Below are positions 1-64,000 of a stretch of 64,000 bases of DNA, one piece after another (position 1 is the stretch's first letter; every line of letters starts with the position of its first letter). This stretch comes from Phorcysia thermohydrogeniphila. Lineage in GTDB: Bacteria; Aquificota; Aquificia; Desulfurobacteriales; Desulfurobacteriaceae. Under the pieces are notes generated by a model that ran no database searches, was not told where the DNA came from, and saw only the letters and a list, made by a program, of their open reading frames with translations. The stretch covers positions 1 through 64,000 of the forward strand of contig NZ_SMFV01000003.1 in assembly GCF_004339575.1 (NCBI RefSeq). The letters are read 5' to 3'. The position numbers were made by a program, and so were the translations under genes.

Positions 1-2
1 CC

Positions 3-1442
3 CACCTGATAGAGGAAGAACTAAAGGAGAGCTCTTCTTTCTTTGACGCCTTTATAAAAGCTATCAAAAAACTCAAAGGCTCCTACGCAGTTGCAGCTAT
101 TACTACCTACGAGCCTGAAAAAATCTTCGTCGCAAGGAAGGATAGCCCTCTCATCATAGGCGTCGGAAACAACGAAAACTTCGTAGCCTCTGATATTCCT
201 GCTTTCCTATCCTATACAAATAAAGCCGTCTTCTTAGACGACTACGAGGTCGCTATCGTTGAAAAAGACTCCTTCAAGGTCTTTGACCTTAACGGAAATG
301 AAAAGAAAAAAGAAATCCGTACAATCCCTTGGTCCTTAGCTCAGGCTGAAAAAGCCGGCTACAAGCACTTTATGCTCAAAGAAATTTACGAGCAACCCCG
401 TGCAATAGCAGACACTATAAGCGGCAATCTTTCTTGGTTCAGCGGAAAAGTCCCTCTTGAAGGTATCTCTCCACAGGACTTTGATAGAGTCCAAATTGTA
501 GCCTGTGGTACTTCTTACCACGCTGGACTCATAGGTAAGTTCTACCTTGAAAATTTCTCCCTTATACCTACCGAAGTTGACTTGGCTTCTGAGTATAGGT
601 ACAGAAATCCCGTTGTGAATGAGAAAACTCTCGTCATTGCTATAACCCAGTCTGGGGAAACCGCAGATACATTAGCAGCTGTAAGGTTTGCTAAAAGTAA
701 AGGTGCTAAAGTCCTTGCCATCTGCAACGTTATAGGCTCCACCGTAACGAGGGAAGCCCACGAAACCCTCTACACCTACGCAGGCCCTGAAATCAGCGTG
801 GCCTCTACAAAGGCCTTTACAACTCAGGTAGTAACTCTCTTTATGCTCTCACTGTGGCTTGCAAGGAATAGAAACACCTTAAAGGAAGAAAAGGTAGAGG
901 GACTCCTTCATGAACTCATGGAGCTACCTTCAAAAGTGGAAACTTTCTTAAACGACGAAAGAGAATCTGGAAAGGTCAAGGAAATAGCTGACAGTTTCCA
1001 CAAGGCAACAAACGCCCTCTACGTAGGAAGGCATGTGAACTACCCGATAGCTCTTGAGGGAGCTCTAAAGCTTAAAGAGATATCTTACATCCACGCAGAA
1101 GGATACCCTGCAGGAGAGATGAAGCACGGTCCGATAGCTTTGATAGATGAAACGATGCCTGTTGTTGTCGTCGCAACGAAAGGAAGGGTTTACGAGAAGA
1201 TGCTCTCAAATATGGAAGAGGTAAAAGCAAGGAAGGGGAAAGTGATAGCCGTTACAAATTCTGAGTGTAAAGAAGTTCAAGAAAAGGCAGACGCCTTTAT
1301 AGAAGTTCCAGAAGTTAGCGAGTTCCTTTCCCCCATAGTAAACGTCATTCCTTTGCAACTTTTTGCCTACCACGTAGCCGATTTCTTAGGTTACGATGTT
1401 GACCAACCGAGAAATTTAGCAAAGAGCGTAACAGTTGAATAA
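3..1442 (+). CDS. glmS: Glutamine-fructose-6-phosphate aminotransferase, 5' end cut by window
   Basis: It makes glucosamine-6-phosphate from fructose-6-phosphate and glutamine, the entry step to UDP-GlcNAc. The frame is open from base 3 with no start, so about 128 N-terminal residues, including the Cys1 glutaminase nucleophile, lie outside the window; 479 residues remain. Visible are the end of the glutaminase domain, the linker motif KEIYEQP, and two SIS isomerase domains with ACGTSYHAG, QSGETADTL and STKAFTTQ. The C-terminus DQPRNLAKSVTVE is the usual GlmS ending. It stands 43 bases before wecB, so it may feed UDP-GlcNAc to the glycan genes that follow. Confidence 0.97.
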   Translation, partial: HLIEEELKESSSFFDAFIKAIKKLKGSYAVAAITTYEPEKIFVARKDSPLIIGVGNNENFVASDIPAFLSYTNKAVFLDDYEVAIVEKDSFKVFDLNGNEKKKEIRTIPWSLAQAEKAGYKHFMLKEIYEQPRAIADTISGNLSWFSGKVPLEGISPQDFDRVQIVACGTSYHAGLIGKFYLENFSLIPTEVDLASEYRYRNPVVNEKTLVIAITQSGETADTLAAVRFAKSKGAKVLAICNVIGSTVTREAHETLYTYAGPEISVASTKAFTTQVVTLFMLSLWLARNRNTLKEEKVEGLLHELMELPSKVETFLNDERESGKVKEIADSFHKATNALYVGRHVNYPIALEGALKLKEISYIHAEGYPAGEMKHGPIALIDETMPVVVVATKGRVYEKMLSNMEEVKARKGKVIAVTNSECKEVQEKADAFIEVPEVSEFLSPIVNVIPLQLFAYHVADFLGYDVDQPRNLAKSVTVE

Positions 1443-1485
1443 ACTTGTAAAATACACTACTACGCTATAGCCATAGGAGGGAAGA

Positions 1486-2610
1486 TTGAACAAAGTACTT
1501 TTAATATTTGGTACTAGGCCTGAAGCTATCAAAATGGCCCCCTTAATAAAAGAGTTTGAAAGATATCCTGATAGGTTTAATGTTAAAGTATGCGTAACTG
1601 CCCAACATAGAGAAATGCTTGACCAAGTTTTAAAATTTTTCGGAATAGAACCTGATTATGACCTTAATCTTATGAAACCCAATCAGTCATTGTTTGAACT
1701 GACCGCAAATTTAATTAAAGAGCTCGAGTCAGTTTTGAAAGACTTTAATCCTGATTTGATTTTTGTTCAAGGAGATACAACAACAGCTTTCGTAGGAGCA
1801 CTGGCGGGCTTTTACAATAAAGTAAAAGTTGCGCACATAGAAGCAGGTCTTAGGAGTAATAATAAATACTCTCCTTTCCCTGAGGAGGTAAATAGGGTTT
1901 TAATAGGAAAATTAGCAGATTTCCATTTCGCACCAACAGAGAAAGCAAAAAGGAACCTCCTTAAGGAAGGAATAAAGAACAATGTATGGGTTGTGGGAAA
2001 CACAGTTATAGACGCTTTACTTTTGGGTCTCCAAATCATAAAAGAACAAGGAGAAGAGAAATATTATAGATATTTTGATTTTATGGATTTCTCAAAGAAA
2101 ATTATCTTAGTCACAGGACATAGAAGAGAAAGTTTTGGAGAGCCTTTTAGAAATATTTGTTTCGCTTTAAAGGAGCTTGCAGACTCCTTTGAAGACGTAG
2201 AAATAGTTTATCCCGTTCACCTCAATCCTAATGTGAGAAAACCTGTAAATGAAATATTAAGAGGACATAGCCGGATCCACCTAATAGAACCTTTAGAATA
2301 TCCATACCTCATATGGCTCATGAGTAAATCGTATCTGGTATTAACAGATTCCGGAGGAATTCAAGAAGAGGCTCCTTCTTTGGGCAAACCTGTTTTAGTG
2401 ATGAGAGAAGTTACAGAAAGGATAGAAGGTATAGAAGCAGGAACAGCCAAGCTTGTAGGTACAAACAAGGAAAAGATCATCCTTGAGGCGGTAAAGCTTC
2501 TTGAGAATCAGGAAGAATACAATAAGATGGCTAAAGCAGTTAATCCTTACGGAGACGGAACTGCTTCAAGGAAAATACTTAAAATTCTTATGGAAAGTAG
2601 AAACTTATAA
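1486..2610 (+). CDS. wecB: UDP-N-acetylglucosamine 2-epimerase (non-hydrolysing)
   Basis: It interconverts UDP-GlcNAc and UDP-ManNAc in the cytoplasm. The 374 residues match the family length. Seen are the N-terminal FGTRPEAIKMAP motif, QGDTTT, HIEAGLRS, the GHRRE segment and the C-terminal DSGGIQEEAP motif of the GT-B-like fold. The start is TTG at 1486, chosen because AGGAGG ends five bases before it and the protein begins directly with the first beta strand. It is followed 11 bases later by wecC, so the pair supplies UDP-ManNAcA. This is the first gene of a long same-strand polysaccharide operon. Confidence 0.96.
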   Translation: MNKVLLIFGTRPEAIKMAPLIKEFERYPDRFNVKVCVTAQHREMLDQVLKFFGIEPDYDLNLMKPNQSLFELTANLIKELESVLKDFNPDLIFVQGDTTTAFVGALAGFYNKVKVAHIEAGLRSNNKYSPFPEEVNRVLIGKLADFHFAPTEKAKRNLLKEGIKNNVWVVGNTVIDALLLGLQIIKEQGEEKYYRYFDFMDFSKKIILVTGHRRESFGEPFRNICFALKELADSFEDVEIVYPVHLNPNVRKPVNEILRGHSRIHLIEPLEYPYLIWLMSKSYLVLTDSGGIQEEAPSLGKPVLVMREVTERIEGIEAGTAKLVGTNKEKIILEAVKLLENQEEYNKMAKAVNPYGDGTASRKILKILMESRNL

Positions 2611-2621
2611 GGAGGAAAGTT

Positions 2622-3836
2622 ATGAAACCTGAACCACTGACTGTAGTAATTATGGGATTGGGATACATTGGTTTACCAACAGCCGCTCTTATAGCAAGTA
2701 AAGGTATTAATGTCTACGGAGTTGATATCAATAAAAGTGTTGTAGATACCATAAATGAAGGTAAAATCCATATTGTAGAACCGGACTTAGATGGCCTTGT
2801 TCACGAAGTAGTCAGAAAGGGCTTACTGAAAGCATCTACTTCTCCTACTAAAGCTGATGTGTTCTTAATAGCAGTTCCGACTCCGTTCAAAGAAGGACAT
2901 ATTCCTGACATATCTTTTGTTGAAGCAGCTATCAAGATGATTACTCCCTATCTTGAGGAAGGAAACTTAGTGATTATTGAATCAACAAGCCCGATAGGAA
3001 CTACAGAAAAAATGTACGACTTAATAACAAGTGAAAGACCTGAACTTAAAAATAGAATATACATGGCCTACTGCCCTGAAAGAGTACTTCCCGGAAAAAT
3101 CCTTTACGAACTCCAGTATAACGATAGAGTCATAGGTGGAATAAATCCAGCATCAGCTAAAAGGGCTAAAGAGTTTTATTCACTTTTTGTTGAAGGAGAA
3201 CTTCATGAGACGAACGCAAAAACAGCTGAAATGTGCAAACTCGTAGAAAACGCCTACCGTGATGTAAACATAGCATTCGCTAATGAACTTTCCCTCATTT
3301 GTGATAAGGCAGGTATAGACGTGTGGGAGCTTATAGAACTCGCTAACAAACACCCTAGAGTCAACATTCTGCAACCTGGTGTTGGAGTTGGAGGGCATTG
3401 TATAGCTGTAGATCCATGGTTTCTAATAACTCATTATCCTGAAGAGTCAAAATTAATAAAGGTTGCGAGGGAAGTAAACTTGTACAAAACGGAATGGGTA
3501 ATAAAGAAGATCAAGGAAAAAGCCAAGGAATTTGAAGAGAACTACAGCAGGAAGCCAAAAATCGCTTGCTTAGGACTTACTTATAAACCGGATATAGATG
3601 ATCTTAGAGAAAGCCCAGCACTTTATATTGTTAGGAGGTTGATTGCCGAAGGATACAGAATTTTAGCAGTAGAACCTTACGTTGATGACTTTAGTGAATT
3701 CCATGTTTATGAAACAGAAGAGGCTCTAAAAGAGGCAGATATTGTAGCTATCTTAGTTGCTCACAGACAGTTTAGAAATTTAAGAATAGAAAAAAATAAG
3801 CTTCTTGATTTTTGCGGTATCGTTGGGAACTCTTAA
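2622..3836 (+). CDS. wecC: UDP-N-acetyl-D-mannosamine dehydrogenase
   Basis: It oxidises UDP-ManNAc to UDP-ManNAcA with two NAD+. The 404-residue protein has the N-terminal Rossmann motif GLGYIGLPTAALIA, the middle domain CPERVLPGK and NAYRDVNIAFANE, and the catalytic Cys in GGHCIAVDPWF. The C-terminal UDP-binding domain carries GLTYKPDIDDLRESPA. A strong AAGGAGG precedes the ATG. Substrate is assigned from the adjacent wecB; sequence alone cannot fully exclude another UDP-HexNAc. The UDP-ManNAcA made here matches the WecG-type transferase at 12151 in the same operon. Confidence 0.94.
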   Translation: MKPEPLTVVIMGLGYIGLPTAALIASKGINVYGVDINKSVVDTINEGKIHIVEPDLDGLVHEVVRKGLLKASTSPTKADVFLIAVPTPFKEGHIPDISFVEAAIKMITPYLEEGNLVIIESTSPIGTTEKMYDLITSERPELKNRIYMAYCPERVLPGKILYELQYNDRVIGGINPASAKRAKEFYSLFVEGELHETNAKTAEMCKLVENAYRDVNIAFANELSLICDKAGIDVWELIELANKHPRVNILQPGVGVGGHCIAVDPWFLITHYPEESKLIKVAREVNLYKTEWVIKKIKEKAKEFEENYSRKPKIACLGLTYKPDIDDLRESPALYIVRRLIAEGYRILAVEPYVDDFSEFHVYETEEALKEADIVAILVAHRQFRNLRIEKNKLLDFCGIVGNS

Positions 3837-3866
3837 TCTGAAATTTTCCTTTAGCAGGAGTTACTA

Positions 3867-5090
3867 TTGAATGTGAGAAAAGACGCTATTTACAGTACCT
3901 TATCTATTATTTTATTTAATGGCTCTAGATGGTTTTATAATTCTTTTGCTGCTCGTTTTCTAACAGCTAGTGATTTTTCTTTGTTCAGTTTCGTACTGAC
4001 ATCTTCAAATCTAGTTCTTCCTCTATTTACTTTTGGAGTTAATTTGGGATTGATAAGAGAAGTTCCTATTCTTCTGAAAAAAGGGAAAGGAGAAATTCTT
4101 TATATCGAGCAAATGTTTTGGGGGTATATTATTTTAATATCTATTGCTGCATTTATTTTTTCCTTGATTTTATCTAAGTTTACAAAGATAGGCTTTTCAA
4201 CTTTCGCCATTGTTATTACTGTATCTCTTGTCCTTTCTATATTGGTGTTTATTCAAAGTATTCTAAAAGCTTTTTCCCTATTTTTAGAGGAATTTAAAAT
4301 TAGCTTAACTTTCTCCTTTTTTATGTTAGCAGTTATTGTACTATGGTTTGTATCTGGAACATACTGTTTTGAATACGCTATATTGTTCTTCTTAATACCA
4401 ATGCTAATAGCTACGGGATATGGTATTAGAAAAGCTTCTCACATACAACTATTTAGTTTTAAGCCAAATTTTAAAGTTAAACCTTTCGTCAGTAACTATT
4501 TAAAGTATGGTTCCCATGAAATTTTAGTTGCTATCTATACAAATTCTGTCTCCTTTCTTTCATTCTTCATTTTAACAAGTACAGAATATGCTATTTTTAG
4601 GAAAATACTCTTAGTTTCTATTCCATTCACTATGATCTCAGGATCCATTTCACAAGTGTTTCTAAACAAATTTTCTGTTATCTATGTAACAGATAGAAGC
4701 TCTCTCAAGAAATTCTTTAGAAAGACACAAAAGTTATATCTACTGGCTGGCATAATAGGGTACGTTATTGCTATTTGCATTTTCTTCCCTGTCTCATCGT
4801 TGATTAAACTAGAAAAACAGTACCTTTTACTTTATTCCATTCTATCGTTATCTATATTATTTAGATTTATAAGCTCACTTTATGGAATCTTCTTAACAAC
4901 GATAGGTTTTCAAACTTTAAGAGTTATAACCGTTATGATAGCGGCTTTAAGTAGTATCTTTCTTTTATTGATTCTGACCCCGTCTTTAGGCTTGTGGGGA
5001 GTTGTGATATCATACATCTCAAGTTTTTTTGTAATTTTAACAATATATTTCTACTTTGGAGAACTTAAAGTACTAAGAGGTTCTAAATGA
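3867..5090 (+). CDS. Oligosaccharide flippase, Wzx-like (MATE/MOP superfamily)
   Basis: A 407-residue, very hydrophobic protein with about twelve predicted membrane segments. It has the typical N-terminal pattern of polysaccharide flippases (a short basic start, then FNGSRWFYNSFAARFLTASDF). It would flip undecaprenyl-linked repeat units across the inner membrane. The start is TTG at 3867 with a GCAGGAG ribosome site. AT content rises sharply here and stays high to about 10.3 kb. The stop overlaps the next start (ATGA), so translation is coupled. The call rests on topology, length and place between sugar-nucleotide and polymerase genes; Wzx sequences are poorly conserved. Confidence 0.8.
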   Translation: MNVRKDAIYSTLSIILFNGSRWFYNSFAARFLTASDFSLFSFVLTSSNLVLPLFTFGVNLGLIREVPILLKKGKGEILYIEQMFWGYIILISIAAFIFSLILSKFTKIGFSTFAIVITVSLVLSILVFIQSILKAFSLFLEEFKISLTFSFFMLAVIVLWFVSGTYCFEYAILFFLIPMLIATGYGIRKASHIQLFSFKPNFKVKPFVSNYLKYGSHEILVAIYTNSVSFLSFFILTSTEYAIFRKILLVSIPFTMISGSISQVFLNKFSVIYVTDRSSLKKFFRKTQKLYLLAGIIGYVIAICIFFPVSSLIKLEKQYLLLYSILSLSILFRFISSLYGIFLTTIGFQTLRVITVMIAALSSIFLLLILTPSLGLWGVVISYISSFFVILTIYFYFGELKVLRGSK

Positions 5091-5632
5091 TAGTTGCTAT
5101 TGTAGGTCCTGATGGTTCTGGGAAAAGTACTGTAGCAAGAAAATTGGTTAAGGAACTGGAAGATACCATCTACATTTACCTGGGACATGGTAAAGAAAGG
5201 AAGTACTGTCTAAGCAAGTTCAATAGGAAATTATTAAACGTAAAGTTTTTAGGAAGGTTTCTAAAGCTAATAGATGATATATTAATAATCAGTAAAATGA
5301 AACTGGATAATGACAAATTATACGTCACAGACAGATGGATAGTTGATTTATGTATTCAATCCGAAAGCAAATTTAAGAGAGCTATATTTTTTGCCATTTT
5401 CAGATTACTTCCAAAGCCAGACATTTTTGTTTTATTGGTTGGAGAACCTGAAAAGATTTTCCAAAGAAAAAGTGAGTTACCTGTAGAAAAAATCAGGAAG
5501 CAGATAAATGACTATAAGAAGATGCTTATAAAATATAATCTTTTAATTTTTGACACGACATTGGAATCCCCTATGCATATAGTAAACTTAGTAAAAAAAG
5601 AAATTGAAACTGCAAAAGGAGGAAAACAATGA
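5087..5632 (+). CDS. Thymidylate-kinase-like P-loop protein of glycan locus
   Basis: A 181-residue P-loop NTPase. The Walker A is GPDGSGKST at residues 7-15. A DRW motif near residue 84 resembles the DR(Y/F/W) motif of thymidylate kinases, and a Lys/Arg-rich segment (RKQINDYKKML) resembles their lid region. It is shorter than true TMK (about 200-210) and sits inside a polysaccharide operon, overlapping its neighbours on both sides by ATGA. A role in dTMP synthesis is therefore unlikely. It may phosphorylate a glycan precursor or act with the next two genes, but that is inference and no substrate can be named. Confidence 0.7.
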   Translation: MIVAIVGPDGSGKSTVARKLVKELEDTIYIYLGHGKERKYCLSKFNRKLLNVKFLGRFLKLIDDILIISKMKLDNDKLYVTDRWIVDLCIQSESKFKRAIFFAIFRLLPKPDIFVLLVGEPEKIFQRKSELPVEKIRKQINDYKKMLIKYNLLIFDTTLESPMHIVNLVKKEIETAKGGKQ

Positions 5633-6345
5633 TTGAAACTGCAATATCTATTTTGGAGAGAGCAAATATTGACTATTTTTTAATTAGACCTGTCTCTAAA
5701 GGTGCAAATGATATTGATATATATGTGGATTTTTACAATTTGTTTAAACTAATCTCATATTTGCAGTCTCATAAAATAAACATAAGAATCATTACTTCAT
5801 ACAAATACAATACACTATTTTTATCTATAGGCGAAGTAGTAATCGATGTTCACACGCCGGTGATTGCTTTCTCTCATTTTCGGGATATACCTATTCCTCT
5901 TATTCCTAAGAAGGTAGACTATTTCTACTTCGGAAAGAAAAAAATTCCTATAGCCCCAGAACCTTATTTATTCTTCTATTGGTTTTTTCATTATATTTTT
6001 GACAAAAAGAGTTTCTCAAAGGGCTCTTCTTGTGAAATATTTAAAGAGAGATATTGCCGAAATTTTAGAAAGATCATAGAGGAAAAAGAATCTTTCTCAT
6101 TTTTAACTTATCTATTTAGAGATAAAGCTACTGATGTTAAGCAGATACTTGAAAATGATTTGTTTTCCGTTCCTGAAGTGTTACCTAAGCAGCAAATCAT
6201 ATATTTAGATCGAATAGTTGTCCGAAAGAGAGTGTCTTTTAGGGAAATTCTAAAATTGAAAATAAGAAGAAAGATAAAAGGTGTTAAGATGATAGACATT
6301 AATAGTTTTAAATGGCAAGAAGAATTTTTTCAAACTTATCCATGA
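5629..6345 (+). CDS. Nucleotidyltransferase-fold protein, function unknown
   Basis: A 238-residue protein I do not recognise by name. Near residue 24 it has KGANDIDIYVD, which fits the nucleotidyltransferase pattern hG(x)nDhDh. A third acidic residue lies in VVIDVHTP, so the three metal ligands of a minimal NTase site appear to be present. The C-terminal half is rich in Lys and aromatic residues. The start overlaps the preceding P-loop gene by ATGA, and the next gene follows after eight bases. Together the three genes look like one module. Whether it transfers a nucleotide, or has been recruited for another role, cannot be told from sequence. Confidence 0.55.
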   Translation: MIETAISILERANIDYFLIRPVSKGANDIDIYVDFYNLFKLISYLQSHKINIRIITSYKYNTLFLSIGEVVIDVHTPVIAFSHFRDIPIPLIPKKVDYFYFGKKKIPIAPEPYLFFYWFFHYIFDKKSFSKGSSCEIFKERYCRNFRKIIEEKESFSFLTYLFRDKATDVKQILENDLFSVPEVLPKQQIIYLDRIVVRKRVSFREILKLKIRRKIKGVKMIDINSFKWQEEFFQTYP

Positions 6346-6353
6346 GGTGTTAA

Positions 6354-7331
6354 ATGTTATCCCAGTTATATAAATTTCAAAGGGTGCTGGGTATAAAAGG
6401 AGGTAGGTATTTATTTTATCCAAATAGACAAGTTCCTTTTTTATTGTTACCTTATCAGAATAGAAATGTATTCTATAAAGCATTAGAAATACTACCTTTT
6501 ACTCCCATGAAAATTAGATTTTACAAACTGCTAAGGAAAATTTTTAAATCTATACCTATTATAGCATTATGTGGAGAAGAAGAAAGTCTTGACTTTTCCG
6601 CAGAAGGAGACTATTACTCTATTGTGATTTTTCCATTTTCTATTCACCGAAAAATGCTTCTAATCTTGTTCAAAGATAGCGAAGTTTTCGTTAGAAAGGT
6701 TGCATTTGAAGATTCTAAAGATTTACTATATAATGAATACAAAGCAATGACAATGCCGTTAATATCTCCAATAGCTCCTCAAGTGATACAATACTGTGAA
6801 TATGACAATTTATCTATATTAGACATGGAATTTGTGAAAGGGAGTTGTATTAGTGGCAATAAATTACCCGAACAAGTAGTAAATTTTTTCAATAAATTGT
6901 ATTCCGAGTACTCTCAAGGTTCCTTTTATCCTTCTGAACACTCTTACATTCTTAATATGATAAACTTTGTAGAGTCAAAATTAAAACTCTTTAAAAATGA
7001 TATGCTGCTGGAAAAATGGATGTTATTTAAGGATAAAATTATGAATATCAATAAGAGATTTTTATTAACTGCAATGCACGGAGATTTTACCAGAAGTAAT
7101 ATAATTATGAGTTCTTCTGTTAAGATTTTAGACTGGGAATTCTTTTCCACGAATGGCATTAATATAGACTTAAGTTATTACTCTTTTCGAAAAGTTTTGG
7201 ATTCAAAGTTCCCTACATTCAAAAAGAACATCCATACCACTTATCCGATAGAGACTCTTTACTACATTTACTTTTACCTTAAAAATATAGACCATTCAGC
7301 TACAAAGATCATAAAAAAGGTTTTAGGATGA
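6354..7331 (+). CDS. Phosphotransferase of the aminoglycoside/choline-kinase-like fold
   Basis: A 325-residue protein with a kinase-like core. There is a candidate ATP-anchoring Lys in FVRKVAF, a Glu in LLYNEYKAM, the catalytic loop HGDFTRSN near residue 241 and the metal-binding DWE near 258. This is the APH/choline kinase arrangement (HGDxxxxN then DxE/D). In this context it may phosphorylate a sugar or an alcohol substituent of the glycan; this is inference. ATG at 6354 follows GAGGTG. The 3' end overlaps the polymerase gene by ATGA, tying it to the operon. Confidence 0.65.
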   Translation: MLSQLYKFQRVLGIKGGRYLFYPNRQVPFLLLPYQNRNVFYKALEILPFTPMKIRFYKLLRKIFKSIPIIALCGEEESLDFSAEGDYYSIVIFPFSIHRKMLLILFKDSEVFVRKVAFEDSKDLLYNEYKAMTMPLISPIAPQVIQYCEYDNLSILDMEFVKGSCISGNKLPEQVVNFFNKLYSEYSQGSFYPSEHSYILNMINFVESKLKLFKNDMLLEKWMLFKDKIMNINKRFLLTAMHGDFTRSNIIMSSSVKILDWEFFSTNGINIDLSYYSFRKVLDSKFPTFKKNIHTTYPIETLYYIYFYLKNIDHSATKIIKKVLG

Positions 7332-8734
7332 AAATGTTTAACATGACCTCAGAAACAATTTTATTTGTTTTAGTATCCTACTTAATATCTTGCATACTAG
7401 CAATAATATTCCCATTTGGCATTATTTTTCTCCCATTTTCCATATATATTATTTCTCCTATTCTAAGTTTAAGATTCGCAGTTATTAGCTTTACTGCATT
7501 AGTGAATAATCAATATACACTAATAGGTTTAGCTCATAAGGTTGATACTTATAGCTTTCAAATAGCCTATATAGCTGGATTTTTATTTTATTTTGTGGTT
7601 TTTGTTTTGTTCTCAAAAGTTTTAAGGCCCAAACTCTCCAAAAGTTTATTATTTTTAATTATTCTTTTTACAATTTCCTTTATCAAAAGCTTTCCTAATT
7701 TCTCAAGGGCAGCAATAATATTCTTCAATGTAATGGGAGGTTTCTTATCTTTGTTCCTAATCCTAAATAGTTCCTTGAAAAAGAAAGGAAAGTATTACTT
7801 AGAAATCCTTTTAAAGGATTTCTTCGCTTTAACTATAATCATTACATTTTTATCCATTTTAGTGGTAATTATAGATCTTCCTTTCAACCTATGGTTTTTA
7901 AAGTTTCATGCTAAATATTTAGATTTATACAGAGGAGAGCATAACAACTTTCTCATGAATATAGCAAATGCTTACATTACCTCTGTCGGTCCCATAGAAA
8001 ATTGGATTAGATATACTCCGTTACTAAATGATCCTATTAGATCTGCTTACTGGTACCTTTACATACTTTACTTTATCTACTTTTATATACGACCGAATAT
8101 TCAGAATTTATTTCCCAAATTACTTATGCTGTTTATTAGTCTTTCTTTTCTTCTTGTATGCTTATCTAAAGGTGCTCTTTCGCTGTTAGTATACACTATG
8201 CTATTCGCCTTTTTATTTAAGAGAGGAATGTACAAGATTTCACTCCTTTTATTCTTAGTAATACTATTATTTTCAATAGTACTTTCAACGGTTATAAAAT
8301 CTAGTGCCGCAATTCATGTAATGGGATTACTCTTACCTTTCAAACAAAATTTAGATTTAAGATATTTTATAGGTAATAAATTAGCACTAGCAGGTAACAT
8401 GGGAAGAATACCTGGAGAAAGTTGGATTGAGGCTGTTGAACGAGGAGCTGAAAGTTTAGTAGGAACTTACATGTATTCCGTTGGCTTAGTAGGTGTTTTA
8501 CTTTACCTTAAAATTCATTGGAATACAATCAAATTAAAGCTTAAGGAAAGGAAGTATCCTCTTGCAGCTTTACTCACTGGTTCTTTAATTATAACATTCC
8601 TTCAGGAAGGACATTATAATATCATGCAAGTTTTCCCACTCTTAATGGTATCACTTCTTTTAGATTTTAAAAGGAGAAGCTATGAAAGCGATTACGGAAT
8701 TTATAAGACACCAAATACTAAGATTATATGTTAA
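7328..8734 (+). CDS. O-antigen/polysaccharide polymerase, Wzy-like
   Basis: A 468-residue integral membrane protein with about ten to twelve hydrophobic segments. A long loop near residues 195-240 carries [14 protein letters not shown], and the C-terminal region carries [11 protein letters not shown]. Wzy proteins join repeat units on the periplasmic side and are defined mainly by topology and by lying next to wzx, as here. GC is about 30% by eye. The start overlaps the previous stop by four bases. The last 53 bases overlap the next gene, so the C-terminal tail of about 17 residues is shared DNA. WaaL-type ligase activity is the main alternative. Confidence 0.7.
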
Positions 8735-9131
8735 ATACCTTCGGCTAAGAGGATGCCAAATACACCACACAAGTAAAATATTTTTAGGCGCAAAAATTGA
8801 TCTTACCCATCCCACAGGAATCTTTATTGGTAAATATACCTATGTTGCTTACGGTGCTATCGTTTTAAGTCATGATTATACCCGCTCTCTTAGAACAAAA
8901 ACGTATATAGGAGATTATTGTTTTATAGGAGTTAACTCCGTTATATTACCCGGAGTTAGAATCGGTAATCATGTCATAATCGGTGCTGGAAGCGTAGTTA
9001 CAAAAGATATTCCCGATAATTCAATAGCTGTCGGAAACCCTGCTAAAGTTATAAAAAAAGATATCTCAACTGATAAATACGGAAAATTAGTTAAAAGGGA
9101 GGCTTCTAATGAAAATAGCTGTTCTTACTAG
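8682..9131 (+). CDS. Hexapeptide-repeat acyltransferase (serine acetyltransferase-like LbH)
   Basis: A 149-residue left-handed beta-helix protein. Imperfect hexapeptide repeats run from residue 30 to 125 ([39 protein letters not shown]). The catalytic His is likely in LSHDYT, and the ending [10 protein letters not shown] is typical of sugar O-acetyltransferases. It probably acetylates a sugar of the repeat unit with acetyl-CoA. Although the start lies 53 bases inside the polymerase gene, AAAAGGAG just upstream of ATG 8682 supports it. The gene overlaps the following glycosyltransferase by 23 bases. Confidence 0.82.
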
Positions 9132-10254
9132 CAGGTACCCAACTGAAAAAGAACCCTACAATCATATGTTCGTTCATACACGCAATAGAGAGTATGTAGA
9201 AAAAGGAGTATATGTAAGCGTATTTGTTCCTTCTAAAAATAAGTATTTCTACACATTTGAAGGAATTAATGTTTACAGACTTCCAACTTTTGAAATAATT
9301 AAAAAGCTGGAAAGTTTTGACATTACTTTTATACATTTGCTGCATACTTACCCGATAAAAGAGATAGATGGAAGTATAATATATAACCACATTATTAAGT
9401 TTGAAATTCCTGTTCTTTTTTTTATACATGGCATAGAAGTCCAGAAAATTTCAAAGTCCTATAAAGACGAAGTAGAAATAACTAATCCGAAAAGTATCCT
9501 TCGAGCTTTATACCATGATTTTTACCAAATTCCTAAAATAAAAAAAATTATTAAATCCCTTTTAAATTACTCTAAATGCAGATTTATATCGGTATCCAAA
9601 TGGATGCTAAAAGAGGTTTATGATAACCTCAAGATAAATTTGTCGTCAAAGGCAGTAGTTATACCAAATGGAATAGATACGAACCTATTTGTATATGATA
9701 ATCATTGGAACTATAGGTATAAAGTTCTAACATTAAGACCTTTGATTTTAAAAGGAAAATATGCATTGGACTTAGCTGTTTTGACAATGAAGCACATAAA
9801 ACAAGACAAAGTAAATTTAACAATATACGGTAAAGGCAAAGATGAATCAAAAATTAAAGACTTTATTAACAAACAAGAATTATCAAGAAGAGTTAAAATC
9901 ATCAACAAATTTTTGCAACATAAAGAAATACCAATAATTCATAAAAATTTTGGTTTATACTATGCGGTTACAAGAATGGACGCTCAAGGAGTTTCCATGT
10001 GTGAAGCTATGGCTTCGGGGTTACCTGTTATAAGTTTTAATGTTTGTGGAATACCGGAGTTTGTAAAGCATAATAAAACTGGTATTCTTATAGAGCCTTT
10101 CAATATTCAAGAAGCAGCTAATTGGATAGAGAACCTAACTTATGATAAAAATTTATATATTCGAATTTCCGAGAATGCCAGAAAATTTATAGAAACTATT
10201 GATATAAAAAACACAACTCAGAAAGAGTTGGATATCGCAAAAAGTTTAATGTAA
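9109..10254 (+). CDS. Glycosyltransferase, GT4 family
   Basis: A 381-residue GT-B glycosyltransferase. The N-terminal domain starts [10 protein letters not shown] and has the motif FIHGIEVQ. The C-terminal nucleotide-sugar domain has [17 protein letters not shown] and the retaining EX7E motif in [22 protein letters not shown]4 enzymes retain anomeric configuration; donor and acceptor are unknown. It is the only GT4-type enzyme in the locus, beside the GT26 at 12151. ATG 9109 follows GGGAGG, within the end of the acyltransferase gene. The base composition is as AT-rich as its neighbours upstream. Confidence 0.85.
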
Positions 10255-10276
10255 CCCCCTCAATAAGGAGGCATAA

Positions 10277-12154
10277 ATGTGCGGCATATTAGGAACTGTT
10301 AATATTAAATTGCATAAAAAGGATTTAGACCTGCTAAAACACAGAGGACCAGATGATTGGGGGATAGAACTAATAGAGATCGACGAAAACAAAATATACT
10401 TTGGACACAGAAGACTCTCCATTCTAGATCTTTCTTTTGCTGGACACCAGCCAATGTATTCCTATGATGAAAAATTTTTAGTTATATTTAACGGTGAGAT
10501 TTACAATCACCTTGAACTAAGAGAAAAGTTAAAAGAGGTGCCTTTTAAAGGCCATTCAGATACTGAAACTATTGTTAACTATCTAGCAAAATTTGGACCT
10601 AAAAGCTTTATAGATTTCAACGGTATATTTGCATTCGGACTTCTAGATATAGAAAATAAAAAAATTTACATAGCAAGAGATAGATTTGGGGTAAAACCTA
10701 TTTACTATTGGCATGACGGAAATAAGTTTATTTTCTCATCAGAAATTAAGCCAATTCTAAAGTTAACCAACAAATTTGAGATCGACAAAGATGCTCTAGT
10801 AACATTTTTGACTCTCCGTTATAATCCTGCTCCTAAAACACTTATAAGAGAAGTTCACAAACTTCGTCCCGGAGATCTTTTAGAATTTGACATAATTACA
10901 GGTAAGCTTTCAAAAGTTTTAAATATAAATGAACAAAGAATTCCTCAAATAAAAATCGATAGAAATAAGGGGGAAGACTATTGGACTGATCTCTTAGCTG
11001 AAACACTCGAAGAAGCCGTTAGAAGACAACTGCTCTCTGATGTAGAAGTTGGTGTTTTTTTATCCGGAGGATTAGATTCAGCTTTAATTGCTGCTATTGC
11101 TTCAAAATATGTTAGAGGAAAACTCAAAACTTTTTGTATAGGTTTTGAAGGTGCTGAAAGTCCCATGGAAGATGAACGCGAAGATGCAAAAAAAACTGCA
11201 AAAATAGTTGGAACAGACCATTATGAAAAAGTTGTTAAACCAGAAGATTACTTGGAATTTGTTAGAAAGTCCATTTATTTTTTGGAAGAGCCCAACGGAA
11301 CAGCCCCTACTTTTGCTCAGTACGAAGTTGCAAAGCTTGCAAGGAAATACGTAAAAGTTGCTCTAGCAGGCCAAGGAGCCGATGAAATCTTCATGGGATA
11401 TAAAAGATACAACTTCGCAAATAAACTTGAGTCTTTTTTAAGTTTTAGAAAACTTATACTTCTCTCATCTGTATTATTAAATTGGCATCACCAATTGCGA
11501 AGGTTATTGTATGCTCTGGAAGGAGAGGATCTATATAAAGTTTTCGTCAACGCTTATTCCGTATTTACAAGGAAAGAACTTGAAAAGCTTTTAAACTATC
11601 AATTAAAGCAGAACATAGATGATTTAAAATTCTTTTATAACTTAATAAACAAAAACGACAACAAACTTGTAGAGATTATGTCCATTCTTGATACCTATAC
11701 TTGGCTTCCAGACGAACTGCTAATGTATGGCGATAAAATGACAATGGCACTATCCCTAGAAATGAGAGTACCCTTTTTGGATAATGAGGTCGTAAAAGTA
11801 GTCGAAAGTATTCCTGCAGACTTTAAGATTCGTAACGGCGAGAACAAGTACATACTAAAGCGAGTAGCAGCCAAATACCTACCGAAAGATATTATATATA
11901 GAAAGAAAAGAGGATTCTCACTACCAATTTTAAAATGGTTAAAGACAGATCTGCAAGAACACTTAAGAAGATTATTCGTTGAAAATTCACATCCTATTCA
12001 TAATTTTGTAAAGAAGGAATATATAGAACGTTTACTTGACAATTATCAAAGCGGAAAAGAAAAAGATCATCGCAAAGGAATAGTTTTAATTCACTTTGGG
12101 ATATTCTTAGAAACATTTGAGAAATTAATAGTACAAGAGGGAAGAAAGTTATGA
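10277..12154 (+). CDS. asnB: Asparagine synthase-like glutamine amidotransferase
   Basis: A 625-residue class II amidotransferase. Cys2 follows the start Met (MCGILG), the glutaminase domain carries RGPDDWG, HRRLSILD and FNGEIYNH, and the synthetase domain has the PP-loop SGGLDSALIAA near residue 263. It forms amides from a carboxylate with glutamine and ATP. Family members in polysaccharide loci (for example WbpS-like) convert sugar acids to uronamides, so amidation of the ManNAcA made by WecB/WecC is a plausible job here, though plain asparagine synthesis cannot be excluded. AAGGAGG precedes ATG; the stop overlaps the next start. Confidence 0.85.
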   Translation: MCGILGTVNIKLHKKDLDLLKHRGPDDWGIELIEIDENKIYFGHRRLSILDLSFAGHQPMYSYDEKFLVIFNGEIYNHLELREKLKEVPFKGHSDTETIVNYLAKFGPKSFIDFNGIFAFGLLDIENKKIYIARDRFGVKPIYYWHDGNKFIFSSEIKPILKLTNKFEIDKDALVTFLTLRYNPAPKTLIREVHKLRPGDLLEFDIITGKLSKVLNINEQRIPQIKIDRNKGEDYWTDLLAETLEEAVRRQLLSDVEVGVFLSGGLDSALIAAIASKYVRGKLKTFCIGFEGAESPMEDEREDAKKTAKIVGTDHYEKVVKPEDYLEFVRKSIYFLEEPNGTAPTFAQYEVAKLARKYVKVALAGQGADEIFMGYKRYNFANKLESFLSFRKLILLSSVLLNWHHQLRRLLYALEGEDLYKVFVNAYSVFTRKELEKLLNYQLKQNIDDLKFFYNLINKNDNKLVEIMSILDTYTWLPDELLMYGDKMTMALSLEMRVPFLDNEVVKVVESIPADFKIRNGENKYILKRVAAKYLPKDIIYRKKRGFSLPILKWLKTDLQEHLRRLFVENSHPIHNFVKKEYIERLLDNYQSGKEKDHRKGIVLIHFGIFLETFEKLIVQEGRKL

Positions 12155-12921
12155 ACCTTAAGAAACACAGGATTTACATTCTTGGTTGTCCAATAGATGT
12201 ATTAACTTTAGAAGAAACTTTGACTATCATAGATAAAGCTATACAAGAAAAGAAACATATCTACCACATTGCTGTAAATGCAGCTAAACTTGTCAGAATG
12301 AAAAAAGATAGAGAACTTTACGAAAGTGTAGTAAATGCCGATATAATTAACGCCGATGGTATGGCGGTGGTTTGGGCTTCAAAACTTATAGGGAAGCCTC
12401 TTCCAGAGCGAGTAGCTGGCATTGATCTCATGCAAGAAGTTGTTAAACTGGCCTATAAGCGTGGTTATAAAATCTTTTTCTTTGGTGCAGAGGAGGACGT
12501 TGTTAAGAAGGTTGTAGAGAAATATTCAAAAGAATATTCACCTGAGATAATCGCCGGTTACAGGAACGGCTATTATTCTGACGAAGAAGAAGCTACTATT
12601 GCCGAACAAATAGCTAACAGCAGAGCAAATATCTTATTTGTCGCTATGAGTTCTCCCAAGAAAGAGAAGTTTTTATATAAATACAGAGATGTACTGAAAA
12701 ATGTTAACTTCATTATGGGAGTAGGCGGAAGCTTTGATGTCATTGCAGGAAAGGTCAAAAGAGCTCCAAAGTGGATGCAAAACGCAGGATTAGAATGGTT
12801 TTATAGATTCTTACAGGAACCTAAAAGGATGTGGAAAAGGGCATTTGTAGATAACAGTAAGTTTATATTATTGGTAGCAAAGGAATTCATTAGAATAAAA
12901 CTCAGAAAAAATAAAAATTAA
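12151..12921 (+). CDS. wecG: WecG/TagA/CpsF family glycosyltransferase (GT26)
   Basis: A 256-residue GT26 enzyme. The family motifs are seen in order: the N-terminal HIAVNAAKLVRM, NADIINADGMAVVW, GKPLPERVAGIDLM, the FFFGAEEDVV segment, and PKKEKF followed by GVGGSFDVIAGKVKRAP and the ending GLEWFYRFLQEPKRMWKR. E. coli WecG transfers ManNAcA to undecaprenyl-PP-GlcNAc (lipid I of ECA). With wecB, wecC and a WecA-like gene present, the same second step is likely here. It overlaps asnB by ATGA and closes the first run of the operon. Confidence 0.9.
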   Translation: MNLKKHRIYILGCPIDVLTLEETLTIIDKAIQEKKHIYHIAVNAAKLVRMKKDRELYESVVNADIINADGMAVVWASKLIGKPLPERVAGIDLMQEVVKLAYKRGYKIFFFGAEEDVVKKVVEKYSKEYSPEIIAGYRNGYYSDEEEATIAEQIANSRANILFVAMSSPKKEKFLYKYRDVLKNVNFIMGVGGSFDVIAGKVKRAPKWMQNAGLEWFYRFLQEPKRMWKRAFVDNSKFILLVAKEFIRIKLRKNKN

Positions 12922-13006
12922 TGAAACAATCTGAATATCATAATGAAGAGGTTGAGGATAATTGTCTCCTGTAATCCTCATTAACTCCTAAAAAGCCCTG
13001 TTATCT

Positions 13007-13033
13007 TTTCAAAGCATCCAGATAGTGTATGAT
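13007..13033 (+). promoter_or_regulatory. Possible promoter of the rfbACBD operon
   Basis: In the 152-base gap after wecG, TTTCAA (13007-13012) and TATGAT (13028-13033) are spaced by 15 bases, with a TG just before the -10. They lie 53 bases before the rfbA start. The spacing is short, so the call is weak. A 7-bp inverted repeat (TGAGGAT/ATCCTCA) near 12954-12981 lies just upstream, without a clear T-run, and could end the wecG transcript. Confidence 0.25.
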
Positions 13034-13085
13034 AATTTTTGTAAATTTGATAATAGATAAAACCCTTTAAATTATGGGAGAAGCT

Positions 13086-13964
13086 ATGAAAGCTATTATT
13101 CTAGCAGGTGGTAGCGGAACAAGGCTGTATCCCGTTACTATGACTGTTAACAAACATTTTCTCCCGATATACAACAAACCTATGATTTATTATCCCCTCT
13201 CATTAGTTATGCTCCTCGGAATAAAAAACGTTCTGTTTATCGTTAATCCTACAGACTTAGAAACTTTCAAAAGGTTGTTCAGAGATGGAAGCCACTTAGG
13301 GATGAATATAAAGTACCGTATTCAGGAAAAACCCAACGGACTGGCAGAAGGGTTAATACTGGCAGAAGACTTCATAGGAAACGACAATATTTGCTACCTA
13401 CTTGGAGACAACATTTTCTACGGTCATGACCTCGTAAAAATCATGGCAGAAGCTAAAAAAGAAATTGAAGAAAAGGGAGGAGCTTATGTTTTTGGTTACT
13501 ATGTAAAAGACCCTGAAAGGTTTGGAGTTGTAGAATTTGATGAAAAAGGCAATGTAAAATCAATAGAAGAAAAACCCAAAAAGCCAAAATCAAACTACGC
13601 TGTTGTAGGCATGTACTTTTACGACAACGAAGCTATAGAAATTGCTAAAAGAGTTAAACCTTCAGACAGAGGAGAACTGGAAATAACCTCTGTTAATGAG
13701 GAATATCTAAGGCGTGGTAAGCTCAAAGTTAAACTTCTTGGAAGAGGTTTTGCGTGGTTTGATGCTGGTACTCACGATAGCTTCCTTGAAGCTGGTGAGT
13801 TTGTAGCTACAATTGAGAAAAAGACAGGTCTCATGATAGGGTGCATAGAGGAAATTGCCTACAGAAACGGATGGATAGACAGGGAGCAACTTTTAGAGCT
13901 TGCTAAACCCCTCGCGAAGACAGATTATGGGAAATACCTACTGGAATTAGCAAACTCAGAATAA
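13086..13964 (+). CDS. rfbA: Glucose-1-phosphate thymidylyltransferase
   Basis: It makes dTDP-glucose from dTTP and glucose-1-phosphate, the first step to dTDP-L-rhamnose. The 292-residue protein opens with [17 protein letters not shown], then KPMIYYPLS and [11 protein letters not shown], with [20 protein letters not shown] later and [11 protein letters not shown]. All are hallmarks of RmlA. An in-frame ATG at 13074 would add MGEA, but that stretch is itself the GGGAG ribosome site, so ATG 13086 is the start. It is followed 12 bases later by rfbC. Confidence 0.96.
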
Positions 13965-13976
13965 GGGAGGACCTAC

Positions 13977-14543
13977 ATGCCCTTTGAATTCATAAGGACA
14001 GAAATTCCTGAAGTAATAATCGTCAAACCAAAAGTTTTCAACGATAAAAGAGGTTTTTTTATGGAAACCTACAAGAAATCTGATTTTAAAAAGGTAGGAA
14101 TAGATACTGACTTTGTTCAAGATAATCACTCTAAATCCGTTAAAGGAGTACTAAGAGGACTTCATTACCAGCTTGAACCAAAAGCTCAAGGGAAGCTTGT
14201 AAGATGCATAAAGGGAAAAATTTTTGACGTTGCCATTGATATAAGGAAAGGAAGCCCTACTTTTGGAAAGTGGATAGGAGTGGAACTTTCTGAAGAAAAT
14301 AAGTTAATGCTATGGATACCCAAAGGATTCGCACATGGTTTTCTAACACTTTCTGAGGAGGCTGAAATCGTTTACAAAGTTTCAGGAAGTGAATATTCTC
14401 CGGAACACGACAGATGTATAAGGTGGAATGACCCTGACATAAATATCAAATGGCCGCTGGATAGTGAGCCAATCCTCTCTGAAAAGGATCGTTCTGCACC
14501 CGCCTTAAGAGAAGCAGAAATCAACTTCATATATATGGGATGA
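13977..14543 (+). CDS. rfbC: dTDP-4-dehydrorhamnose 3,5-epimerase
   Basis: A 188-residue cupin enzyme, the usual RmlC length. It epimerises C3 and C5 of dTDP-4-dehydro-6-deoxyglucose. Seen are DKRGFFMETY, QDNHSKSVKGVLRGLHYQ with the catalytic His of the family, CIKGKIFDVAIDIRKGSPTFG and WIPKGFAHGFLTLS, ending RWNDPDINIKWP. GGGAGG lies before the ATG. It sits between rfbA and rfbB in the order A-C-B-D. Confidence 0.96.
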   Translation: MPFEFIRTEIPEVIIVKPKVFNDKRGFFMETYKKSDFKKVGIDTDFVQDNHSKSVKGVLRGLHYQLEPKAQGKLVRCIKGKIFDVAIDIRKGSPTFGKWIGVELSEENKLMLWIPKGFAHGFLTLSEEAEIVYKVSGSEYSPEHDRCIRWNDPDINIKWPLDSEPILSEKDRSAPALREAEINFIYMG

Positions 14544-14559
14544 TTCCCACGGAGGAAAA

Positions 14560-15549
14560 ATGAAGTTACTTGTAACTGGTGGAGCTGGCTTTATAGGAAG
14601 TGAGTTTGTAAGACAGGCAGTAAAAAGAGAGATAGAAACAATAGTTGTTGATAAGCTTACGTATGCCGGCGATTTAGAAAGATTGAGAGAAATAGAAGGA
14701 GATTTCCGGTTCTACAAGGCAGACATAACAAATAAAGAGTTTATTGAACATATTTTTCAAACAGAAAAGCCCGACGTTGTTGTTCACTGGGCCGCGGAAA
14801 GTCACGTTGACAGGAGCATCCTTGATGCAACACCTTTCATAGATACAAATGTAAAAGGAACGCAAATCCTTCTTGAAGTAGCAAGAAAAACTGACATATC
14901 CCTTTTTATAAACATTTCAACTGACGAAGTTTATGGAGAGCTGGGAAAAGACGGACAATTCTATGAGAACACACCTTTAAATCCAAATTCACCCTACTCT
15001 GCAAGCAAGGCTTCTGCAGATATGTTAGGAAGGGCTTACCACAGGACGTATGGACTACCAGTAATAACTGTCCGTCCTTCAAATAATTATGGCCCTTGGC
15101 AGTATCCAGAAAAGTTAATTCCTGTAGTTATCTTGAAAGCCCTGAATAATGAACCTATACCTGTTTACGGTACTGGAGAAAATATTAGAGAATGGCTGTT
15201 TGTTACTGACTGTGTAGAAGCCATCTTTAAGATAATAGAAGGCGGAAAGCCCGGAGAAATTTACAACGTTGGAAGTGGAGAAGAAAGAAGAAACATAGAT
15301 GTTGTTAAGTCAATCCTAAAACTATTAGGAAAGTCTGAGGACTTAATAACCTTTGTGAAAGATAGGCCGGGTCACGATTACAGATACTCTCTCAACTCGG
15401 AAAAAATAGAGAAAGAACTTGGATGGAAGGCAAAAGTGAAATTTGAAGAAGGAATAGAAAGAACTGTTAAATGGTATCTTGACAATCTCAACTGGATGCT
15501 AAAGAAAGTGGACTTCTTGAAAGATTATTGGAGAAAGGTATACCGTTGA
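14560..15549 (+). CDS. rfbB: dTDP-glucose 4,6-dehydratase
   Basis: A 329-residue extended short-chain dehydrogenase/reductase. The NAD-binding motif is TGGAGFIGSEFV at residues 6-17. WAAESHVDRS, ISTDEVYGEL and the catalytic YSASKAS (YxxxK) follow, then RPSNNYGPWQYPEKLIP and GENIREWLFVTDC. It converts dTDP-glucose to the 4-keto-6-deoxy sugar. GGAGG precedes ATG. The end of the gene carries the ribosome-binding region of rfbD. Confidence 0.96.
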   Translation: MKLLVTGGAGFIGSEFVRQAVKREIETIVVDKLTYAGDLERLREIEGDFRFYKADITNKEFIEHIFQTEKPDVVVHWAAESHVDRSILDATPFIDTNVKGTQILLEVARKTDISLFINISTDEVYGELGKDGQFYENTPLNPNSPYSASKASADMLGRAYHRTYGLPVITVRPSNNYGPWQYPEKLIPVVILKALNNEPIPVYGTGENIREWLFVTDCVEAIFKIIEGGKPGEIYNVGSGEERRNIDVVKSILKLLGKSEDLITFVKDRPGHDYRYSLNSEKIEKELGWKAKVKFEEGIERTVKWYLDNLNWMLKKVDFLKDYWRKVYR

Positions 15550-15557
15550 GGTTCACA

Positions 15558-16415
15558 ATGAGAAAAATGCGATATCTGGTAATTGGCAAAAACGGTCAGC
15601 TCGGGAAAGAGTTTCTGAGAAAACTAAGCGAGAAGGTCAATGTTGAAGTTATTGCTGTAGGACGTGAAGAATGCGATATATCCAACTTAGAACAGGTCCT
15701 AAGTTTGTTCAGTACTACTAAGCCTGATGTAGCCATCAACTGTGCAGCTTACAATTTCGTTGACAAGGCCGAAGAAGATTATGTAACTGCTATAAAAGTA
15801 AATAGTCTCGGTATTAGAAATCTGGCTTTTGCATCCAAAAAGTACAAGTCTTTCCTTGTGCATTACAGTACTGACTATGTTTTTGACGGTATGAAGAGAA
15901 ATGGTCTCTACACAGAAGAAGACACTCCCAACCCTCTAAATGAATACGGGAAAAGTAAACTGTTAGGAGAAAAACTCTTAAAAGAAGAAACTGACAATTT
16001 CCTGCTTTTCAGGGTTAGCTGGGTTTACGGGGATGGCAAACAGAACTTTATTTATAAGCTTCTGACTTGGGCCAAGGACAGAGAGTATTTAATGATATCC
16101 AACAATGAAGTATCTGTTCCCACATCTACAAAGACAATTGTTGAAATGACTCTAAAAGCTTTAGATGCTGACTTGAAGGGTCTATACCATCTTACAAACT
16201 CCGGATACGCTTCTCGTTATGAATGGGCTAAAAAAGTTCTACAAGTAAAAGGTATCAGAAAGGTCATATATCCAGTTTCCAGCGAGGTGTTTAATCTGCC
16301 TGCTAAAAGACCTGAATTTTCTGCCATGAGCAACAGCAAACTCGCTAAAACCCTTGATGTGGAAATTCCTTGGTGGGAATATGAACTAGAAAGATTTCTG
16401 AAAACTGAGAGGTAA
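15558..16415 (+). CDS. rfbD: dTDP-4-dehydrorhamnose reductase
   Basis: It reduces dTDP-4-dehydrorhamnose to dTDP-L-rhamnose with NAD(P)H. Motifs of RmlD are VIGKNGQLGKEF, CDISNLEQV, INCAAYNFVDKAEED, HYSTDYVFDG, NEYGKSKLLGE and RVSWVYG. Several in-frame starts exist: ATG 15528, TTG 15546 (overlapping the rfbB stop) and ATG 15558. The last is preferred because GAGG lies six bases before it and the Rossmann strand begins directly after. The next 550 bases carry no intact gene. Confidence 0.92.
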   Translation: MRKMRYLVIGKNGQLGKEFLRKLSEKVNVEVIAVGREECDISNLEQVLSLFSTTKPDVAINCAAYNFVDKAEEDYVTAIKVNSLGIRNLAFASKKYKSFLVHYSTDYVFDGMKRNGLYTEEDTPNPLNEYGKSKLLGEKLLKEETDNFLLFRVSWVYGDGKQNFIYKLLTWAKDREYLMISNNEVSVPTSTKTIVEMTLKALDADLKGLYHLTNSGYASRYEWAKKVLQVKGIRKVIYPVSSEVFNLPAKRPEFSAMSNSKLAKTLDVEIPWWEYELERFLKTER

Positions 16416-16472
16416 ATGATTTTAACTCCTTTACTAATAGAACGTAGAGGAAAAATATAACTAATATTCAAG

Positions 16473-16727
16473 ATGCTCACTCCTGACATAAATGCGAGAG
16501 CAGTTACTTCTGCCCTTAAGGCAATATTTGAGCTTAGATATTCTCCAGATATCACAGGCAGTCGAAATGCAAGAAGTTGATATCAGAGCACCTTCGGGGT
16601 AAAAAAGTATCGTGAAGGGAACAACGAGCAGTTAACAATACCTACCAAAGAAGTGATGAAGAAACTCGTTTACATTCTGCACGCGAGAGAAATGTATAAT
16701 AACCAAAGAGAGAAAAATCTGAGATGA
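16473..16727 (+). pseudogene. Relic of an IS110-family transposase C-terminus
   Basis: One frame from ATG 16473 is interrupted by a TGA at 16578-16580 and resumes to TGA at 16725. The first part reads RAVTSALKAIFELRYSPDI; the second contains EVMKKLVYILHAREMYNN. This resembles the C-terminal domain of IS110/IS116 transposases (an Ala/Arg-rich helix, NPxI, then AVMRKLLxIIYAML...Y). The usual GxxxFYxRL stretch between is badly eroded. No intact copy and no terminal repeats are seen. The assignment is by pattern memory only and is tentative. It lies in the 16416-16968 gap. Confidence 0.4.
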
Positions 16728-16968
16728 AAAAGGTAAGCAAGACCTCAAAGGAAGACGTTATAAGGATTAATGAATTTGGAATCATGGAGATTAAGAGGTT
16801 GAAACTCAAACTTTCTTACAACCGTAAACGTTTCCGCTTGACTATAGTTCTTTCAGAACTTGGAAGTCACAGATTTGAGAGAAAGCCAGATATTGCTCAA
16901 GGGGCAATACATAAATCTGCTCCGTCTTGTACTTTTACTTCTAAGGAACGTTACAAATAGGAGGATGT
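16728..16968 (+). other. Non-coding remainder of the gap before the WecA-like gene
   Basis: This stretch has a 78-codon open frame from 16724 (MKKVSKTSKEDVIRI...) and another from 16860 that runs into the WecA-like gene in a different frame. Neither has a good ribosome site or a family pattern I know, and the composition looks like decayed coding sequence. TTGACT at about 16839 could be a -35 element but has no well-placed -10. The last bases hold the AGGAGG of the next gene. Confidence 0.3.
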
Positions 16969-17958
16969 ATGGAATTTGGAGCATATTTTCTACTGTCCAT
17001 TTTGATTTCAGTCTCTACGATTCTTTTTACTCTGCGATTTTCCAAAAAGGAAGAATTCCTTGATACACATATCAAGGCTCACGCCATACATCGTGTTCCA
17101 GTTCCTAGGATTGGAGGATTAGGAATTTATCTAGCAGTAGCTCTCTTTATGGTTCTCAAAGGCTATATTAAGCTTTTCTTGCTATCAACCATGGTTTTTA
17201 TGATAGGATTTATCGAAGACTTGAAGAAAGATATCCCTCCCAAAGTACGACTTGCAGGACTATTATTGATTTCCTATTTCTCTTGCTTCATATTGGGTAT
17301 TGATATTAAAACACTTGGATTTCTAGAACTTCCCTACTTCCTCTCCCTAGCTTTAACTGTTGTAGCTATAGCTGGATATACAAACGCAGTAAACATTGTA
17401 GATGGTTTAAATGGACTTGCATCTGGAATTTCCCTTCTTTTTGTTCTTTTTTTGGGAATGACTTACTATGAGTTTGGAAATATAAGCATGTTCCTACTCT
17501 GCATTGCAATTATAGGAGCTATTGTAGGCTTCTTGATTTTTAACTTTCCAAATGGGAAAATTTTTCTGGGAGATGGAGGAGCATATTTCCTTGGCTATAT
17601 TTGTGCTATCCTCTCCATAAAGCTAATCAATTTGTATCCCGAAGTTTCCCCATGGTTTCCTCTAATATTGGGAGTCTATCCTGTTTGGGAAGTTTTGTTT
17701 TCTGCATACCGAAGATGGAAGAAAGGGAAACCCCCATTTTATCCTGATAAATTACATTTTCATACGTTAGTCTATTATATGGTCACTCGATCAAACCCTG
17801 CAGCTTCCTTTATTATAGTCCTCTGGTGTTTTATCTTCTCTGTGATAGCGTACTTCCTGAAAAGTTGTACTTACTGCTTAGTTATAGAGTTTCTTATTTT
17901 CGTGCTAAACTACTCTTATTTCTACCGCAAGCTAGCAACCAGTCTAAGGTTAAGTTAA
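16969..17958 (+). CDS. wecA: Undecaprenyl-phosphate GlcNAc-1-phosphate transferase-like (WecA/TagO/MraY family)
   Basis: A 329-residue polytopic enzyme that would start glycan synthesis by moving a HexNAc-1-phosphate onto undecaprenyl phosphate at the inner membrane. Family motifs are the HAIHRVPVPRIGGLGIY segment, GFIEDLKKDIPPKVRL (first Asp pair region), NAVNIVDGLNGLASG, FLGDGGAYFLG and a late FYPDKLHFHTL loop like the WecA HIH region. About ten membrane helices are predicted. AGGAGG sits before ATG 16969. It fits the WecB/WecC/WecG set as the step-one enzyme. A MraY role is unlikely given the context. Confidence 0.88.
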   Translation: MEFGAYFLLSILISVSTILFTLRFSKKEEFLDTHIKAHAIHRVPVPRIGGLGIYLAVALFMVLKGYIKLFLLSTMVFMIGFIEDLKKDIPPKVRLAGLLLISYFSCFILGIDIKTLGFLELPYFLSLALTVVAIAGYTNAVNIVDGLNGLASGISLLFVLFLGMTYYEFGNISMFLLCIAIIGAIVGFLIFNFPNGKIFLGDGGAYFLGYICAILSIKLINLYPEVSPWFPLILGVYPVWEVLFSAYRRWKKGKPPFYPDKLHFHTLVYYMVTRSNPAASFIIVLWCFIFSVIAYFLKSCTYCLVIEFLIFVLNYSYFYRKLATSLRLS

Positions 17959-18012
17959 CGAATTAATTCCTCTTTCCTACGTTTCAAAGATTACCATGAA
18001 CACCGAAGATTC

Positions 18013-18190
18013 TAAGCCCAGTAATAAGGCAGAGCTCTACAAAAGATAAAAGTTCAGATCCGGAGAAGGAAGAAATGATGTTGAAGATTACAACGAAAGA
18101 ATAGAACATGGATGTCTGGTATATCCAGCATCAATCCCTTTGGCTGGATATTAACCTGCTGCTACCTCAGCCTACGGGAGCTCCACGCAA
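18013..18190 (+). pseudogene. Frameshifted relic of a bacterial sugar transferase (WbaP/EpsE-type) C-terminus
   Basis: In the 17959-18258 gap, one frame reads SGEGRNDVEDYNERIEH (18059-18109). After a +1 shift, a second frame reads MDVWYIQHQSLWLDINLLL (18108-18164). Joined, these match the highly conserved C-terminal signature of polyprenyl-phosphate sugar-1-phosphate transferases (SGRNxxxYxERxxLDVWYIxNWSLWLDLxILL). Upstream SKPSN may be what remains of KPGITGL. At least one frameshift and several stops break it, so it is dead. It lies directly after the intact WecA-like gene, which suggests one initiating enzyme replaced another. Confidence 0.62.
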
Positions 18191-18258
18191 GGAAAAGTCA
18201 CTAACGAGATGATATAGTTGCGGAGATTAAAAAGGAGTCTGATAACCCTACTGAAGTC

Positions 18259-19812
18259 TTAAAAGCTCAAATTTACCCCTGTAGAGAGGATGTAAATGTC
18301 CTTATCTTCGGGTAAGAAGTGAAAGTTCTCTACACGATTGTAAGTAAGCCTGAAGTAAAATACTGAACTGTGGATTCTCAACTTATAGAACCCACCAAAG
18401 TCAAGACACTTGTTTATCTCAAAGCTGTAAATGTATTCCTTCTCGTTGTAAAGTTTATCTCTTACCTCATGCTTAACGAAATTATAAGAAAAGTTTAAGT
18501 TTCCCCAATTAAAGTCGTGTGAGATAGCGTAGTACAAGCTTTTTGAGTTCCCTCCAATAGCATTTCCAATGATGAAATCATGGTAGGTAAAGCCATCTGG
18601 ATACATGTGATGGGTGTACCATACCCCCGAGTCATCGGTAGTCTCGGTGTACTCAAATCTAAGATCCGTCAATCCCGTTGTCAAAGAGATGCCAAATATG
18701 TGAGCTGCACTGGTAGGAAGCGGGAATCCGCCAGGTCCTGGTTTTACAGCGTCGTCGCCGGCGTGAACAAAATACACTTTACCACCCTTAAAGGGTTGAA
18801 ATTGTAGTTTGCTAAGCCAATCGGCGTAGTAAGTGATATCAATGGAAGCATACTGATTGTTATCGTATACGTGAGCCTCAGGCCTTGGATCTTTAACGTT
18901 TTCATTGTTCGCAGTGAATAATTCCCAGAAATCATGCAATGAAGTGTAGTCGGGTCTTCCCTCTCCGCCAAACTGGATGGCTCTTGTTCCAGCAACCTCT
19001 AAGTTGTAAAATGGTCTCCAAGCTAATCTCATTCCCCAAACGTGGGCGTAAGACCTCTCCCTTTCTTTTTCTAACTCAGAAACAAATGTAGAAAACCTGT
19101 ACTCACCTAACTTTTCAAATATCCAAGGAAGCTTCTTATATGAGTCGTTTTCAAGCTTAAACATTAGCCATGGACGGACGTTGTTTGTAAATATAAGGTC
19201 TCCGTTTTCAGCGTTCCCCCATATAACATTCTCCCTACCGAATAGAAAATTAAGGCCCTTAAAGTTCCAAGCTACGTAGGCTCTATTGAACCTTGGTGTA
19301 TCTTGCCTGAGTTCTGGCTCAAGAAAGAACAAGATTCCCGAGTATCTGAGTTCTGAGGAAACGTTCATCCTGAAGTTGATACCCTCTTCTAAGTTAAAAC
19401 CCTCTGAATAGGGAAGCCTGCGGTTATCAGAACCAGATAGAGTGTACAACTCCGTGTAAACGTTCCTTATCGGTTTAATGTAATTCCTACCTTTTCCGGG
19501 AAGGAAGAGGCTGTTTATATCCTCTTTAAACTCCGGGTAGAGTTCGTTGAAAATTTTCCTAGCAAGGTCTGGTGCTACGTTGCGGTTGTTATATATCTCA
19601 ATAATGGCCCTTGCAAAATCCGTACGGCTCAAAGGTTTAAATGATAAATCTGTTTTCTTCACAAGTCCTACTTCTTTTGCCCTTTCAAGTAGTCTGTACT
19701 CCCTTTGGTATTGGTAAGGCGACACAAGCGATGAAATAGGCTTAGCCAGACTGCCTGTTGGCAGCAACCCGGCTATTAACAGTACCGCTATTGTAACTGC
19801 CTTGAGCTTCAT
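18259..19812 (-). CDS. wzi: Capsule assembly protein, Wzi family outer-membrane beta-barrel
   Basis: A 517-residue exported protein. Residues 1-23 form a signal peptide (basic start, hydrophobic core, SLAKP cleavage region). The mature part contains LFGRENVIWG, WGMRLAWRP and a C-terminal run of alternating strands ending in Phe (STGVNLSF), as expected for an outer-membrane barrel. E. coli Wzi anchors group 1 capsule at the surface; this protein would do so for the glycan encoded on the other strand. It lies ten bases after the SLBB exporter gene, in one minus-strand operon wzz-SLBB-wzi. Confidence 0.82.
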   Translation of the reverse strand: MKLKAVTIAVLLIAGLLPTGSLAKPISSLVSPYQYQREYRLLERAKEVGLVKKTDLSFKPLSRTDFARAIIEIYNNRNVAPDLARKIFNELYPEFKEDINSLFLPGKGRNYIKPIRNVYTELYTLSGSDNRRLPYSEGFNLEEGINFRMNVSSELRYSGILFFLEPELRQDTPRFNRAYVAWNFKGLNFLFGRENVIWGNAENGDLIFTNNVRPWLMFKLENDSYKKLPWIFEKLGEYRFSTFVSELEKERERSYAHVWGMRLAWRPFYNLEVAGTRAIQFGGEGRPDYTSLHDFWELFTANNENVKDPRPEAHVYDNNQYASIDITYYADWLSKLQFQPFKGGKVYFVHAGDDAVKPGPGGFPLPTSAAHIFGISLTTGLTDLRFEYTETTDDSGVWYTHHMYPDGFTYHDFIIGNAIGGNSKSLYYAISHDFNWGNLNFSYNFVKHEVRDKLYNEKEYIYSFEINKCLDFGGFYKLRIHSSVFYFRLTYNRVENFHFLPEDKDIYILSTGVNLSF

Positions 19813-19822
19813 ACCACCTCAC

Positions 19823-22800
19823 TTACAGCTTGGTGATTGTGTAAATCGTTATAGCACCTTGGTAGATAATTTGCATCACATCCTTTATGAGGGGTCTCCA
19901 CATTGTTGGAACCTTTATCTCTGTTGGAACTATAATTGCATCTCCCGGCTGGAGGGTGTAATCAAGGATATCGCCGCTATCAAGGAGTATCCTGTTGTTT
20001 TCGTCATCCCAGTCAAAATTCAGCTTTCCATCTGAGCTGTTGCTAACAACAGAACCGTCCGCTTTTATGACAAAGATTTCCTTTTCGCTTGCATCTTTTG
20101 TCAATCCTCCGGCAAGAGCAATGTAGTCCCTTACAGTCATACCTGGCCTGTAAACGTAAGCTGTCGGGTTGTAAACCTCTCCAAAGACAAGGACGCTTCC
20201 CGGTTTCTTAGGAACGTAAATCCTGTCCCCATCTTCAAGCAAGATGTTGTAGGGAGAGTTTTTAAGTTCTTCCAGGTTAGAAGAAACGATAATTCCGGAT
20301 ATTCTCCCTGTAACTTGTGCTTTTTCTATCTCCTCAAGGAGTTTCCTTTTGGCCTCAAAAGCTGCCTGTCGCGCTCTTAGTTCCTCTCCTTTAAGGTCTG
20401 ACTGCATTATGCCGGCTTCTTCCTTCTCAAGCTCTTGACGCATGAGTAGTATAGCCTTTGCTATCCTCTGTTTCTGCATTTCCCTAACAGATTCTCGTAG
20501 GATGATTATTCCTTGCGGGTAAGCATTCTCCCTAAACCCTCCGGCCGCTTTTAGAATATCGTAAAGTGTTGTCTTCTCGTTTATACGAAAGACTCCCGGC
20601 TTCTTAACGTAACCAGATACGTAAACTTTTTCTACTATCTCTTCCGGTTGAACCTTAGAAATAACAAGTCTGTCGCCAGGTTTGAGCGGGATATCGCACT
20701 CAGTATCCTTCTTTACGAGAAGGTCGTAAAGAAAGATTGACGCCACATTTTTCTTTAATGACTCTTCGGTCTCTACTCTTTCTTCCTTGCTTCCAAATTC
20801 TAAATATCCTCTATCCTGACGAAGTTGTTTTTGTTCTCCCCCCTTAAAATAGGTGTCTGGACTTCTCCTACTCTCCTTTCCTAAAACACCAGCCTTAAGG
20901 AACTGTTCTTCTTCTCCTTCATCTTTAGCTATAGAGTATCCCTTATTTCGCAGCTTGAGTAACTCCTCTCCTTCCTTTTGTGACGACTCTACCTTTTTCT
21001 CTTCTTCCTCTGCTAAATCGGAGCTGACTTTTCTAAAAATCTCTACCTTTAAGTTCTTAATATCATCAACAAACTCCGCCGAAGCCAAGGCCTCCGACAA
21101 CTTGATACCATCATGATAGGGGACATAGTAAGACTTCTTAACAAGCCCCGAGACAAGGATGGGTGAGTAAAGATACTTAGGGTAGAACCTAATGACGTCA
21201 AGCCTCTTGATCTCAATGTCCGTCTTTCCATCAAGGATATCCATAGGCACAAACTTTTTAATTTCAACTATGTCAAGCGTACGGGGATCTCTTCTGTCTA
21301 TTTCGGCGTAGTATAGGTTTGTGTTCATAAGGAGCATTTCAGGACTGAGTATATCTGAAAGCTTTATTCCATCGTGGTAGGCGTAAACTCCGGGATACTT
21401 TATTTCTCCCTCTACAACAAAGGCATCTTTTACTCTGTTGAAATCAACGTTTTTTACTTCACCAAACTTGTACAGGGTAATTCTGTCCCTTGGCTTTAGA
21501 ACGATGTCCCTCTTTCCGCTTAAAACCTCTTCAGGTGAAAAGGTTATATACTCAGGAATAGCACCGGGAGGATACTGCCTCGTTATGAGAGCAAACTTCA
21601 TGTTAGAATCTGGGAAAAATAGGTCAGGTTTCAGGATTTCTGAGAGTTTCATCCCTTCTCTGTACTCGTAAAGTCCCGGATAAGGAGTATAGCCCTCAAT
21701 CCTTACTGCATTACGGGGAACGGTTTCTATGGATTTCACAACCAGAACGTCACCATCCTGAATTTTTATGTTCAGGAACGACTTATCACTAAGGTTTCCA
21801 TCTATTATGTCCAAGAAACTATTGTTCTTGAACCTTTGTATTGTCGCTCTGTACCTGTAACTAGAAGGAAGGAGACCTCCTGCCATTTCTATGAGGTCCT
21901 CTACAGTTTCCCCTCCCTTTAATTCATAGATAGCCGGTCTTTTGACCTTTCCGCCAATTCCCGCTACTTTGCCAATCGGTCTTACAAATATTACGTCCCC
22001 GTCCTTCAGCTTTATATCAACAGGCTTGCCGTATAGGAGGAGTTTGTAAAAGTCTATATGGATTTCCTTCGTTCCTGAAGGTGTTTTCCTCGTTATAACA
22101 ACGTCCCGAAGGCTTCCAGATTTTTTCACTCCACCGGCTAGCATCAGGGCGTCAATGACCGTGTTTATGCCAGTAACAACGACAGCTCCCGGCCTTTCTA
22201 CCTCTCCAGAAACGTAAACAGGGAATGTCCTTAACCTTCCAACCGTTAGCTTTATGTTCGCTCCTACTGCGTTTGAGATAACCTTTTCAGCTTCTCCTAA
22301 GGACATTCCCCAAACGTAGAAGACCCCTATCCCTGGGATGTATACTTTTCCTTCTCTGTCAACGACCAAGCTCTGGATGGCTGAAAGATCTATTCCGGGA
22401 GGATTCCCTATTACGTAAATGAAAAGCTGATCTCCGGGGCCTAAAATGTAATTTCTGTCAACTGGGGCTGATACCGGGAACTCTGGTTTGCCTTTGAAAA
22501 ACTCGTAGCCAAACTGCTTAAGCTGAATTCCAAGTTTTTCTGTCCTTAAGTAAAAACTCTCTTCTATAGGAGAAAGCTGTGAGGAATTTGTTTCGTTTAC
22601 CTCTTCCTCCCTAACTTTCTCCTCTTCTTTTGTTCTCTCTATACTCTCTCCCTTTGCACTTTTTTTAGGTAGGTAATCTTCTGGAATATTAGACCCTTGG
22701 ATTCTTTTAGGAGACTCAGCTTTTGCAGTTAGAGACGTTTCATCCGGTAACTTTTTTACAGCTTCAGGCGTCACCGTATACGGTGACAATGGAAACTTTT

Positions 22801-22870
22801 CGCTTGCCTGTGCTACTGAAACCGATATCCCCGCAAACACCATTGTTATGGCTATAAGAAATTTACGCAT
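19823..22870 (-). CDS. Polysaccharide export protein with seven SLBB repeats (Wza-like)
   Basis: A 1015-residue exported protein. It has a signal peptide at residues 1-22, a low-complexity Glu/Lys-rich stretch to about 110, then the Poly_export domain near 150 (GPGDQLFIYVIGNPPG). By eye there are seven SLBB units, each opening like VSGEVERPGAV or EGEIKYPGVYAYHDGIKLSD. A charged coiled-coil-like insert sits between units five and six (about 620-700), and another helical stretch between six and seven (about 830-880). Wza has two such units in about 380 residues, so this protein could span a much longer periplasmic path. It has a four-base-scale overlap with wzz. Confidence 0.9.
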   Translation of the reverse strand: MRKFLIAITMVFAGISVSVAQASEKFPLSPYTVTPEAVKKLPDETSLTAKAESPKRIQGSNIPEDYLPKKSAKGESIERTKEEEKVREEEVNETNSSQLSPIEESFYLRTEKLGIQLKQFGYEFFKGKPEFPVSAPVDRNYILGPGDQLFIYVIGNPPGIDLSAIQSLVVDREGKVYIPGIGVFYVWGMSLGEAEKVISNAVGANIKLTVGRLRTFPVYVSGEVERPGAVVVTGINTVIDALMLAGGVKKSGSLRDVVITRKTPSGTKEIHIDFYKLLLYGKPVDIKLKDGDVIFVRPIGKVAGIGGKVKRPAIYELKGGETVEDLIEMAGGLLPSSYRYRATIQRFKNNSFLDIIDGNLSDKSFLNIKIQDGDVLVVKSIETVPRNAVRIEGYTPYPGLYEYREGMKLSEILKPDLFFPDSNMKFALITRQYPPGAIPEYITFSPEEVLSGKRDIVLKPRDRITLYKFGEVKNVDFNRVKDAFVVEGEIKYPGVYAYHDGIKLSDILSPEMLLMNTNLYYAEIDRRDPRTLDIVEIKKFVPMDILDGKTDIEIKRLDVIRFYPKYLYSPILVSGLVKKSYYVPYHDGIKLSEALASAEFVDDIKNLKVEIFRKVSSDLAEEEEKKVESSQKEGEELLKLRNKGYSIAKDEGEEEQFLKAGVLGKESRRSPDTYFKGGEQKQLRQDRGYLEFGSKEERVETEESLKKNVASIFLYDLLVKKDTECDIPLKPGDRLVISKVQPEEIVEKVYVSGYVKKPGVFRINEKTTLYDILKAAGGFRENAYPQGIIILRESVREMQKQRIAKAILLMRQELEKEEAGIMQSDLKGEELRARQAAFEAKRKLLEEIEKAQVTGRISGIIVSSNLEELKNSPYNILLEDGDRIYVPKKPGSVLVFGEVYNPTAYVYRPGMTVRDYIALAGGLTKDASEKEIFVIKADGSVVSNSSDGKLNFDWDDENNRILLDSGDILDYTLQPGDAIIVPTEIKVPTMWRPLIKDVMQIIYQGAITIYTITKL

Positions 22871-24092
22871 TTACCTTTTCCTCCTCTCTCTTCTTTTTCA
22901 CGTTTTCCAACCACTCCCTGAAGAAAGCTGCAAAGATCCCCAAGAACAGTCCGGAGACAAATCCAACAGTTACTATCAGGCCTTTTTTAGGTTTGTACGG
23001 CTTATCTCTCGGTGGAATGTACGGAGGGTCTATTACTTGAAATGAAATTTGCTCCTTCATTTCCTGAGCTTTTGCCATTTCGTACTCACCTGCAAGGGTT
23101 ACCAGCAACTGCTTCACTATTTCCATCTGGGTTTGAAGCTTTTGGAGATTAAGCTGATAGTCCGATACGGAAACATAACTGCTCTTTCTAAGAGTGTTAA
23201 GGTGCGCTTTCAGCCTTTCTATCTCCTTCTTTAGTTTCTCTATTTCTGCTTTCTCAGGAACATTGGACTTTAGATCCTCAAGATCATGGTCACCTATGAT
23301 AAATGGAACATCTTTAATTTTCCCGTTCATGAAGTCCTTGTATATTCTCTCAAGTTCCTGGTACTTTTCTTTAGCTAAAGCAAGTTGTTTTTCAACGTAA
23401 ATTCTGTACTTCTTTGCCAACGTAAAAGCTTTTTCATTGAGAATATTCCGAGCTTCTTTGAGGGCTGTAATGGCTATTCTATAGCTCATTTCCGGGTCTT
23501 TCGGAAAATCAACGGTAAGGGTTACAACGCCCGTTTTCTTATCGGTGGATACGGACATAAAATCCTCAAGCTTCTTAGCACCGTCAATAAGAGTTGGAGG
23601 AGTTTCATCTTCAGCAAGTTTCCAGCTTTCCGTAGTCTCATCCCACTTGTCAGGAAAAAGAACAGGTAGAAGGTTAAGGTCTTTTACAATCCTTTCTCTT
23701 AGTATTCTACTGTTTAAAACCGATTCAACGGTTATTCCCGCCTGCCCTCCCGGCAAAGGAATGGAAATAGGAAGAGACGAAAGAAGAGAAGATAATTTTG
23801 AACTTTGTTCTCCCCCCAAGGGCATCAGCGAGGCTTCCGTTCGGTAAGTGGGAGGCAGAACAAAGCAAAGAACAAGAGCAATTGTGGTGAAAAGGACAGT
23901 AATTCCTATTACTGTTTTCTTTCTTCTTTTAAGGGTAAGCCAGAGCTCATACAGGTCTATCTCATCATCAAAGGTTTCAGGTGGCAGGTTTTCTGGCTTC
24001 AAGTTTTCCTCCGGGCTTTTAACGTAGTGGTTTATATTATAACCTTGTAGAAAAGGGAACACTGCTTTGAGGATAAAATGGTAACGGTTCAT
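22863..24092 (-). CDS. wzz: Polysaccharide chain-length determinant, Wzz family
   Basis: A 409-residue inner-membrane protein of the polysaccharide co-polymerase type. It has an N-terminal cytoplasmic part with EIDLYELWLTLKRRKK, a first membrane helix at about 56-76, and a long periplasmic region with coiled coils (about 215-345). A proline-rich VIDPPYIPPRDKPYKPKK segment precedes the second helix at about 375-395. It sets chain length with Wzy. No C-terminal BY-kinase domain is fused and none is nearby. ATG 24092 has GGAG six bases before it. Its upstream region was split from radA by the tnpB element. Confidence 0.9.
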   Translation of the reverse strand: MNRYHFILKAVFPFLQGYNINHYVKSPEENLKPENLPPETFDDEIDLYELWLTLKRRKKTVIGITVLFTTIALVLCFVLPPTYRTEASLMPLGGEQSSKLSSLLSSLPISIPLPGGQAGITVESVLNSRILRERIVKDLNLLPVLFPDKWDETTESWKLAEDETPPTLIDGAKKLEDFMSVSTDKKTGVVTLTVDFPKDPEMSYRIAITALKEARNILNEKAFTLAKKYRIYVEKQLALAKEKYQELERIYKDFMNGKIKDVPFIIGDHDLEDLKSNVPEKAEIEKLKKEIERLKAHLNTLRKSSYVSVSDYQLNLQKLQTQMEIVKQLLVTLAGEYEMAKAQEMKEQISFQVIDPPYIPPRDKPYKPKKGLIVTVGFVSGLFLGIFAAFFREWLENVKKKREEEKVNA

Positions 24093-24235
24093 TTAAAACT
24101 CCACGAGGAGCTACCGCCCTTTTAAAAAGTTTGGTTTACAGAAAAATTTGCGAGAAAGCCCTGCTTTTCAAAGCAGAAATGAATCGCACGGCGTAAGCCG
24201 TTGAATCTGAAAACCGTTGGAATAGATTATAGACT

Positions 24236-25474
24236 ATGGTTCAGACAAAAGCAGAAAGAATTAAAAACACCCTAAGACGAACCCGTGAAAGGAGAAAACA
24301 CCAAATTCCCCGTGTCTATCAACTCAAACTCCAGAACCTATCAAAAAAAGACGAGGAAAAACTGAATAGACTCTTCCTTGAAGCTAAGTGGTTCTACAAC
24401 TGCATAGTTGCAGACATTGAAAACCGTCTAAGCGGTAACACTTGGAAACTCAAAGAAGTAGAAATCAAAACACCAGAAGGACTTGAAAAGAGAGAGATAA
24501 AACAGCTTTCATCACATATGAGACAGGGAATAGTAGAAAGGATAAAGAGAAGTCTCTACTCCCTCAAAAAAGCAAAAGAGAAAGGAATCAAAGTAGGAAA
24601 ACTCTCCTTTAAGAGCGAAGTAAGGAGCATACCACTAAAGCAGTATGGAACAACCTACAAGATTTCGGGAGACAAAAATAGAGTAAAGATACAGGGGATA
24701 AAGAAAAAATTCAGAGTTTTAGGACTTCATCAGATACCGAAAAGCGCAGAACTTGCAGAAGCTCAGCTTGTAAAGAAACCGTCTGGATACTACCTACACG
24801 TAGTCTGCTACCTTCCGAAAAAAGAGGTTTTAAAAGAAATCAAAGAGAAACAGGTAAAAGAACCAGTAGGGATAGACTTAGGAATAAAGCACCAATTAAC
24901 CCTATCAAACGGAGAGAAATTTAGTTGGTATATACCTGAAACAGAGAGGCTAAAAAAGCTTCAAAAAGAACTCTCACGAAAACAGAAAGGGAGCAAGAGG
25001 TATCAGAAGATAAAGGAGAAGATAAGGAGAGAGTGGGAATACATCAACAACAAGAGGAGAGATGTTCAGAGCAAGGTAATAAGCTACCTCAAGAAGTTTC
25101 TCCTTATAGCGGTTCAAGATGATAACATCAAAGGATGGAAAGAAGGGTATTTTGGGAAACAGATACAAAACACAGGGATAGGAGGAATAACTGCAAGACT
25201 AAGAAGTCTTGCGACTCTTATCCCTGTAGTGTTTGTGGATAGGTATGAACCGACGACACAAGTCTGTTCTTTTTGTGGGAACAGACAGAAGATTTCTCTA
25301 TCTGAAAGGACATTCAAGTGTCAAAAGTGTGGTGTGGAGATAGACAGGGACGTGAATTCGGCGAGGAACGTACTGAGGGTGGCGCTAAGTAGGCTGGCAG
25401 ATCCTTTAAAGTCCGCCCTACCCGTGGACTGCGGGGAAGTAACACCCGTGGAGTGGGTGTATAGCCCACGATGA
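24236..25474 (+). CDS. tnpB: RNA-guided endonuclease TnpB (IS605 OrfB family)
   Basis: A 412-residue TnpB. The N-terminal half has the WED/REC pattern (QLKLQNLSKKDEEKLN, AKWFYN). The RuvC parts are GIDLGIKHQLTLSNG (first Asp), AVQDDNIKGW (second motif), and DRDVNSARNVLR (third Asp). A zinc ribbon CSFCGN...CQKCG lies between the last two. In the second motif the usual Glu of the EDL/EDx pattern is Gln and an Asp appears two residues later. TnpB proteins cut DNA beside a short TAM using a guide RNA from the element's right end. No Shine-Dalgarno is seen before ATG 24236. Confidence 0.95.
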   Translation: MVQTKAERIKNTLRRTRERRKHQIPRVYQLKLQNLSKKDEEKLNRLFLEAKWFYNCIVADIENRLSGNTWKLKEVEIKTPEGLEKREIKQLSSHMRQGIVERIKRSLYSLKKAKEKGIKVGKLSFKSEVRSIPLKQYGTTYKISGDKNRVKIQGIKKKFRVLGLHQIPKSAELAEAQLVKKPSGYYLHVVCYLPKKEVLKEIKEKQVKEPVGIDLGIKHQLTLSNGEKFSWYIPETERLKKLQKELSRKQKGSKRYQKIKEKIRREWEYINNKRRDVQSKVISYLKKFLLIAVQDDNIKGWKEGYFGKQIQNTGIGGITARLRSLATLIPVVFVDRYEPTTQVCSFCGNRQKISLSERTFKCQKCGVEIDRDVNSARNVLRVALSRLADPLKSALPVDCGEVTPVEWVYSPR

Positions 25475-25517
25475 AGCGGGAAGCCCCTCACTTCGGTGAG
25501 GGGAGGAAGTCACTCAA
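25370..25517 (+). ncRNA. Probable TnpB guide RNA (omega/reRNA) scaffold
   Basis: Known TnpB guide RNAs derive from the 3' end of tnpB and the element's right end, and continue into flanking DNA as the guide. Here that region is rich in stems: CACCC/GGGTG (25443-25458), GTGGG/CCCAC (about 25453-25470) and the CCCCTCAC/GTGAGGGG hairpin (25484-25503). The guide would start at 25518 (GTAACAGGG...), which runs into the radA start. The 5' boundary is a guess. Confidence 0.45.
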
Positions 25518-25534
25518 GTAACAGGGTTTTTGCC

Positions 25535-26842
25535 GTGAAGGGAAAGAGCGTATACATCTGTCAAAACTGTGGATACAAAACCTATAGATGGACAGGGAAG
25601 TGTCCTGAATGTGGTAGTTGGGGTAGTTTTGTTGAGGAAGTCGTAGTCTCTGCCCCTAAGAAAACAAGAGCTGGATGGGTCAAACCTTCCACATCCGAAC
25701 CGCTTCCACTTGAAAGGATAGGCGAAAAACAGGCTGAAAGAATTCCAACCGGACTAAAGGAGTTTGATAGAGTTCTTGGAGGAGGAATCGTAAAAGGTTC
25801 TGTTTCTTTAATTTCAGGAGAGCCGGGAATTGGAAAGTCTACATTTTTGCTCCAGATTTCAGATATCTTTTCCCAAAGCGGGAACGTACTTTACGTTACA
25901 GCAGAGGAGTCTCCTGAACAGATTGCTCTGAGAGCAACAAGGCTCGGAATTAAGAGTAAGAATTTATTCGTCCTTGCAGAGAATAATTTGCAGGAAGTAG
26001 AAAAGCAGGTTGAGAGGATAAAACCAGAGCTCGTAGTTTTTGACTCCATACAGACGCTTTACCTTCCCTACATAGAGTCTGCTGCCGGCTCTGTTTCTCA
26101 GGTAAGGGAGTCTGCTGCCTTTATCACAAACCTATGCAAGGGTAAGGGAATAACAGCTTTCATAGTCGGTCACGTAACGAAAGAGGGAACAATTGCAGGT
26201 CCTAAGGTCCTTGAGCACATAGTTGATGCCGTCTTTCAGTTTGAGGGAGACAGGGGTTACAACTTTAGGGTTTTCAGGAGCTTAAAGAACAGGTTCGGCT
26301 CAACTGGAGAGCTTGCCGTTTTTGAGATGACGGAAAAGGGCCTTGTTGAAGTTTCTAACCCCTCTGAATTTTTCCTATCGGAAAGGCCTACCGGAAAGCC
26401 GGGGTCTGCTATCTTTGCCGGAATGGAAGGAAGCTGTCCAATACTGCTTGAGGTTCAAGCACTTGTAACAAGAGCAGTATTTACAACTCCCCAGAGGCGA
26501 GCTAAAGGAATTGACTCAAACAGGCTATCAATCATAGTGGCGGTAATTGAAAAGGAATTGGGTTACCCTTTGAGGAACTTTGACGTTTTTGTCAACGTTG
26601 TCGGCGGTGTGAAGGTAAACGAACCGGCAGTTGACCTTCCTATAGCCGCAGCCATTATCTCAAGCTATTTAGACAGACCCATCAAGGAAAATCTCGTTCT
26701 TTTTGGAGAAATTGGACTTACAGGGGAGGTGAGGAAAGTAAGGCTTGAAGAGCTCCGCCAGAAAGAGGCCGAGAAAAACGGCTTTGAGGTTTTAAAAGGT
26801 ATCAAGACTATCTCGGAGCTCCCCGAAAAAGCGCTCGTTTAG
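25535..26842 (+). CDS. radA: DNA repair protein RadA (Sms)
   Basis: A branch-migration ATPase acting in recombination with RecA. It opens with a C4 zinc finger (CQNCGYKTYRWTGKCPECGSW). The Walker A is GEPGIGKST, KNRFG is the RadA signature, and the C-terminal half is the Lon-protease-like domain (GGVKVNEPAVDLPIAAA). The start is taken as GTG 25535, giving 435 residues starting MKGKSVYICQ. The frame is open back to GTG 25496, but those 13 codons lie in the tnpB element's right-end hairpin and just beyond, not native radA. Only a weak CAGGG lies upstream. Confidence 0.94.
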   Translation: MKGKSVYICQNCGYKTYRWTGKCPECGSWGSFVEEVVVSAPKKTRAGWVKPSTSEPLPLERIGEKQAERIPTGLKEFDRVLGGGIVKGSVSLISGEPGIGKSTFLLQISDIFSQSGNVLYVTAEESPEQIALRATRLGIKSKNLFVLAENNLQEVEKQVERIKPELVVFDSIQTLYLPYIESAAGSVSQVRESAAFITNLCKGKGITAFIVGHVTKEGTIAGPKVLEHIVDAVFQFEGDRGYNFRVFRSLKNRFGSTGELAVFEMTEKGLVEVSNPSEFFLSERPTGKPGSAIFAGMEGSCPILLEVQALVTRAVFTTPQRRAKGIDSNRLSIIVAVIEKELGYPLRNFDVFVNVVGGVKVNEPAVDLPIAAAIISSYLDRPIKENLVLFGEIGLTGEVRKVRLEELRQKEAEKNGFEVLKGIKTISELPEKALV

Positions 26843-27855
26843 GAGGCAATAGACGGAGTTCTGCACTCTCCCTTTTTCGCCTTTTTATTGCTGTACATTC
26901 TCTTATCGGCAATCTTTACAAGTTCCTCTATGTCGGTACTATCTAAAGGAGCTACAGCAATTCCGTAGCTAATAGAAACATTAAACTCCCTAAACTTATC
27001 TTCCACCTGTGCCTTCAGTTCTTCAAGCCTATTCTCTATACGTTCTTTTCTGCACCTTGAAACGACTATAAGGAACTCGTCACCGCCTATCCTCGCAACA
27101 ACATCACCTTTACGGAACTTGCGTCTTATTAGTTCAGCTATTTCTTTTAGAGCAAGGTCTCCCGCCGAATGACCGTGAAGGTCGTTTATGTACTTAAAGT
27201 TGTCAAGGTCTATGTAAACAATGCAGAGGCTCTTTATCTCTCCTCTCTTTACTTTCTCAAGCTCTTGTCTAAGGTAGGCAAAGGCAAAGGTTCTGTTGTA
27301 TAGACCTGTCAACGGGTCTCTAATAGCAGTATTGTAAATTCTATCAAGGTAACTTTTCATCACTGAAGAGTAAACGTAAACGAGAACAAGGAAAGTCATG
27401 TAAACCGCTACGGCCTGAAGAAGCGTTATTTGGCTATAAGGAGTTACTTTAAAACCTGAAGATGAGAAAAATAGGATAGAAAAAAGGACAATAATGAATA
27501 ACAAGTTCCAGATGGCTGCTACGCGGGAGCTTTTTAAAAAAAACGAAACCAGAGGAAAAGTAAAAACCCAGAAAATACCAGTTCCTCTTATACCTCCGGT
27601 AAGAAGAAGAACTGAAAAACATAAAAACAGAACAAATAGAAAAAGAGTAGATGAGAGTGAAAAACTAAATTTTCCAAGCTTAAATAGCACAAGATTAATA
27701 AGTAAAGCGATTCCAAAACCTACTTCAATTACACCAAGGTAAGGTGTAAAAAGAACTATATTAGCCAAGCCAAAAAGTATAAGCATAAATGCTGCGGTTG
27801 CTAAAAAAATAACGAGACTTTTTCCCCTTAACCACAATCCATTTTCTCTTTCCAT
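26839..27855 (-). CDS. Membrane-bound diguanylate cyclase (GGDEF)
   Basis: A 338-residue protein. Residues 1-165 hold about six hydrophobic segments of no known sensor family; residues 175-335 are a GGDEF domain starting DPLTGLYNR. The active site RIGGDEF is intact. RKGD lies exactly five residues before GGDEF, which fits the RxxD inhibitory site, so product inhibition by c-di-GMP is likely. It would make c-di-GMP from GTP. No EAL domain is present. Its stop overlaps the convergent radA stop. Confidence 0.92.
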   Translation of the reverse strand: MERENGLWLRGKSLVIFLATAAFMLILFGLANIVLFTPYLGVIEVGFGIALLINLVLFKLGKFSFSLSSTLFLFVLFLCFSVLLLTGGIRGTGIFWVFTFPLVSFFLKSSRVAAIWNLLFIIVLFSILFFSSSGFKVTPYSQITLLQAVAVYMTFLVLVYVYSSVMKSYLDRIYNTAIRDPLTGLYNRTFAFAYLRQELEKVKRGEIKSLCIVYIDLDNFKYINDLHGHSAGDLALKEIAELIRRKFRKGDVVARIGGDEFLIVVSRCRKERIENRLEELKAQVEDKFREFNVSISYGIAVAPLDSTDIEELVKIADKRMYSNKKAKKGECRTPSIAS

Positions 27856-27936
27856 TTTCCATTCCGCTTATAGGTAAAGAATGATTTTAGCAGCTTTCCC
27901 CTCGTGTTAAATCTACCCCTATGGTGTTTATTTTAA

Positions 27937-27960
27937 GGGACCTCCCCGCAGGAAGGTCCC
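27937..27960 (-). terminator. Probable terminator of infB
   Basis: An imperfect stem GGGACCT...AGGTCCC lies just eight bases after the infB stop on the minus strand and is followed by TTAAAATAAAC, a weak T-run. It may work as an intrinsic terminator, or as an RNA 3' end stem. Confidence 0.5.
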
Positions 27961-27968
27961 AATTCCAC

Positions 27969-30611
27969 TTAAGCTCCCCTCTCTACTTTTTCTATTGTGT
28001 AACACTCTATTACGTCACCAACTTTGATGTCGTTAAAGTTTTCTAGACCAACTCCACACTCGTAACCAGCCTGAACTTCCCTAACGTCGTCCTTAAAGCG
28101 TTTCAAGGAAGCAATCTTTCCGTCGTAAACAACAACTCCATCCCTTACAAGTCTTGCCATTGCGTTCCTTCTTATGACTCCATCCTTCACGTAACAACCA
28201 GCAACTGTTCCAACCTTTGGAACTTTGAAGGTTGCCCTGACTTCCGCAGAACCGAGGTAGACCTCCTTCTCCTCAGGAGCAAGGAGACCCTGCATTGCCT
28301 TCTTGACTTCGTCAATGATGTCGTAGATAACTCTATAGGTTCTTACGTCTATCTTTTCCTGCTCAGCTGCCTTCCTTGCAGAGGAATCTGGCCTTACGTT
28401 GAAGCCTATAACGATGGCATTAGAGGCCGCTGCCAGCATAACGTCGTTCTCGGTTATAGGACCAACGCCAGCGTGGATAATCCTGACCTTAACCTCGTCC
28501 GTAGAGAGCTCCTCAAGGGATTTCCTTATTGCCTCAATTGAACCTTGAGCGTCAGCCTTAAGGACAACGTTGAGTTCCTTAACCTCTCCAGCCTGCATCT
28601 GGGAGAAGAGCTCTTCAAGGGATACCCTCTTCTCCTTCTCAAGGGCAGACTCCCTTGCAAGCTCCTGCCTCTTCTCGGCTATCTTCCTTGCCGTCTTCTC
28701 GTCCTTCACCACGTAAAACTTGTCACCGGCAAGGGGAACGCCATCAAGGCCGAGAACCTCTACCGGCATAGAAGGTCCGGCCTCTTTTACGGAATTACCC
28801 TTATCGTCAAACATTGCCCTAACTTTACCGGCGTAAAGGCCGGCAACAATGGCATCCCCAACCTTTAACGTTCCGGTCTGGACGAGGAGGGTTGCAACAG
28901 GTCCTCTCTTCTTATCAAGTTTTGCCTCAAGGACAACGCCACGGGCAGGCTTGTCGGGGTTGGCCTTGAGCTCCATAAGCTCAGCCTGTAGGGCTATCAT
29001 TTCAAGGAGCTCGTCAACCCCCTCTCCGGTCCTCGCAGAGACCGGAACCATTATGGTGTCACCGCCCCAGTCCTCAGGAATGAGGCCGTGCTGGGTAAGC
29101 TCCTGCTTAACTCTTTCAGGGTTCGCACCGGGCTTGTCTATCTTGTTTATGGCAACAATTATCGGAACACCTGCAGCCTTTGCGTGGTTTATAGCCTCAA
29201 TAGTCTGGGGCATAACTCCGTCATCGGCAGCAACAACAAGGACGGCAATATCTGTAACCTGAGCACCGCGGGCCCTCATTGCCGTGAAGGCCTCGTGTCC
29301 GGGAGTGTCCAAGAAGACGAGCGTCTTTCTGCCTTCGCTGGTATCTACCTCTACTACCGAAGCACCTATGTGCTGGGTGATTCCTCCAGCCTCTTTTTCT
29401 GCAACCCTCGTGTTTCTTATATAGTCAAGGAGTGTGGTTTTACCGTGGTCAACGTGCCCCATTACTGTGATAATTGGAGGACGGGGCTTTAAGTCCTCTT
29501 CCCTATCGGGAGTTTCCTCAAGCTCCTTTTCTAAGGATTCAAGCTCTTCTTCTCCTTCTAGCTTGGCCACCTTGCCGTACTTCTCGGCAAGTTTTGCCGC
29601 CGTTTCAAAGTCTATCGGCTGGTTTATAGCTACAAACTTTCCAAGAGCTATTAAGTCCTGAAGAAGCTGAGTCGGCTCAACGCCAAGTTTTTCAGCAAAT
29701 TCCCTTACGGAGATAACCTCAGGTATGACAACTGTTTTAGCTCTCTCCTCTTCCTCAATGAGCCTCTGGAGCTGTTCTTCTTCTGACAGCTCCTCAAAAG
29801 GTACCTCAGCTATCTGCTCCTCTTTCTTTTTCTTCTTACGTTTCTTCCTCTTGGCGCGGTTCTTCTCCTCTATTCTGCGCATAAGCTCTTCAAACTTCTT
29901 CTGGTCCTCAAGCTCCTTCTGCTCCCTCTTCCTTTCGGCAAGGATTTCCTCGGCAGTTTTGTGCTTTTCTTTTTCCCTCGGCTCCTTAGTTGAAGCAACA
30001 AGCTTTTCAAGCTGCTCTCTAGTTACCTTTTCAGGAACAGGTTTCCTCCTTTCCTCTCTATCAGGCTTTTTGAACTTTTCTCTCCTACGAGGTCTAGCCT
30101 CTTTTTTCTCTTCTCCTCTCTCTTCTTTCCTGAAAGGTCTTCTCCTCCTACGCCTTCTCCTAGCAAGCTCCTCAGGAGAAAGGATTCTAACGTCAGAGGT
30201 TCTTCTCCTACCTCTATCCTCTTTCCTTTCCTCTTTTCTAGCTTCTTCTTTAGTTTCCTCTTCCTTTTTCTCTTTCTCACTCTCTACTTCCTCAGCCTTT
30301 ACTGCAGGAACAGGAGGAGCAACAGCCTGAGCAACCTCTTCCTTAGGCTCAACCTGCTCTTTTTGTTCTGGCCTCTCCTCCTTTTCAGGCTGAGGAGCTA
30401 CTACTGTTTCCTCTTCCTTTTTCTCCTCAACAACTTCCCTCGCCGGAACTTCAACAGGCTCCAAGAACTCCTTAACGAGCATTACCTGCTTTTCATCAAG
30501 GCTTGAGCTCGGGCTCTTAACCGGAATCTCAAGCTCCTTCAGCTTCTCTATCAGCTCTTTTGAGGACATACCCAGTTCTTTCGCAAGCTGATGAACTCTT
30601 ACCTTTGCCAA
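27969..30611 (-). CDS. infB: Translation initiation factor IF-2
   Basis: An 880-residue IF-2 that brings fMet-tRNA to the 30S subunit with GTP. Residues 1-55 form the N-terminal IF2-N domain ([20 protein letters not shown]). Residues 60-290 are an extremely charged Glu/Lys/Arg linker, including [10 protein letters not shown] second IF2-N domain follows ([19 protein letters not shown]), then the G domain with [17 protein letters not shown] and NKID. The C-terminal beta barrels end with [22 protein letters not shown]. The linker's skewed composition creates long meaningless frames on the other strand. No nusA or rbfA is adjacent. Confidence 0.98.
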
Positions 30612-30677
30612 AACAAAACCCCCATTCTAAAGCGGTTAAAACCTTGATAGCATAATATAGACGGCGGGCAAATTATA

Positions 30678-31046
30678 TCAACAGTTTAACTGAAAGGCAT
30701 CCTCAACGTGAAATACGGTAGATATTTCTCCGTCCTCTATTCCGATTACGTCAAACCTAACCGCTTCGTAAGTGAGCTCCGTTTCGTTCAAGAATTTAAG
30801 GGCAGTTTTTATTATTTTCTTCTGTTTTGTCCTGTTAACAGTCTCCAGAGGAGTAGATTGGGCTCCCTTTTTCCTCAATTTTACTTCAACGAACACTATT
30901 GTTTTTGTTGACGGGTCAAAGGCAATTATGTCAATTTCGCCGTAGGAGCTCCTGTAGTTTCTCCTTATAATAGAGTAACCTCTCTTCAGTAGATACCGGG
31001 AAGCTATCTTCTCCCCCTCTCTTCCTTTCTCCTGCGACCTTCCCAA
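30678..31046 (-). CDS. yraN: YraN family protein (UPF0102), nuclease-like
   Basis: A 122-residue protein of a family with the PD-(D/E)XK nuclease fold. It shows [30 protein letters not shown] and FVEVKLRKKG, which carry the expected Glu/Asp/ExK positions. Its cell role is not settled. The start is TTG 31046, supported by AGGAGG four bases before it (31051-31056 read on the minus strand). That puts its first 116 bases inside rnhB in another frame, which is a long overlap. The order rplS-rnhB-yraN is common in bacteria. Confidence 0.87.
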   Translation of the reverse strand: MGRSQEKGREGEKIASRYLLKRGYSIIRRNYRSSYGEIDIIAFDPSTKTIVFVEVKLRKKGAQSTPLETVNRTKQKKIIKTALKFLNETELTYEAVRFDVIGIEDGEISTVFHVEDAFQLNC

Positions 31047-31635
31047 AGCTCCTCCTGTGGATAGGGGTCACCCCTAAGGATTTTATCGCTTCTAAGTGGT
31101 GCTTTGTAGGATAACCTTTATGTTTTTCAAAGCCGTAGCCGGGAAAGAGCTTTGCAAGCTCTTCCATTATAAAGTCCCTTGTTACCTTTGCCACTACGCT
31201 TGCACAGGCACAGGAAAAGCTCTTTTCATCCCCCTTTACGAGAACAAGGCTTCTCTCTTTAAACTCTTCTACCCTTAGGTAGTCTGTTATGAGAAAATCG
31301 GGAACTACAGAAAGGTTTTCAACTGCCCTTTTGACAGCAAGGAGAGTTGCTCTGTAGATGTTCAGTGAATCTATCTCTATTGAATCTGCAAAGCCGATAC
31401 CAACGGAAACTGCTTCCTTAAAAATCCTGTAAAAGAGCTCTTTTCTTTCCTTCGCTTTCAGTTTCTTAGAGTCCTTAAATAAAAAAGGATTGACGTCCTG
31501 CGGGAAGATAACGGCTGCAGCCACCACCGGCCCAGCAAGTGGCCCTCTTCCCGCCTCGTCAATCCCGGCGACGAACCTATACCCTTTTGACCAGAGCTCT
31601 CTCTCAAAACAAAGGATTACTTCTTTGTCATCCAC
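30931..31635 (-). CDS. rnhB: Ribonuclease HII
   Basis: It removes RNA from RNA/DNA hybrids, including single ribonucleotides. The 234-residue protein has [19 protein letters not shown] with the catalytic Asp-Glu, KDSKKL, the Asp in ITDYLRVEE and [10 protein letters not shown] with the last Asp, then [13 protein letters not shown]. The normal family ending is near HRRSFG; about 40 charged residues follow here because the frame runs on over the yraN start. The start is GTG 31635, inside the last codons of rplS. Confidence 0.93.
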
Positions 31636-32003
31636 TCTTTTTTCTCTTTAATCTTGGCAGCCTTACCTTTGAGCTCCCTGAGGTAGTAGAGTCTTGCCCT
31701 TCTTACAATACCTCTCTTAACAACCTCAATCTTTTCAATTACCCTTGAGTGAAGGGGGAAGGTCCTCTCAATTCCAATACCGTAAGAAACCTTCCTAACG
31801 GTAAAGGTTGCGTCTGTTCCAGTACCACCCCTCTTCCTTATAACAACTCCTTCAAAAACCTGAATCCTCTCCTTATCCCCTTCCTTTACCTTAACGTGAA
31901 CCCTTACGGTATCTCCCGGCCTAAAGTCTACCTTAAGCATATCTTCTCTCATGTATTTTTCCTGCACCGCCCTCATAAGAGCGTCAAGTCCGCCCAGTGC
32001 CAT
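31617..32003 (-). CDS. rplS: 50S ribosomal protein L19
   Basis: A 128-residue L19 with [32 protein letters not shown]-like [18 protein letters not shown] and [20 protein letters not shown], all typical. The frame is open further up to 32039, but GGGAGG lies six bases before ATG 32003 and [11 protein letters not shown] is a sensible N-terminus, so that start is used. It heads rplS-rnhB-yraN; trmD, often its neighbour, is absent. Confidence 0.97.
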
Positions 32004-32080
32004 AATAGACCTCCCGATGGTAATAAAAAGCGCCTGCAAATTTTATGGATTTTTCAGGAAAAGTCAAGGAAAAATAAAAA

Positions 32081-32157
32081 TGGTGCGCCCGGCAGGGATC
32101 GAACCTGCGACCTCGAGATTAGGAATCTCGCGCTCTATCCTACTGAGCTACGGGCGC
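32081..32157 (-). tRNA. tRNA-Arg (anticodon CCT)
   Basis: On the minus strand a full cloverleaf is seen. The acceptor GCGCCCG pairs with CGGGCGC, the D-arm is GCTC...GAGC, and the anticodon stem CGAGA/TCTCG has loop TTCCTAA, giving anticodon CCT. The T-arm is GCAGG TTCGATC CCTGC. The 3' CCA is encoded. It reads AGG codons. Confidence 0.97.
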
Positions 32158-32170
32158 ACAGCAGGATAAA

Positions 32171-32199
32171 AAGATAGGAAATCGGATTTGCTCTGTCAA
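32171..32199 (-). promoter_or_regulatory. Promoter of tRNA-Arg(CCT)
   Basis: On the minus strand, TTGACA (32199-32194), exactly 17 bases, then TATCTT (32176-32171), ending 13 bases before the tRNA. This is a near-consensus sigma-70 promoter and matches the layout before tRNA-Pro at 39536. Confidence 0.7.
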
Positions 32200-32242
32200 C
32201 TTGTTAGCGTTAAAATTCAGCAAAACTTTCGGAGGTAAAGCG

Positions 32243-33415
32243 GTGTTAAGGTTTTACACGGCTGGAGAAAGCCACGGTAAAGGGATATTTGCATACCTTG
32301 AGGGTATTCCGGCAAACTTTGAAATAGACTTTGAATTTATTAATAGAGAGCTCTCCCGCCGCCAGAAAGGCTACGGTCGCGGCGGAAGGATGAAGATAGA
32401 GAAAGATAAGGTAGAGTTCCTTTCCGGAGTTAGACTCGGAAAGACCCTTGGCTCTCCCATCCTTATGGCCGTCTGGAACAGGGATTTTGTCAACTGGACG
32501 GAGATTATGAAGCCAGAGCCGGGGGAGCTCCCAGAAGAGAAGAAGGTCACCCGTCCCCGTCCCGGCCATGCAGACTTAAGCGGCGTTTTAAAGTATAGAA
32601 CCGATGACGTAAGGAGCATCTTGGAACGCTCAAGCGCAAGGGAGACGGCAGGAAGGGTAGCAGCCGGAGCTCTCTGCAAGGATATCTTAAGAAATCTCGG
32701 TATAACCGTAGGGAGCTACGTTATTTCTATCGGAAAAGTAGAAGTACCAAACGACTACCTTGAACTTTCATACGAGGAGCGCTTTAAAAACGCTGAGAGC
32801 TCTGAAGTGAGAATTCCCTTAAATGATTCACAGCTTGAAGGGGCCTTTAAGAAAGAGATAGACAAAGCCAAAGCTGCAGGAGAAAGCCTCGGAGGCGTAT
32901 TTGAGGTCTTTGCCTTGGGTTTACCTCCGGGAATAGGCAGCCATACCCAGTGGGATAAAAGGCTTGATGGAAAAATCGCTCAAGCGTTAATGTCAATTCA
33001 GGCGATAAAGGGCGTTGAGATAGGTATGGGATTTGAGGCTGCAAGAACTCCCGGCTCAAAGGTTCACGATGAGATTTTCTACTCTCCTGAAAAAGGATTT
33101 TTCAGGGAAACCAACAACGCCGGCGGCCTTGAAGGGGGAATGACAAACGGAATGCCTATCCTTGTAAGGGCTGCAATGAAGCCTATACCGACCCTCTATA
33201 GTCCTTTAAGAAGCGTTGACGTAAGGACAAAAGAGCCGTTCTTGGCCTGTGTTGAACGCTCTGACGTCTGTGCCGTTCCGGCGGCGGCAGTGGTTGGTGA
33301 GGCAATGCTTGCAATAACTATCCTTTCCGCAATCTTGGAGATGTTCCCTTCAGACGATTTTATAAGGCTAAAAAGGTGGTGGGAGGAGTATAAGAAAGAA
33401 GTCAAAAGCTTTTAG
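32243..33415 (+). CDS. aroC: Chorismate synthase
   Basis: It converts EPSP to chorismate with reduced FMN, the last shared step to aromatic amino acids and folate. The 390 residues match the bacterial length. Visible motifs are FYTAGESHG at the N-terminus, RRQKGYGRGGRM, RPGHADLSG, RSSARETAGRVAAGAL, and EGGMTNGMPILVRAAMKPI. The frame opens at 32201, but GGAGG (32231-32235) sits eight bases before GTG 32243 and the first conserved strand starts right there. Its stop overlaps the convergent sfsA stop by a few bases. Confidence 0.96.
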   Translation: MLRFYTAGESHGKGIFAYLEGIPANFEIDFEFINRELSRRQKGYGRGGRMKIEKDKVEFLSGVRLGKTLGSPILMAVWNRDFVNWTEIMKPEPGELPEEKKVTRPRPGHADLSGVLKYRTDDVRSILERSSARETAGRVAAGALCKDILRNLGITVGSYVISIGKVEVPNDYLELSYEERFKNAESSEVRIPLNDSQLEGAFKKEIDKAKAAGESLGGVFEVFALGLPPGIGSHTQWDKRLDGKIAQALMSIQAIKGVEIGMGFEAARTPGSKVHDEIFYSPEKGFFRETNNAGGLEGGMTNGMPILVRAAMKPIPTLYSPLRSVDVRTKEPFLACVERSDVCAVPAAAVVGEAMLAITILSAILEMFPSDDFIRLKRWWEEYKKEVKSF

Positions 33416-34116
33416 CACAGGGGGAGCTCCCCATCAACATAGATTCCTCCCGTCTCTGGGAGGAATCTTAACTTTACGCCGAAAAACTCTACTCCGGAGG
33501 AAAGAGCTCTTTTAAAGCTTTTAGCAAAAAGGGGGTCAGTTCCGGCATTTGGAGAAAAACAACTACAGGGCCTAAAAGCTAAGAAAAGAACTCCTGTCCT
33601 GAATCCCCTTTGACGCAAGAGAATAAGTTCCTGCAAGTGTTTCCTTCCCCTTTCTGTTGGAGCGTCCGGGAAAAGACAGGTACACCCCTTAACAAGGTTA
33701 CACCCTTTAACTTCAAGGTAGAAGTTACCGTCTATAAGAAGGTCTATCCGGCTCTTTCCGTGCTTAACCTCTTTTCTTATTTCCTTCGGGTAAAAGCCAA
33801 GGAATCCCTCTCTTATGAGCCTCTCGGCTATTAGTAGGTGAGCCGGAGTATGAAGAAAAACCCAGTCTTCACCACTCTTTACTGCTACGAGCTTATAGTC
33901 AAGTTTACCCTTTGGGTTTTCTGCTAAAAGAAGGGGAGAGCCGGGAAGGAAGAGCTCCTTTAGCCTTCCCGTGTCAGAAATGTGAGCTTTTCTAACTCCA
34001 GTTTTGGTTCTAACTAAAGCGCAGAACCTGTTGATTCTTTCAATCAAGCTTGCAAAAGTCAGCTCTTTAAAAAGCTCCTTAACGTTCAAGACCTCATAGG
34101 GCCTTCTGGACTTCAA
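33412..34116 (-). CDS. sfsA: SfsA family protein (sugar fermentation stimulation homologue)
   Basis: A 234-residue member of the SfsA family: an N-terminal OB-like part with RINRFCALV and ISDTGRLKELFLPG, then a nuclease-like part with SRIDLLI and YLEVKGCNLV, FPDAPTERGRKHLQEL. The Asp...ExK arrangement suggests a PD-(D/E)XK-type fold; the family's role is unclear. The start appears to be TTG 34116 with AAGGAG seven bases upstream, inside the last codons of the phosphatase gene, so the two overlap by 23 bases. Confidence 0.9.
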   Translation of the reverse strand: MKSRRPYEVLNVKELFKELTFASLIERINRFCALVRTKTGVRKAHISDTGRLKELFLPGSPLLLAENPKGKLDYKLVAVKSGEDWVFLHTPAHLLIAERLIREGFLGFYPKEIRKEVKHGKSRIDLLIDGNFYLEVKGCNLVKGCTCLFPDAPTERGRKHLQELILLRQRGFRTGVLFLAFRPCSCFSPNAGTDPLFAKSFKRALSSGVEFFGVKLRFLPETGGIYVDGELPLC

Positions 34117-34747
34117 AGTCTATCTCCTTACCAAGGTGGCCGGTAGCGTTAGCAACGTGAATAACAACTCTCTTGGTAGATGGCTCATACTCAAGGACTG
34201 TAATTCCACAGTTTGCCTGCTTAAAGGCCCAGAACTTGTTAAGGTCTACACCGAGGAGGTAACACATTAAAACCTTGTTTGTAGCATCGTGTCCAACTAT
34301 GACGATAAGGTCATCCTCACCGTGTTCCTTTACTATCTCTTCAAAAGCCTTAACAGCTCTGTCGTAAACGTCTTTAAGGCTCTCGCCACCCTCCCCGGGC
34401 ATCTTTACTTCTGCTGGCCTTTCTCTCCAGAGTTTCAGGAGCTCCGGATACTTTTTTTCAACCTCAGAAGCTAGCATTCCTTCCCACTCACCGTGGTCAA
34501 TTTCCTTAAAGCCTTCCTTTACCTTTACCTCTAAGCCATGATGTTTAGCTATTTCCTTAGCCGTATCAAGGCACCTTGAAAGAGGACTTGAGTAAACAGC
34601 CTTAACGGGAAAGTCTTTCAAGGCCTCTCCGACTCTTTTAGCCTGTTCCTTTCCTTCCTCGTTTAAGGGAATGTCCATCTTCCCCTGATACCTTCCTTCT
34701 GCGTTCCAAACGGTCTTTCCGTGCCTTACGAGAATAACTTTTGGCAT
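34094..34747 (-). CDS. Histidine phosphatase family protein (phosphoglycerate mutase-like)
   Basis: A 217-residue enzyme with the catalytic LVRHGKTVWNAEGRYQGKMDIPLNEEG, YSSPLSRCLDTA, EIDHGEWEG and late VGHDATNKVL. These are the RHG motif, the second Arg, the acid Glu and the second His. Homologues include alpha-ribazole phosphatase, broad phosphatases and dPGM-like enzymes, and the substrate cannot be told. The frame opens at 34795, but GAGG seven bases before ATG 34747 and the start MPKVILVRHG decide this start. Confidence 0.9.
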   Translation of the reverse strand: MPKVILVRHGKTVWNAEGRYQGKMDIPLNEEGKEQAKRVGEALKDFPVKAVYSSPLSRCLDTAKEIAKHHGLEVKVKEGFKEIDHGEWEGMLASEVEKKYPELLKLWRERPAEVKMPGEGGESLKDVYDRAVKAFEEIVKEHGEDDLIVIVGHDATNKVLMCYLLGVDLNKFWAFKQANCGITVLEYEPSTKRVVIHVANATGHLGKEIDFEVQKAL

Positions 34748-34792
34748 TCCCAAACCTCGCTTTTCCGATATTTTGCTCAGGGAATTATAGGA

Positions 34793-34827
34793 CAAAAAAA
34801 AGAAAAACCCCCGCCAAAGGCGGGGGT
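34793..34827 (-). terminator. Strong intrinsic terminator of the lipoprotein gene
   Basis: On the minus strand ACCCCCGCC-TTT-GGCGGGGGT forms a perfect nine-base stem, 22 bases after the stop at 34850, followed by TTTTTCTTTTTTTT. It shields the phosphatase gene downstream from lipoprotein transcription. Confidence 0.93.
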
Positions 34828-34849
34828 GTAAGAGTGTGCTCTAACAATA

Positions 34850-36634
34850 TTAACCACTTGTTGTAGGTGTGTTCAGGGAGAAATAAATAAGTGGAGCTAC
34901 TCCTATTTGACTTTCAAAGGTCTCGTTGTTGTCAGGCCATGAGAAGTCCTTGTAGATGTAGAGGTAAATGCTGCGTTCGTTGTCGCTGCTCTGAGGGACG
35001 TAAAAGTGAGTCGCACTGGAGGTGTCATCTGGAGCACTGTCAAGGGTTATAGCGTGAACGTATCCCTCAATTGCTCCATCATTCAGCACGACTTCACCGT
35101 GGGGATTAACCGTTGAACCACCGTCATCAGAGTATTTCAGCTTTACGTGGAAGATTCCGTGGATGTCAGAAGCGTTAGTAGCGTTGTGGTCAAGAGCGTA
35201 GAAGACCTTTCCACCTGTAGAAGGTAAGGCAACGTGTCTAAATCCATTACTGTCCTCCCATACAATGAGAACCGGTTCATTTTCATCTACGTAATTATCG
35301 TTATCAAGGTCGTGCCAGTAGCGTTCATAACCATCAGGGGTCTCATCCTTGTACTTGTAGCTGCTGTCTACAATATCGTAGTAATCAGCATAAGTATTCG
35401 GGGCAGAAGTATGGGGGGTACAGCTTGTTGCAGAAGTGTCGGCCGTTACGCATACAGTTACAGTAACAGCGTCGTTAGCCCCGTAGGTCTTGAACTGGTA
35501 AATTTTGTAATCGTTCACGGTACTTGTAGTTCCGTTAATGGCAACGTCTTGGCTGACCTTAAAGATTATATCGTCTCCCCAACTACCTGCACTGAGGTTG
35601 GAGTTGAGGTTTACTTTATTCTTATAATCGGGATTAAAGTACGTTGTATCATCAGGACTTACTTGGTCAAGAACTAAGGTATAGGTACTACCTCCATCCT
35701 TGCTAACTTCTAAGGTAACCTTTTCTCCATCGGTAGTGTCATCTCCTCCCGGAACGACTGAGTAGGCTACACAGTGGGTTCCGACGTAGTTAGCTCCAGC
35801 ATCATTTTTCGTTGGAAACTCAATTACCTTTTGTCCGGAAGAATTTGTGTAAACGTAAATCGGACACTCGGGGTTGTTTGTAGTATCACCGTCGGTGTCG
35901 TAGTTAGCACTTATGCTGACGTCGGGAAGGTCGTTCGCCCTTACGTTGATTTGGTACTTAATACCCTCACCGAAGAGGTCCCAACCACCGAACCAGTAAA
36001 TATTAGAATCTCCTTCGGCCAGCAGGTTGGTTCCGAAGTTCAACCTAAGCCTTGCCTTGTTCTGCCAGTTCGGGTCGGAGGTGTTATCCTTTGGAACAAC
36101 CGCGAACCAGTTGAATACGTCAAATCCATAATCGTAAGTCTCTGTTATATTACCTGTACCGTCACTCCTTTCGTACTGGGCAGAAACTAATTGATTGGTG
36201 AAATCTATCGTACCGCCAACAAGCTCCATAGCAATAAAGAGGTTTCTATCGTACGTGTCGGGATCCTGCATTGTAATCCAGACCTCTTGCCCGTTCCAAG
36301 CTATTTTTACTTCATTCGGACCACCGGAAGGGGTTATATCCGTTAGGGCCCTTGTTTCTTGCTCCTCTCCGCTTTCACTGCTTGGCAGAGTTATTCCTTT
36401 GGGGAAGTATACTTCTAAAGCTTGGCTACCTTTTTCTGCGGTAAAGTAAGCTATATCAGCCTGTTGTGGTTGAACTTCCTCAACGTTCGGTTCGTTTTCT
36501 ACAAAAGGATACGGCGGAATCTCTGACGTTGAAGACGTTTCCGTTCCTCCACCTCCTCCTCCGCCCCCTCCGCAGGAGAAGAGACCGAGAGCAAAGAGTG
36601 TTACTAAGCTGAGTTTTCCGATTCTTCTTACCAT
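34850..36634 (-). CDS. Secreted lipoprotein with poly-glycine spacer, unknown function
   Basis: A 594-residue protein not recognised. It starts with a type II signal peptide (basic start, LSLVTLFALGL) and a lipobox ending LFSC near residue 21. Nine glycines follow the lipidated Cys at once, then a Ser/Thr/Pro spacer. The rest is acidic, rich in Asp, Asn, Thr and Tyr, with Asp-rich segments such as NYDTDGDTTNNPE and DLDNDNYVDENEP that look like calcium-binding loops of extracellular beta proteins. Long antisense frames are by-products of this composition. AAGGAGG before ATG 36634 decides the start over 36667. It has its own promoter and a strong terminator, so it may be abundant. Confidence 0.8.
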   Translation of the reverse strand: MVRRIGKLSLVTLFALGLFSCGGGGGGGGGTETSSTSEIPPYPFVENEPNVEEVQPQQADIAYFTAEKGSQALEVYFPKGITLPSSESGEEQETRALTDITPSGGPNEVKIAWNGQEVWITMQDPDTYDRNLFIAMELVGGTIDFTNQLVSAQYERSDGTGNITETYDYGFDVFNWFAVVPKDNTSDPNWQNKARLRLNFGTNLLAEGDSNIYWFGGWDLFGEGIKYQINVRANDLPDVSISANYDTDGDTTNNPECPIYVYTNSSGQKVIEFPTKNDAGANYVGTHCVAYSVVPGGDDTTDGEKVTLEVSKDGGSTYTLVLDQVSPDDTTYFNPDYKNKVNLNSNLSAGSWGDDIIFKVSQDVAINGTTSTVNDYKIYQFKTYGANDAVTVTVCVTADTSATSCTPHTSAPNTYADYYDIVDSSYKYKDETPDGYERYWHDLDNDNYVDENEPVLIVWEDSNGFRHVALPSTGGKVFYALDHNATNASDIHGIFHVKLKYSDDGGSTVNPHGEVVLNDGAIEGYVHAITLDSAPDDTSSATHFYVPQSSDNERSIYLYIYKDFSWPDNNETFESQIGVAPLIYFSLNTPTTSG

Positions 36635-36714
36635 TTTCCCCTCCTTATAAAACTTTCCCTCCATCAAAGTTTTAAAAATTTTTAAATTCTCATATTATCT
36701 CTTTTACAAGTGTA

Positions 36715-36720
36715 ATTATA
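36715..36720 (-). promoter_or_regulatory. Probable -10 element of the lipoprotein gene
   Basis: TATAAT on the minus strand, about 80 bases before ATG 36634, in the 170-base AT-rich spacer between this gene and the divergent flavoprotein gene. No good -35 is seen 17 bases further up (TGGAAA is the nearest), so the call is weak. Confidence 0.35.
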
Positions 36721-36804
36721 GTCTCATTAGTCAGATTTTTCCACACTAAGGAAGCAAGAAAAGTTAAAATTTTGTAAACAGAATCTTAAAAGGAGGATAA
36801 CAGT

Positions 36805-38238
36805 ATGAAAAAAAAGCTTGACAGGTGGACGGGAAGAATTCCCATGCCTGTACTACCTCCAGAGGTAAGGAGAAAAGTTTTCAACGAGTTCTCCCTTGGC
36901 TACGGACACACGGCAGCAAAGGACGAAGCTTTAAGGTGTCTCCTCTGTAAAACTCCAACCTGTCTTGACTCCTGCCCAGTTCAGAGCAAGATACCCAACT
37001 GGATTGAAACAATCCAGAAAGAGAGCGTATTTGACGGCTACAAGATTCTGAGGGAAAGGAATCCCTTTAGCTCCGTCTGTGGAAGGGTCTGTCCACAGGA
37101 AAGGTTATGTGAGAGCACTTGCATCTTAACGCGAAAAGACGGCGGAAAAGCTGTTGCAATTGGTGGTCTTGAGAGGTTCATTGCCGATTCTGTAAGAACC
37201 TCTGGCTTTAAGTGGGAAGATGAAAAAGCCCCAGCAACAGGCAAAAAGGTTGCCATCATAGGTGGTGGACCTGCAGGACTTGCTGCAGCCTACTATTTAG
37301 CGAGGAAAGGACACAGCGTAACTATTTTTGAAGCCCTTCCATACCTCGGCGGCGTTATGAGGTACGGAATCCCTGAGTGCAGGCTTCCAAGGGAAGCCCT
37401 TGACTGGGATATCAACCTGATTCTTAACCTCGGCGTAGAAGTTAGGACAAACACTGTAGTTGGAGAGGACATCACCCTTGACGAGATAAGGAAGGAGTAC
37501 GACGCCATATTCATAGCTGTAGGTTCAGGCCGTGGTAAGAAGATGAACATTCCCGGGGCAGACCTTAAGGGAGCTTACTCTGCAATCGGCTTCTTAATGA
37601 AAGTAAATACCGGTGAAATCCACCCACTCCTTGCTCCAGATAAGGACATTGAAATACCAACTGGCAAGAAAGTAGTTGTTGTCGGCGGAGGATTTACAGC
37701 CGTTGACTGTGCGCTGGTTTCTGTAAGGCTTGGCAACGAAACCACCGTTGTTTACAGGAGAACGAGGGAATCTTCCTCTGCAAGGGAAGAAGAGTGGGAT
37801 ATGTTAGCAGAGGAAGGAGTAGATATCCGTTGGCTCACCCTTCCTGTTGAAGTTCTCGGAAATGATGATGGAGAGGTCGTTGGCGTTAAGTGCGTGAAGA
37901 TGAAGCTTATCCACGTTGAAGGAAGCAGGCGTCCAAAAGTTGAGCCAATCCCCGGAACTGAACACGTGATTCCTTGCGATATCATCATCTTTGCCGTCGG
38001 TCAGGGAGATAACCCTGTAGCCTACAAGGACGTGGAAGGTCTGAAGATTGATAAGTGGAACAACCTCTCAACCGTAGATGAGGAGTTTAGAACCAACGTT
38101 GAGGGTATCTGGGCCGGTGGAGACGTTGTAAACGGCGGGGACTTAGTTATTACGGCAATAAAGCACGCAAAGATTGCTGCTGAGTCTATCCACAAGTACT
38201 TAACAACCGGCAAGTGGGAGTATAAAGGAGAAGGTTAA
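36805..38238 (+). CDS. gltA: NADPH-dependent FAD/FeS oxidoreductase, GltD/GltA-like (glutamate synthase small subunit family)
   Basis: A 477-residue flavoprotein. The N-terminal iron-sulfur part has CLLCKTPTCLDSCPVQSKIP and CGRVCPQERLCESTC. An FAD site GGGPAGLAAAYYLA lies near residue 152, RYGIPECRLP follows, and a second nucleotide site VVVGGGFTAVDCAL lies near 292. The end carries GIWAGGDVVNGGDLV. Family members act as glutamate synthase small or single subunits, SudA sulfide dehydrogenase, or the large Nfn subunit. No gltB or nfnA partner is next to it, so a stand-alone archaeal-type GltA is one option. AAGGAGG precedes the ATG. Confidence 0.85.
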   Translation: MKKKLDRWTGRIPMPVLPPEVRRKVFNEFSLGYGHTAAKDEALRCLLCKTPTCLDSCPVQSKIPNWIETIQKESVFDGYKILRERNPFSSVCGRVCPQERLCESTCILTRKDGGKAVAIGGLERFIADSVRTSGFKWEDEKAPATGKKVAIIGGGPAGLAAAYYLARKGHSVTIFEALPYLGGVMRYGIPECRLPREALDWDINLILNLGVEVRTNTVVGEDITLDEIRKEYDAIFIAVGSGRGKKMNIPGADLKGAYSAIGFLMKVNTGEIHPLLAPDKDIEIPTGKKVVVVGGGFTAVDCALVSVRLGNETTVVYRRTRESSSAREEEWDMLAEEGVDIRWLTLPVEVLGNDDGEVVGVKCVKMKLIHVEGSRRPKVEPIPGTEHVIPCDIIIFAVGQGDNPVAYKDVEGLKIDKWNNLSTVDEEFRTNVEGIWAGGDVVNGGDLVITAIKHAKIAAESIHKYLTTGKWEYKGEG

Positions 38239-38261
38239 CTACCCCCATTGTAAGTTATTTC

Positions 38262-38298
38262 GCCTGCCACGTTTTAAGCGTGGCAGGCTTTTTCTTTT
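38262..38298 (+). terminator. Terminator of the GltA-like gene, overlapping the rlmN 3' end
   Basis: GCCTGCCACG (38262-38271), a seven-base loop, then CGTGGCAGGC (38279-38288) and TTTTTCTTTT. The right arm doubles as the final codons of the convergent rlmN gene (stop at 38274-38276). Confidence 0.9.
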
Positions 38299-39326
38299 GT
38301 TCTAAGCATTCCACAAGCAGCGGATATATCCTGCCCTCTAGAATCTCTTATAAAGGCTGCAATGTTGTGATCCCAGAGAACTCTTTGGAAAGCCTCTATC
38401 TTTTCTCTTGGTGTTGGCTCGTAAAGAGCTCCCGGGTAGTAGTTAAAGGGAATCAAGTTAACCTTAACTTTCATTCCCTTTAAGAGCTTAGCAAGCCTCT
38501 TTGCATCAGCGAGAGAATCGTTAACGTCCTTTAACATTACGTACTCAATCATTATCCGCCTTACGTTGTCGGCAGGGTAGCGACGGAGAGCTCTCATTAT
38601 CTCCCCAATAGAGTACCTTCTGTTCAGGGGAACAAGTTTTTCCCTAACTTCATCGGTTGTAGCATGAAGGGAAACTGCCAGCTTTACCTTGTTCATCTCC
38701 TTCGCCATCCTCTCAATGCCGGGAACAATACCAACCGTTGAAATGGTTACCTTCCTCGTAGACAGGTCAAGCATGTCCCTGTGGGTCATAATCCCAACAG
38801 CCTTTTTCACGTTATCAAAGTTTAAAAGGGGCTCTCCCATACCCATAAAGACAACGTTTGAGATTCTCCTATTTTCTCCTACGTCCCTCTGAACGTGGAT
38901 ATACTGGTCTACAATTTCCGCCGTTGTGAGGTTTCTCGTAAAACCGTCCTTAGCAGTAAGGCAGAAGGTACAACCTACAGGACAGCCAACCTGAGTAGAA
39001 ACACACAGTGTATTCCAGTCCCTTTCGGGAATAAAGACAGACTCTACCCTGTTCCCATCGGGAAGCTCAAATAGGTACTTCCTCGTTCCGTCGGAGGATT
39101 CCTCCACCTTCACAAGTTTAAGAACGTCTATCACGGCTTTTTCAGAGAGGAGCTTTCTGGCCTGCTTTGAGATGTTCGTCATCTCATCAAAGGTCTTAAC
39201 TCTCTTTTTGTAAAGCCACTGGGCAATCTGCTTTGCCCTATACTTCTCAAGGCCAAGGGACTGGACAAAGGCCTCAAGCTCTTTAAGGGTCATATTCTTT
39301 ATCTCAACCATTCCCACCTCACTCAT
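38274..39326 (-). CDS. rlmN: 23S rRNA (A2503-C2)/tRNA methyltransferase RlmN
   Basis: A radical-SAM methyltransferase of 350 residues that methylates A2503 of 23S rRNA. The cluster motif is [22 protein letters not shown] follows, and [16 protein letters not shown] and the C-terminal [13 protein letters not shown] supply the second catalytic Cys. Two starts are possible: ATG 39326 (overlapping the stop of the small upstream gene) and ATG 39311 with GAGGTG before it. Coupling with the small zinc-ribbon gene upstream is evident. Its last codons form half of a terminator hairpin. Confidence 0.96.
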
Positions 39327-39489
39327 CTACTTCCTCTGCCTCATCTACTAACATCACCGGTATGTCGTCAACAATTGGATAGGCAAGCTTACACTTGTGG
39401 CAGATTAATTTTTGCTCTTTTTCCCTATACTCAAGGTCCCCCTTACACTTGGGACAGGCTAAAACTGAAAGGAGCTCTTCAGGTAACAC
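39319..39489 (-). CDS. Small zinc-ribbon protein, Trm112/YcaR family
   Basis: A 56-residue protein, below the usual length cut-off for automatic calls. Translation from GTG 39489 gives [18 protein letters not shown], then [20 protein letters not shown] and an acidic tail. The LACPxCKGxL...C..C...YPIxDDIPxML pattern is that of Trm112/UPF0434 proteins, which partner methyltransferases in eukaryotes and archaea and have unclear roles in bacteria. GGAGG sits five bases before the GTG. Its stop overlaps the rlmN ATG by ATGAGTGA, so the two are translated together. Confidence 0.88.
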
Positions 39490-39535
39490 GGCAACCTCCG
39501 TTAAAAGTTCGTCTTAATAATTTGTGCTTACATCC

Positions 39536-39564
39536 TTGCCAAGTAAAGCAAGATTTCCTATATT
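39536..39564 (+). promoter_or_regulatory. Promoter of the tRNA-Pro/tRNA-Arg pair
   Basis: TTGCCA (39536-39541), 17 bases, TATATT (39559-39564), ending 15 bases before tRNA-Pro. It matches sigma-70 spacing exactly. Confidence 0.65.
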
Positions 39565-39579
39565 TTGCCTTGTCAAGGT

Positions 39580-39657
39580 CGGGGCATAGCTCAGCTTGGT
39601 TAGAGCGCGTGCCTTGGGAGCACGAGGTCGCCCGTTCAAATCGGGCTGCCCCGACCA
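39580..39657 (+). tRNA. tRNA-Pro (anticodon TGG)
   Basis: The acceptor CGGGGCA pairs with TGCCCCG, the anticodon stem CGTGC/GCACG encloses CTTGGGA (anticodon TGG), and the T-arm is GCCCG TTCAAAT CGGGC. CCA is encoded. It lies 12 bases before the next tRNA and was probably transcribed with it. Confidence 0.97.
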
Positions 39658-39669
39658 TTTATTCTTAGA

Positions 39670-40519
<850 letters not shown>

Positions 40520-40523
<4 letters not shown>

Positions 40524-41449
40524 CCCTTCAGAGAGCTCTCAAGTCCAAGGTCCTCTATCATCTGAATATCATCTTCAAGGCTTCTTCCCTTCGTAGTCAG
40601 GTAGTTTCCAACCATTAAGGCGTTGGCAGGTAAAAGGATAAGTGGCTGGAGCTCCCTCAAGTTGTACTCTCTCCCACCGCAGACCCTTATTTCTGCTTCA
40701 GGGATGGAGAGCCTTATTGCTACGAGAATTCTTAAACACTTTAAGGGAGTCAGGAAGTTGGCGTTCTCAAGGGGAGTTCCCTTTATAGGATGGAGGAAGT
40801 TAACAGGAATAGAGTCCACCTGAAGTTCTTTTAGCGTTTTTATCATTGAAACAACATCTTCATCATTTTCACCAAGGCCAAAAATACCTCCACAGCAGGT
40901 AGAAAGCCCCACTTCTTTTGCGTTTTCAATGGTTCTTACTCTGTCCTCCCACTTTTGAACCGTTGTTATGTGGGGGTAAAACTCTCGCGAAGTTTCAAGG
41001 TTGTGGTGATACCTATCAAGGCCGCAGTCCCTTAAAAACTTAAGCTCTTCTTTCTTTAGCTGTCCAAGGGATGCACAGACAATGGCATCTGGTTTTAGAC
41101 TTTTTATAGTTTCAATAACTTTTCCTATAACCTTTATTTCTTCAACATTAGGGGAAATACCGCTTGTAACAAAGCTAAACCTGTTAATTCCCCTGTCAAA
41201 GGCTTCAAGTGCTTTTTTCGTGAGCTCCCTTTCAGGTAGAAGGGGATATGTCTTGACGGGAACGTTAAACTTGGCAGATTGGGCACAGAACTTACAGTCA
41301 GAAGGACACTTGCCACTTTTTGCGTTTAGGATGGCGCAGGTTTCAACTTGCCTGCCAAAATGTTGAAACCTTAAAGAGGTTGCCTTATGAAGGTAGTCGT
41401 AGAACTTCTCTACCCTACAGTTTAGAACGTCAAGTATTTCTTCTCTCAC
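40520..41449 (-). CDS. bioB: Biotin synthase
   Basis: A 309-residue radical-SAM enzyme inserting sulfur into dethiobiotin. The 4Fe-4S motif is CPSDCKFCAQS, followed by FSFVTSGI, HNLETSREFYP, CCGGIFGLGE and the second-cluster Arg region RVCGGREYNLRELQ. The length fits the short BioB form. It overlaps both mglA and the ydcF-like gene by four bases, so it is read as part of the long por-mgl operon. Confidence 0.94.
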
Positions 41450-42027
41450 CTTTTAAGCTTTCTCAAAACCTGCTTTGTTATTTCCTTAAAAGTCTCAAGA
41501 ACACCTATCCCTTTAGAGGCTATAGCCTCATAGTCTGGCCTACTCCACCTATTTAAATCCTTCCTCAAAACCTCAACAGGAAGGACATTCGGGAGGTCCC
41601 TTTTGTTGTACTGAAAAACAAGGGGAATGTCTTCAATATCTATTTCATAATCTTTAAGGTTTTCAATCATGTCATCAAGGGTATCAAGGTTTGCGTCGTG
41701 CCTTTCCTCCTGAGAGTCAGCAACAAAGACAATACCGTCAACGCCCTTTAGTATCAGCTTTCTGCTTGCCTGATAGATAATCTGTCCCGGAGTAGTATAG
41801 AGGTGAAACCTTACCTTAAAGCCCTTTACGTTAGATACTTCAATAGGAACAAAGTCAAAGAAGAGGGTCCTCTCTGTTTCTGTTGCAAGGGTTATCATTT
41901 CGCCCCTGTTTTCCGGCTTAATGTGGTCGTAAATCCACTTAATGTTTGTAGTTTTACCAGAAAGGCCCGGGCCGTAGTAGACAATTTTGCAGTTTATCTC
42001 CCTCGTAGCAAAGTTGACGAATGGCAT
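41446..42027 (-). CDS. mglA: MglA-type small GTPase
   Basis: A 193-residue Ras-like GTPase. The P-loop GPGLSGKTTN lies near residues 19-28, TPGQIIYQASRKLIL replaces the classical switch II DTAG (a known trait of MglA), and the base-specificity motif is QYNKRDLPN. It would set front-rear polarity with MglB as its GAP, which in Aquificota may steer pili or other polar parts. It lies 14 bases after mglB. Confidence 0.93.
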   Translation of the reverse strand: MPFVNFATREINCKIVYYGPGLSGKTTNIKWIYDHIKPENRGEMITLATETERTLFFDFVPIEVSNVKGFKVRFHLYTTPGQIIYQASRKLILKGVDGIVFVADSQEERHDANLDTLDDMIENLKDYEIDIEDIPLVFQYNKRDLPNVLPVEVLRKDLNRWSRPDYEAIASKGIGVLETFKEITKQVLRKLKR

Positions 42028-42041
42028 TAAGCTCCCCTTCC

Positions 42042-42518
42042 CTACTCAAATAATGTATCCAAGTCTATGTCCTCTATGTTAATATCTGCCGGCATAGAGC
42101 TCTCTTTTTCTGCCCTCTCCTCAATCCTCTTCATCAGACCTTCAAGTTTATCATAATATTTCTTAATCTTCACCCTTATGATACCCAAGTTTGTAGCGTA
42201 CTTATCAAATATTGAAACTAAAATGTACTTCTCGGCAACGACTATCATGTATATACCTTCGTCTTCCGTTTCAGTAAACATGTGGTTGAGGCTCTTATCA
42301 CCAAGAAGCTTTGAAAGAGCCTCCGAAGCAGCAACGTTTCCAGCAGTAAGGGAAGCAAAAGTTACATCATCAGAAGAGAAAGCCGGAGACTCGCTCCGGC
42401 TTATAAGCTGACCAGACTTGTCTATCAAGAGAACTATCTTGGATTTACTCTCCTCAGCAATGTTCGTAAGTATCTCCTTAAGCTCCTTGTCCTCTTCCGG
42501 CCTTAAGTTCAGCATCAC
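42042..42518 (-). CDS. mglB: Roadblock/LC7-domain protein, MglB-like GAP
   Basis: A 158-residue roadblock-fold protein with KIVLLIDKSGQLISRSE and FASLTAGNVAASEALSKLLGD, TETEDEGIYMIVVAEKYILVSIFDK, all typical of MglB. A charged C-terminal helix follows. MglB activates MglA GTP hydrolysis. The start GTG/ATG overlaps the porB stop (GTGTGATG), coupling it to the por genes. Confidence 0.9.
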   Translation of the reverse strand: MMLNLRPEEDKELKEILTNIAEESKSKIVLLIDKSGQLISRSESPAFSSDDVTFASLTAGNVAASEALSKLLGDKSLNHMFTETEDEGIYMIVVAEKYILVSIFDKYATNLGIIRVKIKKYYDKLEGLMKRIEERAEKESSMPADINIEDIDLDTLFE

Positions 42519-43504
42519 ACTTCCCTGCTAAGCTGTTCTAATTTGTTGAGCCACTCCCACCTTCTGTTAACTTCGTCCTGTAACTCTTTAATTTTACTCT
42601 CCATTCCCGGTTTGAAAAGGTGCTTAAATCTTCCCTGAAGCTTTAGAAACTCCTCTATCGGCTTCGGGTTCTTAGGCCTGTAAGTTATCCTCCACTTGCC
42701 GTTCTCAACCTCAAAGAGAGGCCAGTAGTTGGTTTCAACGGCAAGTTTCGTTACAAGTATACCCTCTTCTTCCTTAGAACGCCAGCCCCTTGGGCAGACA
42801 GAAAAGACGTTAATGAAGGAAGGGCCTTCAGTTAAAAGGGCTTTCTTGAACTTCTCCATAAAGTCCTTCCAGTGGGAAGGGGCAGCCTGTGCTACGTAAG
42901 GAATACCGTGAGCAGCAGCAACTTCTGGCATCCACTTCTTGTGCTGGGGTTTTCCTAAGCTCTCAGAACCAACCGGCTGAGTCGTAGTGTTCGCGTACTT
43001 CGGCGTAGCAGAGGAACGCTGGATACCGGTGTTCATGTAAGCTTCGTTGTCGTAGCAGACGTAGATGAAATCGTGTCCCCTCTCAAGAGCCCCAGATAGG
43101 GACTGGAATCCGATGTCGTACGTTCCACCGTCCCCACCGAGAGCAACGAACTTAACCTTTTTGTCCGTTGGAAGCTTCCCTTTCCTCTTTAAAGCCTTGT
43201 AGGCAGCCTCAACTCCGGCAATTGTAGCTGCCGCGTTCTCAAAGGCGCTGTGAATCCAAGGGGACTTCCAAGAGGTGTAAGGGTAGATGGAGGTACAAAC
43301 CTCAACGCAACCTGTTGCGTTAGCCCAGATAAGCTCGTAGCCAAGGGCGTTTGCCACCATGTACATCTGGCGAATGATTATAGAAGCTCCACATCCGGCA
43401 CAGAGCCTGTGGCCGGGAGCAAGCTTTTCAGGATAGTTGGTAAGTTTTTTAAGTGGTGGTAGCTTTATCTCTGCAGTTTTAACTTCAGCCATTACTTCCT
43501 CCAT
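42515..43504 (-). CDS. porB: Pyruvate:ferredoxin oxidoreductase, beta subunit
   Basis: The 329-residue thiamine-diphosphate subunit. It carries HRLCAGCGASIIIR, NATGCVEVC, the TPP motif GDGGTYDIGFQ, and CYDNEAYMNTGIQRS, with a further Cys in NVFSVCPRGW. With alpha, delta and gamma it makes or splits pyruvate with CoA and reduced ferredoxin; in a carbon-fixing anaerobe it would work as pyruvate synthase. A 2-oxoglutarate enzyme is less likely because the YMNTGIQRS loop and four-subunit make-up point to POR. The porA stop abuts the start. Confidence 0.94.
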   Translation of the reverse strand: MEEVMAEVKTAEIKLPPLKKLTNYPEKLAPGHRLCAGCGASIIIRQMYMVANALGYELIWANATGCVEVCTSIYPYTSWKSPWIHSAFENAAATIAGVEAAYKALKRKGKLPTDKKVKFVALGGDGGTYDIGFQSLSGALERGHDFIYVCYDNEAYMNTGIQRSSATPKYANTTTQPVGSESLGKPQHKKWMPEVAAAHGIPYVAQAAPSHWKDFMEKFKKALLTEGPSFINVFSVCPRGWRSKEEEGILVTKLAVETNYWPLFEVENGKWRITYRPKNPKPIEEFLKLQGRFKHLFKPGMESKIKELQDEVNRRWEWLNKLEQLSREV

Positions 43505-44709
43505 TACTCTCTAAGGTTAAGGTAGTTTACAAGGGGTATTTCCTCTCCAGCAGCAAGCTTCATTACCTTATCTATGGCCTCTTCAATGTGGTTTACGTTT
43601 GTGTCCCTTCCACCAAGGCCGTAGATAAAGTCAATCATTGGGTAGTGCTTGTTTCTAAGGAACATCGCAGTTGCAACCTCTCCAAAGAGAGGGCCTGCAG
43701 CTCCTCCAAATGTCTCTGCCCTGTCAAAGACACCAATCGCCTTACAGTTAGAAGCAGCGATAGCATCCATAACGTCGTAGTAGGGGAAAGGCCTAAAGGT
43801 TCTTATCTTGATAAGTCCGACCTTGACTCCCTTCTCCCTTACCTTATCAATCACGGCCTTTGCAGTTCCTGCAGTTGAACCGATGATGATGAGGATGTAG
43901 TCTGCATCGTCTGTCTTGTAGGTTTCAATGTGCTCGTACTTTTTACCAAAGACGTCGGCAAAGGCCTCTCCTACTTCCCTTATAACCTTGTAGGCGTGGA
44001 GCATTGCCTCCCTTTGCTGGCGCTTGAACTCCATGTAGGAGTCGGTCATCGCAACTGCACCGTGGGTTACTGGATTGTCAACGTCAAGGAGGGAGTACAT
44101 AGGCTTGTTCTCACCTACAAACTCCTCAACGGCCCTATCTGGAAGAAGTCTTACCCTGTCTATGGCGTGGGAAACGACAAAACCGTCCATTCCAACCATT
44201 ACGGGAAGCCTTGTCCTTTCGTCCTCAGCAATCTTTATTGCCTGAATAAGGTTGTCGTACTGCTCTTCGGCGTTTTCAGAAAAGAGCATTATCCATCCTT
44301 GATCCCTTGCTCCCATCATGTCGGACTGGTCGCCGTGGATGTTGATGGGAGCAGAGAGAGCTCTGTTAACAACCGTCATAACGACAGGAAGCCTCATTCC
44401 GGAGGCAATTCCAAGAACTTCCCACATGTAGGCAAGCCCGGGACCAGCTGTAGCTGTCATTGCCCTTGCGCCTGCTGCAGCTGCACCAACGCAGGCAGAC
44501 ATAGCAGAGTGCTCACTTTCAACGGGGATGTACTCGGTATCCACAAGGCCGTTTGCTACAAAGTCTGCGAAGAACTGCATGAGCTCCGTCTGGGGAGTAA
44601 TCGGGTAGGCTGCAACGACATCGGGGTTTATCTGCCTCATAGCCTCAGCAGCGGCCATGTTACCGGAGTAGGGAACGTAGGTTACCTCCTTTATCACCTC
44701 AGGCCTCAT
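43504..44709 (-). CDS. porA: Pyruvate:ferredoxin oxidoreductase, alpha subunit
   Basis: A 401-residue subunit. It starts with the pyrimidine-binding domain (GNMAAAEAMRQINPDVVAAYPITPQTE), then VESEHSAMSACVGAAAAGARAMTATAGPGLAYMWE and NIHGDQSDMMGARDQGW. It ends with the transketolase-C-like domain (IIIGSTAGTAKAVIDKVR...VGLIKIRTFRPFP). It pairs with porB. The stop of porD lies two bases before the start region, so spacing is minimal. Confidence 0.95.
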   Translation of the reverse strand: MRPEVIKEVTYVPYSGNMAAAEAMRQINPDVVAAYPITPQTELMQFFADFVANGLVDTEYIPVESEHSAMSACVGAAAAGARAMTATAGPGLAYMWEVLGIASGMRLPVVMTVVNRALSAPINIHGDQSDMMGARDQGWIMLFSENAEEQYDNLIQAIKIAEDERTRLPVMVGMDGFVVSHAIDRVRLLPDRAVEEFVGENKPMYSLLDVDNPVTHGAVAMTDSYMEFKRQQREAMLHAYKVIREVGEAFADVFGKKYEHIETYKTDDADYILIIIGSTAGTAKAVIDKVREKGVKVGLIKIRTFRPFPYYDVMDAIAASNCKAIGVFDRAETFGGAAGPLFGEVATAMFLRNKHYPMIDFIYGLGGRDTNVNHIEEAIDKVMKLAAGEEIPLVNYLNLRE

Positions 44710-44711
44710 AG

Positions 44712-45005
44712 TTAGTCCTCCTCACGGAACAGGTATTCGGGTTTCATTTCAAGAGCTCCAGTTGGACACTCATGGGCGCAGATGCCGCAACCCTTACAGT
44801 GGTCGTAGTCAATCCCTACCATCTTCTCCTCTTTTACGAGGATGCAGGAGTCTGGACAGAAGACCCAGCAAATCATACAGTTAACGCACTTGCTCTCTTC
44901 AAAGACAGGCCTCCAAGCCCTCCACTCTCCTGTGTGATACTTCTCACTTGAGCCCGGCTCTAAGATTACAGCTCCTATCGGTAAATCCTTCCATCCCTTA
45001 ATCAT
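44712..45005 (-). CDS. porD: Pyruvate:ferredoxin oxidoreductase, delta (ferredoxin) subunit
   Basis: A 97-residue electron-transfer subunit with two 4Fe-4S motifs, CVNCMICWVFCPDSC and CKGCGICAHECPTG. The N-terminal part (GAVILEPGSSEKYHTGEWRAWRPV) is the usual PorD leader. It overlaps porG by four bases. Confidence 0.95.
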   Translation of the reverse strand: MIKGWKDLPIGAVILEPGSSEKYHTGEWRAWRPVFEESKCVNCMICWVFCPDSCILVKEEKMVGIDYDHCKGCGICAHECPTGALEMKPEYLFREED

Positions 45006-45568
45006 TCTGACTGTACCTCCTCGTAAGCTCTATAGAGTGCTCTAATGTTTGCCTCAAGGACGTTTTCTGGAAGCTTCTTGCCAAAAGCCTTCTTGATGTC
45101 CTCCTCAACAGACTTTATATCAACAAGGCCACCTAAGACCTTAATGAGAGCTCCAAGCATCGGAATGTTCATGAGAGGTCTTTTGAGCTCTTCCATAGCT
45201 ATCTTTGTAGCGTCTACGGTGTAAATCTTCCTTCCCTTGATTCCGTACTTCTCCCTTATCTCCTGAGGAGTTTTGTCCGTGTTGATTACAAGGATTGCAT
45301 CCTCATCTGTTCCCTCAAGGAAGGGAACTGCCTTAAGGAGTGTCGGGTCAACTACAACGACGATGTTGGGGTTTAAAACCATACAGTGGTGAGGAATTGG
45401 GTTCTCAGAGACCCTGTTGTAGGCGCGGAGTGGAGCTCCAGACCTTTCCGCACCGTAGTCGGGGTTACTCTGGGCGTACTTACCTTCCCTGATAGCCGCA
45501 CTCGCCAAAATCTTAGAAGCTGTTACGGCACCCTGACCGCCGCGGGCGTGCCATCTGATCTCTATCAT
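45002..45568 (-). CDS. porG: Pyruvate:ferredoxin oxidoreductase, gamma subunit
   Basis: A 188-residue subunit starting IEIRWHARGGQGAVTASKILA, then YGAERSGAPLRAYNRVSENPI and VVVDPTLLK, as in all PorG. Order gamma-delta-alpha-beta is the common one. Its start abuts the recR stop, so por expression is tied to ybaB-recR upstream. Confidence 0.95.
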   Translation of the reverse strand: MIEIRWHARGGQGAVTASKILASAAIREGKYAQSNPDYGAERSGAPLRAYNRVSENPIPHHCMVLNPNIVVVVDPTLLKAVPFLEGTDEDAILVINTDKTPQEIREKYGIKGRKIYTVDATKIAMEELKRPLMNIPMLGALIKVLGGLVDIKSVEEDIKKAFGKKLPENVLEANIRALYRAYEEVQSE

Positions 45569-46173
45569 TACTTTCCTCCGATTATGAGTTTCTTATCTTC
45601 AAACGCTCTCTTGAGCGTTAGTTCGTCTGCCATATCTATCGTCCCACCGTAGGGAATACCGTAGCTTATCCTGTAAACGTCAACCTTTAACTTCTCCAGC
45701 CTATCAAGGAGGAACTTTGACGTTGCCTCCCCTTCAACGGTAGGGTTTAGGGCTATGATAACAGTCTTAACACCGTGTTTCCTAATTCTATTAAAGAGGT
45801 TCTCTATGTTTAAATCTTCCGGAGAGATATCCTCCAGAGGAGATATAACCCCTCCAAGGACGTGGTAGAGCCCCCTGTACTCTCCCAACTTCTCTATGGA
45901 AATAGCATCCCTTGGTTGCTCAACAACGCAGATGGAGGTTTTGTCCCTTTCTGGGTCACTACAAACGGCACATAGAGCATCTTCGGCAGGAAGCCCGCAC
46001 TCCGAACAGGGTTTTACCCTCTCAAGCTCTCGGAGGGCGTTAAGGATTAACCTCCTCTTCTCACCGTCCAGCCGTGAAAGCTGTAAAACAGCTCTCTCGG
46101 CAGCCCTCTCACTTATCCCCGGAACCTCTGAAAGAAACTGTATTAAGTACTCAAGGTTTTCCGGGTAAATCAA
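45568..46173 (-). CDS. recR: Recombination protein RecR
   Basis: A 201-residue RecFOR-pathway protein. There is an N-terminal helix-hairpin-helix (VPGISERAAERAVLQL), a C4 zinc finger CSECGLPAEDALCAVC, a Toprim domain ICVVEQPRDAISIEKLGEYRGLYHVLGGVISP and the C-terminal ISYGIPYGGTIDMADELTLKRAFE. It follows ybaB with a four-base overlap, the widespread ybaB-recR pair. Confidence 0.96.
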   Translation of the reverse strand: MIYPENLEYLIQFLSEVPGISERAAERAVLQLSRLDGEKRRLILNALRELERVKPCSECGLPAEDALCAVCSDPERDKTSICVVEQPRDAISIEKLGEYRGLYHVLGGVISPLEDISPEDLNIENLFNRIRKHGVKTVIIALNPTVEGEATSKFLLDRLEKLKVDVYRISYGIPYGGTIDMADELTLKRAFEDKKLIIGGK

Positions 46174-46502
46174 AAAAGACCTCCCAAGTCTATTCCAAGA
46201 CCACCTGTTAGTTTCTCCATTTCCCTTCCGAGGGTGTCTCTGGCCTCTTTTAAAGCCTGATTAACTGCAATGACAATTAAGTCCTGAATCATTTCCCTGT
46301 CGCCGGAATCTATCAGCTCTTGGGATATCTCAACAGAGATAACCTCCCCAGAGCCCTTAGCAACAACCTTTACAGCACCTCCACCGGCAGTTCCGGTAAA
46401 CTCCCGGTTCTCAATCTCCTCCTTGAGCTTTACAGCCTGCATCTGTAGCTGTTTGGCCATCTTCATTAGCTGGTTCAGGTTTCCCATTCCGCCTTTAAAC
46501 AT
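46170..46502 (-). CDS. ybaB: YbaB/EbfC family nucleoid-associated protein
   Basis: A 110-residue DNA-binding protein. It has a Gly/Met/Asn-rich start (MFKGGMGNLNQLMKMAKQLQ), a central sheet with GGGAVKVVAKGSGEVISVEIS, and a C-terminal helix DLIVIAVNQALKEARDTL. The family binds DNA as dimers. It heads the long minus-strand operon running to the ydcF-like gene at 39705. Confidence 0.95.
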   Translation of the reverse strand: MFKGGMGNLNQLMKMAKQLQMQAVKLKEEIENREFTGTAGGGAVKVVAKGSGEVISVEISQELIDSGDREMIQDLIVIAVNQALKEARDTLGREMEKLTGGLGIDLGGLF

Positions 46503-46535
46503 TTAGAGTCCTCCAGAGTTCAAAGGTCGCCCTTT

Positions 46536-46564
46536 ATTGTAAAAAATTTGTAAAAGATGCACAA
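46536..46564 (-). promoter_or_regulatory. Probable promoter of the ybaB-recR-por-mgl operon
   Basis: On the minus strand TTGTGC (46564-46559), 17 bases, TACAAT (46541-46536), 34 bases before the ybaB ATG. The 90-base spacer also serves hflX on the other strand. Confidence 0.5.
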
Positions 46565-46592
46565 GGAATAATTTCTGCCTATTATTAATTTC

Positions 46593-47699
46593 ATGATGGA
46601 GAGAATGGAGTTAGAGAAGGAAAAAGTAGCCATAATTGCCGTAAAAAGGCCAAAAGAAGAAATAGATGTAGAGGAACTAAAGGGCTTAGTAGAAGCCCTC
46701 GGTGGTGAAGTTGTCCAGACGGTCATCCAGAAAAGAAGGGCTTTCTCACCTTCAACCTACATAGGTAAAGGTAAAACTGCCGAGATAGACACGGAAAATG
46801 CTACGCTCATCGTCGCCTACCATCCCCTCTCATACTCCCAGAAGAGAAACCTTGAAGAGCTCACAGGGTTACCTGTAATAGACCGAACAGAGGTTATCTT
46901 AGAGATATTCGCAAGGAGGGCAAGGACAAAGGAAGCAAAGTTACAGGTTGAGCTCGCAAAGGCCTACTACCAGCTCTCACACCTAAGGGGAAAAGGTAAG
47001 GAGCTCTCCCGTCTTGGAGGTGGAGTCGGAACGAGGGGTCCCGGTGAGACGAAGACGGAAGTAGAAGCAAGGGCTATAAGGAGAAAGATTCACAAACTAA
47101 AGGAAGAGCTTGAGGAGGTCATAAAAAGACAAGAACTAATAAGGGAAAGCAGGAAGAGAAAGAACTTTAAAACCGTTGCAGTAGTTGGATACACGAACGT
47201 AGGAAAGTCAACCCTCGTTAAAGCCCTAACGAGGAAGGATGTCTTTATAAAGGACATTCCATTTGCCACCCTTGACGTTAAAACGGGCTCCCTTTACCTT
47301 GACGGTGAAACGGTTCTCATCTCAGATACTGTTGGTTTCATCCGAAACCTTCCCCACGAGCTCGTAGCCTCATTTAGGGCAACCCTCGGAGAGGTAAAGG
47401 AGGCCGACCTACTTCTCATAGTCTTTGACATCTCATCGGAAAAACTTGAAGAGGAGTTAAGGTCTGTTGAGCAGGTTCTCAAAAAGTTAAAGAGCTGGGA
47501 TAAACCCAAAATTTTCGTGGCTAACAAAATAGACAAGGTAACTGATTCTTACGAGAAAGCGGAGAAGCTCTACGAGCTCGTCGCCGGAAAGCTCCCAGAA
47601 ACCGAATCTTCCGTAGTTTTCATCTCTGCCAAAAAAGGCTGGGGACTTGATAAATTAAAGGAAGAGATAAGAAAAAAACTGCCATCTTATGTTCAGTAA
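46593..47699 (+). CDS. hflX: GTPase HflX
   Basis: A ribosome-splitting GTPase of 368 residues. The N-terminal HflX domain holds STYIGKGKTAEID and TEVILEIFARRARTKEAKLQVELAKAYY, LSRLGGGVGTRGPGETKTE is the family signature, and the G domain has GYTNVGKSTL, DTVGFIRNLPH and NKIDK. ATG 46593 has no good ribosome site; an in-frame ATG 12 bases on (MELEKEK) has GGAGAG before it and is also possible. It converges on a DUF4145 gene four bases away. Confidence 0.95.
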   Translation: MMERMELEKEKVAIIAVKRPKEEIDVEELKGLVEALGGEVVQTVIQKRRAFSPSTYIGKGKTAEIDTENATLIVAYHPLSYSQKRNLEELTGLPVIDRTEVILEIFARRARTKEAKLQVELAKAYYQLSHLRGKGKELSRLGGGVGTRGPGETKTEVEARAIRRKIHKLKEELEEVIKRQELIRESRKRKNFKTVAVVGYTNVGKSTLVKALTRKDVFIKDIPFATLDVKTGSLYLDGETVLISDTVGFIRNLPHELVASFRATLGEVKEADLLLIVFDISSEKLEEELRSVEQVLKKLKSWDKPKIFVANKIDKVTDSYEKAEKLYELVAGKLPETESSVVFISAKKGWGLDKLKEEIRKKLPSYVQ

Positions 47700-47703
47700 T
47701 TTT

Positions 47704-48366
47704 TTACTTCTTCTCTTTTCCAGAAGAATCCCTCTTCTCTATAGCTAATCTTGCTCTTTCAGGAAGCTTACCATACAGTTCCTCTATTTTCCTTGGTTGA
47801 GTTATCATAACTTCTACTATCATATTAATCAGCTCAAACAATGCTAAAGCAGTTTCCTCGTCATCTCTTAAGTCAATTTCCCCGGGGTGAACTGCATTGT
47901 TTCCTATCACTCTGACAATATCTAAAGCCTGCTGAATCTTGCGGGGTAATCCTCTTTTCACAAGGTTAGCTATATCATCGTTTAAATTCTTCCCTTTCTC
48001 ACCCAAGTGAATCATTAGCTTTTGCAAAGCTAATCTCAACAGAGCTGCAGCTGCACGGGGTGAGGCATTTACAATATTCCTCGCTTCGTTGAAATCCTCC
48101 TTTACATCTTCAGGCATATCTTTCGCAGGTACAGGTGCAATAGAACTACCGGGATACAAAATTTTTCCTTTGTACCAAATAGCATAATTTTTACAGTGTT
48201 CACAATGACTTACCCAAAGATTCTCCTGCAAGTCTTGATAAAGGGAACTTAAAACCACTACATGCGAAGGAGTACAATAATACCAGTTTTGACGAGAATA
48301 AACCCCACAATGAGGACAGTGAAAGGCACTTTTCTTAAATTCAGGAGGTATAAAACATCTTTCCAT
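47704..48366 (-). CDS. DUF4145 domain protein with Cys-rich N-terminus
   Basis: A 220-residue protein. Two CxxC pairs near residues 18-21 and 56-59 (CPHCG, CEHC) suggest a zinc site. The C-terminal half matches DUF4145 (PRAAAALLRLALQKLM, LPRKIQQALDIVRVIGNNAVHPGEIDLRDDEE), a helical domain found alone or in defence and restriction contexts. No function can be given. It stands alone between convergent hflX and dus, and its AT content is slightly higher than theirs. Confidence 0.8.
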   Translation of the reverse strand: MERCFIPPEFKKSAFHCPHCGVYSRQNWYYCTPSHVVVLSSLYQDLQENLWVSHCEHCKNYAIWYKGKILYPGSSIAPVPAKDMPEDVKEDFNEARNIVNASPRAAAALLRLALQKLMIHLGEKGKNLNDDIANLVKRGLPRKIQQALDIVRVIGNNAVHPGEIDLRDDEETALALFELINMIVEVMITQPRKIEELYGKLPERARLAIEKRDSSGKEKK

Positions 48367-48404
48367 TTGACCCCTCCCAGACGACAGACGAAACTTTTGA
48401 AATT

Positions 48405-49352
48405 TTAATTTCCAAAATTAGATACTTCCCTCAGATTTGACAACAACTCCTCGCAACTTTTACTCCTCATTACCATATCGTTTAACTTGGCCTTTCCTCT
48501 TATTCCTTTGAAAATTTGGCTTATTTGGGCTTTTATAACCTTACAGGCTCTTTCCCTTTCAAAGAACTCCCACATTAGGGAAAGCTCCTCCAAAATAAAC
48601 TCAACCCTCTCCTTTAATCCCGTTCTTATATCTCTTTTCTCTTTATACTCCTTAAATATCCAAGGGTTTGAAAGAGCTGCCCTTCCTATCATGACGCCGT
48701 TGCAACCGGTTTCCTCAAACTTTACGTCAATCTCTCTCCAGCTCCTAACATCTCCACTTCCGATAACCGGAACGTCGCCGGCAATTTTCTTTAAGTCCCT
48801 TATCCTTTCCCAGCGGGCGTGACCGGAAAAGCCTTCCTTTGCAAGGCGTGGATGAAGGGCAATAGCTGAAACTCCGGCCTTTAACAGGTTCTCTGCAATT
48901 TCTTCCAGCGTGTCCTCGTAAAAGCCGAGCCTTATCTTTGCAGTTACGGGAACGCCGTAGGGCTTTAAGGCCTCCACAGTTTCTTTAACTATCCTCCCCA
49001 TCTCTTCTGGAAACTGAAGGAGATACCCCGCAGCCTTTGCCTTTAGAACCTTCTTAACGGAGCAACCAAAGTTTATGTCTATCGCTTCAGGACGGTACTT
49101 TTCAACCATCTTTACAGCAGCTTGGGCGATTTCTTCGGGGTTTCTACCGTAGAGCTGAAGGTGGATTGGACGCTCCTCGTCCGTAAAGTAGGCAAGCTCC
49201 TTTTCCTCTCCCCTAAAGATTATCCCCGTTGCGTTCATTAGCTCCGAGTAAACCCTGTCTGCTCCAAGTCGCCTACATAACCTCCTAAAGGCCGAATGGG
49301 TATAGCCGGCTAAAGGTGCAAGTATGACCTCTCTCTCTATCTTGAGCTTCAT
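48405..49352 (-). CDS. dus: tRNA-dihydrouridine synthase
   Basis: A 315-residue FMN enzyme of the Dus family. It has VILAPLAGYTHSAFRRLCRRLGAD, HLQLYGRNPEEIA, DINFGCSVKKVLKAKAAGYLL with the catalytic Cys position, ALHPRLAKEGFSGHARW, GSGDVRSW and GVMIGRAALSNPWIF. It reduces uridine in tRNA. The subtype (DusA/B/C) is open; the length is closest to DusB. It overlaps the HD hydrolase gene by four bases. Confidence 0.93.
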   Translation of the reverse strand: MKLKIEREVILAPLAGYTHSAFRRLCRRLGADRVYSELMNATGIIFRGEEKELAYFTDEERPIHLQLYGRNPEEIAQAAVKMVEKYRPEAIDINFGCSVKKVLKAKAAGYLLQFPEEMGRIVKETVEALKPYGVPVTAKIRLGFYEDTLEEIAENLLKAGVSAIALHPRLAKEGFSGHARWERIRDLKKIAGDVPVIGSGDVRSWREIDVKFEETGCNGVMIGRAALSNPWIFKEYKEKRDIRTGLKERVEFILEELSLMWEFFERERACKVIKAQISQIFKGIRGKAKLNDMVMRSKSCEELLSNLREVSNFGN

Positions 49353-50563
49353 TCTTCCTCTCCTACCACCTCCTTAGGAACTGTTACGTAAATTTTCGTA
49401 ACTTTCCTTGAAAGGGCTTTAATAGCATCGGTTGGGGCAACGTTTGAGAGCTCCTCCACCTTTCCCTCAAACTTTACCTTTATCACATCTGCACCACTTG
49501 GAGAGTAGTAGGAGTAAGCCACCTTTGAAGGCTCAACTACCTCAAAGTAGTAGTTCGGGTCGTATCCAGCTTTTTCAACTTTTTCGTGAAACTCAAGGAC
49601 CTCGTGAGGGGTAACCTCTACCGTTTTAAAGAAGTTCCTCCTCACCAAACGGTTACAGAGGTCTCTTAGGACAGGGTCTTTAACGTCTAAAAGGGAGTAG
49701 ATAGAAGAGACAACGTTACTGTCTGTGAGGCGGAAGAACTTGTCTAAGTCTTGAGTTTTTAAAACCTCTGAGAGGGTGGAGTCCATCGGGAGTTTTTCGC
49801 CGTTTAGAAGGAGCTCCCTCATCCTTTCAATTATCTTCTTTAAGAGAACCTGCACAGATAGGTTTACCTTGTGGAAGTAAACAGCCCAGTACATCTGGTA
49901 GCGGGACATAACGTAGGCCTCAAGGGCGTTAAAACCTTTTGCACTCCAGACGAGCTCTCCGTCCTCAATTAGAACAGAAACCAAGATTCTGTTTACGTCA
50001 ATCTTTCCAAAGGAGACTCCGGTGTAGTAAGCATCCCTCCTTAAGTAGTCCAGCCTGTCGCAGTCAAGCTGACTTGAAACGAGCTGGTAGGTAAAGGGAA
50101 GCTCGTGCTCCTTCCTGAGGATTTTCCTGACGGTTTTTAGGAGTTCTCTGTCTACTTTCCCCTCGCCTTCCAGCCTTTCAAGGGCTTTTTCTGTTAGCTC
50201 CTCGTGCTTTTGAGGAACTATTATTCCTTCAAGGGCGTGGGAGTAGGGAGAGTGTCCTATGTCGTGGGTGAGGGCAGAAACTAAAATGGCAGTCTGGAGC
50301 TCCTCATCTATCTCATAGCCCTTCATCTTGAGGAAGTTCAGCGCCTTCCTTGCAAGCCACATAACCCCTACAGAGTGCTGAAAACGGGTGTGCTCAGCTC
50401 CCGGATAGACGTAGTAACAAGGGCCAAGCTGTCTTATGTGCCTTAGCCTCTGGAGGTAGAAGCTGTCAAGGAGCTCTGAGAGGACGCTACTTTTTTCCAC
50501 CATTATGAATTCATCGTAAACGGGGTCCATTAAGAGTCTGTGGTTTCTCACCTCCTCCCCCAA
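49349..50563 (-). CDS. HD-domain phosphohydrolase (dNTPase/SAMHD1-like)
   Basis: A 404-residue protein with FQHSVGVMWLARKAL, the HD motif in LTHDIGHSPYSHALEG and a later DRLDYLRRDAYYTGV. These are the hallmarks of the dGTPase/SAMHD1-like branch of HD hydrolases. It may degrade dNTPs or another nucleotide. The C-terminus (about 300-404) has no motif known to me. It stands three bases after the THUMP methyltransferase gene. Confidence 0.87.
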   Translation of the reverse strand: MGEEVRNHRLLMDPVYDEFIMVEKSSVLSELLDSFYLQRLRHIRQLGPCYYVYPGAEHTRFQHSVGVMWLARKALNFLKMKGYEIDEELQTAILVSALTHDIGHSPYSHALEGIIVPQKHEELTEKALERLEGEGKVDRELLKTVRKILRKEHELPFTYQLVSSQLDCDRLDYLRRDAYYTGVSFGKIDVNRILVSVLIEDGELVWSAKGFNALEAYVMSRYQMYWAVYFHKVNLSVQVLLKKIIERMRELLLNGEKLPMDSTLSEVLKTQDLDKFFRLTDSNVVSSIYSLLDVKDPVLRDLCNRLVRRNFFKTVEVTPHEVLEFHEKVEKAGYDPNYYFEVVEPSKVAYSYYSPSGADVIKVKFEGKVEELSNVAPTDAIKALSRKVTKIYVTVPKEVVGEEE

Positions 50564-50565
50564 GT

Positions 50566-51657
50566 TTAAAGTTTCTCTGCCCTGTAGAGCCCAACGGTTA
50601 TTCCACCGTTTGAAAAGTAGGTAACCATCTCTGGGTTTAGCCCTGTAACCTTGGCAAGAGCTCTATCGGGAGACAGGAAGAAAACCCTATACCTTTTAAA
50701 GTATCTCCTTACCCAGTCTCCAAAGCGCCTGTATATCTCCCTCACGTTTTTAATGGGAAGCCTCTCACCGTAAGGTGGATTTGTTACGATAACGGCCTCT
50801 TCAAAGAAAACCTCCGGAAATGAAAGGTTCTTAAAGCTGACAAACTCCCCTACCCCAGCAACCTCTGCATTTTTAACAGAAGCCCTGATGGCTTCCTCCT
50901 CTATGTCAAAGCCCAGAATCGGGACTTTTACCTCTTTTTTCTTCTCATTGGCTTCACTTAGGAGCTCTTCCCACAGTTTACCGTCAAAGTTTGGCCACTT
51001 CATAAAGGCAAACTCTCTATTCCTTCCCGGAGGAGTGCTCGTAGCTAAAAGGGCCGCCTCTATCGGTATAGTTCCTGAGCCACAGAAAGGGTCAATGAGG
51101 GGAACTTCTCCCTTCCAGCCAGAGGCAAGTATCATCGCCCCAGCAAGGTTTTCCCGTAAGGGGGCTTCAGTCTCAACTACCCTGTAACCCCGTTTATGAA
51201 GGTGAGCCCCTGAGCTGTTCACGCTTATGGTGCAAACGTCGTTTTCAAACCTAACTATTACGCTCGTTCCCTCGTCCTCGTACTTCGCCTCTTTTAGCTC
51301 AATACCAGCTTCCTTTATTGCCCTTAAGACCCTCTCCTTGATAGCCCCTGTATGGTAGAGCTTTGAACGCTTTGAAGTAACCCTGAGTTTTACAGGAATC
51401 TCGGGCGTTAAGAACTCTTCCCAGCTACACTTTTTTGCCTTACGGACAAGTTCGGCAAAGTGCTTTGCCTTAAAGGTGCAAAGCCTAACGAGGACTCTGC
51501 TGGCACTCCTTAGCCAGAGGTTAGTTTTATAGAGCTCCCTCAAATCTCCTTCAAACTCAATTCCTCCGGGGACAACTTCACCGTCAATACTAAGCTCTTT
51601 TAACTCCTTATAGGTTATCTCCTCTACTCCCGGCTGGGAAACGGCAAAAAGCTTCAT
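50566..51657 (-). CDS. THUMP-domain class I methyltransferase, RlmL N-half/TrmN-like
   Basis: A 363-residue RNA methyltransferase. A THUMP domain covers about residues 45-150. The SAM-binding part has LIDPFCGSGTIPIEAALLA and FDIEEEAIRASVKNAE, and the catalytic motif is TNPPYGERL, typical of N2-guanine methylation. It resembles the RlmL half of RlmKL (m2G2445 of 23S rRNA); a tRNA target is also possible. The RlmK half is not fused. Confidence 0.88.
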   Translation of the reverse strand: MKLFAVSQPGVEEITYKELKELSIDGEVVPGGIEFEGDLRELYKTNLWLRSASRVLVRLCTFKAKHFAELVRKAKKCSWEEFLTPEIPVKLRVTSKRSKLYHTGAIKERVLRAIKEAGIELKEAKYEDEGTSVIVRFENDVCTISVNSSGAHLHKRGYRVVETEAPLRENLAGAMILASGWKGEVPLIDPFCGSGTIPIEAALLATSTPPGRNREFAFMKWPNFDGKLWEELLSEANEKKKEVKVPILGFDIEEEAIRASVKNAEVAGVGEFVSFKNLSFPEVFFEEAVIVTNPPYGERLPIKNVREIYRRFGDWVRRYFKRYRVFFLSPDRALAKVTGLNPEMVTYFSNGGITVGLYRAEKL

Positions 51658-52752
51658 TTAAATCACCCCGAGCTCAAGTTTTATCTCTTCTGCTAAACGC
51701 CTTATAGCTCCACCTTTAAGTTTAGAGTTTACCTTCTCTCTTAAAAGTTTCTTCACCTCTTCTTTTCTGTCCAAAACCTTAAGGAGCTCCTCCTTAATCT
51801 TTTCTGGCGTTACATCGTCCTGTAGGAGCTCCGGAACAACTCTCTGTCCAGCGATTATGTTTGGAAGGGAGACAAAGGGAATTTTCACAAGCCTTTTAGC
51901 GAGTTTAAAGGTGAGAGGGTGGAGCTTATAGACAACGACGTGGGGGAGCTCTGCCAAGCTCGCCTCTAAGCTTGCAGTCCCAGAGGCTATGATACCGGCA
52001 TCGGCAGAAAAGAGGAGGTTATACCTTTCACTTTCAGGTATCAGCCTAACTTTCGGGTGAATCCTCCTAACCCTCTCCTCTATCTCATCAAAGTTAACAG
52101 AGGAAGCAACTGGCAGTGCAAAACTTCCCTCTACCCCCTTAACAGCAAGGAGCATCGGTTCAAGCAAAGAGTTTACTTCCGAAGGCCTGCTACCGGGAAA
52201 TAGAGCAAATAAGGGACGGGAAAGCCCAAACTTTTTTAAGAATTCATCGGGAGGAATAGTAGGCTTTACCATCTCCTTCAGTGGATTCCCTACGTAGGTA
52301 ACATTTACCCCGTAGCGCCTGTAGAGCTCCACCTCAAAGGGAAAAATAACGAACATCCTGTCTACAAGCCTTTTTATCTTCTTCACCCTCCACTCTCCCC
52401 AAGCCCAGAACTTTGGAGAGATAAAGTAGAGAACCTTTATTCCCTTTTCTTTTGCGACTTCTGCAATCTTTAGGTTAAACCCCGGAAAGTCAACGAGTAA
52501 AACAGCATCCGGTCTCTCCCTTTCAAGGAAGGAGACTATCCTTCTTTTTCCTCTTAGAATTGAAGAGAGATTTTTTATAGCCTCAAAGAGGCCAAAGGAG
52601 AGGAGCTCCTTAGAGTCCAGTATCCTCTCAGCTCCTTCAACCTCTTCTAAGAAGACACCAAAGACTTTAAGGTGAGAAGATAGAAGGGGAACAAGTTCCT
52701 TAGCATAGTTAAAACCCGAGAGCTCTCCTGTAACGATGAGAATCTTTTTCAC
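51658..52752 (-). CDS. lpxB: Lipid-A-disaccharide synthase
   Basis: A 364-residue GT19 enzyme that joins lipid X to UDP-diacylglucosamine. It has ILIVTGELSGFNYAKELV, PDAVLLVDFPGFNLKIAE, YFISPKFWAWGEWRVKKIKRLVDRMFVIFPFE, YVGNPL and LFPGSRPSEV, with ASGTASLEASLAELPHVVVYK. It shows that the cell makes lipid A and so has a Gram-negative outer membrane. It is one base from the methyltransferase gene and six from the amidotransferase gene. Confidence 0.95.
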   Translation of the reverse strand: MKKILIVTGELSGFNYAKELVPLLSSHLKVFGVFLEEVEGAERILDSKELLSFGLFEAIKNLSSILRGKRRIVSFLERERPDAVLLVDFPGFNLKIAEVAKEKGIKVLYFISPKFWAWGEWRVKKIKRLVDRMFVIFPFEVELYRRYGVNVTYVGNPLKEMVKPTIPPDEFLKKFGLSRPLFALFPGSRPSEVNSLLEPMLLAVKGVEGSFALPVASSVNFDEIEERVRRIHPKVRLIPESERYNLLFSADAGIIASGTASLEASLAELPHVVVYKLHPLTFKLAKRLVKIPFVSLPNIIAGQRVVPELLQDDVTPEKIKEELLKVLDRKEEVKKLLREKVNSKLKGGAIRRLAEEIKLELGVI

Positions 52753-52758
52753 TCTGAT

Positions 52759-53328
52759 TTAAATCCTCTTCAAAAAGTTCTCTATTATCTTAATGCCGTT
52801 CTCTGTGAGTATTGACTCTGGATGAAACTGAACGCCGTAAATTGGAAGGGTTTTGTGCCTTATACCCATTATCTCCCTATCGTCCTCGCTTTCAGCCGTT
52901 ACTTCAAGGACATCTGGCAGGGTTTCTCTATCTATCACGAGGGAGTGGTAACGAATGGCAGAGAAGGGATTTTTCATTCCTTCAAAAAGGTCTTTACCGT
53001 TGTGAATAATGTTTGAGGCCTTCCCGTGCATGAGCTTTTTAGCCCTTACTATCCTGCCACCAAAGGCAAAGCCTATGGACTGGTGTCCAAGGCATATTCC
53101 CAAAATCGGAATCTTTCCTGCAAAGTGTCTTATGGCCTCTACCGAAACTCCCGCCTCCCTTGGAGTGCAGGGTCCCGGAGATATAACTAAAGCCTCCGGT
53201 TTCATCCTCTCAATTTCATCAATCGTTATCTTGTCGTTCCTGAAGACCCTTATATCTGCCCCGAGCTTTCCAAAGTACTGAACAACGTTGTAGGTAAATG
53301 AATCGTAGTTGTCTATCATCAGTATCAT
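52759..53328 (-). CDS. trpG: Anthranilate/aminodeoxychorismate synthase glutaminase subunit
   Basis: A 189-residue class I glutamine amidotransferase. The nucleophile Cys is in [15 protein letters not shown] and the His-Glu pair in [25 protein letters not shown] starts the protein. It supplies ammonia to TrpE or PabB, neither of which is in the window, so trpG and pabA cannot be told apart; it may serve both. The upstream spacer of 64 bases is shared with the divergent nucleoside hydrolase. Confidence 0.9.
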
Positions 53329-53343
53329 GCTTACTCCACCTTA

Positions 53344-53371
53344 TCTATATAGTTTTAAGTCTGCGTTACAA
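53344..53371 (-). promoter_or_regulatory. Possible promoter of trpG-lpxB operon
   Basis: On the minus strand TTGTAA (53371-53366), 16 bases, TATAGA (53349-53344), about 16 bases before the ATG. Spacing and proximity are acceptable but the match is moderate. Confidence 0.35.
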
Positions 53372-53392
53372 TTTTACAGGAGTAGGGCAAAA

Positions 53393-54346
53393 ATGAAATT
53401 AGAAAAGAACACTAAGTTCCTCCTTGATACAGACATCGGGTCTGACGTTGACGACGCCTTTGCCTTACTTGCACTCCTTAAACTCGTCCCAGAAAGGCTT
53501 ATCGGAGTAACAACTGCCTACGGCTGTGCTGAACTTAGAGCAAAAATAGCCAAAAAGCTCATAGAGACCACCGGGCACAACATTCCAGTCGTTGCCGGAG
53601 AGAGCTCTCCTCTAAGTTCTCCTCAACCCATACACCTAACAGGAAGGGAAGGTTTTGGAGTCCTGACTGAGGAGGAGAGAGAAAAACCTCTTGAGGCCTT
53701 TGGAATTGAGACAAACGCCCCCGAATTTATAGTTAAACAGGTTACTTCTAACCACGAAGAAGTCATCCTCATTTGCATAGCTCCTCTAACAAACATAGCC
53801 AGAGCCATAGAATTAGAACCAAAACTCGGTAAATACCTTAAGGGTCTCTTTTTTATGGGAGGAGGAATAACCTTTGACTCTCCCACTCCAAAAGAGTTAA
53901 GAGCTGGCCAAACCTACCGTGCAATTCCCTCTTACAACGTAGAGCACGACGTAGAAGCTGCAAAAAAGGTTATTAGCTCTATCCCTCAGATTCACTTTAT
54001 CACTAACGATGTAACCCTGCACACAAAGTTTGCCAGAAAGAGGGTAGAGAAATTTCTCAGAAAGAAAAAGAATCGGGCTGAAGCTCTGGTTGCAAACATG
54101 CTTAGGGTATGGCTAAACTACAGAAGCGAGCTCTTTGGATTTCCCGTTAGAGTAACCTACCTTCATGACGTCCTTACCGTAGCTGAAGCCCTCGGAATGG
54201 GCTTTGTAAGTTACGTTCAAGGGGAAGTAGAAGTTACCGATAGGGGAGAAACTCTCTTCACCGTTGGCTCTGGAAATCACCTTGTAGGCCATCAGATAGA
54301 CAGGCTGAGCTTTTTAAACTGGATATCGGAGCTCTTCCTTAATTGA
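53393..54346 (+). CDS. Inosine/uridine-preferring nucleoside hydrolase family protein
   Basis: A 317-residue hydrolase that cleaves the N-glycosidic bond of nucleosides. The calcium site is LLDTDIGSDVDDAFALLALL near the start; VTTAYG, ICIAPLTNIARAI, LFFMGGG and the late YLHDVLTVAEAL follow. Base preference is not readable. The frame opens at 53309 but that part overlaps the divergent trpG start, and GGAG sits before ATG 53393, so that start is used. A strong terminator follows. Confidence 0.9.
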   Translation: MKLEKNTKFLLDTDIGSDVDDAFALLALLKLVPERLIGVTTAYGCAELRAKIAKKLIETTGHNIPVVAGESSPLSSPQPIHLTGREGFGVLTEEEREKPLEAFGIETNAPEFIVKQVTSNHEEVILICIAPLTNIARAIELEPKLGKYLKGLFFMGGGITFDSPTPKELRAGQTYRAIPSYNVEHDVEAAKKVISSIPQIHFITNDVTLHTKFARKRVEKFLRKKKNRAEALVANMLRVWLNYRSELFGFPVRVTYLHDVLTVAEALGMGFVSYVQGEVEVTDRGETLFTVGSGNHLVGHQIDRLSFLNWISELFLN

Positions 54347-54409
54347 TTTTGTCGCATCCAACAATGAAAGAGCTCTAAAACAACATAGCCTTTGCACTAA
54401 AAAATTTTT

Positions 54410-54454
54410 TCCTCACAGGATTTCCATAAGTCTATTCTGTGAGGACTTTTTTCT
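54410..54454 (+). terminator. Intrinsic terminator after the nucleoside hydrolase gene
   Basis: TCCTCACAG (54410-54418) pairs perfectly with CTGTGAGGA (54437-54445), followed by CTTTTTTCT. A-rich sequence before the stem gives it some capacity on the other strand as well. Confidence 0.88.
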
Positions 54455-54519
54455 AAATGGCAAGTCTGGTTGTGTTAAAATTTAAAACTAAGTTTTAATT
54501 GAAGGCCTTGGAGGGAGAG

Positions 54520-55488
54520 GTGTCAAGGAAGAATTTAGTTTTAGTAATTACAGCTCTTTTAGTAACCATAGGAACTATCTTCGGTTATCAAACTTTTAAG
54601 TCAAGAAAGATAGCAGAGGTTAAAGAAAAGGTAGAAAACTATTTAGAGGAAAACAACTTAAAAGATTCCGTTGAAATTGGAGAGTACGATATCAACCTCT
54701 TTAAAAAAGAGGTTTATCTGAAGGACGTAAAAATCAAGAATTCTGTAATAGAAGATAACAACCTCAGAATAGAATTTCCTCTCATAAAGGAAATTGTTAT
54801 TAAGCAGTTTGAAGATGACAAAGAAGTTGGCCCAGTAAAACTTTCCTTAGAACTAAGAGGTATTGATTTTAGACTCTTCTTTAAAAAATTTGGAGAAGGG
54901 AAAATCTACTCTATCAATGCTTTTCTTGACTCCTCTTATGATAAAGAGAAAAGGAAGTTAACAGAAAGCATCCTCCTACAGGGCGAAGGATTCCTTGACT
55001 TTTCTTGGAAATGGGAAACTGAAAACGTTGACAAGGAAATATTCAAAATAGCAAAGAACTTAGAAACTTTAGAGACTATTTCCTCTTCAACCCCAGAAGT
55101 TAATCTTCTAATAAGCAAAGTACTACAGATTAAACCCTCCTTGGCAAAAATATCTTTTTACGACAGAGGAATCTTCAATCTAATTATTGAACTAATTGCC
55201 AAGGAAAAGAAAATGGACGTTGATGAAGTTAGGAAAGAACTCATAAAAGAAATAAAAATGGCCTCTAACGAAGTCAAAGATGGCAATCTAAAAACACTTA
55301 TAGTGGCTTTAGAAGATATTCTGGCAAAAGGTAGAGGAGGCGTGGAGATAACAATATCTAACGTTAAAAACTATTCCCTTCAAGACATGATTAGTATTTT
55401 AATTGGAGCAGCTTTAAAAGGAGCTCCTCCCGAAAAACTAGTTAAAGAAGCTGAAAAGTTCCTGAAGGTAGAAATCAGGCAAATATGA
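54520..55488 (+). CDS. Membrane-anchored periplasmic protein, unknown (AsmA-like features)
   Basis: A 322-residue protein with one N-terminal membrane helix (LVLVITALLVTIGTIFGY) and the rest outside the cytoplasm. A segment around residues 48-70 (INLFKKEVYLKDVKIKNS) resembles the first strands of AsmA/DUF748 lipid-transport-like proteins, but this is a weak likeness. The second half is helical and Lys/Glu-rich. The start is GTG 54520, with GGAGG five bases upstream; a TTG at 54499 lies before the ribosome site. Its stop overlaps the amidohydrolase start, so they share an operon. Confidence 0.72.
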   Translation: MSRKNLVLVITALLVTIGTIFGYQTFKSRKIAEVKEKVENYLEENNLKDSVEIGEYDINLFKKEVYLKDVKIKNSVIEDNNLRIEFPLIKEIVIKQFEDDKEVGPVKLSLELRGIDFRLFFKKFGEGKIYSINAFLDSSYDKEKRKLTESILLQGEGFLDFSWKWETENVDKEIFKIAKNLETLETISSSTPEVNLLISKVLQIKPSLAKISFYDRGIFNLIIELIAKEKKMDVDEVRKELIKEIKMASNEVKDGNLKTLIVALEDILAKGRGGVEITISNVKNYSLQDMISILIGAALKGAPPEKLVKEAEKFLKVEIRQI

Positions 55489-56624
55489 GGATACTCCTAA
55501 AGGCTGACTGGGTAGTTAAACCCTCCGGAGAGGCTCTTAAAGAGGGATGGGTAGTAGTTGAGAATGGAAGAATAAAGGGCTATCACAAAAGGAAGCCCGA
55601 AGGAAATTTTCAGAAGGAGCTCCTCTTAAAGGGGACTCTATTCCCTCCCTTTGTAAATGCCCACACTCATCTGGAACTTTCAAAGGTAGATTTTAGCCCC
55701 GACAGGTTTAGTAACTTCTTTGAGTGGCTACTCTTCGTTATAGGGAAGAGGCAGACATTTACAGAAGAGGAACTTAAAGAGGCCTTCTTTAAAGGTATTG
55801 AGGAGTTAAGGAAGTACGGGATCGCTTTTGCTGGTGATATTTCCTCCTTCGGTATAGCCAAAATCCTCTCTAAGGAAGTTAAACTACCAAAGGTCATTCC
55901 CTTCCTTGAGATAATCGGAAAAGATAGAGACGTTAAAAGCCTTGTTCCTCCAATTTCTATCCATTCAATCTACTCAGTTTCCTTTGAACTTATCAGGAAA
56001 ATAGCAAGAGATGCCCTTGAAAGGGGCTACAGGTTTCAGATTCACTTAGGAGAAAGTGCCGATGAGGAGCTCTTTGTAAAGTGCAGTGAAAACCGATTTG
56101 AAAAGTTAATCTACCCGGCCGTTGGAAGGAAGAGGTATGAATGGATAAAGGCAGAGAACGTAACCGACTACCTTGAAAAGGCCGGAGCTCTGAACGAGCT
56201 AACAATAGCCGTCCACTGCACCAACCTTTCCCGTAAAGAGCTTGACAGGCTGATAGAGAAGGGGGCTTCAATTGTTCTCTGTCCAAGGAGTAACATCCAC
56301 CTTAAGACGGGCTTTCCGGACGTTCTTCACCTTTTAGGCTATGAGAAGCTGGGAATCGGGACGGACGGTTTAAGCACCAACCTATCCCTTTCGGTTGTGG
56401 AGGAAATAAAGGCTATCTACTACCGTCTTGAGGGAAGAGTGCCCTTAAGGGAGCTCTTTAAGTTAATCACTTCAGGAGGAGCTAAGGTTTTAGGGATTGA
56501 GGACTACGGTAAGAGAGCTCTCTTTACGCTTGTAAAGTGCGATAAAGAACTAAAAACGCCTTTTGACACTTTCCTTTACGAACCGCTAAAGTTTGAAATC
56601 CTTGACTTCTCAAGCTCTCTTTGA
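55485..56624 (+). CDS. Amidohydrolase family protein, candidate aminofutalosine deaminase
   Basis: A 379-residue metal-dependent deaminase-type amidohydrolase. The metal site HTH is in PFVNAHTHLELSKV, the third His in FQIHLGESADEE, the fourth in AVHCTNLSRKE, and the Asp in GIGTDGLSTNLSL. NAHTHLELS and the LCPRSNIHL segment resemble aminodeoxyfutalosine deaminases of the futalosine menaquinone route in Campylobacterota and Aquificota. S-adenosylhomocysteine deaminase or a related enzyme is the main alternative. No other mqn gene is in the window. Confidence 0.75.
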   Translation: MRILLKADWVVKPSGEALKEGWVVVENGRIKGYHKRKPEGNFQKELLLKGTLFPPFVNAHTHLELSKVDFSPDRFSNFFEWLLFVIGKRQTFTEEELKEAFFKGIEELRKYGIAFAGDISSFGIAKILSKEVKLPKVIPFLEIIGKDRDVKSLVPPISIHSIYSVSFELIRKIARDALERGYRFQIHLGESADEELFVKCSENRFEKLIYPAVGRKRYEWIKAENVTDYLEKAGALNELTIAVHCTNLSRKELDRLIEKGASIVLCPRSNIHLKTGFPDVLHLLGYEKLGIGTDGLSTNLSLSVVEEIKAIYYRLEGRVPLRELFKLITSGGAKVLGIEDYGKRALFTLVKCDKELKTPFDTFLYEPLKFEILDFSSSL

Positions 56625-56669
56625 TTAAATAACGGAGAGTGCGAGAACACAGACAGCAAAGGAGTAACA

Positions 56670-57998
56670 ATGCTTAGGAAGGTATACGACTTCTTTAGCT
56701 CAGTTAAGCTTGCAATTGTCCTGCTTTTAACTCTCGCCGTTACATCAATAATCGGAACAATCATAGAGCAACAGCAGGACCCCGATAAATACCTCAGGGA
56801 ATACGGGGAAACAACTTACAAAATCCTCAAATTTTTAGGTTTTACAGACGTTTACCACTCTTGGTGGTACATACTTCTCCTAACGCTTTTAGGAATAAAC
56901 CTAATTGTCTGCTCTATTAAGAGACTTCCTAAAATATGGAAAATTGCAAAACAACCGCGAAAAACCCTCCCAGAAGGTGCAGAGAAAAGTCTTAAAGTCT
57001 CCCACTCCATTACCCTTGAAGGAACTGGTGAGGAAATAAAGAAAACTGTTACTGAAACCCTTAAAAAGCTCAAATACTCAACAGAAGTTTCCTTAGAGGA
57101 AGAAAACCAAACTCACCTCTTTGCCGACAAGAACGTTTTTGCCCGCTTTGGGGTTTATATCGTTCACCTTGGCGTTCTTATCGTTCTCATAGGTGGCCTA
57201 GTTACGGCTATCTTTGGATACAGAGGTTATATGAACCTTTCAGAAGGAACTTCAAGCAACCTCGTTAGCTTCTTTAGCGGGCCAAAGATAATAGAGCTCC
57301 CCTTCTACGTTAAGTGCAACAAGTTCACTATAGACTTTTACCCTTCAGGAATGCCAAAGGCTTACATTTCCGACCTTTCCATAATAGAGAACGGTAAGGA
57401 AGTTTACAGGAAAAAGATAAGGGTTAACGACCCACTCAAGTACAAGGGTATCTACTTCTATCAGGCAAGTTACGGCCAAGGAGAAGTTACATTCCACATA
57501 AAGAGGGGGAATAAGAGGGAAACTGTAAGCGTTGCCTTTGGTCAGCCTTTAAAGTTTGGTGAAGGAACGTATTTAAGGATTGTCAGCTTAGACGGCAGAA
57601 CGATGACCATGGGCATTGAGTTCATACAGGACGGAAAAATAGAGGAAGGAGTAATAAAACCCTTTGCTTTCTATAAAGTTCCAAAAACGGACGTAACCTT
57701 TGCCGTTGTTGATTTTAAACCCGTCTTTTACACAGGTCTTCAGGTATCAAAAGACCCCGGCACTTGGATAGTCTGGGTAGGAAGCACTATATTGATAGTT
57801 GGTTTAATAGTTGCCTTCTTTATTCCCCACAGGAGAGTCTGGGCAAGAATTGAAAAGAAGGGGGAAAGGAGAGTAAGGCTCGTGATTGGAGGACTCACCA
57901 ACAAGGGAACGGAAGGCCTTGCAAGGGAGCTAGAAGAAGTCCTACGGGCTGTCAAGTCTTCATACTGTCCAAATACCCGTAGGGAGGAACAGTCATGA
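56670..57998 (+). CDS. resB: Cytochrome c biogenesis protein ResB
   Basis: A 442-residue inner-membrane protein of system II cytochrome c maturation. It has VYDFFSSVKLAIVLLLTLAVTSIIGT at the N-terminus (first helix), a second helix near 65-85, a third near 160-185, and a large periplasmic domain. That domain has RVNDPLKYKGIYFYQASYG, and a last helix near 375-395. With CcsA it exports heme and joins it to CXXCH motifs. The stop overlaps the ccsA start by ATGA. Confidence 0.93.
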   Translation: MLRKVYDFFSSVKLAIVLLLTLAVTSIIGTIIEQQQDPDKYLREYGETTYKILKFLGFTDVYHSWWYILLLTLLGINLIVCSIKRLPKIWKIAKQPRKTLPEGAEKSLKVSHSITLEGTGEEIKKTVTETLKKLKYSTEVSLEEENQTHLFADKNVFARFGVYIVHLGVLIVLIGGLVTAIFGYRGYMNLSEGTSSNLVSFFSGPKIIELPFYVKCNKFTIDFYPSGMPKAYISDLSIIENGKEVYRKKIRVNDPLKYKGIYFYQASYGQGEVTFHIKRGNKRETVSVAFGQPLKFGEGTYLRIVSLDGRTMTMGIEFIQDGKIEEGVIKPFAFYKVPKTDVTFAVVDFKPVFYTGLQVSKDPGTWIVWVGSTILIVGLIVAFFIPHRRVWARIEKKGERRVRLVIGGLTNKGTEGLARELEEVLRAVKSSYCPNTRREEQS

Positions 57999-59002
57999 TT
58001 AGCTCCGTAACCCTCTTTAACGCAGGAATGGTGGCCTTTTTCTTTGCATTCCTCTTCTACACCATCCACACGTTCTCAAAGAGCTCTTGGTCTGGGAAAC
58101 TTGCAACCCTTGCAGGCTGGTTGGGAGTCCTCATTCAGGGCACAGCGTTCATCGTAAGGGGAATAGAGAAGGCAAAGGTAAATATGGTTTCCGACTGGTT
58201 GGCCTTTTACAAGTACGCCCCCTTTACAAACATGTATGAGTCCCTAATGCTTTTTGGATGGACTGCAGTTCTCCTATACCTCCTCTTTGAGTGGAAGTAT
58301 AAGAACAAAGCTTTCGGAATGTTTGTAATTCCTTTAGCACTGATTGGAGAGCTCTCAACCCAGATACTTGGCTTTAACCCAGAAGCTCAGCCCTTAGTTC
58401 CCGCTCTCCAGAGTAACTGGCTACTCTTCCACGTTGTTACTACCTTTGTCGGTTACGCTGCAGCTGCCGTAAGTGCTGGAGTAGCTTATGCCTACTTCTC
58501 AAAGAGAGAGGACACTACCCAAAAAGACTGGGCAGTTATCTTCGTTACAACGTGGTTCATCTTCTTCTTTATCATCTACTCAGCTTACAGGGAAAACGTT
58601 CCCTACTACCTCGCCATTTCAGCCGTTGCTGCTGTAGTCTTCTGTGCTTTCCTCTACGTCTTAAAACGTTACGGTATTTCAAGGATATTCCCCTCAGTTG
58701 AAACGATGGAACAGATAATGTACCAGTCGGTTGCCGTTGGATTTGTATTTCTCACAATTGGAATAATTCTTGGGGCTGTCTGGGCTAAATATGCTTGGGG
58801 CGGTTACTGGTCCTGGGACCCAAAAGAGACTTGGTCATTAATCACGTGGCTCGTTTATGCAGCCTACCTTCACGCCCGCTATATTAAAGGGCTTTCTGGG
58901 AAACCCCTTGCCTACTTCACAATTGTAGGTTTCTTAAGCGTAATCTTTACCTACTACGGCGTTAACCTGATAATTCCCGGCCTCCACAGCTACGCCCAGT
59001 AG
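57995..59002 (+). CDS. ccsA: Cytochrome c biogenesis protein CcsA/CcsB (heme handling)
   Basis: A 335-residue polytopic protein with about nine helices. The heme-binding WWD motif is WAKYAWGGYWSWDPKETWSLITW, near residue 265; conserved His residues lie in the outer loops (LLFHVVTTFVGY and AYLHARYIKG). It forms the heme channel and lyase with ResB. Together they show that the cell makes periplasmic c-type cytochromes. Confidence 0.95.
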   Translation: MISSVTLFNAGMVAFFFAFLFYTIHTFSKSSWSGKLATLAGWLGVLIQGTAFIVRGIEKAKVNMVSDWLAFYKYAPFTNMYESLMLFGWTAVLLYLLFEWKYKNKAFGMFVIPLALIGELSTQILGFNPEAQPLVPALQSNWLLFHVVTTFVGYAAAAVSAGVAYAYFSKREDTTQKDWAVIFVTTWFIFFFIIYSAYRENVPYYLAISAVAAVVFCAFLYVLKRYGISRIFPSVETMEQIMYQSVAVGFVFLTIGIILGAVWAKYAWGGYWSWDPKETWSLITWLVYAAYLHARYIKGLSGKPLAYFTIVGFLSVIFTYYGVNLIIPGLHSYAQ

Positions 59003-59069
59003 TGGGCGTGGCTTTCCTCTAACCGTGTTAAAATGGTGAAAGAGACTAAAGAAAGGAATACAGAGTTTT

Positions 59070-59879
59070 ATGATTTGCAGAAAGTTCCTGAAGGAGGATT
59101 CACTTTTAAGTCTTGCCCTCTACGCCTTTTGCGACCTGCTTGAAAGTAACTACTCCTTCTACGCAGCCTCTATAGCCTACTACACAATCATGTCCGTCAT
59201 TCCCCTCTTTATATTCCTCTTCTTCTTAGGGATGGTCGTCCTCCACGTGAACCTTCATGACCTTATACCGGTGGAGCTCCTAAACTCACCCCTAAAACCT
59301 ATCTTTCTCCGGATAGAGGAACTCATAAACAACTCAGGCCTCATAAGTGGAACGGCCGCTCTCTTTATGCTCTGGTTCTCAAGAGGAATTTTCCTATCCT
59401 TGGAGAAATCCTTCTGTGAGATTTTAGAAGTTGAAAGCCCCTCTAACTTCTTCTACAGGAACTTAGCCATCATTTTTGCCATATTTTTTCTCTGGGTTTT
59501 ACTCTTCATCTTCTACATAACCAAATACACGATAGCCCTGCTACTTCCTCAAATACCTTTTCTGTCCTTTTTATCGTCTCTCCTTGTTCTAATCCTACTC
59601 TTCACGATTTTAGTGAGTACGTACTACTTTATGCTACCCGTTAGCGTCCCCTTCGGCTTCATTCTTAAAATTTCATTTCTTGTCTTTACCCTCCTTCTCT
59701 TTTTTGAAAAGGCCTTCGTGTGGTTTATACTCAACGTATCTAAGGTAAACATCCTCTACGGTTCTTTTGCTGCTCTAATTGTTTCTCTCTTATGGATATA
59801 CTACTCAGCAACGGTTATCCTTTTGGGGGTCGGAATAGTAAAGGGGAAGTTAATAGTTGAGAGGGAGAGGAAAGAATGA
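59070..59879 (+). CDS. YihY/BrkB family inner-membrane protein
   Basis: A 269-residue protein with about six helices. [25 protein letters not shown] is the family's N-terminal signature, and [25 protein letters not shown] the usual ending. It was once annotated as RNase BN in error; a transport or lipid role has been proposed, and the function is open. The N-terminus is short. It overlaps panC by ATGA. Confidence 0.87.
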
Positions 59880-60730
59880 GAGTTGTAAGAAGCGTGAAGG
59901 AGATGCAGTCAATATCTGAAACCTTGCGGAAAACGGGAAAGACGATTGGCTTCATCCCAACGATGGGATACCTACACGACGGCCACATGAGCTTGGTAGA
60001 GCGCGCCCGTAAGGAAAACGACGTTGTCGTTATGAGCATCTTCGTGAACCCTGTCCAGTTTGCGCCGGGAGAGGATTTTGAAAGATACCCGAGGGACATA
60101 GAGAGGGACAAAAAAATTGCACAGGAGAAGGGCGTGGACTACCTCTTTGTTCCAGAAGTTTCGGAGATGTACCCAGAGGGCTACTCTACCTACGTTGAAG
60201 TGGAGGGAATTACAGAAGTCCTCTGCGGGGCGAAGAGGCCGGGACATTTTAGGGGCGTTGCAACGGTAGTTACAAAGCTCTTCAATATCGTTAAACCCCA
60301 CAGGGCTTACTTTGGTAAAAAGGACTTTCAGCAACTAAAGGTAATAGAGAGGCTCGTAAGAGATTTAAACTTTGACGTTGAAGTTATCGGCTGCCCCATA
60401 GTCAGAGAAGAGGACGGCCTCGCAATGAGCTCCCGTAACGTCTACCTCTCTCCAGAGGAGAGGGAATCTGCAACATCGCTTTACAGAGCTCTAAAGCTTG
60501 CAAAGGAGCTCATAGAGAAAGGAGAAAGAAACCCAGAAACTATAAAGTCAAAGATGGAGGAGTTTATCCTCTCCCATCCCCACGTAAAGGCCATTGACTA
60601 CATAGAGATAGTAGACTCAGAGACCCTTAAGCCTGTTGACGAAATTAAAGAGGGAACGCTCATAGCCCTTGCAGTCTTTGTGGGCAACGCAAGGCTTATA
60701 GATAACTGGGTTGTCGGTGAAAGAATTTAA
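59876..60730 (+). CDS. panC: Pantothenate synthetase
   Basis: A 284-residue ATP-dependent ligase joining pantoate and beta-alanine. [22 protein letters not shown] holds the HxGH motif, followed by [40 protein letters not shown] and the KMSKS-like [14 protein letters not shown]. It makes the coenzyme A precursor pantothenate. panB and panD are not in the window. Confidence 0.97.
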
Positions 60731-60747
60731 CACTTGGAGGGGTTGCT

Positions 60748-61149
60748 ATGGTTTACGAAATTTCCCTTAAAACAACTGGAAGAACCCAGTTTGTTGACAT
60801 CACAAGACAGGTTGAAGGCATCGTCCTTCAGTCTGGAGTTAAGAAAGGAATCTGCGTTGTTTACGTTCCCCATACAACTGCAGCCGTAACGATTAACGAA
60901 AACGCAGACCCCACAGTTAAGAAGGACATTAAAACAATGCTGGATAAGCTAATCCCGTGGAGAGAGCCTTTTTACGAGCATGCAGAAGGGAACTCTGCTG
61001 CCCACATAAAGTCTTCACTCGTAGGGTGCAGTGAAACGGTTATCATTCAGGACGGAAGGCTTCTCCTTGGAACGTGGCAGGGAATTTTCTTCTGCGAGTT
61101 TGACGGTCCAAGAACCCGTAAAGTCTACGTAAAGGTTATCGCCGGTTAA
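60748..61149 (+). CDS. yjbQ: YjbQ family protein (UPF0047)
   Basis: A 133-residue protein with VYVPHTTAAVTINENADP, HAEGNSAAHIKSSLVG, LLLGTWQGIFFCEFDGPR, which are the family's conserved parts. Members have been reported to have weak thiamine-phosphate synthase activity; the true role is uncertain. GGAGG lies before ATG. Its stop is only a few bases from the 3' end of rnpB on the other strand. Confidence 0.92.
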   Translation: MVYEISLKTTGRTQFVDITRQVEGIVLQSGVKKGICVVYVPHTTAAVTINENADPTVKKDIKTMLDKLIPWREPFYEHAEGNSAAHIKSSLVGCSETVIIQDGRLLLGTWQGIFFCEFDGPRTRKVYVKVIAG

Positions 61150-61151
61150 AA

Positions 61152-61485
61152 GGCGGAGCAGGAACGTAAGCCGGGTTCTGTTTTACGGGGTCATTTATCT
61201 GTGCGGCTTACCCGCTGGCATCGGGCGGGCCACCCTCAAGCGCCAGCCTATTTAGCCTTGCTCCGGGAGGGGGTTGCCGTGCCCCTTTCCCTCGCGGGAA
61301 AGGGCGGTGGTCTCTTACACCACCCTTTCACCCTTACCACCTTATAGGTGGCGGTCTGCTCTCTGTGGCCCTTTCCGCAGGGTCGCCCCTGCCTGGCTCA
61401 ACGCCAGCTCCCTGCCCTGTGGAGCCCGGACTTTCCTCTCAAGGGGAGTAGTCCCCTTGAGCGACCCCTCGTCCTGCTCCGCGCC
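61152..61485 (-). ncRNA. rnpB: RNase P RNA (bacterial type A)
   Basis: Read on the minus strand, the first bases GCGGAGCAGGA pair with TCCTGCTCCGC at the 3' end (P1). The core carries GAGGAAAGTCCGGGCT (61426-61441 region), GAGAGCAGACCGCC and ACGTTCCTGCTCC, all standard for bacterial RNase P RNA. A G/C-rich stem (CCTTTCCCGCGAGGGAAAGG) supports thermostability. Length of about 334 bases fits type A. It is the ribozyme that trims tRNA 5' ends with RnpA. Short protein frames here are not genes. Confidence 0.95.
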
Positions 61486-61490
61486 TCTAT

Positions 61491-61520
61491 AATATAGGGA
61501 AGGTAAAAGCTACTTACTAA
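61491..61520 (-). promoter_or_regulatory. Probable rnpB promoter
   Basis: On the minus strand TTAGTA (61520-61515), 18 bases, TATATT (61496-61491), ending about six bases before the RNA 5' end. The -35 part lies in the last codons of the neighbouring gene. Confidence 0.4.
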
Positions 61521-61824
61521 CTTCCCTTCCCAGCTTTGTCTCAATGGACTTTATCTTCTGGACGAGTCGGTTCTCCTTCCCTTTCCTAATGTCAAACTTC
61601 ACGACGGAGTAAACCCTGTTGCAGTCCGGCTCAAGCTCCTTGTAGGCCTTCTTGATGATTTCAAGGGCTTCCTCAATAGTTTCTGTCTCAAAGACCGTTC
61701 CCATGGAAGTTAGCTGGTAGGGAATACCGCTTTCATCAATCATCCTTATTATCCTTGAGACGTAAGCACTCACGCTTTCCCCTTTATCGGTGGGAAACAT
61801 GGAAAATTCAACTAGAACTGACAT
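61510..61824 (-). CDS. MTH1187/YqgV family thiamine-binding protein (UPF0045)
   Basis: A 104-residue ferredoxin-like-fold protein with VEFSMFPTDKGESVSAYVSRII, YQLTSMGTVFETETIEEALEIIKKAYKEL and VYSVVKFDIRKGK. This family binds thiamine or related pyrimidines in structural studies; its cell role is unknown. It ends 25 bases before rnpB and probably shares its direction. GGAGG precedes ATG 61824. Confidence 0.88.
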   Translation of the reverse strand: MSVLVEFSMFPTDKGESVSAYVSRIIRMIDESGIPYQLTSMGTVFETETIEEALEIIKKAYKELEPDCNRVYSVVKFDIRKGKENRLVQKIKSIETKLGREVSK

Positions 61825-61844
61825 CTCTCCCTCCTTTAGACTGT

Positions 61845-61873
61845 TTGACTGCTAATATCTTAACAATTAACTT
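61845..61873 (+). promoter_or_regulatory. Possible promoter of the HerA-like gene
   Basis: TTGACT (61845-61850), 17 bases, TAACTT (61868-61873), 30 bases before ATG 61904 in the divergent 79-base spacer. The -35 is good and the -10 moderate. Confidence 0.4.
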
Positions 61874-61903
61874 ATTCCTCAGTTAAACATTTTGGAGGTA
61901 ACA

Positions 61904-63427
61904 ATGGCACAGCCTATCGGCTTTGCAATTGGGGAGCCTACAACGAGGGAGGTAGAGTTTATAAGTTCAAGTAACGTTCAACTCGGCGATTACGTGGAGC
62001 TCTCCTACGAAGGCCACAGAGTTCTCGGCTTCATTAAAGAAATAAAGAGGGTTAACAGAAAGTTAACCGATGACCTTGACCCAGAGGATATAGAGCAGTT
62101 AAGGAAGCTAACCGGAAGGGATTCCTTCTTTAGGGGAAGGATTTCTCTCTTAGGGGACGTAGACAGAAAAATGTTTATCCCCAGAGTTCCCCCGGAGCCG
62201 GGGACCCAAATCTATCCGGCCTCCCGCGAAACCCTTGAGAAGGTCTTCGGAAAAGAAGACGAGGGGAAGATTCACATAGGCCACCTTTTAACGAGGAATG
62301 ACGTTAACGTTTACCTTGACATAGACAGCATAGTGAGCAGACACCTTGCCGTCTTAGCCGTTACAGGGGGAGGAAAGTCAAACACAGTTTCTGTGATTAT
62401 TGAGGGACTCCTTGAAAAGGACGGAACTGTCTTGGTCTTTGACATGCACGGCGAATACGTGAACTTCTCCTTTACCAAAAACGGAAAACCTGCAGTAAGG
62501 CGTATAGACGTCCTACTCAACCCCGTAAGGCTCAGCTACCACGAGTTTAGGATATTTGCAAACGTTGATGACAGCGCCTACATACAGGACAGGTACTTAA
62601 GGAGGGCCTTTAAGCAGGTAGTTGAGGAGATAAGGAACGGGGAGACTCCAGCCTCAGACTTTTGGGCAAGGTTACTGCTGGAGCTCCAGTCCTACAGAAC
62701 CGACGAGGCCTTTAAGGACGACTGGAAGTCCATCACCGGCGTTATAAACAAGGTTGAGGATATGCAGGAGTTTTACGGGGAGCTCTTTGACACCCTCCAC
62801 CCTCCAATCGTTGAGCAGATAGAGTTTGGAAAGCTCAACGTAATAGACCTTTCCCACGTTGACGAGAAAATCGCCGATATCGTTGTAAGCCACGTTCTAA
62901 GGAACATTCTTGAAAAGAGAAAGGCCTTTGTCAGGGGAGAAGGAGGAGGTCTTGAATTCCCAGTCTTTATGGTTCTTGAAGAAGCCCACATACTCGCCTC
63001 ATCAACTCTGAACACCCGCTCCCGCTACTGGATCTCAAGGATAGCAAGGGAAGGAAGAAAGTTTGGCCTTGGACTCTGCCTCGTCACCCAGAGGCCAAAA
63101 GCCCTTGACTCAAACGCTTTATCTCAGGCAAACAACATGATAATTCTCAGGCTCGTTGAGCCGGGAGACCAGAGACACGTCCAGCAGGCCTCAGAGTCCT
63201 TAAGCTCAGACCTTGTAGAGCAGCTTCCCTCACTAAACGTCGGAGAAGCCCTCGTTATGGGAAAGATGATACCCGTTCCTGCACTTGTTAAGATTAGACT
63301 TGCAAAAGCGAAAAAGAGTGGCAACGATATCAGCGCAGTTGAGGAGTGGAAAAAATACAGAGAGAAGTTTGAAAGAGATAGAAAAGAACTTAGCGACTTC
63401 TCCATCTTAGGAGACACGGAGTTTTAA
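61904..63427 (+). CDS. HerA-like hexameric ATPase/DNA translocase
   Basis: A 507-residue AAA-type motor of the FtsK/HerA group. The N-terminal HAS barrel (IGFAIGEPTTREVEF, GDYVELSYEGHRVLGFI) is followed by Walker A AVTGGGKSNT, VLVFDMHGEYVNF, Walker B FPVFMVLEEAHIL, and SRIAREGRKFGLGLCLVTQRP with the arginine finger. HerA resects DNA ends with NurA in archaea; bacterial homologues pair with NurA or serve in defence. No nurA is next to it within the window. GGAGG before ATG 61904 decides the start over TTG 61892. Confidence 0.87.
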   Translation: MAQPIGFAIGEPTTREVEFISSSNVQLGDYVELSYEGHRVLGFIKEIKRVNRKLTDDLDPEDIEQLRKLTGRDSFFRGRISLLGDVDRKMFIPRVPPEPGTQIYPASRETLEKVFGKEDEGKIHIGHLLTRNDVNVYLDIDSIVSRHLAVLAVTGGGKSNTVSVIIEGLLEKDGTVLVFDMHGEYVNFSFTKNGKPAVRRIDVLLNPVRLSYHEFRIFANVDDSAYIQDRYLRRAFKQVVEEIRNGETPASDFWARLLLELQSYRTDEAFKDDWKSITGVINKVEDMQEFYGELFDTLHPPIVEQIEFGKLNVIDLSHVDEKIADIVVSHVLRNILEKRKAFVRGEGGGLEFPVFMVLEEAHILASSTLNTRSRYWISRIAREGRKFGLGLCLVTQRPKALDSNALSQANNMIILRLVEPGDQRHVQQASESLSSDLVEQLPSLNVGEALVMGKMIPVPALVKIRLAKAKKSGNDISAVEEWKKYREKFERDRKELSDFSILGDTEF

Positions 63428-63429
63428 CT

Positions 63430-64000
63430 ATGGACATCGTAAAGGAAAAGAAACAGATAGCCCTATACTCTGTTCTCTTAAACCTATTCCTATCACTCAT
63501 GAAGATAACCGTCGGTTTCCTCGCAGGTTCAACTTCCTTAGTAGCCGACGGTATCCACTCAGTAGCAGACCTTGCTGCAGCTCTCTCCGTCTACGCAGGC
63601 ATAGTTATCGCCAACATGAAGCTAAAGGAGTTCCCCTACGGGCTCTACAAAGTTGAAAACATCATCTCCCTTGCAAGCGCCTTTGCAATCTTCTTTGCAG
63701 GCTACGAGATAGCAAGGGACGTTCTCTTCAGCGGGCAGGTAATGGAGATAAAGAACCTGCCTTTAGCTGTAGCCGCAATATTCGTTACCATCGTTGTTAC
63801 GTACCTCTTTTCCCGTTACGAGAGGAGAAAAGGAGAAGAGCTCAACTCACCAAGCCTTATAGCCGACTCAGAGCACATAAAAACGGATATGCTCTCCTCT
63901 GTAGTAGTCCTTGCCGGTATTATCGGTAACTACGCCGGCTATCCAATAGTTGAAAAGTTGGCCGTCCTCATCGTTGTCGTCTTCATCTTCCACTCCGGAT
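63430..64000 (+). CDS. Cation diffusion facilitator (CDF) transporter, 3' end cut by window
   Basis: The frame from ATG 63430 stays open to the last base (190 codons). It shows LFLSLMKITVGFLAGSTSLVADGIHSVADLAAAL, with the Asp/His metal-binding positions of the CDF family in helix two, a short FPYGLYKVENIISLASA, then DSEHIKTDMLSSVVVLAGI with the HxxxD of helix five. It exports Zn, Fe, Mn or similar ions for protons. It starts two bases after the HerA-like gene. Confidence 0.93.
   Translation, partial: MDIVKEKKQIALYSVLLNLFLSLMKITVGFLAGSTSLVADGIHSVADLAAALSVYAGIVIANMKLKEFPYGLYKVENIISLASAFAIFFAGYEIARDVLFSGQVMEIKNLPLAVAAIFVTIVVTYLFSRYERRKGEELNSPSLIADSEHIKTDMLSSVVVLAGIIGNYAGYPIVEKLAVLIVVVFIFHSG

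What the first reader, a model, noticed from the sequence alone, without database searches (positions are those of the whole stretch)
24140..25517. tnpB element wedged 17 bases before the radA start, with ISHp608-like borders
Flanking TTAC and TCAA, the subterminal hairpins, and a clean 64-base rejoined spacer support the borders. The insertion parts radA from any native promoter, so radA may now depend on tnpB or guide-RNA transcription. The predicted guide starts with GTAACAGGGTTTTTGCCGTG, which includes the radA start, so TnpB would target alleles without the insertion.
Basis: partly seen in the sequence, partly recalled or inferred. Interest (0 to 1): 0.6.

Follow-up and report, generated by a model that had tools for sequence, protein, structure and literature searches.

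The report
tnpB insertion between radA and promoter
A common kind of small mobile element carrying the RNA-guided DNA cutter TnpB has landed 21 bases before the DNA-repair gene radA; this is ordinary mobile-element biology, apart from the untested possibility that radA now depends on the element's transcript.

Summary
The element is real: a tnpB-only IS200/IS605-type insertion (IS1341-like) in a Desulfurobacteriaceae genome, between divergent wzz-like and radA genes. The left border (TTAC|24140) holds. The right border is wrong by four bases: 27 related copies all end ...GTCA[C/T], conservation collapses right after, and empty sites for two related insertions rejoin exactly there. The element is 24140-25513 (1,374 bp); the "TCAA" at 25514-25517 is host DNA. 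radA begins 21 bases (not 17) downstream; the rejoined spacer is 68 bases (not 64). A 16-20-nt guide (TCAAGTAACAGGG...) carries radA's likely ribosome-binding site but stops short of its GTG start. The IS608 end-pairing rule also fits TCAC (GAAG/TCAC replaces GAAT/TCAA). The guide-RNA scaffold has covarying helices and tnpB is under purifying selection. The usual RuvC-II glutamate is Q294, with glutamate E338 at the known "alternative" position, so TnpB is probably active rather than a dead repressor. The genome has no Y1 TnpA, so movement needs outside help. Targeting of empty radA alleles follows from the general TnpB model; dependence of radA on the element's transcript is plausible but unshown. 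New member of a known kind, low to moderate interest.

The parts
24136..24139 (+). TTAC target/left cleavage site (host side), also predicted TAM (TTTAC 24135-24139)
   Evidence: TTAC borders the left end of related copies, most of them TTTAC
24140..25513 (+). whole tnpB-only IS200/IS605-type element, 1374 bp
   Evidence: Left and right borders from related copies (27 right ends) and empty sites of two related insertions
24155..24158 (+). left guide tetranucleotide AAAG (as in IS608 GL)
   Evidence: Sequence; IS608 rule from PMC5934647
24161..24176 (+). left subterminal hairpin CTGCTTT-TC-AAAGCAG
   Evidence: DNA fold z -3.6
24201..24228 (+). candidate tnpB promoter TTGAAT-N16-TAGATT
   Evidence: TTG[AC]A[ATC]-16/17-T[AT][GA]ATT at the same place in 9 related copies although the spacer diverges; only 8/12 match to consensus
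24236..25474 (+). tnpB, 412 aa; RuvC residues D214, Q294 (canonical Glu lost), E338 (alternative Glu), D372
   Evidence: NF040570 guided_TnpB 150 bits against cut-off 100; PF07282/PF01385; motif survey; dN/dS 0.08-0.18
25394..25513 (+). omega-RNA scaffold, overlapping the 3' end of tnpB
   Evidence: Five helices, 97.5% of cells paired, 13 pairs with changes on both sides, 0/500 shuffles reach this
25480..25483 (+). right guide tetranucleotide GAAG
   Evidence: Sequence; fits TCAC by the IS608 rule
25484..25503 (+). right subterminal hairpin CCCCTCAC-TTCG-GTGAGGGG
   Evidence: DNA fold; covarying helix 5
25510..25513 (+). right cleavage site TCAC = right end of the element
   Evidence: Conservation stops here in 27 copies; empty sites
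25514..25533 (+). predicted guide (first 16-20 nt of host DNA: TCAAGTAACAGGGTTTTTGC)
   Evidence: Follows from the corrected right border; only match in the own genome within 3 mismatches is this place itself, next to TCAC and not TTAC
25523..25526 (+). likely radA Shine-Dalgarno AGGG, inside the guide
   Evidence: Sequence; 8-nt spacing to GTG 25535 (inference)
25535..26842 (+). radA/sms
   Evidence: TIGR00416 548 bits against cut-off 403

Best explanation
This is a tnpB-only, non-autonomous element of the IS200/IS605 superfamily (IS1341-like), 24140-25513. It was inserted by a Y1 transposase acting in trans, 3' of a TTAC (TTTAC) site in the radA 5' leader, without target duplication. (Shown: borders, target, hairpins, absence of TnpA in this genome. 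Inferred: trans mobilisation.) Its TnpB probably binds the omega-RNA cut from the 3' end of its own mRNA and uses about 16-20 nt of the radA leader (TCAAGTAACAGGGTTT...) as guide. It would cut chromosomes that carry the empty TTTAC-radA leader and so help to restore the element by recombination. The donor copy would be spared because its guide-matching DNA is preceded by TCAC and not TTAC. (Inferred from the TnpB family.) radA keeps its own likely ribosome-binding site and start codon and is probably transcribed by read-through from the element. (Inferred.)
For: TnpB family membership. Right border: sharp conservation drop after GTCAC in 27 copies from many loci. Empty sites for two related insertions, in G007 and in G028/G026/G049/G037/G038, rejoin at TTAC| with no duplication. 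IS608-type guide/cleavage pairs: AAAG/TTAC as in IS608, GAAG/TCAC against IS608 GAAT/TCAA, i.e. a matched change at the fourth position. Scaffold covariation. Purifying selection on tnpB. RuvC-II: Q at the canonical Glu position goes with Glu six residues before the zinc finger in the window's clade; canonical relatives have the RuvC-II Glu and no such second Glu, matching the Ealt arrangement described in PMC10711439. No Y1 TnpA in the own genome, but in 7 of 22 family genomes; at least one autonomous copy (L114) has nearly the same right end.
Against: No RNA or protein data. The empty radA site itself cannot be aligned in the only same-genus genome. The structure model was too weak (pLDDT 62.7) to place E338 in the active site, and PMC10711439 gives the alternative Glu position both as 'six residues upstream' and with a pattern having six residues in between, so the match is close but not certain. 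A distant copy (L071) lacks that Glu, so some members may be inactive.
Confidence: 0.87

Rival explanations
1. The right border is TCAA at 25517, exactly as in ISHp608.
For: TCAA is the IS608 right cleavage site and happens to stand at 25514-25517.
Against: All 27 copies end at GTCA[C/T] and nothing after it is conserved; empty sites rejoin after TCAC; the right guide here is GAAG, which fits TCAC, whereas GAAT goes with TCAA.
Confidence: 0.03
2. TnpB has been domesticated as a nuclease-dead RNA-guided repressor (TldR-like), with radA or another gene as its target.
For: The canonical RuvC-II glutamate is replaced by glutamine (Q294).
Against: The replacement is clade-wide and accompanied by a Glu at the alternative position; D214 and D372 are kept; copies lie at unrelated loci with different guides and intact transposon ends; the guide has no TAM-flanked target in the own genome.
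Confidence: 0.05
3. A decaying, functionless insertion that only happens to be intact.
For: Single copy and no transposase in this genome.
Against: dN/dS 0.08-0.18 against relatives, open frame, intact ends and covarying scaffold; these show past function of the family more than present activity of this copy.
Confidence: 0.08

Closest known systems
IS608/ISHp608 (IS200/IS605 family)
   Same: TTAC target and left cleavage site, AAAG left guide, subterminal hairpins, no target duplication
   Different: Right cleavage site TCAC with guide GAAG instead of TCAA with GAAT; no tnpA
IS1341-group tnpB-only elements
   Same: Only tnpB between IS605-type ends
   Different: None evident
ISDra2 TnpB (PDB 8bf8, 8ex9, 8h1j)
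   Same: TnpB with zinc finger and RuvC; guide RNA scaffold ends at the right end of the element
   Different: Only distantly related (best stretch 71 bits); canonical Glu in RuvC-II; target/TAM TTGAT and not TTTAC
TnpBs with rearranged RuvC-II ('Ealt', PMC10711439)
   Same: Canonical Glu lost, Glu six residues before the first zinc-finger Cys
   Different: RuvC-I is D-L-G, not the D-P-G of pro-Fanzors
RAGATH-18/IS607 reRNA (PMC11061315)
   Same: Weak resemblance of the scaffold (31.8 bits)
   Different: Below the gathering score of 44.9; scaffold here overlaps the tnpB coding sequence

Membership tests
IS200/IS605 superfamily, IS608-like ends | Insertion 3' of a short fixed target kept at the left flank, no target duplication | tested here: met
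   TTAC at the left end of related copies; empty sites rejoin without duplication
IS200/IS605 superfamily, IS608-like ends | Subterminal hairpins each preceded by a guide tetranucleotide matching the cleavage site | tested here: met
   AAAG/TTAC and GAAG/TCAC
IS608/ISHp608 itself | Right cleavage site TCAA | tested here: not met
   TCAC in 26 of 27 copies, TCAT in one
IS200/IS605 superfamily, IS608-like ends | Y1 TnpA mobilises the element | tested here: inconclusive
   No TnpA in the element or in this genome; TnpA with near-identical right end in a related genome
IS1341-like tnpB-only element | tnpB alone between complete IS605-type ends | tested here: met
   1,374-bp element holds only tnpB; no Y1_Tnp match in the genome
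TnpB RNA-guided endonuclease | TnpB profile above the curated cut-off | tested here: met
   NF040570 150 bits, cut-off 100
TnpB RNA-guided endonuclease | Conserved structured scaffold ending at the right end | tested here: met
TnpB RNA-guided endonuclease | D-E-D catalytic triad | tested here: inconclusive
   D214 and D372 present; canonical Glu is Q294, Glu338 at the alternative site; model too weak to check geometry
TnpB RNA-guided endonuclease | RNA-guided DNA cleavage with a TAM | not testable with these tools
   Needs biochemistry
TldR nuclease-dead repressor | Loss of transposon ends and a fixed genomic context and guide | tested here: not met
   Ends intact; context and guide differ between copies
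IS607/RAGATH-18 TnpB | RAGATH-18 RNA above its gathering score | tested here: not met
   31.8 against 44.9 bits

The most novel reading that the evidence does not exclude
radA has been captured by the element: it is made only from the tnpB/omega-RNA transcript, and because radA's ribosome-binding site lies inside the guide, processing or binding of that RNA by TnpB sets how much of the recombination protein RadA is made. TnpB would then control, in cis, a DNA-repair gene that acts on the kind of break it makes.
Probability: 0.07. Interest if true: 0.6.

Novelty: new member of a known kind. Interest (0 to 1): 0.27.

Why it matters
As it stands, this is one more tnpB-only insertion, with corrected borders and guide. 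It would matter more if radA were shown to be expressed from, and regulated by, the TnpB guide-RNA transcript: that would be a direct link between a TnpB element and a host recombination gene, and a simple case in which the guide region of an omega-RNA doubles as a gene's ribosome-binding site. The clade is also a tidy set for testing whether TnpBs with the relocated glutamate and a TTTAC motif are active in thermophiles.

Tried and rejected
Right border at TCAA 25517: rejected. Direct empty-site comparison at radA with the same-genus genome: neighbours match, spacer does not align. Other targets of the guide: apart from the own site, six relatives give only 3-mismatch matches, and the reversed-pattern control gives hits at a similar rate; no exact match in viral contigs. 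Sigma-70 and terminator scan: no promoter over threshold, and no terminator on the tnpB-radA strand. RAGATH-18 and HgcC Rfam matches: below gathering scores. AlphaFold model with seven sequences: low confidence, not used. Is insertion just before start codons a special habit of the family? Three of 27 right ends lie within 25 nt upstream of a co-oriented start (radA 21, L083 13, L015 2), which selection for intergenic insertions alone could explain. In one search the first letters of the query were mistyped; the match used begins at position 16.

Full report
What was checked. The finding describes a tnpB element inserted just upstream of radA at 24140-25517, with ISHp608-like borders and a guide that includes the radA start. 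The genome is about 1.62 Mb in 8 contigs; its relatives with close copies are named Desulfurobacterium, Thermovibrio and other Desulfurobacteriaceae.

The element. An intact ORF of 412 aa at 24236-25474 matches TnpB: NCBIfam NF040570 with 150 bits against a cut-off of 100, Pfam PF07282 and PF01385 above their cut-offs, and solved TnpB structures. Downstream, 25535-26842 is radA/sms (TIGR00416, 548 bits). Upstream on the other strand lies a Wzz-like chain-length determinant gene starting at 24092. The same element family at 71-88% protein identity is spread through the family Desulfurobacteriaceae, with copies in MAGs labelled Aquifex, Pseudothermotoga and Deltaproteobacteria. It is single-copy here.

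Borders. The left border is as claimed: TTAC 24136-24139 with the element starting at 24140, and TTAC (mostly TTTAC) next to the left end in related copies. The right border is not as claimed. Twenty-seven right ends from different loci end in GTCA[C/T]; the five last positions hold 1.8-2.0 bits, and the positions after them 0.03-0.36 bits. The search pattern fixed GTCA, but neither the last base nor what follows. Two related insertions have relatives with an empty site: the lptB-side insertion in G012 against G007, G016 and G019, and the insertion 2 bases before a start codon in G044 against G028, G026, G049, G037 and G038. Rejoining at TTAC|...TCAC| reproduces the uninterrupted sequence without duplication; G007 and the g11 genomes are the clearest. 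The IS608 rule gives the same answer. IS608 has GL AAAG with CL TTAC and GR GAAT with CR TCAA (PMC5934647). Here AAAG/TTAC is unchanged, and the right end has GAAG (25480-25483) with TCAC (25510-25513), a matched change at the fourth position. The element is therefore 24140-25513, 1,374 bp. The TCAA at 25514-25517 belongs to the host.

Consequences for radA and the guide. From the corrected border to the GTG at 25535 there are 21 bases, and the rejoined spacer between the two genes is 68 bases. TnpB guides are about 16-20 nt (PMC8612924, PMC11061315), so the guide is TCAAGTAACAGGGTTT(TTGC). It contains the probable radA Shine-Dalgarno (AGGG, 25523-25526), not the start codon. In the own genome the only match within three mismatches is this very place, preceded by TCAC instead of TTAC. 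That would spare the donor copy while an empty allele (TTTAC + guide) would be cut. This is the general TnpB model, not something tested here.

Scaffold. The 120 bases before the border form five helices in 18 related copies: 97.5% of cells paired, 13 of 27 pairs with changes on both sides, none of 500 shuffles as high, and slid controls at 49-59% paired. The scaffold overlaps the end of tnpB, as in IS200/IS605. A TnpB has been shown to cut such a scaffold out of its own mRNA (PMC10278001).

Is the nuclease alive? The canonical RuvC-II glutamate is glutamine (Q294) in the window's whole clade, and the clade carries a Glu six residues before the first zinc-finger Cys (E338 before C344). Canonical TnpBs in the same set of genomes have the RuvC-II Glu and no Glu at that place. 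One distant relative (L071) lacks the second Glu. This is the arrangement called Ealt in PMC10711439, although that paper describes the distance in two slightly different ways. D214 and D372 are present. tnpB evolves under purifying selection (dN/dS 0.08-0.18). A dead TldR-like repressor is therefore unlikely. The AlphaFold model was too weak to check geometry.

Mobility. No Y1 transposase is found in this genome. Seven of 22 family genomes have one, and one autonomous copy (L114, G006) has nearly the same right end and a similar left end. Mobilisation in trans is the simplest explanation.

radA expression. All native upstream DNA of radA lies beyond the insertion. No convincing native promoter was found (best 8 of 12 matches). 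The tnpB promoter candidate TTGAAT-N16-TAGATT is positioned identically in nine copies but is also only 8 of 12. No terminator was found on this strand between tnpB and radA. Read-through is plausible; nothing here shows it. If it occurs, trimming of the guide's 3' end would separate radA's ribosome-binding site from its reading frame. This is the one feature that would lift the case above the ordinary.

Verdict. New member of a known kind, with corrected borders and guide; interest low to moderate.

Noticed in passing
L015 (G044 C2), right end 2 nt before an ATG; also L083: A related element sits between a TATAAT and the start codon of another gene; its own end GGAGGAGG falls 6 nt before that ATG and could serve as ribosome-binding site. 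L083 is a third case (13 nt before ATG).
   Followed up: partly
L004, L008, L067, L070, L078, L079, L082: In 7 of 10 copies where an opposite-strand frame of over 100 codons reaches the right end, the frame is such that a native G-TAA stop (in TTAC) would become G-TGA from the element's GTGAC (a TAG at the junction in L082): the element's end preserves stop codons it lands on.
   Followed up: partly
L112-L115 (G003, G007, G006, G004): Autonomous IS605 copies with TnpA seem to use TTTAG with left guide AATC, where the tnpB-only elements use TTTAC with AAAG: a matched change at position four (read by eye).
   Followed up: partly
G000:C5:117060-118205 (L086): A second TnpB-like gene in this genome, about 31% identical to this one and with a strong match to the Pfam TnpB domain; its ends were not examined.
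   Followed up: no
window 25409-25522: Weak match to HgcC RNA (RF00062, 20.3 bits, gathering 50): HgcC may itself be a TnpB guide RNA; no held paper names both.
   Followed up: no
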